Below are positions 1 to 35,500 of a DNA stretch of 35,500 nucleotides, in pieces (within the stretch, counting starts at the first letter, position 1; each line of letters opens with the position of its first letter). Made by a program: the position numbers and the translations under genes. The DNA is from Candidatus Pacearchaeota archaeon. GTDB lineage: Archaea > Nanobdellota > Nanobdellia > Pacearchaeales > GW2011-AR1. The notes under the pieces are model-generated. The model worked only from the letters and a program-made list of their open reading frames with translations, had not been told where the DNA came from and ran no database searches. Location of the stretch: NCBI GenBank assembly GCA_016866995.1, contig VGKQ01000008.1, positions 1-35,500 of the forward strand, given 5' to 3'.

Positions 1-396
1 TAATTCCAAAATTGCAGCTTGTGGATTGAAAGGCCTTATTTGAGGAACTACGCTTCTGCCGCTTCTGTCCCTCAAATCTGTAACAAGTTTTGCAACAACA
101 TCAACTAAAAGATAGCCTCTATGCTCTGTTCCGTCTGCATTTTTCCCAGCTAAAAATTCAGTTAAAGATGCATAACACGGTTCTTTATGTGCGTCATTGT
201 TTCTGCTTTCAAATTGAATCATTCCTTCTGGATTTGCCAGTGCTTCCAACATTTCTTGCGGGTTGCTAGGATCTGCTGGAATAAATACTTCCTCTCCACC
301 CTGCCTTATTGCTCTTAAAGCAGTACTTCTATAATCTCTGCATAGAGATGCCAGTGCTTCAACAGCTTTTTCTCCACCAATGATTGATTTTGCCAT
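1..396 (-). CDS. Hypothetical protein, partial at left window edge (MAKSIIGGEKAVEALASLCRDYRSTALRAIRQGGEEVFIPADPSNPQEML...)
   Basis: Open - strand frame of 132 codons from ATG at 396 to the window edge; absent from the ORF track because it is truncated; promoter-like element at 430-469. Confidence 0.75.
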   Translation of the reverse strand, partial: MAKSIIGGEKAVEALASLCRDYRSTALRAIRQGGEEVFIPADPSNPQEMLEALANPEGMIQFESRNNDAHKEPCYASLTEFLAGKNADGTEHRGYLLVDVVAKLVTDLRDRSGRSVVPQIRPFNPQAAILEL

Positions 397-541
397 CTTA
401 AACCTCACATAAAACCCAAGAAAAACAACTATTTAAATCTTTCTATTTGTAACTACTTAAAAGTAACATACAAATAGGCAAAGCATAAGCAAAGGTTTAA
501 ATACTATAACCTATTATAGCAAACTATAAGGAATTATAAAA

Positions 542-760
542 ATGCCAACAACAATACAGATATCAGATAGTGTTAAACAGACACTGGATAGAATGAAAAT
601 GATGGAAAGAGAAACATACAACGAGATAATTGAAAGAATGATAGAAGATGACTTAGAACTTAATAAGAAAACTAAAATTGAAATAGAAGAGGCAAGAAAA
701 AGAATAAAATCCGGACACTTTATAACTCAAGAGGAAGCTAAAAAAAGGCTCAGATTATAA
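542..760 (+). CDS. RelB-like antitoxin
   Basis: Small charged protein with RHH-like N-terminus (TIQISDSVKQTLDRMK); stop overlaps start of RelE-like ORF (TAATG). Confidence 0.75.
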   Translation: MPTTIQISDSVKQTLDRMKMMERETYNEIIERMIEDDLELNKKTKIEIEEARKRIKSGHFITQEEAKKRLRL

Positions 761-1011
761 TGCCCTTTAAAATAATTTGGGATGAAAAGTCCTGGGATGC
801 TTTAAACAAACTTGAACCCAGCATCTCAAGAAGAATTCTTAAAAAAGTCGATGAGTTATCTGAAAATCCCTTCTCAAAGGATATCAAAAGATTAAAAGGA
901 AGTTATGATTTTAGATTAAGAATTGGAGATTATAGAGTTGTCTTTGCAATTGAGCAAAATGTAATCCAGATTCTAAAAATTGGGCATAGAAAACATATTT
1001 ATGATTACTGA
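760..1011 (+). CDS. RelE/ParE-family toxin
   Basis: RelE fold motifs: FKIIWDEKSWDALNKLEPSI...KRLKGSYDFRLRIGDYRVVFAIEQNVIQILKIGHRKHIYDY. Confidence 0.9.
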   Translation: MPFKIIWDEKSWDALNKLEPSISRRILKKVDELSENPFSKDIKRLKGSYDFRLRIGDYRVVFAIEQNVIQILKIGHRKHIYDY

Positions 1012-1154
1012 TTAAACTACATTCTCCTGCTCTTCAAAAATTCTCTTAATTCTTCCCCGCCCATTCTGAGAATTTTTGCTTTAAGTGCCATTCTTGCAAT
1101 GCTTTAATTAAATCTTCTTCGAACATCATCCTAATTAAATCTTTATCATTTATC

Positions 1155-1484
1155 TTAGTCTATCCTCCTTATATCTGCGCCTCTGGCTTTTGCTTCAATT
1201 AATGCCTTTCGCTGTTTCTTCAAATCATAATAGTGAGATAATCCTTTGTAATGTCTGTATTGGCAACTTTCGCACGCAGCACCATCATGATTAGGTTCAC
1301 AAGCGAGCAATACCCAAACGCCATTTGTTCCTGGAATGCCTATAGGGGTTGATTTTAATTTTTGTTCTATATCGCCTCTTGGATAAGTATGTCCTGCTAA
1401 ACCCCTGGATTCAGCATGGCATCTATGACGAAAGCCATGGGTATCTTCTTCCGCCCAAATTTGGCAGGTTATTTTTTCAGTCAT
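1155..1484 (-). CDS. Hypothetical Cys/His-containing small protein
   Basis: 109 aa ORF, overlaps the upstream AbrB-like ORF by a few nt. Confidence 0.6.
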   Translation of the reverse strand: MTEKITCQIWAEEDTHGFRHRCHAESRGLAGHTYPRGDIEQKLKSTPIGIPGTNGVWVLLACEPNHDGAACESCQYRHYKGLSHYYDLKKQRKALIEAKARGADIRRID

Positions 1485-1695
1485 CTTTCCCTTCCTCTAA
1501 ATTTAATTCAGAACTCAGAACATCAAATGTCATCTTGACAACTGTTCCTGGCTTCAGCTTTTCCTCAAGAACTCGTGGGATTACAACTATAGCCTGCTTG
1601 CCGTGCTTGGCTATTTTCTTTGTGATTACAAACTGCGATTTATTTTCTGTCATTTTACTCATCTCTCCATTTAGCGAATTCGTAAGGATAATCAA
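1477..1695 (-). CDS. AbrB/SpoVT-like DNA-binding protein
   Basis: ITKKIAKHGKQAIVVIPRVLEEKLKPGTVVKMTF resembles a swapped-hairpin AbrB domain; the internal Met may be the true start. Confidence 0.65.
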   Translation of the reverse strand: MIILTNSLNGEMSKMTENKSQFVITKKIAKHGKQAIVVIPRVLEEKLKPGTVVKMTFDVLSSELNLEEGKDD

Positions 1696-1936
1696 TCAAG
1701 AAATTAATAGCAATATAATTTAGTCCAATCCCATTTTGCCTTGCTTGACTTATTTCTTCTCTTCTTGCTTCAACCATCCTTCTAAAAAGCATTCTGTCAG
1801 ATAATCTTGGTTTGAAAGAAGGCGGAGCCTTCCCAAGAAATTGTTCCCAAGTAAGGGGAATCAGCTCATCTAAATCCTGGGCTTTCTCGTACATTCTCCT
1901 TAAAATTTCTGCTTCAACATCTGCTTCTATTACCAT
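1655..1936 (-). CDS. Hypothetical protein
   Basis: 93 aa ORF overlapping the next - strand ORF; promoter element at 1958-1997. Confidence 0.6.
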   Translation of the reverse strand: MVIEADVEAEILRRMYEKAQDLDELIPLTWEQFLGKAPPSFKPRLSDRMLFRRMVEARREEISQARQNGIGLNYIAINFLIDYPYEFAKWRDE

Positions 1937-2025
1937 AAAAAATGTATAAAATATACATATTTAAATCTTTCTATTTGTTATTATTTTAAAGTAACATCAT
2001 AATCAGATTAATCTATAAATACTGC

Positions 2026-2292
2026 TTGCCATTATTTATGTGTATAAAAACCAGTAAGATAAAAATGAAACCAAATAAGATGAACAATAAAGAAATTAAT
2101 AAGATAATGAAGAAATATAAGTATGTATTCGAAACTCTGGAAAATTACGACAAAACTCACGAGCTTCCATTCCAGAGAAAAAGAATAGACATAACTCTCT
2201 CAGTCAGCACTATAAATAAATTAAAAAAATTGCGAGATAAAACAGGAAAGCCAATTTCGCAGATAATTGAGGAAAAGATAAAAAATTGCTGA
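2026..2292 (+). CDS. Small RHH-like protein upstream of polB
   Basis: RIDITLSVSTINKLKKLRDKTGKPISQIIEEKI looks like a ribbon-helix-helix; ends just before the polB start. Confidence 0.55.
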   Translation: MPLFMCIKTSKIKMKPNKMNNKEINKIMKKYKYVFETLENYDKTHELPFQRKRIDITLSVSTINKLKKLRDKTGKPISQIIEEKIKNC

Positions 2293-2297
2293 ATAAA

Positions 2298-4754
2298 ATG
2301 GAAATTCAATTCACACCTATAGACTATGATTATTTTGATTTTCAAGGAAGAAATATAATCAAAATAATAGGCAGAAACGAGAAAGGAAAGAGAATCTGCA
2401 TACTTGATGAATTTTCTCCTTATCTCTATGCTATCCTAAAAGAAGATGTAACAGAAAAGCAGATTTCAACTTTAATTGAAAAAATAAAGAAAATAACAAT
2501 TGAATCATCAAGCAGAACAACAAAAATAGAGAAAATTCAACTAGAAGAAAAGAATTTTCTCGGAAAAAAGAAAAAAACTCTGAAAATTTTTATAACAAAC
2601 TACAAAGATGCACACCCAGTAGCAGATAAACTGGACTTGGAAGAAATTCAGGCAAGAAGAGAATATGACATTCCTCTGATAACAAAATACATAATTGACT
2701 CAAGACTCGAGCCTCTGGAAACATACAAAATTACAGGAGAAATAATCAATAATTCTGAATTTGGCGGAATAAATAATCTAGATGTCGAGTTTGCATTAAA
2801 AGCAGAAAAAATTGAAAAATTAAGAGAAGAAGAAACAAAAAAGATTAAATTTGAGCCGCGAATTTTTGCATATGATATAGAAGCTTCTGAGTTTGAAATC
2901 GGAAAAGGCGAAATCCTGATGATTTCGCTTGTAGGAAAAAACTTCAAGAAAGTTTTAACATGGAAAGATTGCAGGAAAAAACAGGATTATGTTGAGTGTT
3001 TTAAAGATGAAGCAGAAATGATAGAAAAATTTTGCGAGTATATAAAAAAATTAGAGCCCGATTTTCTTATAGGATATTTTTCAGATGGATTTGACTTGCC
3101 ATATTTAAGGGCAAGAGCTGAAAAAAATAAAATTAAATTAAATCTGGGTATTGATGGAAGCCAGCCAAGTTTTGCACGAGGTAGGGTTCCATCTGGCTCA
3201 ATTTCTGGAATAGTTCATATTGACTTGTTCAGATTTATTGAAACAGTCTATTCCCAGTATCTTGAATCAGAAACTCTGGGACTTGATGAGGTAGCAAGAG
3301 AACTGCTTGGAGAAGGAAAAAAAGATTTTTATTTTAAAGATGCAGGAAAATTCAAAGATGATGAGTGGAAGGATTTTTTTGAGTATAATTTGCAAGATTC
3401 TCAATTAACTTTTAAGTTAGCAGAAAAATTCTGGCCAGACATGCTAGAATTCTCAAAAATTATAAAAGAGCCATTGTTTGACATAACACGGGACGGCCTG
3501 TCGCAATTAGTCGAGACTTATATTATTCATAATCTCCCAAATTACAATGAAATAGCTGAAAAACGCCCCTTGCATGATGAAATAGAAGCAAGAAGAAATC
3601 TGGAAAAATACGAAGGAGCATTTGTCTTCCAGCCCGAGCCGGGATTGTATGAGAATGTTGTTTTCTTTGACTTTACAAGCATGTACTCATCTGTAATTGT
3701 AACATATAATCTGTCAAAAACAACTTTTACAGAAAAAGGAAAAGAAAATTTAGAAGTAGATTTAGGAAAAGAGGGAAAAGCATATTTCAGCAGAGAAAAA
3801 GGATTTTTCTCAGAAATGTTAAAGGAAATTATAGAAAAAAGAAAAAAAGCCAAGCAAGAGTACAAGAAAAACGAGAATAATTACACAAAAGCAAGAAGCA
3901 ATGCATACAAGCTAATAGCAAATGCAAGTTATGGCTACTTGGGATTTTTCGGAGCAAGATACTATTGCAGACAAGCTGCTGCCTCAACAGCAGCACTGGC
4001 AAGAAAAAATATTCTTGAAACAATTGAAAAAATAAAAAATTCAGGTTATCAAGTAATTTATTCTGACACTGATTCGATTTGTTTTCTTCAGGGTGAAAAA
4101 ACTAGGAAAGAAGTTTTCGAGTTTCTTGAAAAATTGAATAAAAATCTTCCGGGAATTATGGAGCTTGAGCTGGAAGATTTTTACAAGAGAGGATTGTGGG
4201 TTTCAAAGCGAGCCAGTGAGTCAGGAGCAAAGAAAAAATACGCCCTGATTACAGAAAAAGGAAATATTAAGATAAGAGGATTTGAAACAGTAAGAAGAGA
4301 CTGGTGTCCCCTGGCTAGAGAATTGCAATCCAAAGTTTTAAAGATAATACTCGAAGATGGAAATGAAAAAAAAGCTCTGGAACTTGTCAAAAAAACAATT
4401 TGCGAGTTAAAGAAAAGAAAAATAGCCAGAGAAGCAATAATGATTCATACTCAGCTCAAAAAGCCAATTTCAGAATACAAAGCAATAACTCCTCATGTTA
4501 TTGCTGCTCAAAAAATGAAGGAAAAGGGAATGCCAATTGATGTTGGCATGCTTCTCGAATATTTTATAGCAGAAACACGAGAAACCAAAAAGCTTGTGAG
4601 AGAAAAAGTAAAACTGCCAGATGAAAAAGGAGAATACAATATCAAATACTATCTCGAGCATCAGATTCTTCCTGCAGTAGAGAATATCTTTGAGGTTTTT
4701 AATATAAGCATAAAGGAAATTGCATCTGGCTCAACCCAGAAGAAGCTGTTCTAA
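2298..4754 (+). CDS. polB: Family B DNA polymerase
   Basis: Exo I FAYDIEASEF; Pol motif A FDFTSMYSSVIVTYN; motif B KARSNAYKLIANASYGYLGF; motif C YSDTDSI; C-terminal PIP-like TQKKLF. ATG at 2298 preferred over the TTG at 2286. Confidence 0.95.
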   Translation: MEIQFTPIDYDYFDFQGRNIIKIIGRNEKGKRICILDEFSPYLYAILKEDVTEKQISTLIEKIKKITIESSSRTTKIEKIQLEEKNFLGKKKKTLKIFITNYKDAHPVADKLDLEEIQARREYDIPLITKYIIDSRLEPLETYKITGEIINNSEFGGINNLDVEFALKAEKIEKLREEETKKIKFEPRIFAYDIEASEFEIGKGEILMISLVGKNFKKVLTWKDCRKKQDYVECFKDEAEMIEKFCEYIKKLEPDFLIGYFSDGFDLPYLRARAEKNKIKLNLGIDGSQPSFARGRVPSGSISGIVHIDLFRFIETVYSQYLESETLGLDEVARELLGEGKKDFYFKDAGKFKDDEWKDFFEYNLQDSQLTFKLAEKFWPDMLEFSKIIKEPLFDITRDGLSQLVETYIIHNLPNYNEIAEKRPLHDEIEARRNLEKYEGAFVFQPEPGLYENVVFFDFTSMYSSVIVTYNLSKTTFTEKGKENLEVDLGKEGKAYFSREKGFFSEMLKEIIEKRKKAKQEYKKNENNYTKARSNAYKLIANASYGYLGFFGARYYCRQAAASTAALARKNILETIEKIKNSGYQVIYSDTDSICFLQGEKTRKEVFEFLEKLNKNLPGIMELELEDFYKRGLWVSKRASESGAKKKYALITEKGNIKIRGFETVRRDWCPLARELQSKVLKIILEDGNEKKALELVKKTICELKKRKIAREAIMIHTQLKKPISEYKAITPHVIAAQKMKEKGMPIDVGMLLEYFIAETRETKKLVREKVKLPDEKGEYNIKYYLEHQILPAVENIFEVFNISIKEIASGSTQKKLF

Positions 4755-4766
4755 CCGAAATCTTTA

Positions 4767-4851
4767 TATACTACTTAATACTACCAAGTAGTATAGAGAA
4801 CTATAGTTCTCTATCTGTCTAACTGCAAGACACGTAATTAACAAGCAGTTA
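4767..4851. promoter_or_regulatory. Three consecutive inverted repeats overlapping and following the promoter of the RHH gene
   Basis: TATACTACTT/AAGTAGTATA (4767-4776/4786-4795); 22-bp perfect palindrome ATAGAGAACTATAGTTCTCTAT (4793-4814); TAACTGC/GCAGTTA (4820-4826/4845-4851); BRE/TATA CCGAAATCTTTATATA just upstream. Confidence 0.75.
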
Positions 4852-4856
4852 TCCAT

Positions 4857-5084
4857 ATGGAAAATGTAAGCTTAAAACTTGAAGAAAATTTCTTAAAAGC
4901 AATAGAAGCAATTATGAAAAAGAATAATTACATGACAAAAACAGAGTTCATAAGAGAAGCAATCAGAGACAAGATGAGAAAATTAGAGGAAAAAGAAATA
5001 ATTGAAAACAAAGATATGTTCAACCAGATTGTTGCAAGTGAAAGAAACATAAAAAAAAGGAAAATAAAGGAATTAAAGTATTAA
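4857..5084 (+). CDS. RHH-family (antitoxin-like) regulator
   Basis: MENVSLKLEENFLKAIEAIMKKNNYMTKTEFIREAIRDKMRK is a typical RHH. Confidence 0.8.
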   Translation: MENVSLKLEENFLKAIEAIMKKNNYMTKTEFIREAIRDKMRKLEEKEIIENKDMFNQIVASERNIKKRKIKELKY

Positions 5085-5342
5085 TCAATAAATTTTATGG
5101 CTTCCAACTGCTTCAATAATTATCATTTCTTTTTTGTCATCAATGCTATAAATCATTCTAATATTATATCCAAGCCAACAACTCCACTTTCCTTCAAGTC
5201 TTCCGTGCAAAGGATGTGCTCCATTAACTCTTCTCGGTTCAACCTTAAGTTTTTCTAATTTCTCCCTAATATCATCTCTAGAACAAATATACTCCATCAA
5301 TCTCTTTTCAGTTTTCGAATTTGCAGTAAATATCTTATACAC
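5085..5342 (-). CDS. RelE/YafQ-like toxin
   Basis: EPRRVNGAHPLHGRLEGKWSCWLGYNIRMIYSIDDKKEMIIIEAVGSHKIY. Confidence 0.8.
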   Translation of the reverse strand: MYKIFTANSKTEKRLMEYICSRDDIREKLEKLKVEPRRVNGAHPLHGRLEGKWSCWLGYNIRMIYSIDDKKEMIIIEAVGSHKIY

Positions 5343-5435
5343 CTGATTAAATATAATTTAAAATATTTAAGTTTATCTTTCAAGCTTTTTTAAAAAAGCA
5401 AAAATATTTATATAATCTGGATTGATAGAAAATTA

Positions 5436-5636
5436 ATGCCAAAAATGTATTCCTACACTCTTGTAAAAGGAGATGAAGTTTATGTTATAAAATACAGCAA
5501 AGGAAATGAAATGAATGCTATTGAACAAACAAGAAAGTGGGCAAATAATCCAGAATTAAGCTTTGACTGGTTTGATGCTATAATTTTAACAAGGCAGATA
5601 TGTCTAAGATTGAAAGATTTAAGCTCACGAATATAA
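5436..5636 (+). CDS. Hypothetical protein
   Basis: 66 aa ORF with near-leaderless TATA (ATATTTATATAAT) upstream. Confidence 0.5.
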   Translation: MPKMYSYTLVKGDEVYVIKYSKGNEMNAIEQTRKWANNPELSFDWFDAIILTRQICLRLKDLSSRI

Positions 5637-5699
5637 TTTAATTCTAAAACATATCCTAGAATATACAGATATTTATAAATAATAAAAATATATAAAAAA

Positions 5700-6638
5700 A
5701 TGCCTCCAAACTTAAAAAAAATAATATATGGAGCATGTTTATGGGGATTAAAATTTCCTATTGCAATAGCTGATATCGAGCCCACTTTTAGACAAGCAAG
5801 AAAAATATTTGATGAATCTGGTTTTCTAGGACAATGTTCTGTTGAATTATTTGCAGCATCAGAGCCAATACCAACTGCAGATATACATTATGCTGCAGCT
5901 GTCAGGGAAGCCTCACAGGAAAATAATTTTGTTCCAATAACAATGATTTTCCGCCCAAAACCAAGTCCAAGCATGGTTTCTTCAAGCAGAAAAAAGAGGA
6001 AGGAAGCTGTTGAACAGTGTGGCAGAAGCATAGAACTTGCAGTCATAGCCACTCCCCAGCAACATCCAGTAATTGTAAACGGCCCGTTTCAATTAGTTCA
6101 TGGAGCAGGAAAAATTGAAACTATTACTCCCACAAGAAAAAAATATTTAGTAGATAGCTTAAAGCATGTTGCTGAAAAACTAGAAGAAAAAGCAAGAGCA
6201 TACGGAGCACTCGAGCCATTAAGACGAAGCGAGACAAAAATGCCAAGCCAAGCAGATTTCTGGCTTGATGTTCTTGACAGGGTTAAAAGTCCCCGCCTCG
6301 GACTTTTAGTAGACACTGTTCATTTTTACGAGGGAAATGGGGGTTCAGAAGAAATGCTAAAAGCTCTTGAGATGGTTTGCCAGGCAAGAAGATGTTTCGG
6401 AGTTCATCTAAGCAATTACCCAAGCAGAGTTGAATGGGAGCCAAGTGGAATTGCAAAATACACTCCAGAAATACTTAGAATATTAATAGAACATAAATGT
6501 AAAGTGCCTGTTGATTATGAAGGTTTTGATACATGCCTGGATAAACTTGTTGGACTTCAAAGAAATCCAAATCAAAAAAACCAGACAGAAGTATTTGCTC
6601 GTTCAATGAGATATCTTGCCAGCCATGTAAAACAATAA
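5700..6638 (+). CDS. Sugar-phosphate isomerase/epimerase, tagatose-3-epimerase-like TIM barrel
   Basis: LEPLRRSET ... GLLVDTVHFYE ... GVHLSNY ... VPVDYEGF motifs of the PF01261 superfamily. Confidence 0.8.
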   Translation: MPPNLKKIIYGACLWGLKFPIAIADIEPTFRQARKIFDESGFLGQCSVELFAASEPIPTADIHYAAAVREASQENNFVPITMIFRPKPSPSMVSSSRKKRKEAVEQCGRSIELAVIATPQQHPVIVNGPFQLVHGAGKIETITPTRKKYLVDSLKHVAEKLEEKARAYGALEPLRRSETKMPSQADFWLDVLDRVKSPRLGLLVDTVHFYEGNGGSEEMLKALEMVCQARRCFGVHLSNYPSRVEWEPSGIAKYTPEILRILIEHKCKVPVDYEGFDTCLDKLVGLQRNPNQKNQTEVFARSMRYLASHVKQ

Positions 6639-6685
6639 AATAAAAGATAAATTTTTTCAAAAATTGTAAGGAGGTAAAAATAAAA

Positions 6686-7729
6686 ATGGTAAGTACTTTA
6701 ACAAAACCAAGCCTGGGTTTTCTTACAATATGCCGTGATATGGGGCAAGACCTTAAACCAGGTTTAGATGCACTTCAAGATAATGCTCTATTTGCAGTAA
6801 AAAATGGATATAAATTTTTAGAAGCAGCAGCTTTTCCAAGGCAAATGGAAGGAGAAACCACAGTAAGAGATTTTTATGGAGAAACAGTTAGTGTTGACTG
6901 GGTTTTAGCCAATCAAGCAGCAGCCAAAGAAGGAGTAAAAAGAATACAAGATAAAACAGGAGTTTCTGTTGAAGCTCTTTGCTATTGTGCAAATACAATT
7001 GGAAATGAAGCAGACAGAAAACATTTCCATAAAGTTGTAAAGGCAGCCGCAGTATTGGGTGTTCCAAATGCAGTTGGATTTATTGGAAATGTCTGGAATG
7101 AAACAGCAGGAATGAAAGGAGAACAAAGAAGAGATTATACTGCAAGAGCACTCACAGAAAGATTAGGGCCAATAGTTGATGAAGCAGATTCCTCTGGAGT
7201 TAATGTTGCAATTGAAAACTGCTCTATGAGAGGAGCTCTTGGATATGGCAGTCAAAGCCTTACATCTAATTGGTTCTCAACGCATTCAGAAATAAGATTT
7301 GTGTTGGGTGTATTGCCTAAGCTAAAAATGTGGTTTGACCCTTCACATATAAGAAACTACAGGGCTCAAAATTGTCCAGAACCTAGCGCAACAGTTCCAA
7401 TAGTAAGAATGATACAGGAGTTTGGAAAACATTTCAGTGGCTCGCATCTTAAAGATGGAGAAGATAATGTTGCCGGAATGTTGATACACGCGTCTACAGG
7501 AGATGTTTATGGAGATAATTCACACACAGGCGGAATATGGATTGCACGAGCGCCTGGAAGAGGACAGATATACTGGCATCCTTTTGAGGGAGCTATGCAA
7601 TTATATGCACCACAAGCTTTTGCAAGGTCTGTTGAAATGGAAGATTTAGCTGTCATGGGAAGAGCAGCAAATGAAGATGCTTTAAGAGGAGTGAAAGCTT
7701 TCTATCAGCCAATACTTGACAGAAATTAA
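6686..7729 (+). CDS. PF01261-type TIM-barrel isomerase/epimerase
   Basis: GVNVAIENCSM, KMWFDPSHI, GSHLKDGE, APGRGQIYWHPF; strong Shine-Dalgarno AAGGAGG upstream. Confidence 0.8.
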   Translation: MVSTLTKPSLGFLTICRDMGQDLKPGLDALQDNALFAVKNGYKFLEAAAFPRQMEGETTVRDFYGETVSVDWVLANQAAAKEGVKRIQDKTGVSVEALCYCANTIGNEADRKHFHKVVKAAAVLGVPNAVGFIGNVWNETAGMKGEQRRDYTARALTERLGPIVDEADSSGVNVAIENCSMRGALGYGSQSLTSNWFSTHSEIRFVLGVLPKLKMWFDPSHIRNYRAQNCPEPSATVPIVRMIQEFGKHFSGSHLKDGEDNVAGMLIHASTGDVYGDNSHTGGIWIARAPGRGQIYWHPFEGAMQLYAPQAFARSVEMEDLAVMGRAANEDALRGVKAFYQPILDRN

Positions 7730-7846
7730 TTTTTTATTTTTTCTTTTTTTATTTTTTTAAATATATATCAGAACTATAAATTATCTTATATATTTTTCAA
7801 GACATAAATATTTATAAATATCCCCAAGTTAAATAAATAAACAAAA

Positions 7847-9004
7847 ATGCCACAAACATCTAAGCATAATTTCTGTGCATGGACTTTTAATGACGGCAAA
7901 AAAGGATTTACGCCATGCATGAGGCCTATGTGGAGCAATCTTTCTACTGTTGATAAAATTCAAATTACACGAGAAAGAGTTATTCCAAGAATACAAAAAG
8001 CAGCCGGATTATTTATTGCTCCTCTTGAGTTTGGATTTGAATTTCATTATGATAATGAATTAAATGAAGAAAATGCAGATGATGTTGCTCATGCTCTTGT
8101 TGAAGAAGAGCCAAAAATTTATGTTGGAATGACTACTCCTGGAGCTCATGTTCACTATGCATTTGGAGGAAGCGGCTCTTTAGATGATGTTGAAAGAGAT
8201 GGAGCAAGCAATCTTGGAATAAGAACAGTTGATTTGACATATAATCGGTTAAGAAAAGCATGGCATCCTGACACGCCTCCAACTCTTGTTTTATGGAATG
8301 GCTCGTGGGGTTATCATCTTGCAAGTCCTGCTATTCCTGGAATGCGCCAGCGCCTAAAAGGAGGTATTGCAGGATTGTGTAAACACGAAATGCAAAAAGG
8401 CGGATTATTATATTTTGCTATTGAACCAAAAGGAAATGAGGGGCATGCTCATCACATGGTTCCTGTTGTCGGAAGCGCAATCTCAATGTGGAGAGAAATA
8501 GAAGATGAATACGGAATTCCAAGAAAGAAAAAAGGTGTTAATAGAGAATTAGGACATGATGAAATGCTTGGACTTTGTACTATTTTTTCAACATCAGAAG
8601 AAATTGATAATGACATGCTTGTTCACGAGCATTTAAATTCTCAGGGCGGAAATGATGGAATAAGTTTAGGAGGGCCAGGAAAGTTTGATATTGACCATGA
8701 GGTTAAAGTTACTGGCAATGGAATAGTTATTGCAAGAATGATGCAAAATGCAGGATATTCAAGATGGTGCGGGCATGATATGCAGCCTCGCCCGTATGAT
8801 GCTATCAAGCAGGCTTTAGAAAGATGTGTAAGAGCAGCTTTGGCATGGGAAGCATGCAGAAAAGCTGGCAAGGAAATGCCATGGAATGAGATGATAAATG
8901 CATATGCAAGAAGAGATACAATTACTGTCGAAGACATGATGCGAGATTCTTTAACAAAAGCTCATGGTTATTTCAGAGAAACGTACCAAGCTTCTCTGTC
9001 TTAA
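7847..9004 (+). CDS. Divergent xylose-isomerase-like protein
   Basis: FAIEPKGNE (metal Glu/Lys), NRELGHDEMLGL (E-x-x-H-like), PGKFDIDHEV, CGHDMQPRPYD (cf. GFDVKPRR of XylA). Confidence 0.8.
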   Translation: MPQTSKHNFCAWTFNDGKKGFTPCMRPMWSNLSTVDKIQITRERVIPRIQKAAGLFIAPLEFGFEFHYDNELNEENADDVAHALVEEEPKIYVGMTTPGAHVHYAFGGSGSLDDVERDGASNLGIRTVDLTYNRLRKAWHPDTPPTLVLWNGSWGYHLASPAIPGMRQRLKGGIAGLCKHEMQKGGLLYFAIEPKGNEGHAHHMVPVVGSAISMWREIEDEYGIPRKKKGVNRELGHDEMLGLCTIFSTSEEIDNDMLVHEHLNSQGGNDGISLGGPGKFDIDHEVKVTGNGIVIARMMQNAGYSRWCGHDMQPRPYDAIKQALERCVRAALAWEACRKAGKEMPWNEMINAYARRDTITVEDMMRDSLTKAHGYFRETYQASLS

Positions 9005-9037
9005 ATTAATTTTCTGAAAAAATAAAAAGATAATAAA

Positions 9038-10528
9038 ATGACAATTTTAGCAGGAATTGATGCTGGAACAACCAGAGTTAAGGGTGTGATAATCAAAGAT
9101 GATGGAGCAATTCTCGCAGAAGTAACAACTCCTGATAACGATATACCAAAATATGTTGATAGTGAAAAAGCGTATTCTGAACAAAACCCAGATGACTGGG
9201 TAGATGCTGCTAAACAGAATCTAGCAGCTCTTGTTCAAAAAAGTGGAAAAAAACCAGATGCAACAGGAGTTTCAGGACAAATGCACGGTTTAGTTGCTCT
9301 TGACAAACACGGAAAACCATTAAGAAGAGCTATAATCTGGGATGACAGAAGAACAGATGCTGAGTCAAAACATATTCAGGAAGCAACAGGAAAAGATGTC
9401 GGGCATTTTACTGTTGCAAAATTATTATGGGTTAAAAATAATGAGCCAGAAGTTTTCGGAAAGATTGACAAGATAATGTTGCCAGAAGATTACGTAGCCT
9501 ATAAGCTCACTGGAGAGATGACAACAACTCCTCAAGGTTTATCGCAAATGAGATTATGGGATTTTAAAAAACACTGTCTAGATACAAGAGTTTTTGATGC
9601 AACTGGAATTCCAAGATTTATGATTCCACAAGTGATAACAAATACAGGTGTACATGGAAGAATTACAAGAGAAGTTGCAAGTCAAACAGGTTTATCAGAA
9701 GGGACTCCTATTCATGCAAAAGCAGGAGACCAAGAGTCAGCTGCAATCTCAAATGGTGCTGTAAGAAAAAAAGATGCATACGTAAACAGCGGGACATCAG
9801 GAATTATTGGAATTATAACAGAAGATATGCAGGATAAATCAGGAAGAGGAATTTACTGGATGGGACATCTTAATGAAACTGCTATCATTCTTGCTTGTAC
9901 TCTTGCATGTGGAGCTTCTTACAAATGGGCAAGAGACAATTTATTCCCGGATGCTAAAGAAAAATTAACTGATGATTTAGTCTATCCTGTAATAAATATC
10001 TTTGCTGGAAGAGCCCCTGCTGGCTCAGGAGGAGTTATCTGGCTTCCGTATCTCAAGGGAGAAAGGTCTCCACGAGATGATTCAACAATACGGGCAGCAC
10101 TAATAGGAATGGGTGAAAAAACTCCGCGAGATTATTTAGCACGCGCTGTTTTAGAAGGAGTTGCACACTCATTCAGGCACTGTCAGCAAGTTCTTGCACA
10201 GCAAGGAAATAGATTTGAAAAAGTCAGAGCAAGTATGACAGGACTATTATCAGAAACAAGTCCCTTTATACATATACTAGCAGATGATTTACAAGTTCCA
10301 ATAGAATTTGTCAGTAATCCTGGAGGCTGTTACGGAGTTGCATTAGCAGCTGGAGTCGGAGTGCAAGTTTACTCTTCTTTAGAAGAATCTTGTGACAGAA
10401 CAATAAAACCTCTTGCAGTAGTTGCTCCAAGGCAGGAAAATCTTGAAGCTCTGACACGCTCGTACAAGAGATTTGTTGAAATGGGAGATGTTTTATCTCC
10501 TATATTTGCAAAAAATGCAGAAAAATAA
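9038..10528 (+). CDS. xylB: FGGY carbohydrate kinase, xylulokinase-like
   Basis: AGIDAGTTRVKGVII; GVSGQMHGLVALD; AIIWDDRRT; AGDQESAAISNGAV; NSGTSGI. Confidence 0.9.
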   Translation: MTILAGIDAGTTRVKGVIIKDDGAILAEVTTPDNDIPKYVDSEKAYSEQNPDDWVDAAKQNLAALVQKSGKKPDATGVSGQMHGLVALDKHGKPLRRAIIWDDRRTDAESKHIQEATGKDVGHFTVAKLLWVKNNEPEVFGKIDKIMLPEDYVAYKLTGEMTTTPQGLSQMRLWDFKKHCLDTRVFDATGIPRFMIPQVITNTGVHGRITREVASQTGLSEGTPIHAKAGDQESAAISNGAVRKKDAYVNSGTSGIIGIITEDMQDKSGRGIYWMGHLNETAIILACTLACGASYKWARDNLFPDAKEKLTDDLVYPVINIFAGRAPAGSGGVIWLPYLKGERSPRDDSTIRAALIGMGEKTPRDYLARAVLEGVAHSFRHCQQVLAQQGNRFEKVRASMTGLLSETSPFIHILADDLQVPIEFVSNPGGCYGVALAAGVGVQVYSSLEESCDRTIKPLAVVAPRQENLEALTRSYKRFVEMGDVLSPIFAKNAEK

Positions 10529-10577
10529 ACTAAGATTTCCTATTTTTAGTTCACTTAATTTTCCTTAAAATAAAAAA

Positions 10578-11840
10578 TTATCTTATTCTCTCTTTTAACT
10601 GATACATGAAAACTCCAAGCTGCTCATCTTTTACAGGGTCTGAATGCCCATCATAGCTCAAGTTCAGCATAGGAATGTTATTATTTCTTGCTCTCAACTC
10701 AGCTGTTTTTGATGAAACAACAGTTCCAGGCATGCAGTTGAAAGGCAGAACATTTACAATTCCCTGAACACGAGATGCAAAATACTCGCTTGCTCCTAGA
10801 GTGACAATTGCCTCTCCTTTGTAAGCTTCATGAACATATTCTCTTCCACGAGCAATGACTTCAGAAGCAGATGCATCATGAGAAAATTCTCCTAAAACTC
10901 CCGAGAATAAATGAGCAATATCTCTCTCATCTCTTCTCATCATTCTTACATCAATCCAGGTTTTCAAAAATTTTCTCCACTCTCTTTCATCTCTCGCCTC
11001 TCTCAGCTTGAACTCATTAATATAATCAAAAAATGATGTTACAGGCTCTAATAAAACAACTCCGCCAAGATTTTCAATTCTCTCAGCAAGATTCTGATTA
11101 GCAACATCACTTGAGCGGACATAAATCTCTCCTGTTAAAAATACAACAGGCTTTTTCTGCTCTCTCTTTTTAACTTTAACAAACTCTTCCACAGCTTGTT
11201 CAATTGTTCCTAATAATTCACATTTATGTTTATTTAAAAGAATTCTTGCCCTCTTCCCTGTTCTCGAGCCAGGAATTCTTTTTTCTATAACTCGAACAAT
11301 TCCCTTGAGATATCTGTCATAAATTTCTCTGCTTGTTCCAGGTTCTATTTCAAAAGGGCGGGTAAAGTGCAGACATCTTTCAAGCAAAGAAAGAGCAACC
11401 ATTCCATCCCAGATTCTAATTTTAGCATCACTTCCCATCCCAGAATAAGCATCTCTGTTGTCAAGAGTAAGTATGGGAACATTAATTCCTAAATCATGCA
11501 AAATTGCTTCTTGATTCATACAGTATCTTCCAAATCTGCACGGCCCCTCGCTCTTCCCCTGGAAAAATGCTTCATTATCTACTTGAAAATCTTGAGAAAA
11601 AACTCTCTCTAAAATATCTTGTGTTGTAATAATAGAAGGCAGACACTGATCCCCATTTGTATATTTTCTTCCAATTGAGAATCCAGCATCCTGAGAACGA
11701 GTCAGAACACCAGAATTATATCCCATACTTCTTAATACAGCAGCAAGTATGTAAGCAGAATCACACATATGTGGAATCCATATCTTTCTGTCTCTCAAAT
11801 CTTCAAGTTTATAGTCTCTAAATTTAAATCCAGGCTTCAT
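10578..11840 (-). CDS. 2-hydroxyglutaryl-CoA dehydratase D-component-like protein
   Basis: IWIPHMCDSAYILAAVLRSMGY ... GDQCLPSIITTQDIL ... EGPCRFGRYCMNQEAIL ... CMPGTVV; ATGA overlap with upstream gene. Confidence 0.85.
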   Translation of the reverse strand: MKPGFKFRDYKLEDLRDRKIWIPHMCDSAYILAAVLRSMGYNSGVLTRSQDAGFSIGRKYTNGDQCLPSIITTQDILERVFSQDFQVDNEAFFQGKSEGPCRFGRYCMNQEAILHDLGINVPILTLDNRDAYSGMGSDAKIRIWDGMVALSLLERCLHFTRPFEIEPGTSREIYDRYLKGIVRVIEKRIPGSRTGKRARILLNKHKCELLGTIEQAVEEFVKVKKREQKKPVVFLTGEIYVRSSDVANQNLAERIENLGGVVLLEPVTSFFDYINEFKLREARDEREWRKFLKTWIDVRMMRRDERDIAHLFSGVLGEFSHDASASEVIARGREYVHEAYKGEAIVTLGASEYFASRVQGIVNVLPFNCMPGTVVSSKTAELRARNNNIPMLNLSYDGHSDPVKDEQLGVFMYQLKERIR

Positions 11841-13027
11841 CTTCTTTCTCCTTGTAATTCTATGCTGTCCAAAAATGCCTCTAATCTTGTAACAAGCCCG
11901 GCATCTGCTGTATGCTCATCAATCTGCAAAGTTAAAAACGGCTTTCCAAGCTCTCTTTCAAAAAAACTTCTTAAAAATGAATTTGGCCCGCATCCAAAAT
12001 AATCAAGAAAAACAGCATTCAGCCCAAGTTTCCTTGAAACATTTGCAGCTCCAAGTATTAATTGCCCCTGAATTGAAAACTCATTCCCCCATCTTCTTGA
12101 CAAATCTTCATCAGGAAGAGGAAGGAAATCCATTGGCAGAGGAGTAAAGCCATAATGCGCAACTTTCCCAGCAAGTTTTAAATTCATTTCTTCGTCATAA
12201 GCAGTATAGGGCCTTCCAACAATAACAATTCCTCTGCTTCCAAGATTATCAAGAACTTTTTTTCCTTCTGCCCTCAATGATTTTTTAAATCTTAAGTAAG
12301 CAATTTCTCCATCAACAAAAGCATTTTCTATTTCTCTCTCGCTGAAATTCAAGCCAGCTCTTGAAAAACTATCTCTCAATTCCATGAATAATTTTTTTCT
12401 GTCTCCTCTTAAATTAATAACAGGATTTATGCATCTTGTTTTTAAAGTATTTCTCGCAACAACCGGGCCAAAATTCTGCAGATATGGGCATGTTCTGCTT
12501 CTGTCCCATTCAGTTTCCCTTATTCCACTATCATCAGAATACTTGCTTCTCTGGCTCTGAATAATATCTGGAGCAAAAACAAAATCAACTCTGCCGTCCA
12601 AATCTGCAAAATGCCCAAATGCAACTTTAAACGGATAGCAGAATTCAGCAGTTGTCTTTTCCAAGCCGTCAGAAATTATTCTCTTGTTTGTTTTCTGTGA
12701 AGGAACAACACTAAAGCCAAGATTAGAAAGAAATACTGCCCACAAAGGTGCAAGTTCATAAAACATTCCTGCTCTCGGCAGTCCAGCACTTGTTTTCTGC
12801 CTTGATTTTTGCAGATATTTTTCTAACATTTTTTCACGAACATCAAAAGGATTGCTTGCTTCCTCTTCTGATTTTCCTTGATACTTCTCGCATCTGTCTC
12901 CATAAAACATTTTTCTTCCTTCTGTTTCTACAATAGTCACATCACAAGTATTTTCGCAGCCCTTGCATCTGAAAATTCTCTGCTCATAACTTGAAGTTGC
13001 AATTTCATCAAATCCTCTGAAGCTCAT
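11837..13027 (-). CDS. DUF2229-type acyl-CoA dehydratase activase-related protein
   Basis: CKGCENTC...GDRC; AGLPRAGMFYELAPLWAVFLSNLGF; CYPFKVAFGHFADL; VGRPYTAYDEEMNLKL; DYFGCGPNSFLRSFF; QIDEHTADAGLVTRLEAFLD. Confidence 0.9.
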   Translation of the reverse strand: MSFRGFDEIATSSYEQRIFRCKGCENTCDVTIVETEGRKMFYGDRCEKYQGKSEEEASNPFDVREKMLEKYLQKSRQKTSAGLPRAGMFYELAPLWAVFLSNLGFSVVPSQKTNKRIISDGLEKTTAEFCYPFKVAFGHFADLDGRVDFVFAPDIIQSQRSKYSDDSGIRETEWDRSRTCPYLQNFGPVVARNTLKTRCINPVINLRGDRKKLFMELRDSFSRAGLNFSEREIENAFVDGEIAYLRFKKSLRAEGKKVLDNLGSRGIVIVGRPYTAYDEEMNLKLAGKVAHYGFTPLPMDFLPLPDEDLSRRWGNEFSIQGQLILGAANVSRKLGLNAVFLDYFGCGPNSFLRSFFERELGKPFLTLQIDEHTADAGLVTRLEAFLDSIELQGERR

Positions 13028-13116
13028 TTTATAGGCAAAGACTCTGAAAATTTAATTTTGTTATCTTCAAAATTTATTTTAGTTTTTGTTACTTTGCGTA
13101 ATTTAATGAAGCTCAT
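13024..13116 (-). CDS. Putative small ORF MSFIKLRKVTKTKINFEDNKIKFSESLPIK, coupled to the DUF2229 gene
   Basis: ATG at 13116; TGA overlaps the DUF2229 ATG (ATGA); its start context is an exact 16-nt copy of the DUF2229 start context. Confidence 0.4.
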   Translation of the reverse strand: MSFIKLRKVTKTKINFEDNKIKFSESLPIK

Positions 13117-13136
13117 TTTATATTTTGCATATTTTC

Positions 13137-14891
13137 TTATGCAACCTTCCTCCTCTCATTTTTTTCTTTATAACTTTGTTTTGCAATCATAGCAATCCCA
13201 ATTGCTCCTGTTAAATCAGGATATTTAGGAACTTGAATTCTTTTCTCAAGAAGTGTTTCAAACCCAGCAACAACAGCCTGGTTAAAAGCAACAGCACCCT
13301 GAAAAACAACATTCTGCCCAACTTCCTTTGCAACTCTATTCAAATAATTCCTGCATATTGCATAAGCTAATCCAGCGCACCTGTCTTCAAGTGGAGAATC
13401 TTGATAAGATAATAAGCTTGATGCCATAAAAACAGCGCATTTCTCAGACAAATCACATGGGTTTCTTGAAGCAAGTGCGAGCCTTGCAAAATCTCCCTTA
13501 ATGCTTATTCCAAGAATTTTTGCCTGCTCTTCAAGAAACGAGCCAGTAGAAGCAGCGCAAACCTTGTTCATCTCATTGTCAACAACTTTTCCATCCTGAA
13601 TTTTAATATACTTAGAATCCTGCCCGCCAATCTCAAAAACAGTGTCAGCATCAGGAAAAAAATAAACAGCTCCCTGAGCCTGCGCAGTTATCTCATTTTT
13701 AACAACAGCTCTTTTTCCAGGAACACTAATCCAGTCAGCAGCAATCTCTCTTCCAGAGCCAGTAACTCCTGCTTCAAGAACATCAACAAGCTCTTTGATT
13801 TTTTTTCCTCCAAGTTCAATATTTCCAAGCCTCTTCATGACATCAGTGACTGCATCAAGCGGCTTTCCGCTTGTTCTTTCATACAAGCCAAGAATAAATC
13901 TTCCATTTTCATCAAGCAATACTGCCTTTGTGCTCACGCTTCCAACATCCAAGCCAAGATAAACTCGTGTTCTTCCTGAAAGATTATAATCGCGGTTTAC
14001 AGAAAGAGTAACTTCATTTCCATTCTGCCTGTCTATAACTTCATAAGAAACCCTAATCCCTTCAAGCAATTTAAGTGAAAGCAAACCACAAACATCTTTT
14101 CTGAAATTTTTTAATTTTTCAATCACATCTCTCAATTCAAATCTTTGTCTTGCATAGTGCGCACATCCTGCTGCTTTCAAGTATAAAAAATCTTTTGGAA
14201 TAATTACCTCTTTTCCAGTTCCTTCTTTAAGAAATCTTACAACTGCTTTGTTCATTCCAACTCCTCCAAGCAGAAAAATTGGCTCTTTTGTTTTTCCTCT
14301 GCATATCCCATTCACAAAATTTCTTGCTAAAACCTGGCACAAGCCAGCGGCAATCCCGTCTGCTTTTGTTCCTCTCTGATAATGATGAGTAACATCGCTC
14401 TCTGCAAAAACAGCGCACCTTGCTGAGATGTTTGCAGCAACCTCTGCATCATATGCTGCCTGGACAAATTCTTCAAGGCTCATATTCAGCCTTCTTGCCA
14501 TTTTCTCAATTAATGCCCCTCCGCCTGCGCCACATAATGGGTTTGTTGCAAAGTCCTCCAGAACAAGCTCCCCATCTTCATAATGTATTGAATAGTGCGA
14601 GGAATTTTCTTTCCCAATATCAAAAACACTTCTTGCATCAGGATGATATCTTCTTATTCCCTCAAGAACTGCAACTGCATTTGGTGTATGTAAAATTTCA
14701 AGAATCTCAGCAATTGCCTTGCCATTAATCCCAGTAACTCCAACTTCATACTCTCCATCTTCAAATTGCTGAAGAACTTCAACTGTTCTCTCTCTCGGCT
14801 TTCCCTCAATTGCTTTTCTGATTATTCTCAAGCCATTATTCAAAGCAACAGCAGTTATATTCCCGGCTCCAATATCTAATCCAAGTTTCAT
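13137..14891 (-). CDS. Double-domain BadF/BadG/HgdC-type ATPase (activase)
   Basis: Two ASKHA modules: MKLGLDIGAGNITAV...CGAGGGALIEKM...SARCAVFAESDV and YLGLDVGSVSTKAVLLD...CAASTGSFLEEQ...SEKCAVFMASSL; both keep the two cluster cysteines. Confidence 0.92.
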   Translation of the reverse strand: MKLGLDIGAGNITAVALNNGLRIIRKAIEGKPRERTVEVLQQFEDGEYEVGVTGINGKAIAEILEILHTPNAVAVLEGIRRYHPDARSVFDIGKENSSHYSIHYEDGELVLEDFATNPLCGAGGGALIEKMARRLNMSLEEFVQAAYDAEVAANISARCAVFAESDVTHHYQRGTKADGIAAGLCQVLARNFVNGICRGKTKEPIFLLGGVGMNKAVVRFLKEGTGKEVIIPKDFLYLKAAGCAHYARQRFELRDVIEKLKNFRKDVCGLLSLKLLEGIRVSYEVIDRQNGNEVTLSVNRDYNLSGRTRVYLGLDVGSVSTKAVLLDENGRFILGLYERTSGKPLDAVTDVMKRLGNIELGGKKIKELVDVLEAGVTGSGREIAADWISVPGKRAVVKNEITAQAQGAVYFFPDADTVFEIGGQDSKYIKIQDGKVVDNEMNKVCAASTGSFLEEQAKILGISIKGDFARLALASRNPCDLSEKCAVFMASSLLSYQDSPLEDRCAGLAYAICRNYLNRVAKEVGQNVVFQGAVAFNQAVVAGFETLLEKRIQVPKYPDLTGAIGIAMIAKQSYKEKNERRKVA

Positions 14892-15010
14892 TTTGATATA
14901 TTTTCAAGCGAATATAATACTTATAAAGATTTATGGGGCAGAATGAAATATTGATTTTTTATTTTCTTTTAATGTCAATTATAAGAACTTTTCCCAAGCT
15001 AAAAAACTCT

Positions 15011-15097
15011 ATGCCGGGCGCAGCTCTGCTCACTGGTCGACTTTTATAAAATAAAAAATTGTTAAGTCGGCGCAGCTCGCCCTTCGGGCTCGCTAGT
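15011..15097. repeat. GC-rich structured intergenic island
   Basis: GC-rich block in AT-rich DNA; repeated CGCAGCTC; GTCGACTT/AAGTCGGC stem (15036-15043/15064-15071); GCCC-TTC-GGGC hairpin (15079-15089); GCTCGC direct repeats around it. Confidence 0.6.
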
Positions 15098-15320
15098 ATT
15101 AAATTGAATTTATTAATTTTTGGAAAAAGTGTGAAAAAACCTTTTAATTAAAATAAAGAAACAAAGATATTCCTGACATTTTTGACATCAAAAAATAATA
15201 TAATATAAAAATTCAGCTTCAATTCAATATATATTCGATAAATTTAATTAATAAAATAATTCATGTAAGATATTAATTCAAAAAATAAATAAAATGTAAA
15301 ACAATAACAAAAACAAAAAA

Positions 15321-16265
15321 TTACTTCTTGTAATCAAGATATAAATTTTTCATCAGCAAAAACATAACCAAACTTGTCACTCCAGTCATTAATCCATAAA
15401 TTGCAATAATAATTCCAACAAAAATAAAAATTATAATTGCTATTCCAACAACACCAAGATAAATTGCAAAAAACATAAAAGCAAGAAAAAAGAAATAAAG
15501 AACCTGCATAATCATAGAAGCAACAAAAGACAAAGCCCAAGAAATCATTGAAAATAAAAGTATGCAGCCAAAAGTTTTCCACCATCTTCCTGTCACAAGA
15601 GCAGAACTTCTCCTTATTGCCTCTGTTATTTTTGTATCTTCCTTAAGAAGTATATATGGAGATAAGCTGAATTTAACTCCAAAAAATCCAGCAAGAATAA
15701 TTCCGCCAATTAAAAAAATAATAAATAATGGAATTCCAAGAATAAGAAGTTTTGAGAATGCAACAAGAGAAAGAATTCCAAGAAGCATTGGAACACCAAA
15801 AAGAAGGCTAAGAATTACCATAATTAATAAAGTTAATCCTAAAAATATCCAGAAATTATCTCTTGCTTTTTTAGATGCTTCTTTTCTTTTCATTCCTCCT
15901 TTTTCATTGAAAATTGTCATGCATAATATGACAAGTTGTGTAAAATAAATTACAAGAAAAAATACTATTGCTGAAATTATAATTATAATAATTATAAGAA
16001 AACCAATTGCAGTATATTGGGCAGAATCATTTACAACATTTCCAGTAATTCCTGTGCTCATGTTAAAATCTGGAGTTGAATAGAATTGTGCAGAATAGAA
16101 TTGTGCAGGTTTGATGCTTGCAATTATTCCGGCAAAAAGAGAAACAACAATCAAAGCAAGAATAAGAAGAGGAAAAATAAAATACCACCACGAAACTTTC
16201 AAAGATAAAACTATATTTTTAGTAAATTCTTCCCATGATTTTTTGAATATGCTTTCAACTGTCAT
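15321..16265 (-). CDS. Multi-pass membrane protein
   Basis: Multiple long hydrophobic segments over 314 aa. Confidence 0.8.
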   Translation of the reverse strand: MTVESIFKKSWEEFTKNIVLSLKVSWWYFIFPLLILALIVVSLFAGIIASIKPAQFYSAQFYSTPDFNMSTGITGNVVNDSAQYTAIGFLIIIIIIISAIVFFLVIYFTQLVILCMTIFNEKGGMKRKEASKKARDNFWIFLGLTLLIMVILSLLFGVPMLLGILSLVAFSKLLILGIPLFIIFLIGGIILAGFFGVKFSLSPYILLKEDTKITEAIRRSSALVTGRWWKTFGCILLFSMISWALSFVASMIMQVLYFFFLAFMFFAIYLGVVGIAIIIFIFVGIIIAIYGLMTGVTSLVMFLLMKNLYLDYKK

Positions 16266-16418
16266 TTATAAATTCAGTAGAAAGAGATATATAAACTTAA
16301 TTATTCATATTTAACAGGAGATATTCTCTTGTTTATTTGAACACCATTGTTAAAGATTAAATTGTTAAAGATTAATAGTATAGACAATATATAAAAAGCA
16401 ATTTTATCTGACTTAAAT

Positions 16419-17084
16419 ATGCCAGAAGCAAAAATTTATAAATCTCAGAATAATATTAATATTAGTATGCACCCCGGTGATCCGCAAGGGTCGCCGGATG
16501 ATTGCTTACCTTGTTTTATTTTCATTGATGATGGATTTTTAGCTAAGCTTTCTAAATATTTTGGAGGAGGTAAATACTTAAAATTTGACAGAATCTCTTT
16601 TTCAAATAACCTTGCAAAAAAGGAAAATTTGATATGCAAAAAAATATTTTATTATACTGCTCCACCATTTCAGTCAAATAAACCAACAATTGAAGAAAAA
16701 GCAAAAAAAGACAAATATAATAAATTTGTGGCAAAAATGAGGCAAAGAGAGGTTGTTGTTCAGGAAGGAAGATGCCAAAAAATTAAAGTTAATGAAGAAC
16801 AAGCAAGATATTGCCAAAAAGCAGTAGATATTTTATTAGCTATGGATTTAATGTCTGTGCCAGTAAAATATCCAGAAATAAAAAAGATAATATTAATTGC
16901 ATCTGATTCTGATTTTGTTCCAGTAGTTGAACAATTAAAAGATTTGGGAATAGAAATTATACTTTATACTTATTATGTTAAAAAGAGAAATACTGGATTG
17001 TCCAGAAGCAATTATCTATTAAAATCGGTTTCAAGATATGCGAAGATAACTAAACAAGATTTTGATAATTCACCATTATTATGA
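16419..17084 (+). CDS. NYN-domain (LabA/PIN-like) protein
   Basis: FIFIDDGFLAKL; QKAVDILLAMDLM; KKIILIASDSDFVPVVEQLKDLGIEIILY. Confidence 0.85.
   Translation: MPEAKIYKSQNNINISMHPGDPQGSPDDCLPCFIFIDDGFLAKLSKYFGGGKYLKFDRISFSNNLAKKENLICKKIFYYTAPPFQSNKPTIEEKAKKDKYNKFVAKMRQREVVVQEGRCQKIKVNEEQARYCQKAVDILLAMDLMSVPVKYPEIKKIILIASDSDFVPVVEQLKDLGIEIILYTYYVKKRNTGLSRSNYLLKSVSRYAKITKQDFDNSPLL
16474..16497 (+). repeat. GC-rich hairpin with GCAA tetraloop inside the 5' coding region of the NYN gene
   Basis: CCGGTGATCC-GCAA-GGGTCGCCGG, 10 pairs with two G.U. Confidence 0.7.
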
Positions 17085-18016
17085 TGCAGCCAAAACAACT
17101 ATTTGAAGAAAGAATGAAGAAGCTTGTTGAAGATTATGACAAGTGGCTCGAGTTTTCAGGAAAATCCCCAATAAATTCAATCCGATGCAACACTCTTAAA
17201 ATCAAGCCTGAAAAATTAAAAGAAAATCTGGAAAATAAAGGATGGAAAATTCAGCAGCCGTTTCCAGAATTTCCAGAAATAATGATTATAACAAGTGAAT
17301 TGAAGCCGGGCGAATTAGGAAAAGCTACTGAACATCTTCTTGGATATTATTATGTTCAGGAAATTTCAAGCATGATGCCTGTGCTTGCTCTTAACCCAAA
17401 GCCCAATGAACTTGTTTTAGATTTATGCGCATCTCCGGGCTCAAAGACAACTCAAATGTCAGCAGTGATGGAAAATAAAGGAACAATTATTGCAAATGAC
17501 AAAGATATAGGAAGAATACTAATTTTATCAAGTAATCTGGAAAGATGCGGGTGCACAAATGTTATTGTTTCAAGAAATGATGCTGTTCAGTTCTGCAACA
17601 AGCTTCAGGGAAAAATAAAATTTGACAAAATTCTCCTTGATGTCCCGTGTTCAGGAGAAGGTACAATAAGAAGCTCGCCAAAAACATTTTTAATGTGGAA
17701 TATAAAAATGATTTCCAAATTAAGCAGAATGCAGAGAAAAATTGCTTCAAGTGCAGTTTCTTTATTAAAAGATAACGGCGAAATTGTATATTCAACCTGC
17801 ACCCATTCTCCAGAAGAAAATGAAAGCAATGTAAATTTTCTTGCTGAAAGATTTAATCTTCAGGTTGAAAAAATCAAATTGCCTGTAAAATGCCGTCCAG
17901 GAATAACAAACTGGGAAAACGAGAAATTTTCAGAAGAAATAAAAAATTGCTGCAGAATTTATCCACAGGATAATGATACAGAAGGATTTTTTCTGGCTAA
18001 ATTAAAGAAAAAATGA
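17081..18016 (+). CDS. NOL1/NOP2/RsmB-family m5C RNA methyltransferase
   Basis: SIRCNTLK; YYVQEISSMMPVLAL; DLCASPGSKTTQM; LLDVPCSGEGTIR; VYSTCTHSPEENE. Confidence 0.93.
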   Translation: MMQPKQLFEERMKKLVEDYDKWLEFSGKSPINSIRCNTLKIKPEKLKENLENKGWKIQQPFPEFPEIMIITSELKPGELGKATEHLLGYYYVQEISSMMPVLALNPKPNELVLDLCASPGSKTTQMSAVMENKGTIIANDKDIGRILILSSNLERCGCTNVIVSRNDAVQFCNKLQGKIKFDKILLDVPCSGEGTIRSSPKTFLMWNIKMISKLSRMQRKIASSAVSLLKDNGEIVYSTCTHSPEENESNVNFLAERFNLQVEKIKLPVKCRPGITNWENEKFSEEIKNCCRIYPQDNDTEGFFLAKLKKK

Positions 18017-18477
18017 TAAAATTAAAAATTGAAATAGATATAAGTGGACAGATACAGCAATTAAAGTTAAATTCTGCATTAGGAATAAAAAGAACCGATA
18101 AAGCAGAAAACAGCATTTTTCTAAAAAGTGAAGTTAAAAAAGAAATAATCAAAAAATATAAAGGACAAGTTACTAACCTAATTGAAAAACTGCATTGCAT
18201 CTTAATTTATTATTGCATAAAAGATTTTTTAGAAAATGTTAATGAGATAATAATTTGTAGAGATGTCAGCTTCAGGAGAATAAAAAATTTGCTTCCATTG
18301 TTATTTAAAGAGCAAAACTATTTAAATAATATAAAAATTTCCCAAAGAACTAGTTGTGAAAAAAAATCTCTTGGACATAAAGTTGCACTTAAAACCCTAA
18401 GAAATAAAAAGTTAGCTAATTTAATAATTAAAAATGAAATGATTGAAGATGTTTTATTTAAGTTTAAAAGAAAATAA
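18013..18477 (+). CDS. Hypothetical protein coupled to the methyltransferase gene
   Basis: ATGA overlap with upstream CDS; basic 154 aa protein. Confidence 0.65.
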   Translation: MIKLKIEIDISGQIQQLKLNSALGIKRTDKAENSIFLKSEVKKEIIKKYKGQVTNLIEKLHCILIYYCIKDFLENVNEIIICRDVSFRRIKNLLPLLFKEQNYLNNIKISQRTSCEKKSLGHKVALKTLRNKKLANLIIKNEMIEDVLFKFKRK

Positions 18478-18479
18478 AA

Positions 18480-18568
18480 GTAAGAGTGGACATCCGAAGA
18501 TGCGAACCCCGATTATGCTGTATTTGAAAGCCAAAGGCATCCATACAGCTCCTCCAGGCAACTCTTAC
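18480..18568 (-). ncRNA. Unclassified structured RNA of tRNA-like size
   Basis: Closing stem GTAAGAG/CTCTTAC, TGGA/TCCA, GCTGTAT/ATACAGC hairpin, CATC-UUCG-GATG hairpin; BRE/TATA CCGAAAATTTTATATA about 27 nt upstream; T-rich TTTTATTTT at the 3' end. Confidence 0.6.
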
Positions 18569-18615
18569 AATTTATTAAGATACTCAAACTATATAAAATT
18601 TTCGGTTGATATAAA

Positions 18616-19038
18616 ATGATAAAATTAAGAGCTCATCATCTTTTATGTTTATCACGCAATTATGCAACAAAAGACGAATGGTATAATAAAAAACTTACAC
18701 AGCATGCACATAAAATTCATTCAAGACTTATTAAAAATCCAAACTTAAAAATAAAAATAATAAAAAAATGCGACGATATTTGTAAAAAATGTCCTCATAG
18801 AAAAGGAAAAATCTGCAAGAAAAGAGAGAAAATTAATTACTGGATAAAAGTAATGGACAATAAAGTTTTAAGATTAATTAAAATAAAACCAAATACAAAA
18901 CATAAAGCTTCAGAATTATTCAAATTAACAATTAATAATATTACTAACAAAGATTTAAGAGATATTTGCAGAGGTTGTGAGTTCCTTAAAAATTGCATAA
19001 AATATAGAGTAAATAAATCATTTGTTAATTCAATCTAA
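18616..19038 (+). CDS. DUF1284-family protein
   Basis: MIKLRAHHLLCL start and conserved Cys clusters (CDDICKKCPHRKGKIC; CRGCEFLKNC). Confidence 0.8.
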   Translation: MIKLRAHHLLCLSRNYATKDEWYNKKLTQHAHKIHSRLIKNPNLKIKIIKKCDDICKKCPHRKGKICKKREKINYWIKVMDNKVLRLIKIKPNTKHKASELFKLTINNITNKDLRDICRGCEFLKNCIKYRVNKSFVNSI

Positions 19039-19468
19039 TTTTATCCCCAACTTTCAAGCCTAATCTATCAGCTTCTCCAAAATTAATCTCAAGAACATAT
19101 TTTGATTTCTTGCCGGGATTTATAGAATTGCAGGTTTCATTGCAGGGCTGCATATTTTCAGCAATATAAACAACTTCCTTGTCAGAGTTAATCCAGATAA
19201 TATCAAGCGGAATTAAAGTATTTTTCATCCAAAAGTTATATTCTCCCTCAGAAGGAAAAATAAACAACATTCCAGAGCTAGTGTCAAGTTTTTCGCGAAA
19301 CATTAACCCTCTCTCCCTCTCTTCAGCAGATTTTGCAATCTCAATATTGTAGCATTTCTCTTTCAAGCATACTTGTGAATGCTTCTCCATTAAATTAAAA
19401 TAAACAATTAATGCTAATATAATAATAAAAATCAAAGTTATAGTGAGGATAATAATGCTATTTTTCAT
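19025..19468 (-). CDS. DUF192-family protein with N-terminal membrane anchor
   Basis: IEIAKSAEERERGLMFREKLDTSSGMLFIFPSEGEYNFWMKNTLIPLDIIWI. Confidence 0.9.
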   Translation of the reverse strand: MKNSIIILTITLIFIIILALIVYFNLMEKHSQVCLKEKCYNIEIAKSAEERERGLMFREKLDTSSGMLFIFPSEGEYNFWMKNTLIPLDIIWINSDKEVVYIAENMQPCNETCNSINPGKKSKYVLEINFGEADRLGLKVGDKIRLN

Positions 19469-19518
19469 CTTAGTTCTAGATTCACTAATTTTATAAATCT
19501 ACTTGAACTTGAATTGAT

Positions 19519-20028
19519 ATGAAAATTCTGATAATAGGCTCGTGCAGAAATAATGATAATGAGAGCAGGATAAAAAAAGACAGAAAGCTTGCTGAAAAAA
19601 TAGGAAAAGAACTTGCAAAAAGAGGGCACGAAATAATTACAGGAGGAGCCGGCGGGCTAATTGGATTTCTGGTAAATTCATACAAAAAAAATAATGGTAA
19701 AAAATGGATAATATACTATGCTATTAATGAGAAAAAAAACAAGGAAGCTATTCCTCCTGAAAATATAAAAGCCGATGAAACAATTCAGACTAATTTTAAT
19801 TTTGCTTTAAGAGATGCTTTTTACATAGAAAAATGTGATGCAGTCTTGGCATTAAGCGGAAAACTTCTTACATTTTCTGAAATAATTCAGGCTGTAAAAA
19901 ATTATAATAAAAAAGTATTGCAATTGAACATTGGAAAAAACATAAAAAGAATAAAAGATAATCTAGAATTAAATAGTGTATTCATATCTTCAGATATTAA
20001 AAAAGGAATTAATTTTTTAGAGAAATGA
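19519..20028 (+). CDS. SLOG/LOG-like Rossmann-fold protein
   Basis: MKILIIGSCRN...ELAKRGHEIITGGAGGLIGFLV...CDAVLALSGKLLTFSEI. Confidence 0.75.
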   Translation: MKILIIGSCRNNDNESRIKKDRKLAEKIGKELAKRGHEIITGGAGGLIGFLVNSYKKNNGKKWIIYYAINEKKNKEAIPPENIKADETIQTNFNFALRDAFYIEKCDAVLALSGKLLTFSEIIQAVKNYNKKVLQLNIGKNIKRIKDNLELNSVFISSDIKKGINFLEK

Positions 20029-20483
20029 ACATAAAATTTATAGAAAGAAGTGAGAAAGATAAAATAATTGAAAAGTTAAATGAGCAGTTTGGAATTACAG
20101 AACTGCCATACTTGCTGATTATGATAGGAAAAGAAAAAATCCGGGCATATTCTGGAAGTTTGTCAAAAGCGGAAATAATGGAGCTTGGAAGAAGTGTTAA
20201 TGTTGAGCTAATAGGAATTTATCTTGCCAAGTTTGAGAAAGACGGAATAAGATTAAGCCATGATGGTATTTCATTATTGAAAGAGAGAATAACAAAAAAT
20301 ATTCTCGAAGTAAATGAAAAACAAGCTTCAAATTGGTTAAAAGGAAATGATATTTTTATTGAGGATAAAAATCTGTTTGGATATTTTGTTCTGAAACACA
20401 GAAATGAATTAATCGGCTGCGGGAAATTATCTCAGGGCAGAATTGTCAATTTTGTTCCAAAAGAGCGCAGGGTAAAAAATTAA
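20025..20483 (+). CDS. NOL1/NOP2/fmu-type PUA-like RNA-binding protein
   Basis: RITKNILEVNEKQASNWLKGNDIFIE...GYFVLKHRNELIGCGKLSQGRIVNFVPKERRVK. Confidence 0.75.
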   Translation: MNIKFIERSEKDKIIEKLNEQFGITELPYLLIMIGKEKIRAYSGSLSKAEIMELGRSVNVELIGIYLAKFEKDGIRLSHDGISLLKERITKNILEVNEKQASNWLKGNDIFIEDKNLFGYFVLKHRNELIGCGKLSQGRIVNFVPKERRVKN

Positions 20484-21358
20484 GAACTAGCACTTGCAAC
20501 AAGATTTGCAAAAGCCCCATTTGTCTCATCTACTAAAGTGTTCATGCCACTAAAAAAAGCATCTGTGCTTTCTGGCCTTGAGGCATATGCTTTTCTGTCT
20601 TCTGGAGAAGGGTCATAAGGCAGAACACTCACTCCAATTGCAATTTTTCTCCCACCTCTTTCATAAAATCTCGGGCTTGAAGTCAAATACAACTTTTGTT
20701 CAGGATCAGTTGCAGTCTCTGCCTCATAATGAAGAAGCCTTGCACCTAATTTTATTGCCCTAAATATATGTGTTCTCTCGCCAGATTCTACTTTAATTAA
20801 TCTAACCCAATTTTTTAATGATACTCCTTCTGTATATTCTGGATCAATTCCTAAAAGCTCTTCTGCAGCAGGAGTATGCACAAATGCTCGGTTTGCAAAA
20901 TCATAATAAGAATATGCAACATCTCTCGCGCCAGGAGCCGATTTAATGGCAATTCCAACAGCAATTCTCGGTCCATCTGCCCGGAGAATATGCGCAATTC
21001 TCTCAGCATCTACTAATCTTTCAGAAACACCTCGAAGCTCATCTTGAACTTGTCTTAATTCAGCTTCATACTCTCTCCCCCTAGTATCAATATAATCTCG
21101 AGCAAGGACACATTTTCCCGGCTTGCATGCTCCAGACATAATTCTTTCTACTCTTAATCTTCTTGTTAATTCATCAACTCTTTCAAGCAATCTACCAATT
21201 TCAGGAGAAGCACTCACCAATGCATCCAAAGAACCAATTTTACCCAAAACCCGCTGAAGAACTCCTTGGATTAATCTTAATTCTTCAACTCGCCAAGGAA
21301 TGCTATCACTAGAAGCCGGAATTACTCCTCCCTTTCCCTCTTTATCCATTTTCAGCAT
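20480..21358 (-). CDS. Coiled-coil plus PAS-like domain protein
   Basis: Coiled-coil EAELRQVQDELRGVSERLVDAERI followed by YYDFANRAFVHTPAAEELLGIDPEYTEGVSLKNWVRLI. Confidence 0.6.
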   Translation of the reverse strand: MLKMDKEGKGGVIPASSDSIPWRVEELRLIQGVLQRVLGKIGSLDALVSASPEIGRLLERVDELTRRLRVERIMSGACKPGKCVLARDYIDTRGREYEAELRQVQDELRGVSERLVDAERIAHILRADGPRIAVGIAIKSAPGARDVAYSYYDFANRAFVHTPAAEELLGIDPEYTEGVSLKNWVRLIKVESGERTHIFRAIKLGARLLHYEAETATDPEQKLYLTSSPRFYERGGRKIAIGVSVLPYDPSPEDRKAYASRPESTDAFFSGMNTLVDETNGAFANLVASASS

Positions 21359-21399
21359 AAGAGAACAAGCTTTTTAAGCTTAATTATTCTCAAGTTTTC

Positions 21400-22284
21400 A
21401 TGAATAAGCAGGAAATAGAAAATTACAGAAAAGCAGGAAAAATAGCCAAAGAAGCTGTAAAATTTGCAAGAGAAATAATAAAAAAAGATTCAAATTTATT
21501 GGAAATAGCTGAGAAAATTGAGAAAAAGATAGAAGAATTAGGAGGAAAGTGTGCTTTTCCAGTAAATTTAAGCATAAACGAGATTGCAGCCCATTACACT
21601 CCTTCAAGTAATGATGAAAAAAAAGCAGAAGGTTTGTTAAAAATAGATATTGGCATACATATTCAAGGATATATTGCAGATACTGCTTTTAGTTTAGATT
21701 TGGAAAACTTAGAGGAAAATAAAAAATTAATTGAAGCTTGCGAGTTAGCCCTGCAGGAAGCAATAAAAACAGCAAAAAAAGATGTAAGAATCAGCGAGAT
21801 AGGAAAATCAATTCATAAAAAAATAACAGAAGCAGGATTTTCTCCAATACGAAATCTGTCAGGGCATCAACTTGGAAATTATCTTATTCACGCTGGATTG
21901 ACAATTCCAAATTATGACAATAATAATCCTGTCAAATTAGAAGAAGGAGCATATGCCATCGAGCCATTTGCAACAACAGGAGAAGGAGTTGTAAGAGATG
22001 GCGCAAAATCAGGAATTTACAGGCTCGAGGAAAGAAAAGCAATAAGAGATAATTTGGCTCGCGAGATACTTAATTTTATTGAAAAAGAATACAAAACACT
22101 TCCATTTTGCGAGAGGTGGATTGTAAAAAAATTTTCAAGCAGAGCTTTGATGAGCTTGAGATTAATGGAACAGGCAGGAATAATCTCGCAATATTCCCAG
22201 CTCGTGGAAAAATCAGGCAAGAAAGTTTCCCAGGCAGAACATACAATCTTGGTTTCAGACAAAATTGAAGTTACAACAAATTAA
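21400..22284 (+). CDS. map: Methionine aminopeptidase, type II
   Basis: GGKCAFPVNLSINEIAAHYTP; KIDIGIHIQGYIADTAFS; LSGHQLGNYLIHAG; AYAIEPFATTGEG. Confidence 0.95.
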   Translation: MNKQEIENYRKAGKIAKEAVKFAREIIKKDSNLLEIAEKIEKKIEELGGKCAFPVNLSINEIAAHYTPSSNDEKKAEGLLKIDIGIHIQGYIADTAFSLDLENLEENKKLIEACELALQEAIKTAKKDVRISEIGKSIHKKITEAGFSPIRNLSGHQLGNYLIHAGLTIPNYDNNNPVKLEEGAYAIEPFATTGEGVVRDGAKSGIYRLEERKAIRDNLAREILNFIEKEYKTLPFCERWIVKKFSSRALMSLRLMEQAGIISQYSQLVEKSGKKVSQAEHTILVSDKIEVTTN

Positions 22285-22544
22285 TAATAAACAACATCAT
22301 GATGGTCGTAGTCAAGAAGCCTTACAATCTTCTCATTTTCCAATATTTCATAAACTAAAACAAAATTCCTGACATGAACGCTTCTCTGCCCAGCCATGTT
22401 TCCTGTCAATGGCTCTCCTATTTTGGGATTTTCCAGAATTTCATTTATTTTTCTTGTTAATATTTCAAACTGCAGTTTGTCTTTTTTAGAAAGTTTGGAG
22501 AAAACTCTGTCTAAATGTTCAGAAACTTCAAGAATATAAACCAT
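22281..22544 (-). CDS. RelE/YoeB-like toxin
   Basis: GEPLTGNMAGQRSVHVRNFVLVYEILENEKIVRLLDYDHHDVVY. Confidence 0.85.
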   Translation of the reverse strand: MVYILEVSEHLDRVFSKLSKKDKLQFEILTRKINEILENPKIGEPLTGNMAGQRSVHVRNFVLVYEILENEKIVRLLDYDHHDVVYY

Positions 22545-22552
22545 AAGGATAA

Positions 22553-22780
22553 TTAAACATACCTCTTCTTAAAATTCTCCATGCTTCCTATCTTGATAAA
22601 TTTTCCTTTTCTTATAGCTTCCAGCCTTTGCAGATATTCTGCCCTGACTTTTGGCTTTTCTTCAAGCTGCGCTTTCATGAAGATATCTATTTGCTTGCTC
22701 ATGCTTATTCCATTCTGCCTGCAAAAGTCAGAAAACTTCTGATAAGTTTCTTCTTCCACATTGAATGTTTTTAATGCCAT
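22553..22780 (-). CDS. RelB/RHH-type antitoxin
   Basis: Small RHH-like protein immediately upstream of the RelE-like ORF. Confidence 0.8.
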   Translation of the reverse strand: MALKTFNVEEETYQKFSDFCRQNGISMSKQIDIFMKAQLEEKPKVRAEYLQRLEAIRKGKFIKIGSMENFKKRYV

Positions 22781-22864
22781 TTTTCAATATTCTCCATTAA
22801 ATAACATTAAATAAGGTTATTTAAATACTTTTTGGTTATGTATTGAATTTTAGAAATTATCTAA

Positions 22865-25147
22865 TTAATCAACATAAGTTGTATGCTCCAACGCAGCCTT
22901 TGCAGATTTAAGATAATCAGTCTCCATCTTCCTGTATCTGTCCATGGCATCTTTTGACACACTTGCTCGAACTTTTTTCATAGCTTCTTCAAAATGTTTT
23001 TTTGTAACTTCTTTTATTTTCATATCTTCTCGAAGAGCAAGCATTGCAGCCTCTCTGCATAAAGATTCAATATCAGCTCCAACATATCCCTCTGTTTTTT
23101 CTGCCAGATTATTAATTAATTTCTCCTTGTCAGAAACAGGCATATTTTTTGTATGAATTTTAAATATCTCAAGTCTTCCTTCTTTTTCAGGCGGAGAAAC
23201 AAGCACAAGCCTGTCAAATCTTCCGGGACGGAGAACAGCAGGGTCAAGCATATCAGGGCGATTTGTAGCTCCAATAACAACAATATTCTGCAATTCTTCA
23301 AGTCCATCCATCTCAGCCAAAAGCTGATTTAGCACTTGATCATGAACTCTCGAACCAGCTTCTAACCCTCTTCTGCTGGCAAGAGAATCTATTTCATCAA
23401 AGAAAACAACGCACGGAGAAACCTGTCTGGCTCTCTCAAAAATCTTTCTCACTCCTTCTTCTGATTTCCCAACCCACATTGACAATAATTCAGGCCCCTT
23501 AACCTGAATAAAATTTGCTTCTGATTCTTTAGCAACTGCCTTGGCAAGAAGAGTTTTTCCTGTTCCAGGCGGCCCGTATAAAAGTATTCCTCTCGGAGGC
23601 CTTATTCCCATCCTAGTAAACGAATCTGGAAATCTCATAGGCCATTCAACAGCTTCTTTTAATTCCTGCTTTACTTTATCCAATCCGCCAACATCATTCC
23701 AGGAAATATTTGGAGTTTCTACTAAAACCTCTCTCATAGCACTTGGACGGACAATTTTCAAAGCCTCGTAAAAATCCTTTCTTGTAACTTTTAAATCCTT
23801 AAGAACTTCTTCTGGAATTTCCTGGTCTTCTTTCAAATTCAATTTTGGAAGAACTTTTCTTAATACAATCATAGCAGCTTCTTTAACCAGTGCAGACAAG
23901 TCAGCTCCTACAAACCCATGAGTAATTCCTGCTATCTCACTTAAATTAACATCTTTATAGAGAGGCATATTTCTTGTATGAATTTTTAAAATTGCAAGTC
24001 TTCCTTCTTTATCAGGAACAGAAATCTGCACTTCTCTGTCAAATCTTCCAGGCCTTCTTAATGCAGGGTCAACAGCATTTGGCCTGTTTGTAGCCCCAAT
24101 AACAACAACCTTTCCGCGAGATTGCAGCCCATCCATTAATGTAAGCATCTGAGAAACAACTCTTCTTTCTACTTCTCCTGAAATATCCTCTCTTTTTGGT
24201 GCAATTGCATCAATTTCATCAATAAAAATAATAGAAGGAGCAGACTTGCTTGCTTCTTCAAACTTGTCTCTCAAGTTTTTCTCGCTCTCTCCGTAAAACT
24301 TGCTCATTAATTCTGGGCCATTAATTAATATAAAATTTGCCTCGCTTTCATTCGCAACCGCCTTGGCAAGAAGAGTTTTTCCTGTCCCAGGCGGGCCATG
24401 AAGCAAAACTCCTTTTGGCGGCTCTATTCCTAATCTCTCAAAAATCTCAGGATGTTTTAATGGCAATTCTACCATTTCTCGAACTTTCTTGACTTCCTCT
24501 GTCAATCCTCCTACATCTTCATAAGTTACCTCTGGAATTTTTTCCTCTGAAATTTCAATTGCCTTGCTTGACAAGGTTAATTCAGTATTCTCTGTAATTA
24601 CAACAGCCTGTAAAGGCATTGCATTTGAAACAATAAATCTTACTTGAGCCATTCCTCCAAATCCAAATCCTCCCATTCCTGAAAAAGCTTCTGCAAAAAT
24701 ATCGCCAAAATCTCCAAAATCACTCATTAAATCTCTTCTCTGCCTTGCCCCTCCAAGAACAAGAATGTCTCCTTTTATAGCAGCCCTTCCTAAAAGCTGC
24801 TGCTTTACAAGTTCAGGATCTCCTTGTACCATGATATTTTTCTGCGCAGGCGCGATTGTGATTTTCTTTGCTTCTTTTACATCTGCCCGAGCCACTGTAA
24901 CAAGCTCGCCAATTCCCGTTCTTGAGTTTTTTCTTATAATTCCATCAATTCTTATAATTGGCTCACCAATATCAGCAGGATAAGCCCTGTCAACAATTGC
25001 AACAGTTTCTCTTCTTCCTTTAATCAAGATTACATCTCCTCTCTTCAATCCTATTTTTTTCATCATTTCCATATCTATTCTTGCAATTCCTTTATATGCA
25101 TCATCCTGAAGAGCTTCAAGAACTTTTAATTTAACTTGTTCTGCCAT
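22865..25147 (-). CDS. Cdc48/VCP-like double AAA+ ATPase
   Basis: N-domain plus two Walker A/B sets ([15 protein letters not shown] x2, [28 protein letters not shown]). Confidence 0.97.
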
Positions 25148-25241
25148 ATTTGTTGATTTTATTTTTTATTTTATTAGTTTTGTTTAATTTTATCTTAATT
25201 ATCTAATAACTTAATTTTATACTTATTAATTTATTTTTTAT

Positions 25242-25385
25242 TTAAGCACAAACCAAATCTTCCTCCCTTCTGTCTTCATTAACTTCTGAATGATGCATTT
25301 TTTCTTCAACTTTTTTCTTTTCTTCTTTAGTTAATTTCCTTTTTAATTTTCTTTCCATTTCTTTGATTAATAATTCGCATACCAT
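25242..25385 (-). CDS. Putative small protein MVCELLIKEMERKLKRKLTKEEKKKVEEKMHHSEVNEDRREEDLVCA
   Basis: 47-codon ORF between two - strand genes; highly charged helix with Cys near both ends; below the ORF-track length cutoff. Confidence 0.5.
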   Translation of the reverse strand: MVCELLIKEMERKLKRKLTKEEKKKVEEKMHHSEVNEDRREEDLVCA

Positions 25386-25416
25386 TTTTATTATTTTTAT
25401 TTTTTTATCTTATTTT

Positions 25417-25764
25417 TTAATTTTCCTCCTCTCCAAACATCAGGCTTAGTTTTCTTGCATCATTAAAAGCAATTCTCACAAAATCATCCATAATTCTTTC
25501 CTGCTGTTTGATAAATTCTACTATTTCTTTTGGAATAGAAACAGCATACGAATTTCCCACAATTCTCATTTTAACATGAAACTGCTTATTCTTTAATTGC
25601 TGAAATCTCTGATATTCTGCCTCATCATCAGGGTGAATAATTTTTTCTCCGCATTTCTCGCACTGAAGTGCTCGAAGTACAAATCCATTTCTCTCAATAG
25701 AAACAGGCTTCATTTTCAGATTGCATTTTCCGCATAAAATTGTGTTTGAAAATATGTCACTCAT
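25417..25764 (-). CDS. Zinc-ribbon plus AbrB-like protein
   Basis: CGKCNLKMKP...CEKCGEKI and MRIVGNSYAVSIPKEIVEFI. Confidence 0.75.
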   Translation of the reverse strand: MSDIFSNTILCGKCNLKMKPVSIERNGFVLRALQCEKCGEKIIHPDDEAEYQRFQQLKNKQFHVKMRIVGNSYAVSIPKEIVEFIKQQERIMDDFVRIAFNDARKLSLMFGEEEN

Positions 25765-25819
25765 TTGTTTATTTTAATTATATTTTGTTTATGTTATATT
25801 TATTATTCTTCGTGCTTTG

Positions 25820-25945
25820 GTTCTTTCTCTGAAAGAACATGAAGCTATATCTCTTGCGAGATATAGCTGGGAAAGGAGGTATATCTGTATATACCTTATG
25901 TATACACATAAAGGATATACTATTTAAATCTTTCGATTTAAATAG
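25820..25945 (-). promoter_or_regulatory. Tandem hairpin leader upstream of the Zn-ribbon/AbrB-like gene
   Basis: Five consecutive perfect inverted repeats; two loops read GCAA and GAAA (GNRA) on the - strand. Confidence 0.7.
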
Positions 25946-26044
25946 CTTTGCACAACCATATAAAATCCTGCACAAAAAATTAATCTGCACAAGAAAACTT
26001 TGAAAAATTATTATTCTAAATCCATTTTTCTGATTATTATATTA

Positions 26045-26347
26045 TTATTGTAATCCAATTATTTGAAGAATTGTTCCAATAAGAATTAATAGGAATCCTA
26101 AGATTTCCAATTTGTCTTTTGGGGGTAAAAAGCCGTCTACAATAACAATATGGTTTAATTTTATCACCCATTTGTGTGTCCATGTATTCTTATAAAAAGG
26201 TCTCCAACCATGCCAAGAATAACGTTTATTCCAAGGTTTTGTATAATCTTTCTGATACCATCCAATAAAAATAAAATTTTTTAGAAAAAGGGCCAGGGCT
26301 CCAATAGCAGTAAAGATAAGTCCTATAACTATTAGATTTATTACCAT
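26045..26347 (-). CDS. Small membrane protein
   Basis: Two hydrophobic helices. Confidence 0.65.
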   Translation of the reverse strand: MVINLIVIGLIFTAIGALALFLKNFIFIGWYQKDYTKPWNKRYSWHGWRPFYKNTWTHKWVIKLNHIVIVDGFLPPKDKLEILGFLLILIGTILQIIGLQ

Positions 26348-26371
26348 ATTTGTCTGATTAACTTTTTAGAT

Positions 26372-26578
26372 TTAAGCTTTTCCATAACCATATAAAATAA
26401 ACACCGCTACAATAAAAAAAGCTACCATTAAAATCCCTGCAAAAAACCCCACGAGCCAATATGCTTGTGTTGGTACAATTGCTCCTGCTAGATGAAATCC
26501 TTCAAGACATACACTTAACATTGCTATTGAAAAAGCAAATAAGCTTATTCCAAGCATTGTTCTTTCATATTCATTCAT
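26372..26578 (-). CDS. Small membrane protein
   Basis: Two hydrophobic helices in 68 aa. Confidence 0.65.
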   Translation of the reverse strand: MNEYERTMLGISLFAFSIAMLSVCLEGFHLAGAIVPTQAYWLVGFFAGILMVAFFIVAVFILYGYGKA

Positions 26579-26630
26579 TTTTCTTTTTAATCCTCATTTC
26601 TTCTAGAATAGCTTTTTCAGGATTTTAAAA

Positions 26631-26999
26631 TTATCTTCTCCTGTGCCTTCTATTTCTTTTGAAATTTCTATGCTGTCTAAATCTCCTAACATTTCTAGGT
26701 TTTCTCCTCTTCCTAAAAACAAGATAAAGTAAGATAAAAATACCAATTACTAGAAAAATTCCACCCATTTGGTAGTTTTTGTTATAATAAATAAATCCAA
26801 TTCCAATCAAAATACAAACAATTAAAACTACATCAAGAAAAATAAACCATTTCCTTCTTCTATTCCTCTCTTCAATTCTTTGCATATCCCAAGCATTTGC
26901 AGTTACAATAACCTGTTGATGCTTGTTTTTTGTATTTCCCCAACCCATGTACAAACAAAGTAAAAGGTGCTTAAAAATCTGCCGATTTATTAGTAACAC
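26631..26999 (-). CDS. Small membrane protein with Arg/His-rich tail
   Basis: Two TM segments; RKRRKPRNVRRFRQHRNFKRNRRHRRR C-terminus. Confidence 0.6.
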   Translation of the reverse strand: MLLINRQIFKHLLLCLYMGWGNTKNKHQQVIVTANAWDMQRIEERNRRRKWFIFLDVVLIVCILIGIGFIYYNKNYQMGGIFLVIGIFILLYLVFRKRRKPRNVRRFRQHRNFKRNRRHRRR

Positions 27000-27063
27000 T
27001 TAAAAATAATATATTCTCCAGAATATAAATAAAATTAAGGTTTAAAAACCAAAATTAACTAAT

Positions 27064-27687
27064 ATGAATATGGAACTAAAAGAGATAAAAGAAAACATAA
27101 AAAAATTTTTCACATGGCTCTGGAAATCAGACAGTGTTTTAAGCTGGATTGTTTCATTGATTCTGGCTTTTCTTATTGTCAGATTTATTTTCTTTCCTCT
27201 TTTATCCCTGATTCTAGGAACAAGCCTGCCTCTTGTGGTAGTTGAAAGTTCAAGCATGTCTCATCCAGGAGGTTTTATTGGAAACACTCTTGGATTGCAA
27301 GGAAGTTTTGACACATGGTGGCTTCAAGTTCATGACTGGTATGAGGAAAGAAATATAACAGAACAGGAAGCTGAAAAATGGAAAATGAGAACAGGAATGG
27401 AAAAAGGAGATATCATAGTTGTTTCTGGCTACGGAAAGCCAAAAATAGGGGATATTATAATCTTCAATGCAAACCAAGCCCACCCAATAATTCACAGAAT
27501 AATAAACAAGACAACAATAAATAATCAAGTTATATATTCAACAAAAGGCGACAATAACCCTGAACAATTATATGTGGAAAAGCAGATTCCAGAAGATGCA
27601 ATAGTTGGAAAAGCAGTATTTAAAATTCCAAAATTGGGCTGGATAAAATTAATTTTTGTGAATATAATTAATTTATTCAGAAGCTGA
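27064..27687 (+). CDS. Archaeal/Sec11-type signal peptidase I
   Basis: TM anchor, VVESSSMSHPG catalytic Ser box, GDIIVVSGYGKPKIGDIIIFN, HPIIHRI, STKGDNN. Confidence 0.92.
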   Translation: MNMELKEIKENIKKFFTWLWKSDSVLSWIVSLILAFLIVRFIFFPLLSLILGTSLPLVVVESSSMSHPGGFIGNTLGLQGSFDTWWLQVHDWYEERNITEQEAEKWKMRTGMEKGDIIVVSGYGKPKIGDIIIFNANQAHPIIHRIINKTTINNQVIYSTKGDNNPEQLYVEKQIPEDAIVGKAVFKIPKLGWIKLIFVNIINLFRS

Positions 27688-27689
27688 AT

Positions 27690-27959
27690 TTATTGAAGAA
27701 TTGCTCTTACTTGTTCTGGCGTGGCTTTGCGGCTTCTTAAATCATCACAACACTCACGCATAATCATTAAAATCTCAGCATCTGGATTGCTTGCAACAGC
27801 AACAACCTCTAAACCATCACTAACAACGCCAACAGGAACAGGGTTATCAAAGCCTTTCAGGGAATATGTCTTCCATGCAGCATTACTTGATGCTACAATT
27901 GCAACAGCTTTATATCCCATAACTTCTGTGACATTTCTAAGGCTGGATTCATTCATCAA
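27690..27959 (-). CDS. Hypothetical protein
   Basis: 89 aa ORF convergent with the signal peptidase gene. Confidence 0.55.
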   Translation of the reverse strand: MMNESSLRNVTEVMGYKAVAIVASSNAAWKTYSLKGFDNPVPVGVVSDGLEVVAVASNPDAEILMIMRECCDDLRSRKATPEQVRAILQ

Positions 27960-28060
27960 AAAAAGAAAAAATCATCATTTTTAAATATTTATATTCTCCA
28001 GAATAATTCTACTTGCAAGTTACTAGAAAAGTTTATAAATCAAGAAAAACAAAATTCCTG

Positions 28061-28369
28061 ATGGAATTTTGTCCAAGGTGCGGCTCTGTGTTTGTAGAAA
28101 AAAGAAAAAATTTTGGATGTGCTAGATGCGGATATTCTGCAAAAGGGAAAGTAAAAATAGAAGCTTCTGAAAAAATAAAGGAAAAAGAGAGAATAGGAGT
28201 AGTAAAGGAAAAAGAAATTGATGTTTTTCCAGTAACAGCTGCAACATGCCCGAAATGCAAGAACAAAGAAGCTTATTTCTGGTCAAGTCAAACAAGAGCA
28301 GCAGACGAGTCTGAAACTCGTTTCTTTCGATGCAAGAAATGCCAGCATACATGGCGAGAATACAGGTGA
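28061..28369 (+). CDS. tfs: Transcription elongation factor S (TFS)
   Basis: MEFCPRCGSVF...CARCGYS and CPKCKNKEAYFWSSQTRAADESETRFFRCKKCQHTWREYR; track ORF begins upstream at 28013. Confidence 0.93.
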   Translation: MEFCPRCGSVFVEKRKNFGCARCGYSAKGKVKIEASEKIKEKERIGVVKEKEIDVFPVTAATCPKCKNKEAYFWSSQTRAADESETRFFRCKKCQHTWREYR

Positions 28370-28519
28370 GTGTGATTAAATATTATTTACGAACCTGTAT
28401 TCGAGAAGAGAATATCGCTGATACTAAATTATAGTATCAATCAGCGATATTCGAGCAGAGAATACAGATAATAGTAAATGTATAGCATAAGATTATCAAT
28501 ACTCGAGAAGAAAATACAG
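28358..28519 (+). repeat. Array of variable hairpins separated by GAGAAGA/GAGCAGA linkers
   Basis: Linkers at 28403-28409, 28453-28459, 28505-28511; GAATAC/GAATAT/AAATAC cores at 28358, 28410, 28460, 28512. Confidence 0.75.
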
Positions 28520-28594
28520 AAAAATATAAGATATCTTATAAAATAGATAATAATATGCAACAATATTTATAATACTTAAAAAATTAGTTTCTGC

Positions 28595-29041
28595 ATGCTA
28601 CAAGACAAACTAATAGAAGGGACAGGTTCTCCTTCACTTAATGCAAGCCACAAAGGAATTTCAGTGGGTGCGAGGGCATATGCCGCTACAGTTAGGCAAG
28701 AGCCTTGTAAAACAGGAAAGGAATTTCAGCTTGCTTATGTATTTATAGGAGCCACTGCTGATAATGTTTTTTTAGATGATGCTAGAAGAAGATTAGGACT
28801 TTCTAATAATTATGGAGCTGTTTTCATACCGAAAAAAATTTTAAAGGGAGTTGACACAAAATCCTCAGCAGGGATAATCAAAGAAAAAGAGGATTGTTAT
28901 GTTGTCAGGGGGCTTTTGCCAACTCCTAACTTAAGATTTGAAGCAGAATTAAGAGGGTATTTATTAAAAGAAGAGGGCATTGTCTTCGCATCGCCAGAAG
29001 ATTTTCCTAGATTAAAGTTAAAAATACCCTCATCTAAATAA
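28595..29041 (+). CDS. Hypothetical protein
   Basis: 148 aa ORF. Confidence 0.6.
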   Translation: MLQDKLIEGTGSPSLNASHKGISVGARAYAATVRQEPCKTGKEFQLAYVFIGATADNVFLDDARRRLGLSNNYGAVFIPKKILKGVDTKSSAGIIKEKEDCYVVRGLLPTPNLRFEAELRGYLLKEEGIVFASPEDFPRLKLKIPSSK

Positions 29042-29075
29042 GAACTATATAAAACTACAACAATATTAATTTAAT

Positions 29076-29291
29076 ATGAACAAAATTTGCATAGGTGAAA
29101 GATGCCCTGTTTATGTTGATGAAGGCTGCGGCTTTAATTCTTCTAACCTTTCTCCTAATAAAAAAGAAGGTGCACCTTATGAAAAAATAGTGCCTGGAAA
29201 ACCATGTCTCCATCCAGAAATTCTTGACGAGCAAGGCAGAATAAAATCCAGTTCTCTTGAAGATGCTGCAAAAAGATGGCTGGGAAGATAA
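29076..29291 (+). CDS. Hypothetical Cys-containing small protein
   Basis: MNKICIGERCPVYVDEGCGF...KPCLHPE. Confidence 0.55.
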   Translation: MNKICIGERCPVYVDEGCGFNSSNLSPNKKEGAPYEKIVPGKPCLHPEILDEQGRIKSSSLEDAAKRWLGR

Positions 29292-29295
29292 CTAA

Positions 29296-29628
29296 TTATC
29301 TACTCAATTTCTCAGAAAAAAACCCAATCAAAGCTCCAAGAAAAATTGCAGATAATGCAATAGGAATAAGGTTAATATTATCCTGCCATCCTACAATAAT
29401 TGCAAGCGGAATAATCATAATCACAGCAAGAATTATCCCTTTCTCAGCCCCTTTCCACAATTCTAATCTTGAAAATAAAAAGCCAAAGATAATCCAGAAA
29501 GCAAGAACAGAAACTGCAATCTCAAAATTAATAATATAAAGAATAAATATAAAATCAAGAATTCCAGCCATAATTCCAAACAATAAGCTAAGATTATTTT
29601 TATTCATCTTTTTTATAAGAGAAAGCAC
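29296..29628 (-). CDS. Small multi-pass membrane protein
   Basis: Several hydrophobic segments. Confidence 0.65.
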   Translation of the reverse strand: MLSLIKKMNKNNLSLLFGIMAGILDFIFILYIINFEIAVSVLAFWIIFGFLFSRLELWKGAEKGIILAVIMIIPLAIIVGWQDNINLIPIALSAIFLGALIGFFSEKLSR

Positions 29629-29730
29629 TTTATAATTTTTACTATAAATTTAAAAATAGGATATTCTTATCTGAAATACTACTCGAACTTGCACTCAGGA
29701 TAAAATAAAATTCACTCGTGCAAATCCTCG

Positions 29731-29855
29731 GGACCCGTAGCTCAGCCCGGTTAGAGTACTTGGCTCTTATAAACCTTTTAGAAAAAGGTTTCCAAAAGAT
29801 GGCATAAAGCCATGAAGAAACCAAGGTGTCGTGGGTTCAAATCCCATCGGGTCCA
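29731..29855 (+). tRNA. tRNA-Lys(CTT) with a 50-nt intron (29770-29819)
   Basis: GGACCCG/CGGGTCC acceptor, GCTC/GAGT D-stem, CTTGG/CCAAG anticodon stem, loop CT-CTT-A | intron | A, GTGGG-TTCAAAT-CCCAT T-arm; no encoded CCA. Confidence 0.92.
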
Positions 29856-29924
29856 TGTTTGTTTGCCGCAGCGAGAAAGCCCGCAGCAAGGCGAGGAGCT
29901 TCGCAGCAAGAGCAAATCAAACAT
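29855..29924. repeat. GC-rich element bounded by near-inverted repeats at the tRNA-Lys 3' end
   Basis: ATGTTTGTTTGC ... GCAAATCAAACAT termini; three CGCAGC[G/A]AG copies at 29867, 29882, 29902. Confidence 0.6.
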
Positions 29925-29933
29925 ATACAGAAT

Positions 29934-30278
29934 ATGAAACAGGAAGAACTTCTCAAAGAACTTGAAAAAGCAAAAGAATATCTTGTTATAGTGGAAGGCA
30001 AAAAAGATTTTCAGGCTCTCAAAAATCTCGGTTTTAATAGTATATTCATAATAAATGAAACTGGCAGGAGTTTAGGAGAAAAAATAGAGCAGGTAGAAAA
30101 ATTAGCAGGAAAAACAAAAATCTGCATCCTCACTGATTTTGACAAAAAAGGCAAGAAACTCTATTTATTGTTAAAGTCAGAATTAAGCATGAGAAATGTT
30201 CGTCTTGATAATTCACTTAGAGGCATGCTTCTCAAGAACCGAGTTCAGCATATAGAAGACATTAAGATTGATAATTAA
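29934..30278 (+). CDS. Small Toprim-domain protein
   Basis: YLVIVEGKKDFQALKNLG...ICILTDFDKKGKKL; ATG at 29934 preferred, since the longer track ORF starts inside the tRNA. Confidence 0.85.
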   Translation: MKQEELLKELEKAKEYLVIVEGKKDFQALKNLGFNSIFIINETGRSLGEKIEQVEKLAGKTKICILTDFDKKGKKLYLLLKSELSMRNVRLDNSLRGMLLKNRVQHIEDIKIDN

Positions 30279-30384
30279 TGTTTCTATTAATCTTATAATA
30301 AGCAGTTAATTAAATATTTTAGAATATCCATTTATACTAAAATAGTATAGAAAGCTAATTTAAAGATTAATAATAATTAAAAAA

Positions 30385-30651
30385 TCAGCCTACAACTCGT
30401 TTAATATTGTCAATATTATCTGCAATTTCCTGCCCTTTCTTTGTCAGCTTGATAAGCTTTATTCTTCCCTGTTTCTCAAATGTTACTAAATTAAGCTTCT
30501 CAAGTGTCTGCAGAATCTTGACAGCATGAGAATAAGTGCAGTCAACTTCCTTGGCAAGAATGCTTCCGTATCTGGCTCTTGATAATTTTTTTAGAGCAAT
30601 CAGCATAAGTGCCGGCTTTCTTCTGAAGAATATATCGAAGTTATCTTTCAT
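30385..30651 (-). CDS. Winged-helix DNA-binding protein
   Basis: GSILAKEVDCTYSHAVKILQTLEKLNLVTFEKQGRIKLIKLTKKGQEIA. Confidence 0.8.
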   Translation of the reverse strand: MKDNFDIFFRRKPALMLIALKKLSRARYGSILAKEVDCTYSHAVKILQTLEKLNLVTFEKQGRIKLIKLTKKGQEIADNIDNIKRVVG

Positions 30652-30789
30652 TTTGTAACATATACTTTCTAAACTATATATTCAAGTAATAATGTGCCTT
30701 TTAAATCTTTCTGTAAAAAAGTTTCATCAATTAGTAGAGAAAATTTCAGGCTGAGAAATGTTTAAATAACTCTCAAATCTTAAATAAAT

Positions 30790-32094
30790 ATGATAGACAT
30801 AAAACTGATACGAGAAAACCCAGAGCTTGTAAAGGAGAATATAAAGAAGAAATTCCAGAATGATAAACTTTCACTTGTTGACAAAGTCCGCAAGCTGGAT
30901 GAAGAGTGGAGAAAACTCAAGACAGAAGCAGACAAGCTGCGGGCAGAGAGAAACAAGATTTCTGAGGAAATTAACAAAGCCAAGAAAGCAAAGGATGAAA
31001 AAAAAGCCTGGGATTTGATAAAAAAAGCAAAAGAAATCCCGGAAAAAATAGAGAAAATAGAAGAAAAAACAGCAAAGCTTGAAGAAGAAATCAAGCAGAT
31101 AATGTACACAATTCCGAACATAATACATAAATCAGTCCCAAGAGGCAGAGATTCTTCAGAAAATGTTGAGAGGAAAAAGATAGGAAAGCCCAAAACCCCA
31201 AAATTTCCTGTCTTGCATCATGCAGAACTTGCAGAAAAATTAGGTGGAGTTGATTTTGATTCTGCAAGAGAAACTTCTGGAAATGGGTTTTATTTTTTAA
31301 AAGGAAAGCTTGCAATACTTCATGAAGCAATATTGGCATTTGCAAGAGATTATATGATTAAACAGGGTTTTGAGTTTCTTATTCCTCCATTTATGATAAG
31401 AAGAAAAGTTGTAGATGGTGTTATGAGCTTCAAAGAGGTTGAAGTAATGATGTATAAAATTGAAAATGAAGATTTGTATTTAATAGGAACATCAGAGCAC
31501 TCAATGATAGGAAGATTTATTGACAAAACTTTGAAGAAAAATGAGCTTCCAATAATTCTCACAAGCTACTCTCCTTGCTTCAGAAAAGAAGTTGGGGCTC
31601 ACGGGATGGAAGAAAAAGGATTTTACAGGCTTCATCAATTTGAGAAGCAGGAAATGATAGTAATTTGCGAGCCAGAAGATTCTTACAAATGGTATGACAA
31701 AATGCTTCAATTCACAATAGATGTTTTCAGGGCTTTAGATGTTCCTGTCCGGGTTCTAGAGTGTTGTTCAGGAGATTTGGCTGATTTAAAAGCTAAATCA
31801 TGTGATGTTGAAGCATGGAGCCCAAGGCAAAAAAAATATTTTGAAGTTGGCTCTCTTACAAATATGGAGGCAGCACAGGCAAGAAGATTAAATATAAAAA
31901 TAGAAGGAAAAGAAGGAAAATATTTTGCTCATACTTTGAATAATACTGTTCTTGCATCTCCTCGAGCCTTAATAGCTCTTATGGAAAATAATCAGACAGA
32001 AAAAGGAGAAATAAAAATTCCAAAAGCTCTCTGGAAATATACTGGCTTCAAGGAAATAAAGCCAGAAAAAGCAGAGAAAAAGAAGAAAAAATAA
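30790..32094 (+). CDS. serS: Seryl-tRNA synthetase
   Basis: N-terminal coiled-coil arm; class II motifs (TSYSPCFRKEVGAHG, FRLHQFEKQE-like, LNNTVLASPRALIALMENNQTEKGEIKIP). Confidence 0.97.
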   Translation: MIDIKLIRENPELVKENIKKKFQNDKLSLVDKVRKLDEEWRKLKTEADKLRAERNKISEEINKAKKAKDEKKAWDLIKKAKEIPEKIEKIEEKTAKLEEEIKQIMYTIPNIIHKSVPRGRDSSENVERKKIGKPKTPKFPVLHHAELAEKLGGVDFDSARETSGNGFYFLKGKLAILHEAILAFARDYMIKQGFEFLIPPFMIRRKVVDGVMSFKEVEVMMYKIENEDLYLIGTSEHSMIGRFIDKTLKKNELPIILTSYSPCFRKEVGAHGMEEKGFYRLHQFEKQEMIVICEPEDSYKWYDKMLQFTIDVFRALDVPVRVLECCSGDLADLKAKSCDVEAWSPRQKKYFEVGSLTNMEAAQARRLNIKIEGKEGKYFAHTLNNTVLASPRALIALMENNQTEKGEIKIPKALWKYTGFKEIKPEKAEKKKKK

Positions 32095-33099
32095 TCAAGC
32101 TAAACTAGAAATATAATCAGCCATCTCAATCAAACAATTTTTCCCTTCATCTCTCAAATCAGATGGAAGTGAATTTTTTCCTTTTTCAATCATCTCACTC
32201 ATCTTCTTTCTGCAGTAATCCAAACTCAATTTTTCAATTATCTCTCTAATTTTCTTAATATCATTCTCAGAAATATTCTTTTTTCCGTAATTCTCAAGCA
32301 GGAATTTTTTATCTTCAGAATTAGCAAATTCAAGAGCTTTCACAATTAACAATGTTTTCTTTCCCTCTTTGATATCAGAATCATTTGGCTTTCCTGTCTC
32401 TTCAATATTTCCAAAAATTCCTATAATATCATCCTGAATCTGAAACGCAATTCCAATATTTTTTCCATACTCTTGCAATTTTTCAATTTCAGCAGAAGGG
32501 GCAGAAGCAAGACAAGCCCCAAGATATAAAGGCCCCTGAACTGTGTAAGTTGCAGTCTTTAATTCATAAATTTTCATAACATCCTCTTCATTCAAATTCT
32601 CAAATCCAGGAATAATATCAAGCGCCTGCCCGTAATTTTCCCTTTCTGCAATCCATCCAAGATACTTAATTGCTTCAATTTTCTCTTTGTCAGAAAAATC
32701 TGATTCAAGAATAGAATCATACATATAGTGAGAGCACAAATTCCCAGCAAGAATAGCCATAGACTTTCCAAAATCTCCAGAAGAATAAATCTTATGCATT
32801 GCAGGCTTCCCTCTTCTCAAATCAGCATTATCAATAATATCATCATGAATCAATAAGTAAGCCTGCATCAACTCAATGCAGATAGAAGCATCAATAACTG
32901 CCTGTTCGTTGTTGTCCTTAAAGCACTTGTAAGCAAAAATAATCAAAAGCGGGCGTATTCTCTTTCCACCTCGAAGACTATACTCAAGAATATTCTCAAT
33001 TAGTTTCTTAATTTCTGGCGAGTATTTCCCATCATCAAGCTTCTTCTCAAGAAATCTTTTCAGGGCAAAATTTACTTTTTCTTTATATTCTTTCATCAA
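32095..33099 (-). CDS. Polyprenyl (GGPP-type) synthase
   Basis: GGKRIRPLL; DDIIDNADLRRGKPA; FQIQDDIIGIFG. Confidence 0.95.
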   Translation of the reverse strand: MMKEYKEKVNFALKRFLEKKLDDGKYSPEIKKLIENILEYSLRGGKRIRPLLIIFAYKCFKDNNEQAVIDASICIELMQAYLLIHDDIIDNADLRRGKPAMHKIYSSGDFGKSMAILAGNLCSHYMYDSILESDFSDKEKIEAIKYLGWIAERENYGQALDIIPGFENLNEEDVMKIYELKTATYTVQGPLYLGACLASAPSAEIEKLQEYGKNIGIAFQIQDDIIGIFGNIEETGKPNDSDIKEGKKTLLIVKALEFANSEDKKFLLENYGKKNISENDIKKIREIIEKLSLDYCRKKMSEMIEKGKNSLPSDLRDEGKNCLIEMADYISSLA

Positions 33100-33140
33100 A
33101 AATCACAATTAACAATATTTATAAATTTTTATTCACTTGA

Positions 33141-33740
33141 TTGTATATGAATAAAAGTAACAAATTAAACAGGACAATCATACATATTTTTTCAGGAATA
33201 ATTATCATGCTTCTTCTTATTTTTTATAATCAGGCAGCCTGGATTTTGTTTCTTGTTTTAATAGCAGGGATAATTTTCTCTGCAATATCATTTTCAGTAA
33301 GAATTCCGATAATCTGCCATTTTCTTGACACATGCGAGCTTAAAAGAAACAAGAAGTTTCCTGGAAAATCAGCAATATTCATGATAGCAGGCTCCTTAAT
33401 TGTTGCAAAATTCCTTCCGATGAATACAGCTCTTGCTTCAATTGCCATCTTAACTTTTGCAGATCCTATTTCACATTATGCTTCAAATCTAAGCAAAATA
33501 AAATATAAATCAAGATTTTTAAGCAAGGAAAAGAATATTATAGGAACAATTCTTGCAATGCTTGTTGCTTTTCTTGCATCATCAATTTTCATCTCCTGGC
33601 AATATGCTCTTCCAGCTTCAATTCTCTCAATTCTGGCTGAAAATCTTGTTCTCAAGATTAGGGATGAATACATAGATGATAATCTTCTTGTGCCATTAGT
33701 TGCGGGATTTTCAATTTTCTTGCTTCAGAAAATAATATAA
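33141..33740 (+). CDS. Dolichol kinase/Sec59/DGK1-like membrane CTP-dependent kinase family protein
   Basis: LNRTIIHIFSG; KKFPGKSAIFMIAGSLIVA; ASIAILTFADPISHYASNLSKIKYKSRFLSKEKNIIGT. Confidence 0.7.
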   Translation: MYMNKSNKLNRTIIHIFSGIIIMLLLIFYNQAAWILFLVLIAGIIFSAISFSVRIPIICHFLDTCELKRNKKFPGKSAIFMIAGSLIVAKFLPMNTALASIAILTFADPISHYASNLSKIKYKSRFLSKEKNIIGTILAMLVAFLASSIFISWQYALPASILSILAENLVLKIRDEYIDDNLLVPLVAGFSIFLLQKII

Positions 33741-33768
33741 TAAAGAATAAAAATAAATAAATACTTTG

Positions 33769-33794
33769 ATAATTCCAAAATTAATAACAATAAA
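33769..33794. repeat. 26-bp direct repeat, copy 1
   Basis: ATAATTCCAAAATTAATAACAATAAA, identical to 34328-34353. Confidence 0.8.
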
Positions 33795-33976
33795 TAAATC
33801 AAATTACAAAAATAAATCTAAAAACTCCTTAATTAATGCAACAAATACCTAATTAATTAAATAAGTTAATAATTGAACAGGTTAGATTGTGAGTTAATTG
33901 CAAAAACAATTTACTTTGAATTAGAAGCAAAAGGAGCATTTTCGAAAAGTTTATAAGTATATCCTTGCTGGTTTTA

Positions 33977-34009
33977 TTGAGGTGATTAAGCCTCAGACTG
34001 AATTCTGAG
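33977..34009 (+). promoter_or_regulatory. Mutually exclusive hairpins in the leader of the 34018 ORF
   Basis: TTGAGG/CCTCAG (33977-33982/33991-33996) versus CTCAGA/TCTGAG (33992-33997/34004-34009), downstream of BRE/TATA CGAAAAGTTTATAAGTATAT. Confidence 0.5.
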
Positions 34010-34017
34010 AAAATAGC

Positions 34018-34323
34018 ATGAAAAAGCCAAAAATTATAGAAATAAGAAGATGGATTAACAATTCCGGTTTTGGGCGTTCAGTTAATGACACAGTTTTAGG
34101 GGTTATTGTTGAAGCTTTGTCTCTCAAATTAAATGCTTTAGTCAGAGGAAAAGATTATATAGAATTGAGTAATGATCAACTATATTACCCATATTCCTAT
34201 TGTTTCGGAAAAGGAGTTTCTGAAAGGCCTTCTAATATATCATTAGGTGTTAGAGACTCATTAAGAAATTTCTATTACAAAAGATTTGGTGAATATATAA
34301 GACCAGAAAATATTTTAAGATAA
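34018..34323 (+). CDS. Hypothetical protein
   Basis: 101 aa ORF with TATA and structured leader. Confidence 0.6.
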   Translation: MKKPKIIEIRRWINNSGFGRSVNDTVLGVIVEALSLKLNALVRGKDYIELSNDQLYYPYSYCFGKGVSERPSNISLGVRDSLRNFYYKRFGEYIRPENILR

Positions 34324-34327
34324 ACTA

Positions 34328-34353
34328 ATAATTCCAAAATTAATAACAATAAA
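34328..34353. repeat. 26-bp direct repeat, copy 2
   Basis: Identical to 33769-33794. Confidence 0.8.
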
Positions 34354-34497
34354 ACAAGTTAATTGCGAGTTAATAAAAGTTAGTAAAATTAGGAGCTGGC
34401 TTGATAGTATCTTTGAGGTTTTGGGGGTTTGGCGAGAAAATTTTTAGAGTTAGTCCAGATTAGGCGCAGTTATTAGTTTCAGTTGGGGGTCAGCTCG

Positions 34498-35364
34498 TTA
34501 TTTTTTCATCTCATAGAAACTGTCTAATAAATCTGGTTTCTTAACAGAAGATAAATTACCTTTGCTTCCTTTCTTTTCCCATTTCATATACCAAAGGTAC
34601 AATAAACCAACAGACATTTGTTCTAAATAGATTCCTAGTGTCCAGATTATACATTCATAGATTATTACGCCAGTCCAAACCGCAGTAGAGAATACATATC
34701 CCCATTCATCCGCCATGAATATCGGAATCAAAGGTAATGCCATAACTAATGCTGTTGCTTCAGTAAGAGTATAAGCTGTTAAGAATTGAACAGGATGTTT
34801 CCTTATAATTTTCGTGGATCTTCCTAATGCTTCAAAAGATCCCTTATCTTCCCAAGCAATAGCAGGTAATGCTAAAAATATCCACATTCTCAGAGCTTTT
34901 TCGAGCATATTCAATCCAACTCGCCACCATAAAAATGGATTATCTGCTCCAGCCAGAGTTTTTGCAGCATTCTCCATAGATATTTGTTTTTCTTTATCAG
35001 ACTTGTTTTTTTCTTCAGTAAAAGATTTTAAAATAAGAATTATCAGCCAGATTACTGCCCAAAGTATTGCTAAGGGGATGATAGTAAGGATATGAACAAA
35101 AGATTTCTTTAAGGCTTTAGAAAATTTGGTTTTTTGTCCAGACTCTATCTGTTGAACAATCTCAAGCATTACGATATTACACATACAAATAACCATCGTA
35201 ACCAAAAAGAGTAAGAGAAAAAAAGCTAAGATATAAACTCCATAACTAATCTGCTCAAATCTTTGATTAAGCCAGTATTCAATAAAAAGAACCACACCTG
35301 CAAAAATAAACCAGCTAAATAGAATGGGAATTGTTAGTATTGGTTTCTTAAATAAAACTTTCAA
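34498..35364 (-). CDS. Multi-pass membrane protein (DUF6159-like)
   Basis: Several TM segments; WEDKGSFEALGRSTKIIRKHPVQFL motif. Confidence 0.7.
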   Translation of the reverse strand: MKVLFKKPILTIPILFSWFIFAGVVLFIEYWLNQRFEQISYGVYILAFFLLLFLVTMVICMCNIVMLEIVQQIESGQKTKFSKALKKSFVHILTIIPLAILWAVIWLIILILKSFTEEKNKSDKEKQISMENAAKTLAGADNPFLWWRVGLNMLEKALRMWIFLALPAIAWEDKGSFEALGRSTKIIRKHPVQFLTAYTLTEATALVMALPLIPIFMADEWGYVFSTAVWTGVIIYECIIWTLGIYLEQMSVGLLYLWYMKWEKKGSKGNLSSVKKPDLLDSFYEMKK

Positions 35365-35500
35365 TGAGTCTACTAATAATAGTCAACCCTCTTTAACACT
35401 TTTAAAAAATGCCATCTTAATCTACCTAACACTTCCCTATTTAAAAACTCATCGCCAAACAAATACTCGAACCCAACTAAATAATGCCCAAACAAAGCGG

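Follow-up and report, generated by a model that had tools for sequence, protein, structure and literature searches.

The window, 35,500 nt of DNA, carries three intact ORFs on its minus strand, at the positions and sizes given by the original prediction of an archaeal operon (584, 396 and 420 aa). The genes and associated features are as follows.

13137..14891, minus strand: gene 1, 584 aa, a BadF/BcrA-type double activase whose two ASKHA modules have cluster cysteines C120/C159 and C445/C485
11837..13027, minus strand: gene 2, DUF2229 protein, 396 aa, with conserved cysteines and a modelled BCR/HAD/DCCP catalytic-subunit fold
10578..11840, minus strand: gene 3, 420 aa, corresponding to the final, PlsR-like domain of the fused protein, with conserved cysteines and a modelled BCR/HAD/DCCP catalytic-subunit fold
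11848..11853, minus strand: AAGGAG, Shine-Dalgarno-like, 7 nt upstream of the gene 3 ATG
13028..13136, minus strand: spacer between genes 1 and 2, 109 nt, holding a 30-codon ORF and missing from fused homologues
13107..13122, minus strand: 16-nt direct repeat TATAAAATGAGCTTCA, upstream copy
13018-13033: 16-nt direct repeat TATAAAATGAGCTTCA, second copy, across the gene 2 start
14921..14927, minus strand: TATA-like box TTTATAA, about 30 nt upstream of gene 1

The start of gene 3 overlaps the stop of gene 2 as ATGA, and genes 1 and 2 lie in different frames. TTTATAA is, judging by its sequence, a putative promoter element, and no TATA-like box is found in the 40 nt upstream of gene 2 or gene 3. 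Direct repeats of at least 16 nt arise in 4 of 20,000 single-base shuffles, which is the chance estimate for the spacer repeat. The small-genome host is archaeal: on the same contig, NCBIfam cut-offs are exceeded by archaeal signal peptidase I, transcription factor S and type II methionine aminopeptidase. The anticodon arm of one tRNA has a long insert. No lipid gene stands beside the operon. The neighbouring sugar genes (xylose-isomerase-like and FGGY kinase) were rejected as partners; they are on the opposite strand and convergent to the operon.

The conserved cysteines are distributed over all three proteins. The activase has two cluster-type cysteines per ASKHA module, C120 and C159 in one and C445 and C485 in the other. 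Seven are conserved in the DUF2229 protein; C21, C24, C28 and C46 form an N-terminal Cx2Cx3C...C unit outside most fold matches, and C130, C180 and C346 belong to the core. Gene 3 has C66, C101 (in GPCRFG) and C369, the same number as BzdO. All 14 positions are cysteine in every homologue with a residue there (26 homologues from four clades), the gaps being L010, which is truncated, at the first two positions and L078 at C21. The cluster cysteines are thus retained in the ASKHA modules, the DUF2229 protein and the last protein, as had been proposed.

Pfam recognizes BcrAD_BadFG in two stretches of gene 1 (E 7e-49) and DUF2229 in gene 2 (E 2e-45), and gives no match for gene 3. Neither HGD-D, the third profile suggested for this check, nor an NCBIfam dehydratase/reductase model matches the gene 2 or gene 3 proteins; among the homologues scanned, a trace of such a match below the cut-off (E 0.005) appears only in Collinsella L071. 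NCBIfam has no name for the catalytic parts, either in the window proteins or in fused homologues. The activase aligns to the solved activators 4eht, 9gai_D and 1hux, and sequence profiles of the DUF2229 and gene 3 proteins against the PDB returned chance matches only. The superfamily link (HadBC/BzdNO/DCCP) of both catalytic proteins comes from fold, not from sequence profiles. The gene 3 model superposes on 3o3m_D with Z 13.1 and rmsd 4.6 over 285 aligned residues, so the label 'dehydratase-D-like' holds by predicted fold and not by Pfam. The DUF2229 model superposes on 3o3n_B with Z 14.5 and rmsd 4.2 over 268 aligned residues; Foldseek gave nothing under E 0.001 for this model, with unrelated or nitrogenase-like top matches, and the BCR/HAD/DCCP superfamily came top only in a second-look structure comparison. 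In these models, both proteins have the BzdNO/HadBC/DCCP catalytic-subunit fold, and therefore the operon is predicted to encode a complete machine of activase and catalytic pair. By its model, the DUF2229 protein is itself a catalytic subunit and not an accessory, and a family called 'uncharacterised' in Pfam now reads as BCR/HAD-type. The earlier reading was right in proposing a low-potential reductase that is driven by ATP and resembles HgdC/HgdB.

Genes 1, 2 and 3 correspond to successive segments of a single protein of about 1,400 aa, in the order originally predicted. Alignment and predicted folds together show a double ATPase activase followed by two BCR/HAD/DCCP-fold catalytic subunits, laid out like the fused bacterial protein. 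Among 31 bacterial loci found by their DUF2229 protein, 24 hold the three parts in one open frame, four are continuous but ended by a contig edge (L010, L014, L022 and L036), three have frame breaks (L011, L020 and L038), and the three-gene arrangement occurs in none of them. The window is also collinear over all domains with a Listeria PlsA-type ORF (L067, one frame) and with a Fusobacterium plsA+plsR-type pair (L072), whose two frames encode ACT-DUF2229 and a separate last domain. Archaeal relatives have two-gene forms cut at either junction, and PMC12838417 describes C. perfringens plsA-plsR as a two-gene form. The predicted split version of the fused protein is therefore confirmed, and only its three-way cut seems new; the machine itself and splitting as such were already known. 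Around the bacterial fused gene, the best neighbour cluster reaches only 5 of 31 loci, several of which are short; with no conserved neighbours, genomic context pointed to no substrate.

The phylogeny of split and fused forms gives all three genes one shared history: in all trees they are sister to the Armatimonadota-type clade of fused proteins and fall outside the PlsA clade, and grouping with PlsA-type proteins was not observed in any of them. The Armatimonadota-type fused proteins (L008-L038) are the closest relatives, with 29–42% identity per domain. Identity to PlsA-clade proteins is 20–29%, and against Listeria PlsA the three window proteins show 29, 27 and 22%. The glycerol ester reductase Ger is likened to the window by its published description.

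The giant family includes the plasmalogen synthase PlsA/PlsR and Ger, which reduce the acyl esters of membrane lipids, giving vinyl or alkyl ethers, with activity demonstrated by E. coli expression (PMC12838417, PMC13274423 and PMC11150832). The 'unknown substrate' of the original prediction is thus superseded for the family. We lean towards the operon being a three-subunit form of a PlsA/Ger-type ATP-driven reductase, with glycerolipid acyl esters as substrate. In PMC12838417, the plasmalogen synthase has an Act1-Act2-Red1-Red2 layout and genes of 4.2–4.9 kb, a size that fits 1,400 aa; the window has this order, and L067 and L072 show the same profile order. The 14 cysteines in common with the PlsA clade, the catalytic folds and the activator-related activase also favor a PlsA/Ger-type enzyme, and the stand-alone bacterial gene is as expected for an enzyme acting on existing lipids. 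The assignment is weakened by the grouping with an uncharacterised clade at 20–29% identity to PlsA, by the lack of a superfamily match for DUF2229 under E 0.001 in Foldseek alone, by the absence of a lipid gene adjoining the operon and by a non-significant link to PF01553 (below). Because of this position outside the PlsA clade, we only infer a lipid substrate.

In the proposed mechanism, a low-potential donor, e.g. ferredoxin, would reduce a [4Fe-4S] cluster bridging the two ATPase modules, and ATP hydrolysis would drive single electrons onto the DUF2229/gene 3 pair. Each of these two proteins may bind one [4Fe-4S] cluster through three cysteines, leaving one site open, and the DUF2229 N-terminus would provide an additional four-cysteine unit. 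The catalytic pair would add electrons to the acyl ester, and water would leave to give a vinyl or alkyl ether. The substrate would be glycerolipid fatty-acyl ester bonds, probably from a partner organism, because GGGP synthase and UbiA (archaeal) and PlsY (bacterial) were not detected in the bin, and an acyltransferase adjoining a cardiolipin-synthase-like gene is present. These absences are soft, since the bin is 85.6% complete. A POR_N domain protein is a possible source of reduced ferredoxin. The lipid-gene pattern of the bin and the Ger matches published for other Woesearchaeia MAGs (PMC11868695) favor the lipid substrate, and remodelling of scavenged ester lipids by the host is plausible. 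Carriers of the system do not have the PF01553 acyltransferase significantly more often than others (5/11 against 17/64, p 0.28). An earlier count of 1/20 had seemed more favourable. It is a tentative and rather unlikely extension that a bacterial partner is the source of ester phospholipids for an archaeon without its own lipid-backbone synthesis, and that the archaeon uses the three-subunit reductase to turn these into ether lipids. If so, the lipid divide would be crossed by chemistry on borrowed bacterial lipids, alongside the acyltransferase and cardiolipin synthase.

In the Armatimonadota-type clade and in the archaeal form sister to it, the same machine could reduce a small molecule, as DCCP does, or an acyl compound that is not a lipid, and we give this a real if minority chance. 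It is consistent with the separation from PlsA in every tree, the low identity, the lack of lipid neighbours in the window and bacterial loci and the non-significant co-occurrence with the acyltransferase; yet the PlsA clade has the same domain order and the same 14 cysteines and aligns over the full length, and no conserved partner gene suggests another pathway. Action on a CoA ester, as by a canonical 2-hydroxyacyl-CoA dehydratase or a benzoyl-CoA-type reductase, is very improbable: solved relatives of the activase do activate such enzymes and the catalytic folds match HadBC, BzdNO and MbdON, but neither catalytic protein reaches the corresponding models, the PlsA clade too has the double activase and the Cx2Cx3C unit, and the window has no CoA-transferase, canonical dehydratase partner or related pathway gene, as the original prediction had noted. 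The three-gene split looks real, since gene 3 has its own Shine-Dalgarno site and 109 nt separate genes 1 and 2; it is highly unlikely that misassembly interrupted a single fused gene or that the locus is a decaying pseudogene, for although the sister clade is fused, three of the 31 bacterial loci have frame breaks, the gene 1/2 spacer has the 16-nt repeat and genes 2 and 3 are so nearly collinear with the fused linker that one indel would join them, every cluster cysteine is retained, the gene 3 start with its AAGGAG overlaps the stop, genes 1 and 2 differ in frame, and Fusobacterium and archaeal relatives also have forms split into two genes.

Among known systems, a PlsA/Ger-type reductase is closest in architecture. 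PlsA/PlsR has the double activase, DUF2229 and last reduction domain in the same order, the 14 cysteines and a total of about 1,400 aa, encoded by two genes in C. perfringens and by one in Enterococcus, Lactococcus and Bifidobacterium; the window differs in its three genes, archaeal host, 20–29% identity and clade. Validated Ger (Thermotoga maritima and Desulfatibacillum alkenivorans) is PlsA-like with two activation domains (PMC13274423, section 18), and the window also has two. The number of PF01869 stretches failed to tell Ger from PlsA: the window activase and all 7 homologues scanned have two, and since Listeria and six others share them, two activation domains are not diagnostic of Ger. 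The published Ger cut-off, as given in PMC11868695, is blastp E < 1e-30 with identity of at least 30% to the query. The Armatimonadota-type fused BadF-BadF-DUF2229-HGD protein, sister in all trees, is one gene instead of three; the literature examined held no demonstrated function for it, and nothing on function under DUF2229 or the COG numbers. BCR class I, 2-hydroxyacyl-CoA dehydratase and DCCP (BzdNO, HadBC, MbdONPQ, DCCP) have the same catalytic fold in the models and a homologous activase, but without a sequence-profile match to the window catalytic subunits; their activases are separate single-module chains, whereas that of the window is double, and the window has the extra Cx2Cx3C unit. 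DCCP uses six cysteines for [8Fe-9S] in its catalytic subunit; gene 3 keeps three and DUF2229 seven, including the four of its N-terminal unit. The three-chain form should be easier to study than the 1,400-aa fusions, because activase and catalytic pair could be separately purified, mixed and mutated, and if the lipid function is true, it offers a testable enzyme for whether small-genome archaea that lack lipid-backbone synthesis make ethers by reducing ester lipids borrowed from bacteria.

The three minus-strand genes of the operon are all intact and lie where the original prediction placed them:

13137-14891, minus strand: gene 1, double BadF/BcrA-type activase, 584 aa
11837-13027, minus strand: gene 2, DUF2229 protein, 396 aa
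10578-11840, minus strand: gene 3, last protein, 420 aa

The Pfam scan confirms the predicted BcrAD_BadFG domain, twice in gene 1, and DUF2229 in gene 2. It matches no family to gene 3, and the dehydratase likeness of this protein comes from its fold. Relatives were searched with the DUF2229 protein in one genome per species (84,980 species), with exact peptide patterns restricting the scan to fairly close relatives. It yields 31 bacterial loci, mostly from Armatimonadota. All three parts lie in unchanged order within a single open frame in 24 of them, so the three genes do match consecutive segments of the fused family. Four others are continuous up to the point where their contig stops (L010, L014, L022 and L036), and three carry frame breaks (L011, L020 and L038). 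Identity between the window and these loci is 37–42% for the activase, 35–42% for DUF2229 and 29–40% for the last protein.

AlphaFold models of gene 3 (pLDDT 85.7) and the DUF2229 protein (79.4) served as queries against the PDB. With gene 3, each of the eight Foldseek rows at E ≤ 0.001 is a 2-hydroxyisocaproyl-CoA dehydratase, a benzoyl-CoA reductase or the double-cubane protein (DCCP), and VIA superposes it on 3o3m_D with Z 13.1 and 4.6 Å over 285 residues. The DUF2229 model gives no Foldseek row below E 0.001 against the PDB; with VIA, its top nine rows belong to the benzoyl-CoA reductase/2-hydroxyacyl-CoA dehydratase/DCCP superfamily (Z 11.5–14.5), and the next row has Z 9.1. By these models both proteins resemble catalytic subunits, so that a whole activase-plus-pair machine is encoded in the operon. 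This machine type is close to certain.

The predicted cluster cysteines are retained after alignment, at 14 positions across 26 homologues of four clades. C120, C159, C445 and C485 of the activase are Cys wherever the residue is present, with gaps at the first two in L010, which is truncated. The same holds for C21, C24, C28, C46, C130, C180 and C346 of DUF2229 (L078 has a gap at C21) and for C66, C101 and C369 of gene 3. The DUF2229 N-terminus suggests a ferredoxin-like four-Cys unit, and the three Cys per core suggest open-site [4Fe-4S] clusters in both catalytic subunits.

Genes 2 and 3 are joined by an ATGA overlap, with AAGGAG 7 nt upstream of the gene 3 start. Genes 1 and 2 are in differing frames, separated by a 109-nt spacer. 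The spacer contains a 30-codon ORF, and 16 nt from the start of DUF2229 recur in it as a direct repeat 89 nt upstream; repeats of this length arise in 4 of 20,000 single-base shuffles. A TATA-like box lies ~30 nt upstream of gene 1, and none is seen before genes 2 and 3. An assembly error is an unlikely source of the three frames. In the AT-rich gap upstream of gene 1, a GC-rich, strongly folding stretch (14980-15140; predicted −38.6 kcal/mol over 160 nt) has core GC-rich words that occur once in the window.

The joined-domain tree (47 rows) places the window as sister of the Armatimonadota-type fused clade, with SH-aLRT 99. The three single-domain trees (27 rows each) give the same sister relation, with SH-aLRT 92 for DUF2229, 98 for the activase and 88 for gene 3, where the branching order inside the group is open. 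In all trees the window stands apart from the PlsA (plasmalogen synthase) clade of Listeria, Fusobacterium, Acetoanaerobium, Collinsella and Haliovirga; it is also apart from two archaeal clades. The Armatimonadota-type relatives are fused throughout, whereas the window has three genes. This common history beside a fused sister clade points to a once-fused gene that later split, although the long branches (window 1.2–1.4) call for care. Among other archaeal relatives, the cut follows the activase in L039 and L040 and precedes the last domain in L079, while L077, L078, L080 and L081 are fused. The longest branch of the tree belongs to a highly divergent fused protein of 1,570 aa from another archaeal relative (L041 6243-10952, genome G034). 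Seven archaeal loci (L082-L087, L042) hold a short set of the same parts in another architecture, one single-module activase with one or two DUF2229-like proteins. Of these activases, at least one has a Cx2Cx3C-type tail resembling the DUF2229 N-terminus. The system is patchy, in 5 of 56 relatives, 14 of 371 phylum genomes, 8 of 181 family genomes and, with the gene 3 profile, 12 of 378 class genomes, counts that include some short single-activase sets. It was probably acquired by transfer from bacteria.

The archaeal host is borne out by transcription factor S, type II methionine aminopeptidase and archaeal signal peptidase I, all above NCBIfam cut-offs on the window contig. The bin's 70 contigs total 1.06 Mb, at 85.6% completeness; this size, together with that of related genomes, suggests a DPANN archaeon. 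A tRNA gene at 29731-29855, missed by ARAGORN, has a ~50-nt insert in its anticodon arm. On the plus strand, 5700-10528 encodes in succession three xylose-isomerase-like TIM-barrel proteins and an FGGY kinase that comes nearest to xylulokinase; together they may form a sugar pathway in this small archaeon.

The original prediction left the substrate unknown; for the giant family this no longer stands, since PlsA/PlsR and Ger (glycerol ester reductase) belong to it and their ether-lipid products are published. We slightly favour a PlsA/Ger-like action of the window operon on acyl esters. A pyruvate:ferredoxin oxidoreductase-type domain is detected in the bin, and contig C6 carries, side by side at L076 3665-6275, a PlsB/PlsC-type acyltransferase, a nitroreductase-family protein and a cardiolipin-synthase-like protein; the acyltransferase and cardiolipin-synthase matches fall below NCBIfam equivalog cut-offs. 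PlsY, UbiA, CDP-alcohol phosphotransferase and GGGP synthase are not detected in this 85.6% complete bin, the last being found in 0 of 20 genomes. One result counts against the lipid reading: the acyltransferase occurs in 5 of 11 carriers and in 17 of 64 genomes picked from those without a match in the phylum and family scans, which is no significant enrichment in carriers (p 0.28). A Paraclostridium bifermentans plasmid protein (L068 3213-7088) has the double activase and DUF2229 without a recognised last domain; its neighbours are ABC-transporter genes, cupin genes and a Crp/Fnr regulator, and it is perhaps a relative with a different substrate.

Among known systems, plasmalogen synthase is reported to have activation and reduction domains, two of each, and to be encoded by two genes in C. 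perfringens and by a single 4.2–4.9 kb gene in Enterococcus, Lactococcus and Bifidobacterium (PMC12838417). L067 is called PlsA because Listeria orthologues are reported (PMC9702350). The reaction has been proposed to run through two sequential electron reductions, followed by protonation and dehydration (PMC8788747). The PlsA-like Ger is described as producing alkyl ethers (PMC13274423, PMC11150832); two activation domains are present in validated Ger proteins, and Ger and PlsA are reported as not yet separable by sequence alone (PMC13274423). Ger-like matches in Woesearchaeia MAGs, and the idea of DPANN lipid modification, are already published (PMC11868695). The papers found on Woesearchaeota and plasmalogen or on Armatimonadota and Ger give no description of a three-gene form in the parts available. 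In BzdO three cysteines hold a [4Fe-4S] cluster, and in BzdN six hold a double cubane (PMC11971306); the [4Fe-4S] clusters suggested for DUF2229 and gene 3 follow from their three Cys per core. The three-gene archaeal form seems to be a new variant, and the underlying machine is of a known kind.

Follow-up and report, generated by a model that had tools for sequence, protein, structure and literature searches.

The three consecutive hairpins at the 3' end of the TFS gene (positions 28355-28508, plus strand, of the window, i.e., the whole 35,500-nucleotide stretch of DNA that was analysed) are members of a mobile family that is interspersed in genomes of Pacearchaeota (DPANN archaea) and has the consensus CGAG-stem-loop-stem'-CGAG-N^AG, in which the caret marks the insertion boundary. 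We interpret each unit of the array as a copy of a mobile element that is short, hairpin-shaped, and non-coding, [CGAG - stem - loop - stem' - CGAG - N], and that occurs in a single Pacearchaeota family; we assign this reading a probability of roughly 0.72. Direct support came from the dispersed copies, their constant tags and co-varying stems, the asymmetry between strands, and insertions, mostly 5' of AG, that distinguish related genomes.

The folds proposed in a preliminary description of the locus, made from the letters alone, were reproduced. In hairpin 1, GAATACAGGT (28358-28367) pairs with ACCTGTATTC (28393-28402); hairpin 2 (28410-28452) combines stems of 12 and 5 bp, with 4 nt bulging out on the 3' side; hairpin 3 (28460-28504) is imperfect; and the units are separated by GAGAAGA, GAGCAGA, and GAGAAGA, with spacings of 50 and 52 nt. 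The first 5' arm does lie within the last codons and stop of the gene, whose identity as TFS follows from a Pfam Zn_ribbon_TFIIS match, and the codons CGA-GAA-TAC-AGG-TGA make up both the 5' foot and the arm of unit 1. The array folded at -64.8 kcal/mol compared with -38.7 kcal/mol for dinucleotide shuffles (z = -6.2), and none of 200 shuffles did as well. Other parts of the preliminary description required revision: the 16-nt palindrome TATAAGATATCTTATA is no more than chance would give (the window has 3 of this kind, Markov resamples 0-5), the most likely identity of the supposed fourth partial unit is the former TFS end, displaced downstream, and what had been called a linker does not space the units but consists of the 3' tag of the element (CGAGN) followed by the AG(A) of the target or of the next unit. 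A second, solitary hairpin of the family directly adjoins the first base of a tRNA gene (Table 1), and the relatives L026 and L027 have no hairpin ahead of their tRNA. This tRNA gene was found by Rfam and missed by ARAGORN.

Table 1. Positions of the TFS gene, the hairpins, and adjoining features in the window (R1, model of TFS-type units; R2, generic structure model).
Feature	Position	Strand	Basis
TFS gene (transcription factor S, TFIIS-type zinc ribbon)	28061..28369	+	Pfam PF01096 Zn_ribbon_TFIIS
Hairpin unit 1, canonical member: CGAG-AATACAGGT-GAG..CGA-ACCTGTATT-CGAG-A	28355..28406	+	R1 and R2 matches
Hairpin unit 2: AGAG-AATATCGCTGATACTA..stem'-CGAG-C, 4-nt bulge on 3' strand	28407..28456	+	Folding, R1/R2 matches
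Hairpin unit 3, imperfect stem, end CGAG-A	28457..28508	+	Sequence, R1 match
AGAAAATACAGAAAAA, probable decayed, displaced original TFS end (AGA-GAA-TAC-AGA-TAA type)	28509..28524	+	Sequence, parallels elsewhere, Arg-codon association
Second, solitary hairpin of the same family	29681..29730	-	Rule scan; R2, 46 bits
Intron-containing tRNA gene beside second hairpin	29731..29855	+	Rfam tRNA, 53.8 bits

The stems proved to be nearly free in sequence and constrained in pairing. Across 22 aligned TFS-type units, 93% of stem cells were paired compared with 26-43% when the alignment was slid, 7 of the 12 pairs changed on both sides, and 43 compensatory cells were counted compared with 17.8 after shuffling. 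Covariation in the R2 alignment is not independent evidence, because that model was built from copies chosen for pairing; we also searched with an anchor-only pattern, CGAG-N9-GAG-N(10-38)-CGA-N9-CGAG-NAG, which leaves the arms free and does not select for pairing. It gave 36 matches in 18 genomes compared with 3 for the reversed pattern, and unit 1 of the array matched it perfectly, with 9/9 stem pairs. Tabulation of 35 matches, after one identical repeat was omitted (34 distinct arm combinations), showed the free 9-nt arms to be paired at 8.46 of 9 positions compared with 5.86 for shuffled partners (maximum 6.54 in 2000 trials), a contrast that is not a strict probability since related copies are not independent. 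The earlier claim that variable arms are held paired beside a constant motif was thus borne out without selection for pairing. Wobble pairs were strongly asymmetric (63 as 5' U to 3' G, 8 in the opposite sense), which indicates that one particular strand folds. CGAG occurred at both feet in at least 95% of 119 aligned R2 matches, a figure that would under-count other tags because R2 was built on CGAG copies; CGAG facing CGAG, like GAG facing CGA, may form tandem G.A pairs.

The genome set consisted of drafts throughout, which limits every statement of absence made here. Copies beyond this locus, for which the preliminary description had proposed a search, were readily found: the linker motif TRYTCGAGNAGAGARTA occurred 18 times, spread over 11 of the 181 family genomes, and never when reversed, and all but one of these matches were at TFS or in an array downstream of TFS. 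The exception, in G092:C6, lies within an ORF and looks like chance. Among named records carrying the motif, 10 of 12 were Pacearchaeota or unnamed archaea and the other two look like chance; the genome-collection matches L158 and L163 resemble coding sequence, have no hairpin, and were taken as chance. Within the present genome the TFS-type linker was confined to the TFS locus, but the hairpin class was not, with 11 copies by R2. A covariance model, also suggested earlier and built here from the 22 aligned units (R1), matched 25 of 181 family genomes, in part away from TFS and with other stems. These included a hairpin whose 5' arm is the T-arm of a tRNA (L146; the tRNA was read from the sequence and received no ARAGORN call), hairpins at the end of the DisA gene (L145 and L148) and of an endonuclease dU gene (L082), both genes being identified by Pfam. 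All R1 matches away from TFS carried a CGAG 5' foot and a CGAGNAG 3' foot, and the hairpins at TFS, DisA, and endonuclease dU overlap the stop codons. Scanning with the CGAG/CGAGNAG rule returned 27 sites from the 543 kb of DNA retrieved and 0 from the reversed sequence, a density that is not a genome average because many of these loci were chosen for having matches.

With R2, up to 51 copies were found per genome. Order-wide, 65 of 200 genomes matched, every match falling within the same family, and in a class-wide sample 27 of the 28 matching genomes belonged to it; the sole match outside the family in that sample (G402:C41, 5170-5236, 38.5 bits) reflects horizontal transfer or chance. Copies were located at tRNAs, at gene ends, and inside a gene, in both orientations. 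Viral contigs that were searched for the hairpins gave no match, and Rfam 15 covariance models run over the hairpins returned nothing beyond tRNA and a single weak U6 match that fell below threshold. Among the interpretations offered in the preliminary description, a mobile or recombining element fits these data best, whereas this spread of one kind of hairpin over tRNAs, other gene ends, and the interior of a gene, in either orientation, does not fit an RNA element specific to TFS or an array for protein binding. A TFS-specific RNA element was therefore dropped as the whole explanation.

Filled and empty insertion sites were identified by comparison within one genus. In a coding sequence, the empty site GGGCAC^AGGGAATTTTC of G016 corresponded to the filled site GGGCAT[CGAGAGTTTTGGG..AAAGCTCGAGC]AGGGAATTTTT of G173 (outer brackets enclose the inserted unit), and the same genomes yielded a second pair, GAGTTGG^AGAGGGTTTTTG and GAGTTGG[CGAGCATTTTCG..GATGCGAGT]AGAGGGTTTTT; a third pair (L249/L300) was similar but less exact. 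In L239/L303 the unit had entered another hairpin at its GAGC^AG end, and the comparisons L246/L309 and L235/L305 were without AG, so that AG followed the insertion in four of six empty-site comparisons and preceded it in none. Over 87 copies the right flank read Y-A-G-R-G-N-N-T-T-T-T (A 84%, G 91%); it resembles the element's own left end, CGAG-NR-TTTT, a resemblance that comes partly from tandem or nested copies. The empty sites and the right-flank consensus together indicate that the mobile unit is [CGAG..CGAGN], usually placed ahead of AG. Set against MITEs, which combine terminal inverted repeats with a direct duplication of the target, the hairpins have arms that are inverted repeats, but single insertions had at most N/AG at the junction. 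Two larger insertions were also observed: a MITE-like insertion at L243 (G172:C5, 2862-3178) has terminal inverted repeats GGCTCTGTCMGGA and contains two hairpins, and at L227 (G016:C26, 2404-2594) a hairpin lies in an insertion of ~190 nt that is flanked by a ~20-nt direct repeat (ATAATACTTCACCGAAA) and absent from G172. The sequences flanking L227, GGAAGGGGGAAC and TGCTGGNGGGTGGGGC, were seen again beside other copies.

At TFS, the inserted unit seems to provide the gene with a new end, as suggested by codon usage and by remnants downstream. The Arg codon before Glu-Tyr favoured CGN by 16:3 in genes with an array, compared with 7 CGN and 14 AGR (mostly AGA) in genes without one (p = 0.0016, from a table that includes related, and so non-independent, genomes and a few manually added rows). 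In addition, a second, often decayed TFS end starting with AGA was present downstream of arrays in other genomes. Both features are predicted if the inserted unit carries its own TFS end, which would also account for the coincidence of the first arm with the TFS stop region and for the decayed TFS end after the array. Units after the first begin with AGAG, as expected from tandem duplication between gene-end repeats. Two loci had a more complex layout. At L079 (G066:C13, 7598-9395), two TFS paralogues flank two minus-strand ORFs, with an array after the second TFS only. At L071 (G015:C42, 1-2960), TFS-end hairpins alternate with a DUF4258/DUF2283 pair, a 108-aa ORF, and a PIN-domain gene downstream of TFS, an arrangement that resembles a cassette array of toxin-antitoxin-type genes and in which one stretch was masked.

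We propose that the element would be recognised as a folded single strand, either RNA or single-stranded DNA, through its CGAG feet. Its left end looks like the target sequence that follows the insertion point, so a unit entering next to a gene end would hand that gene a new end. At TFS, TGG^AGAGAATAC... would become TGG[CGAGAATACAGGTGA-loop-ACCTGTATTCGAGN]AGAGAATAC..., with the old end pushed downstream. Later units may have come from tandem duplications between the gene-end repeats or from new insertions. A more far-reaching version, which we put forward tentatively and consider doubtful at present, is that recognition is almost purely of the fold (CGAG feet, inner GAG/CGA, and a free paired stem) and that the element can use a host gene's 3' end as stem, making it addressable to TFS, DisA, endonuclease dU, or tRNA genes while regenerating them; this would be an archaeal form of structure-guided insertion with an enzyme acting on RNA or single-stranded DNA. 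Searches for such an enzyme were negative within the drafts covered: Y1 transposase (PF01797) had no match in this genome (G000) or in the copy-rich sisters G016, G172, and G173, and tyrosine recombinase (PF00589), present in most genomes, had none in the copy-rich G016 (77% complete) or G173 (93%). Neither a RAYT-type transposase nor a tyrosine recombinase tracked hairpin copies, and a search for autonomous copies with a gene between arms up to 5 kb apart gave 7 matches compared with 6 in the control, so none was recognised.

Several of these observations could be explained by recurrent evolution, at gene ends, of a functional RNA structure (a 3'-end, terminator, or stability element), with its stem under selection in the transcript and its dispersal incidental. 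The wobble asymmetry and the overlapped stop codons agree with this, as does the predominance of sense copies (29, compared with 16 antisense) between same-strand genes. We nevertheless consider it unlikely, since many copies are antisense to both neighbouring genes or upstream of them, one borrows its 5' arm from the T-arm of a tRNA, another splits a coding sequence that is hairpin-free in a sister species, and no Rfam family was matched. Replication slippage with hairpin-templated repair, building and perfecting palindromes at gene ends with neither mobility nor recognition, would leave unexplained why both feet carry CGAG tags that are not complementary, as well as the inner GAG/CGA, the dispersed copies at unrelated loci, and the clean insertion into existing sequence; even though such a process would hold arms complementary within an array, near-identical tandem units occur in G124 and G016, and units after the first start AGAG as slippage would predict, we judge it very improbable.

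An integron-like system, in which the hairpins would be attC-type folded sites, the TFS end an attI-like anchor, and the intervening genes cassettes, was suggested by the small genes separating hairpins in G015:C42 and by the conservation of structure with free sequence. The cassette layout occurred at that one locus, however, while most copies are solitary and carry nothing; together with CGAG feet in place of attC R boxes and the lack of tyrosine recombinase matches in G016 and G173, this makes such a system quite improbable. A CRISPR-like array (17-nt repeats with 33-35-nt spacers) was rejected as well, because the ends of each "spacer" pair together and solitary copies exist. The mobile hairpin element is thus our preferred reading.

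A full-text literature search, in which subscription journals were thinly covered so that it is weak evidence of novelty, returned no description of elements like these from DPANN archaea, and they go unmentioned in a recent survey of archaeal REPs. Short mobile hairpins are already known from bacteria and mitochondria. A DPANN family with constant feet, free paired stems, and apparent gene-end replacement suggests movement that reads shape over sequence and points to a mobilising enzyme in very small genomes; it also cautions that a conserved paired structure at a gene 3' end is not necessarily a regulatory RNA.

By description, the nearest known kinds appear to be REP elements, yeast mitochondrial GC clusters, and integron attC sites. 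REP elements are GTAG- and CGTC-tagged palindromes, the GTAG type going with RAYT enzymes and the CGTC type being without a dedicated transposase (PMC3733652). Like the present family, they are short tagged hairpins, mostly intergenic, with several subfamilies and tens of copies per genome, some clustered or inside genes (PMC3733652). The Pacearchaeota hairpins differ in having CGAG at both feet rather than GTAG or CGTC at one end, nearly free yet paired stems, loops of 12-37 nt, gene-end targets, and no Y1 transposase match in copy-rich draft genomes, so that tag and enzyme both separate them from the REP/RAYT system. Integron attC sites, including archaeal ones, work through a folded strand with conserved feet and a variable stem (PMC9668308), features shared here along with the one locus (G015:C42) that has small genes between sites; the feet CGAG and CGAGNAG, without an R box GTTRRRY or a linked IntI, and the mostly solitary copies do not support assigning the hairpins to integrons. 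Yeast mitochondrial GC clusters are short mobile palindromes flanked by AG (or ACT) with no known enzyme (PMC4478555). The title of Weiller 1989, in the reference list of that paper, names single elements and tandem arrays. The present elements are likewise short mobile palindromes with no known enzyme; AG follows the insertion in most copies and preceded it in none of the empty-site comparisons, and they reside on an archaeal chromosome with different tags and a target-like left end. The likeness is one of description. Integrase attachment sites are a further parallel, since integrating elements insert at the 3' ends of tRNA and protein genes and restore the gene end; the same kinds of gene ends are entered and apparently restored here, by a non-coding, hairpin-shaped element of ~50-70 nt with no linked integrase.
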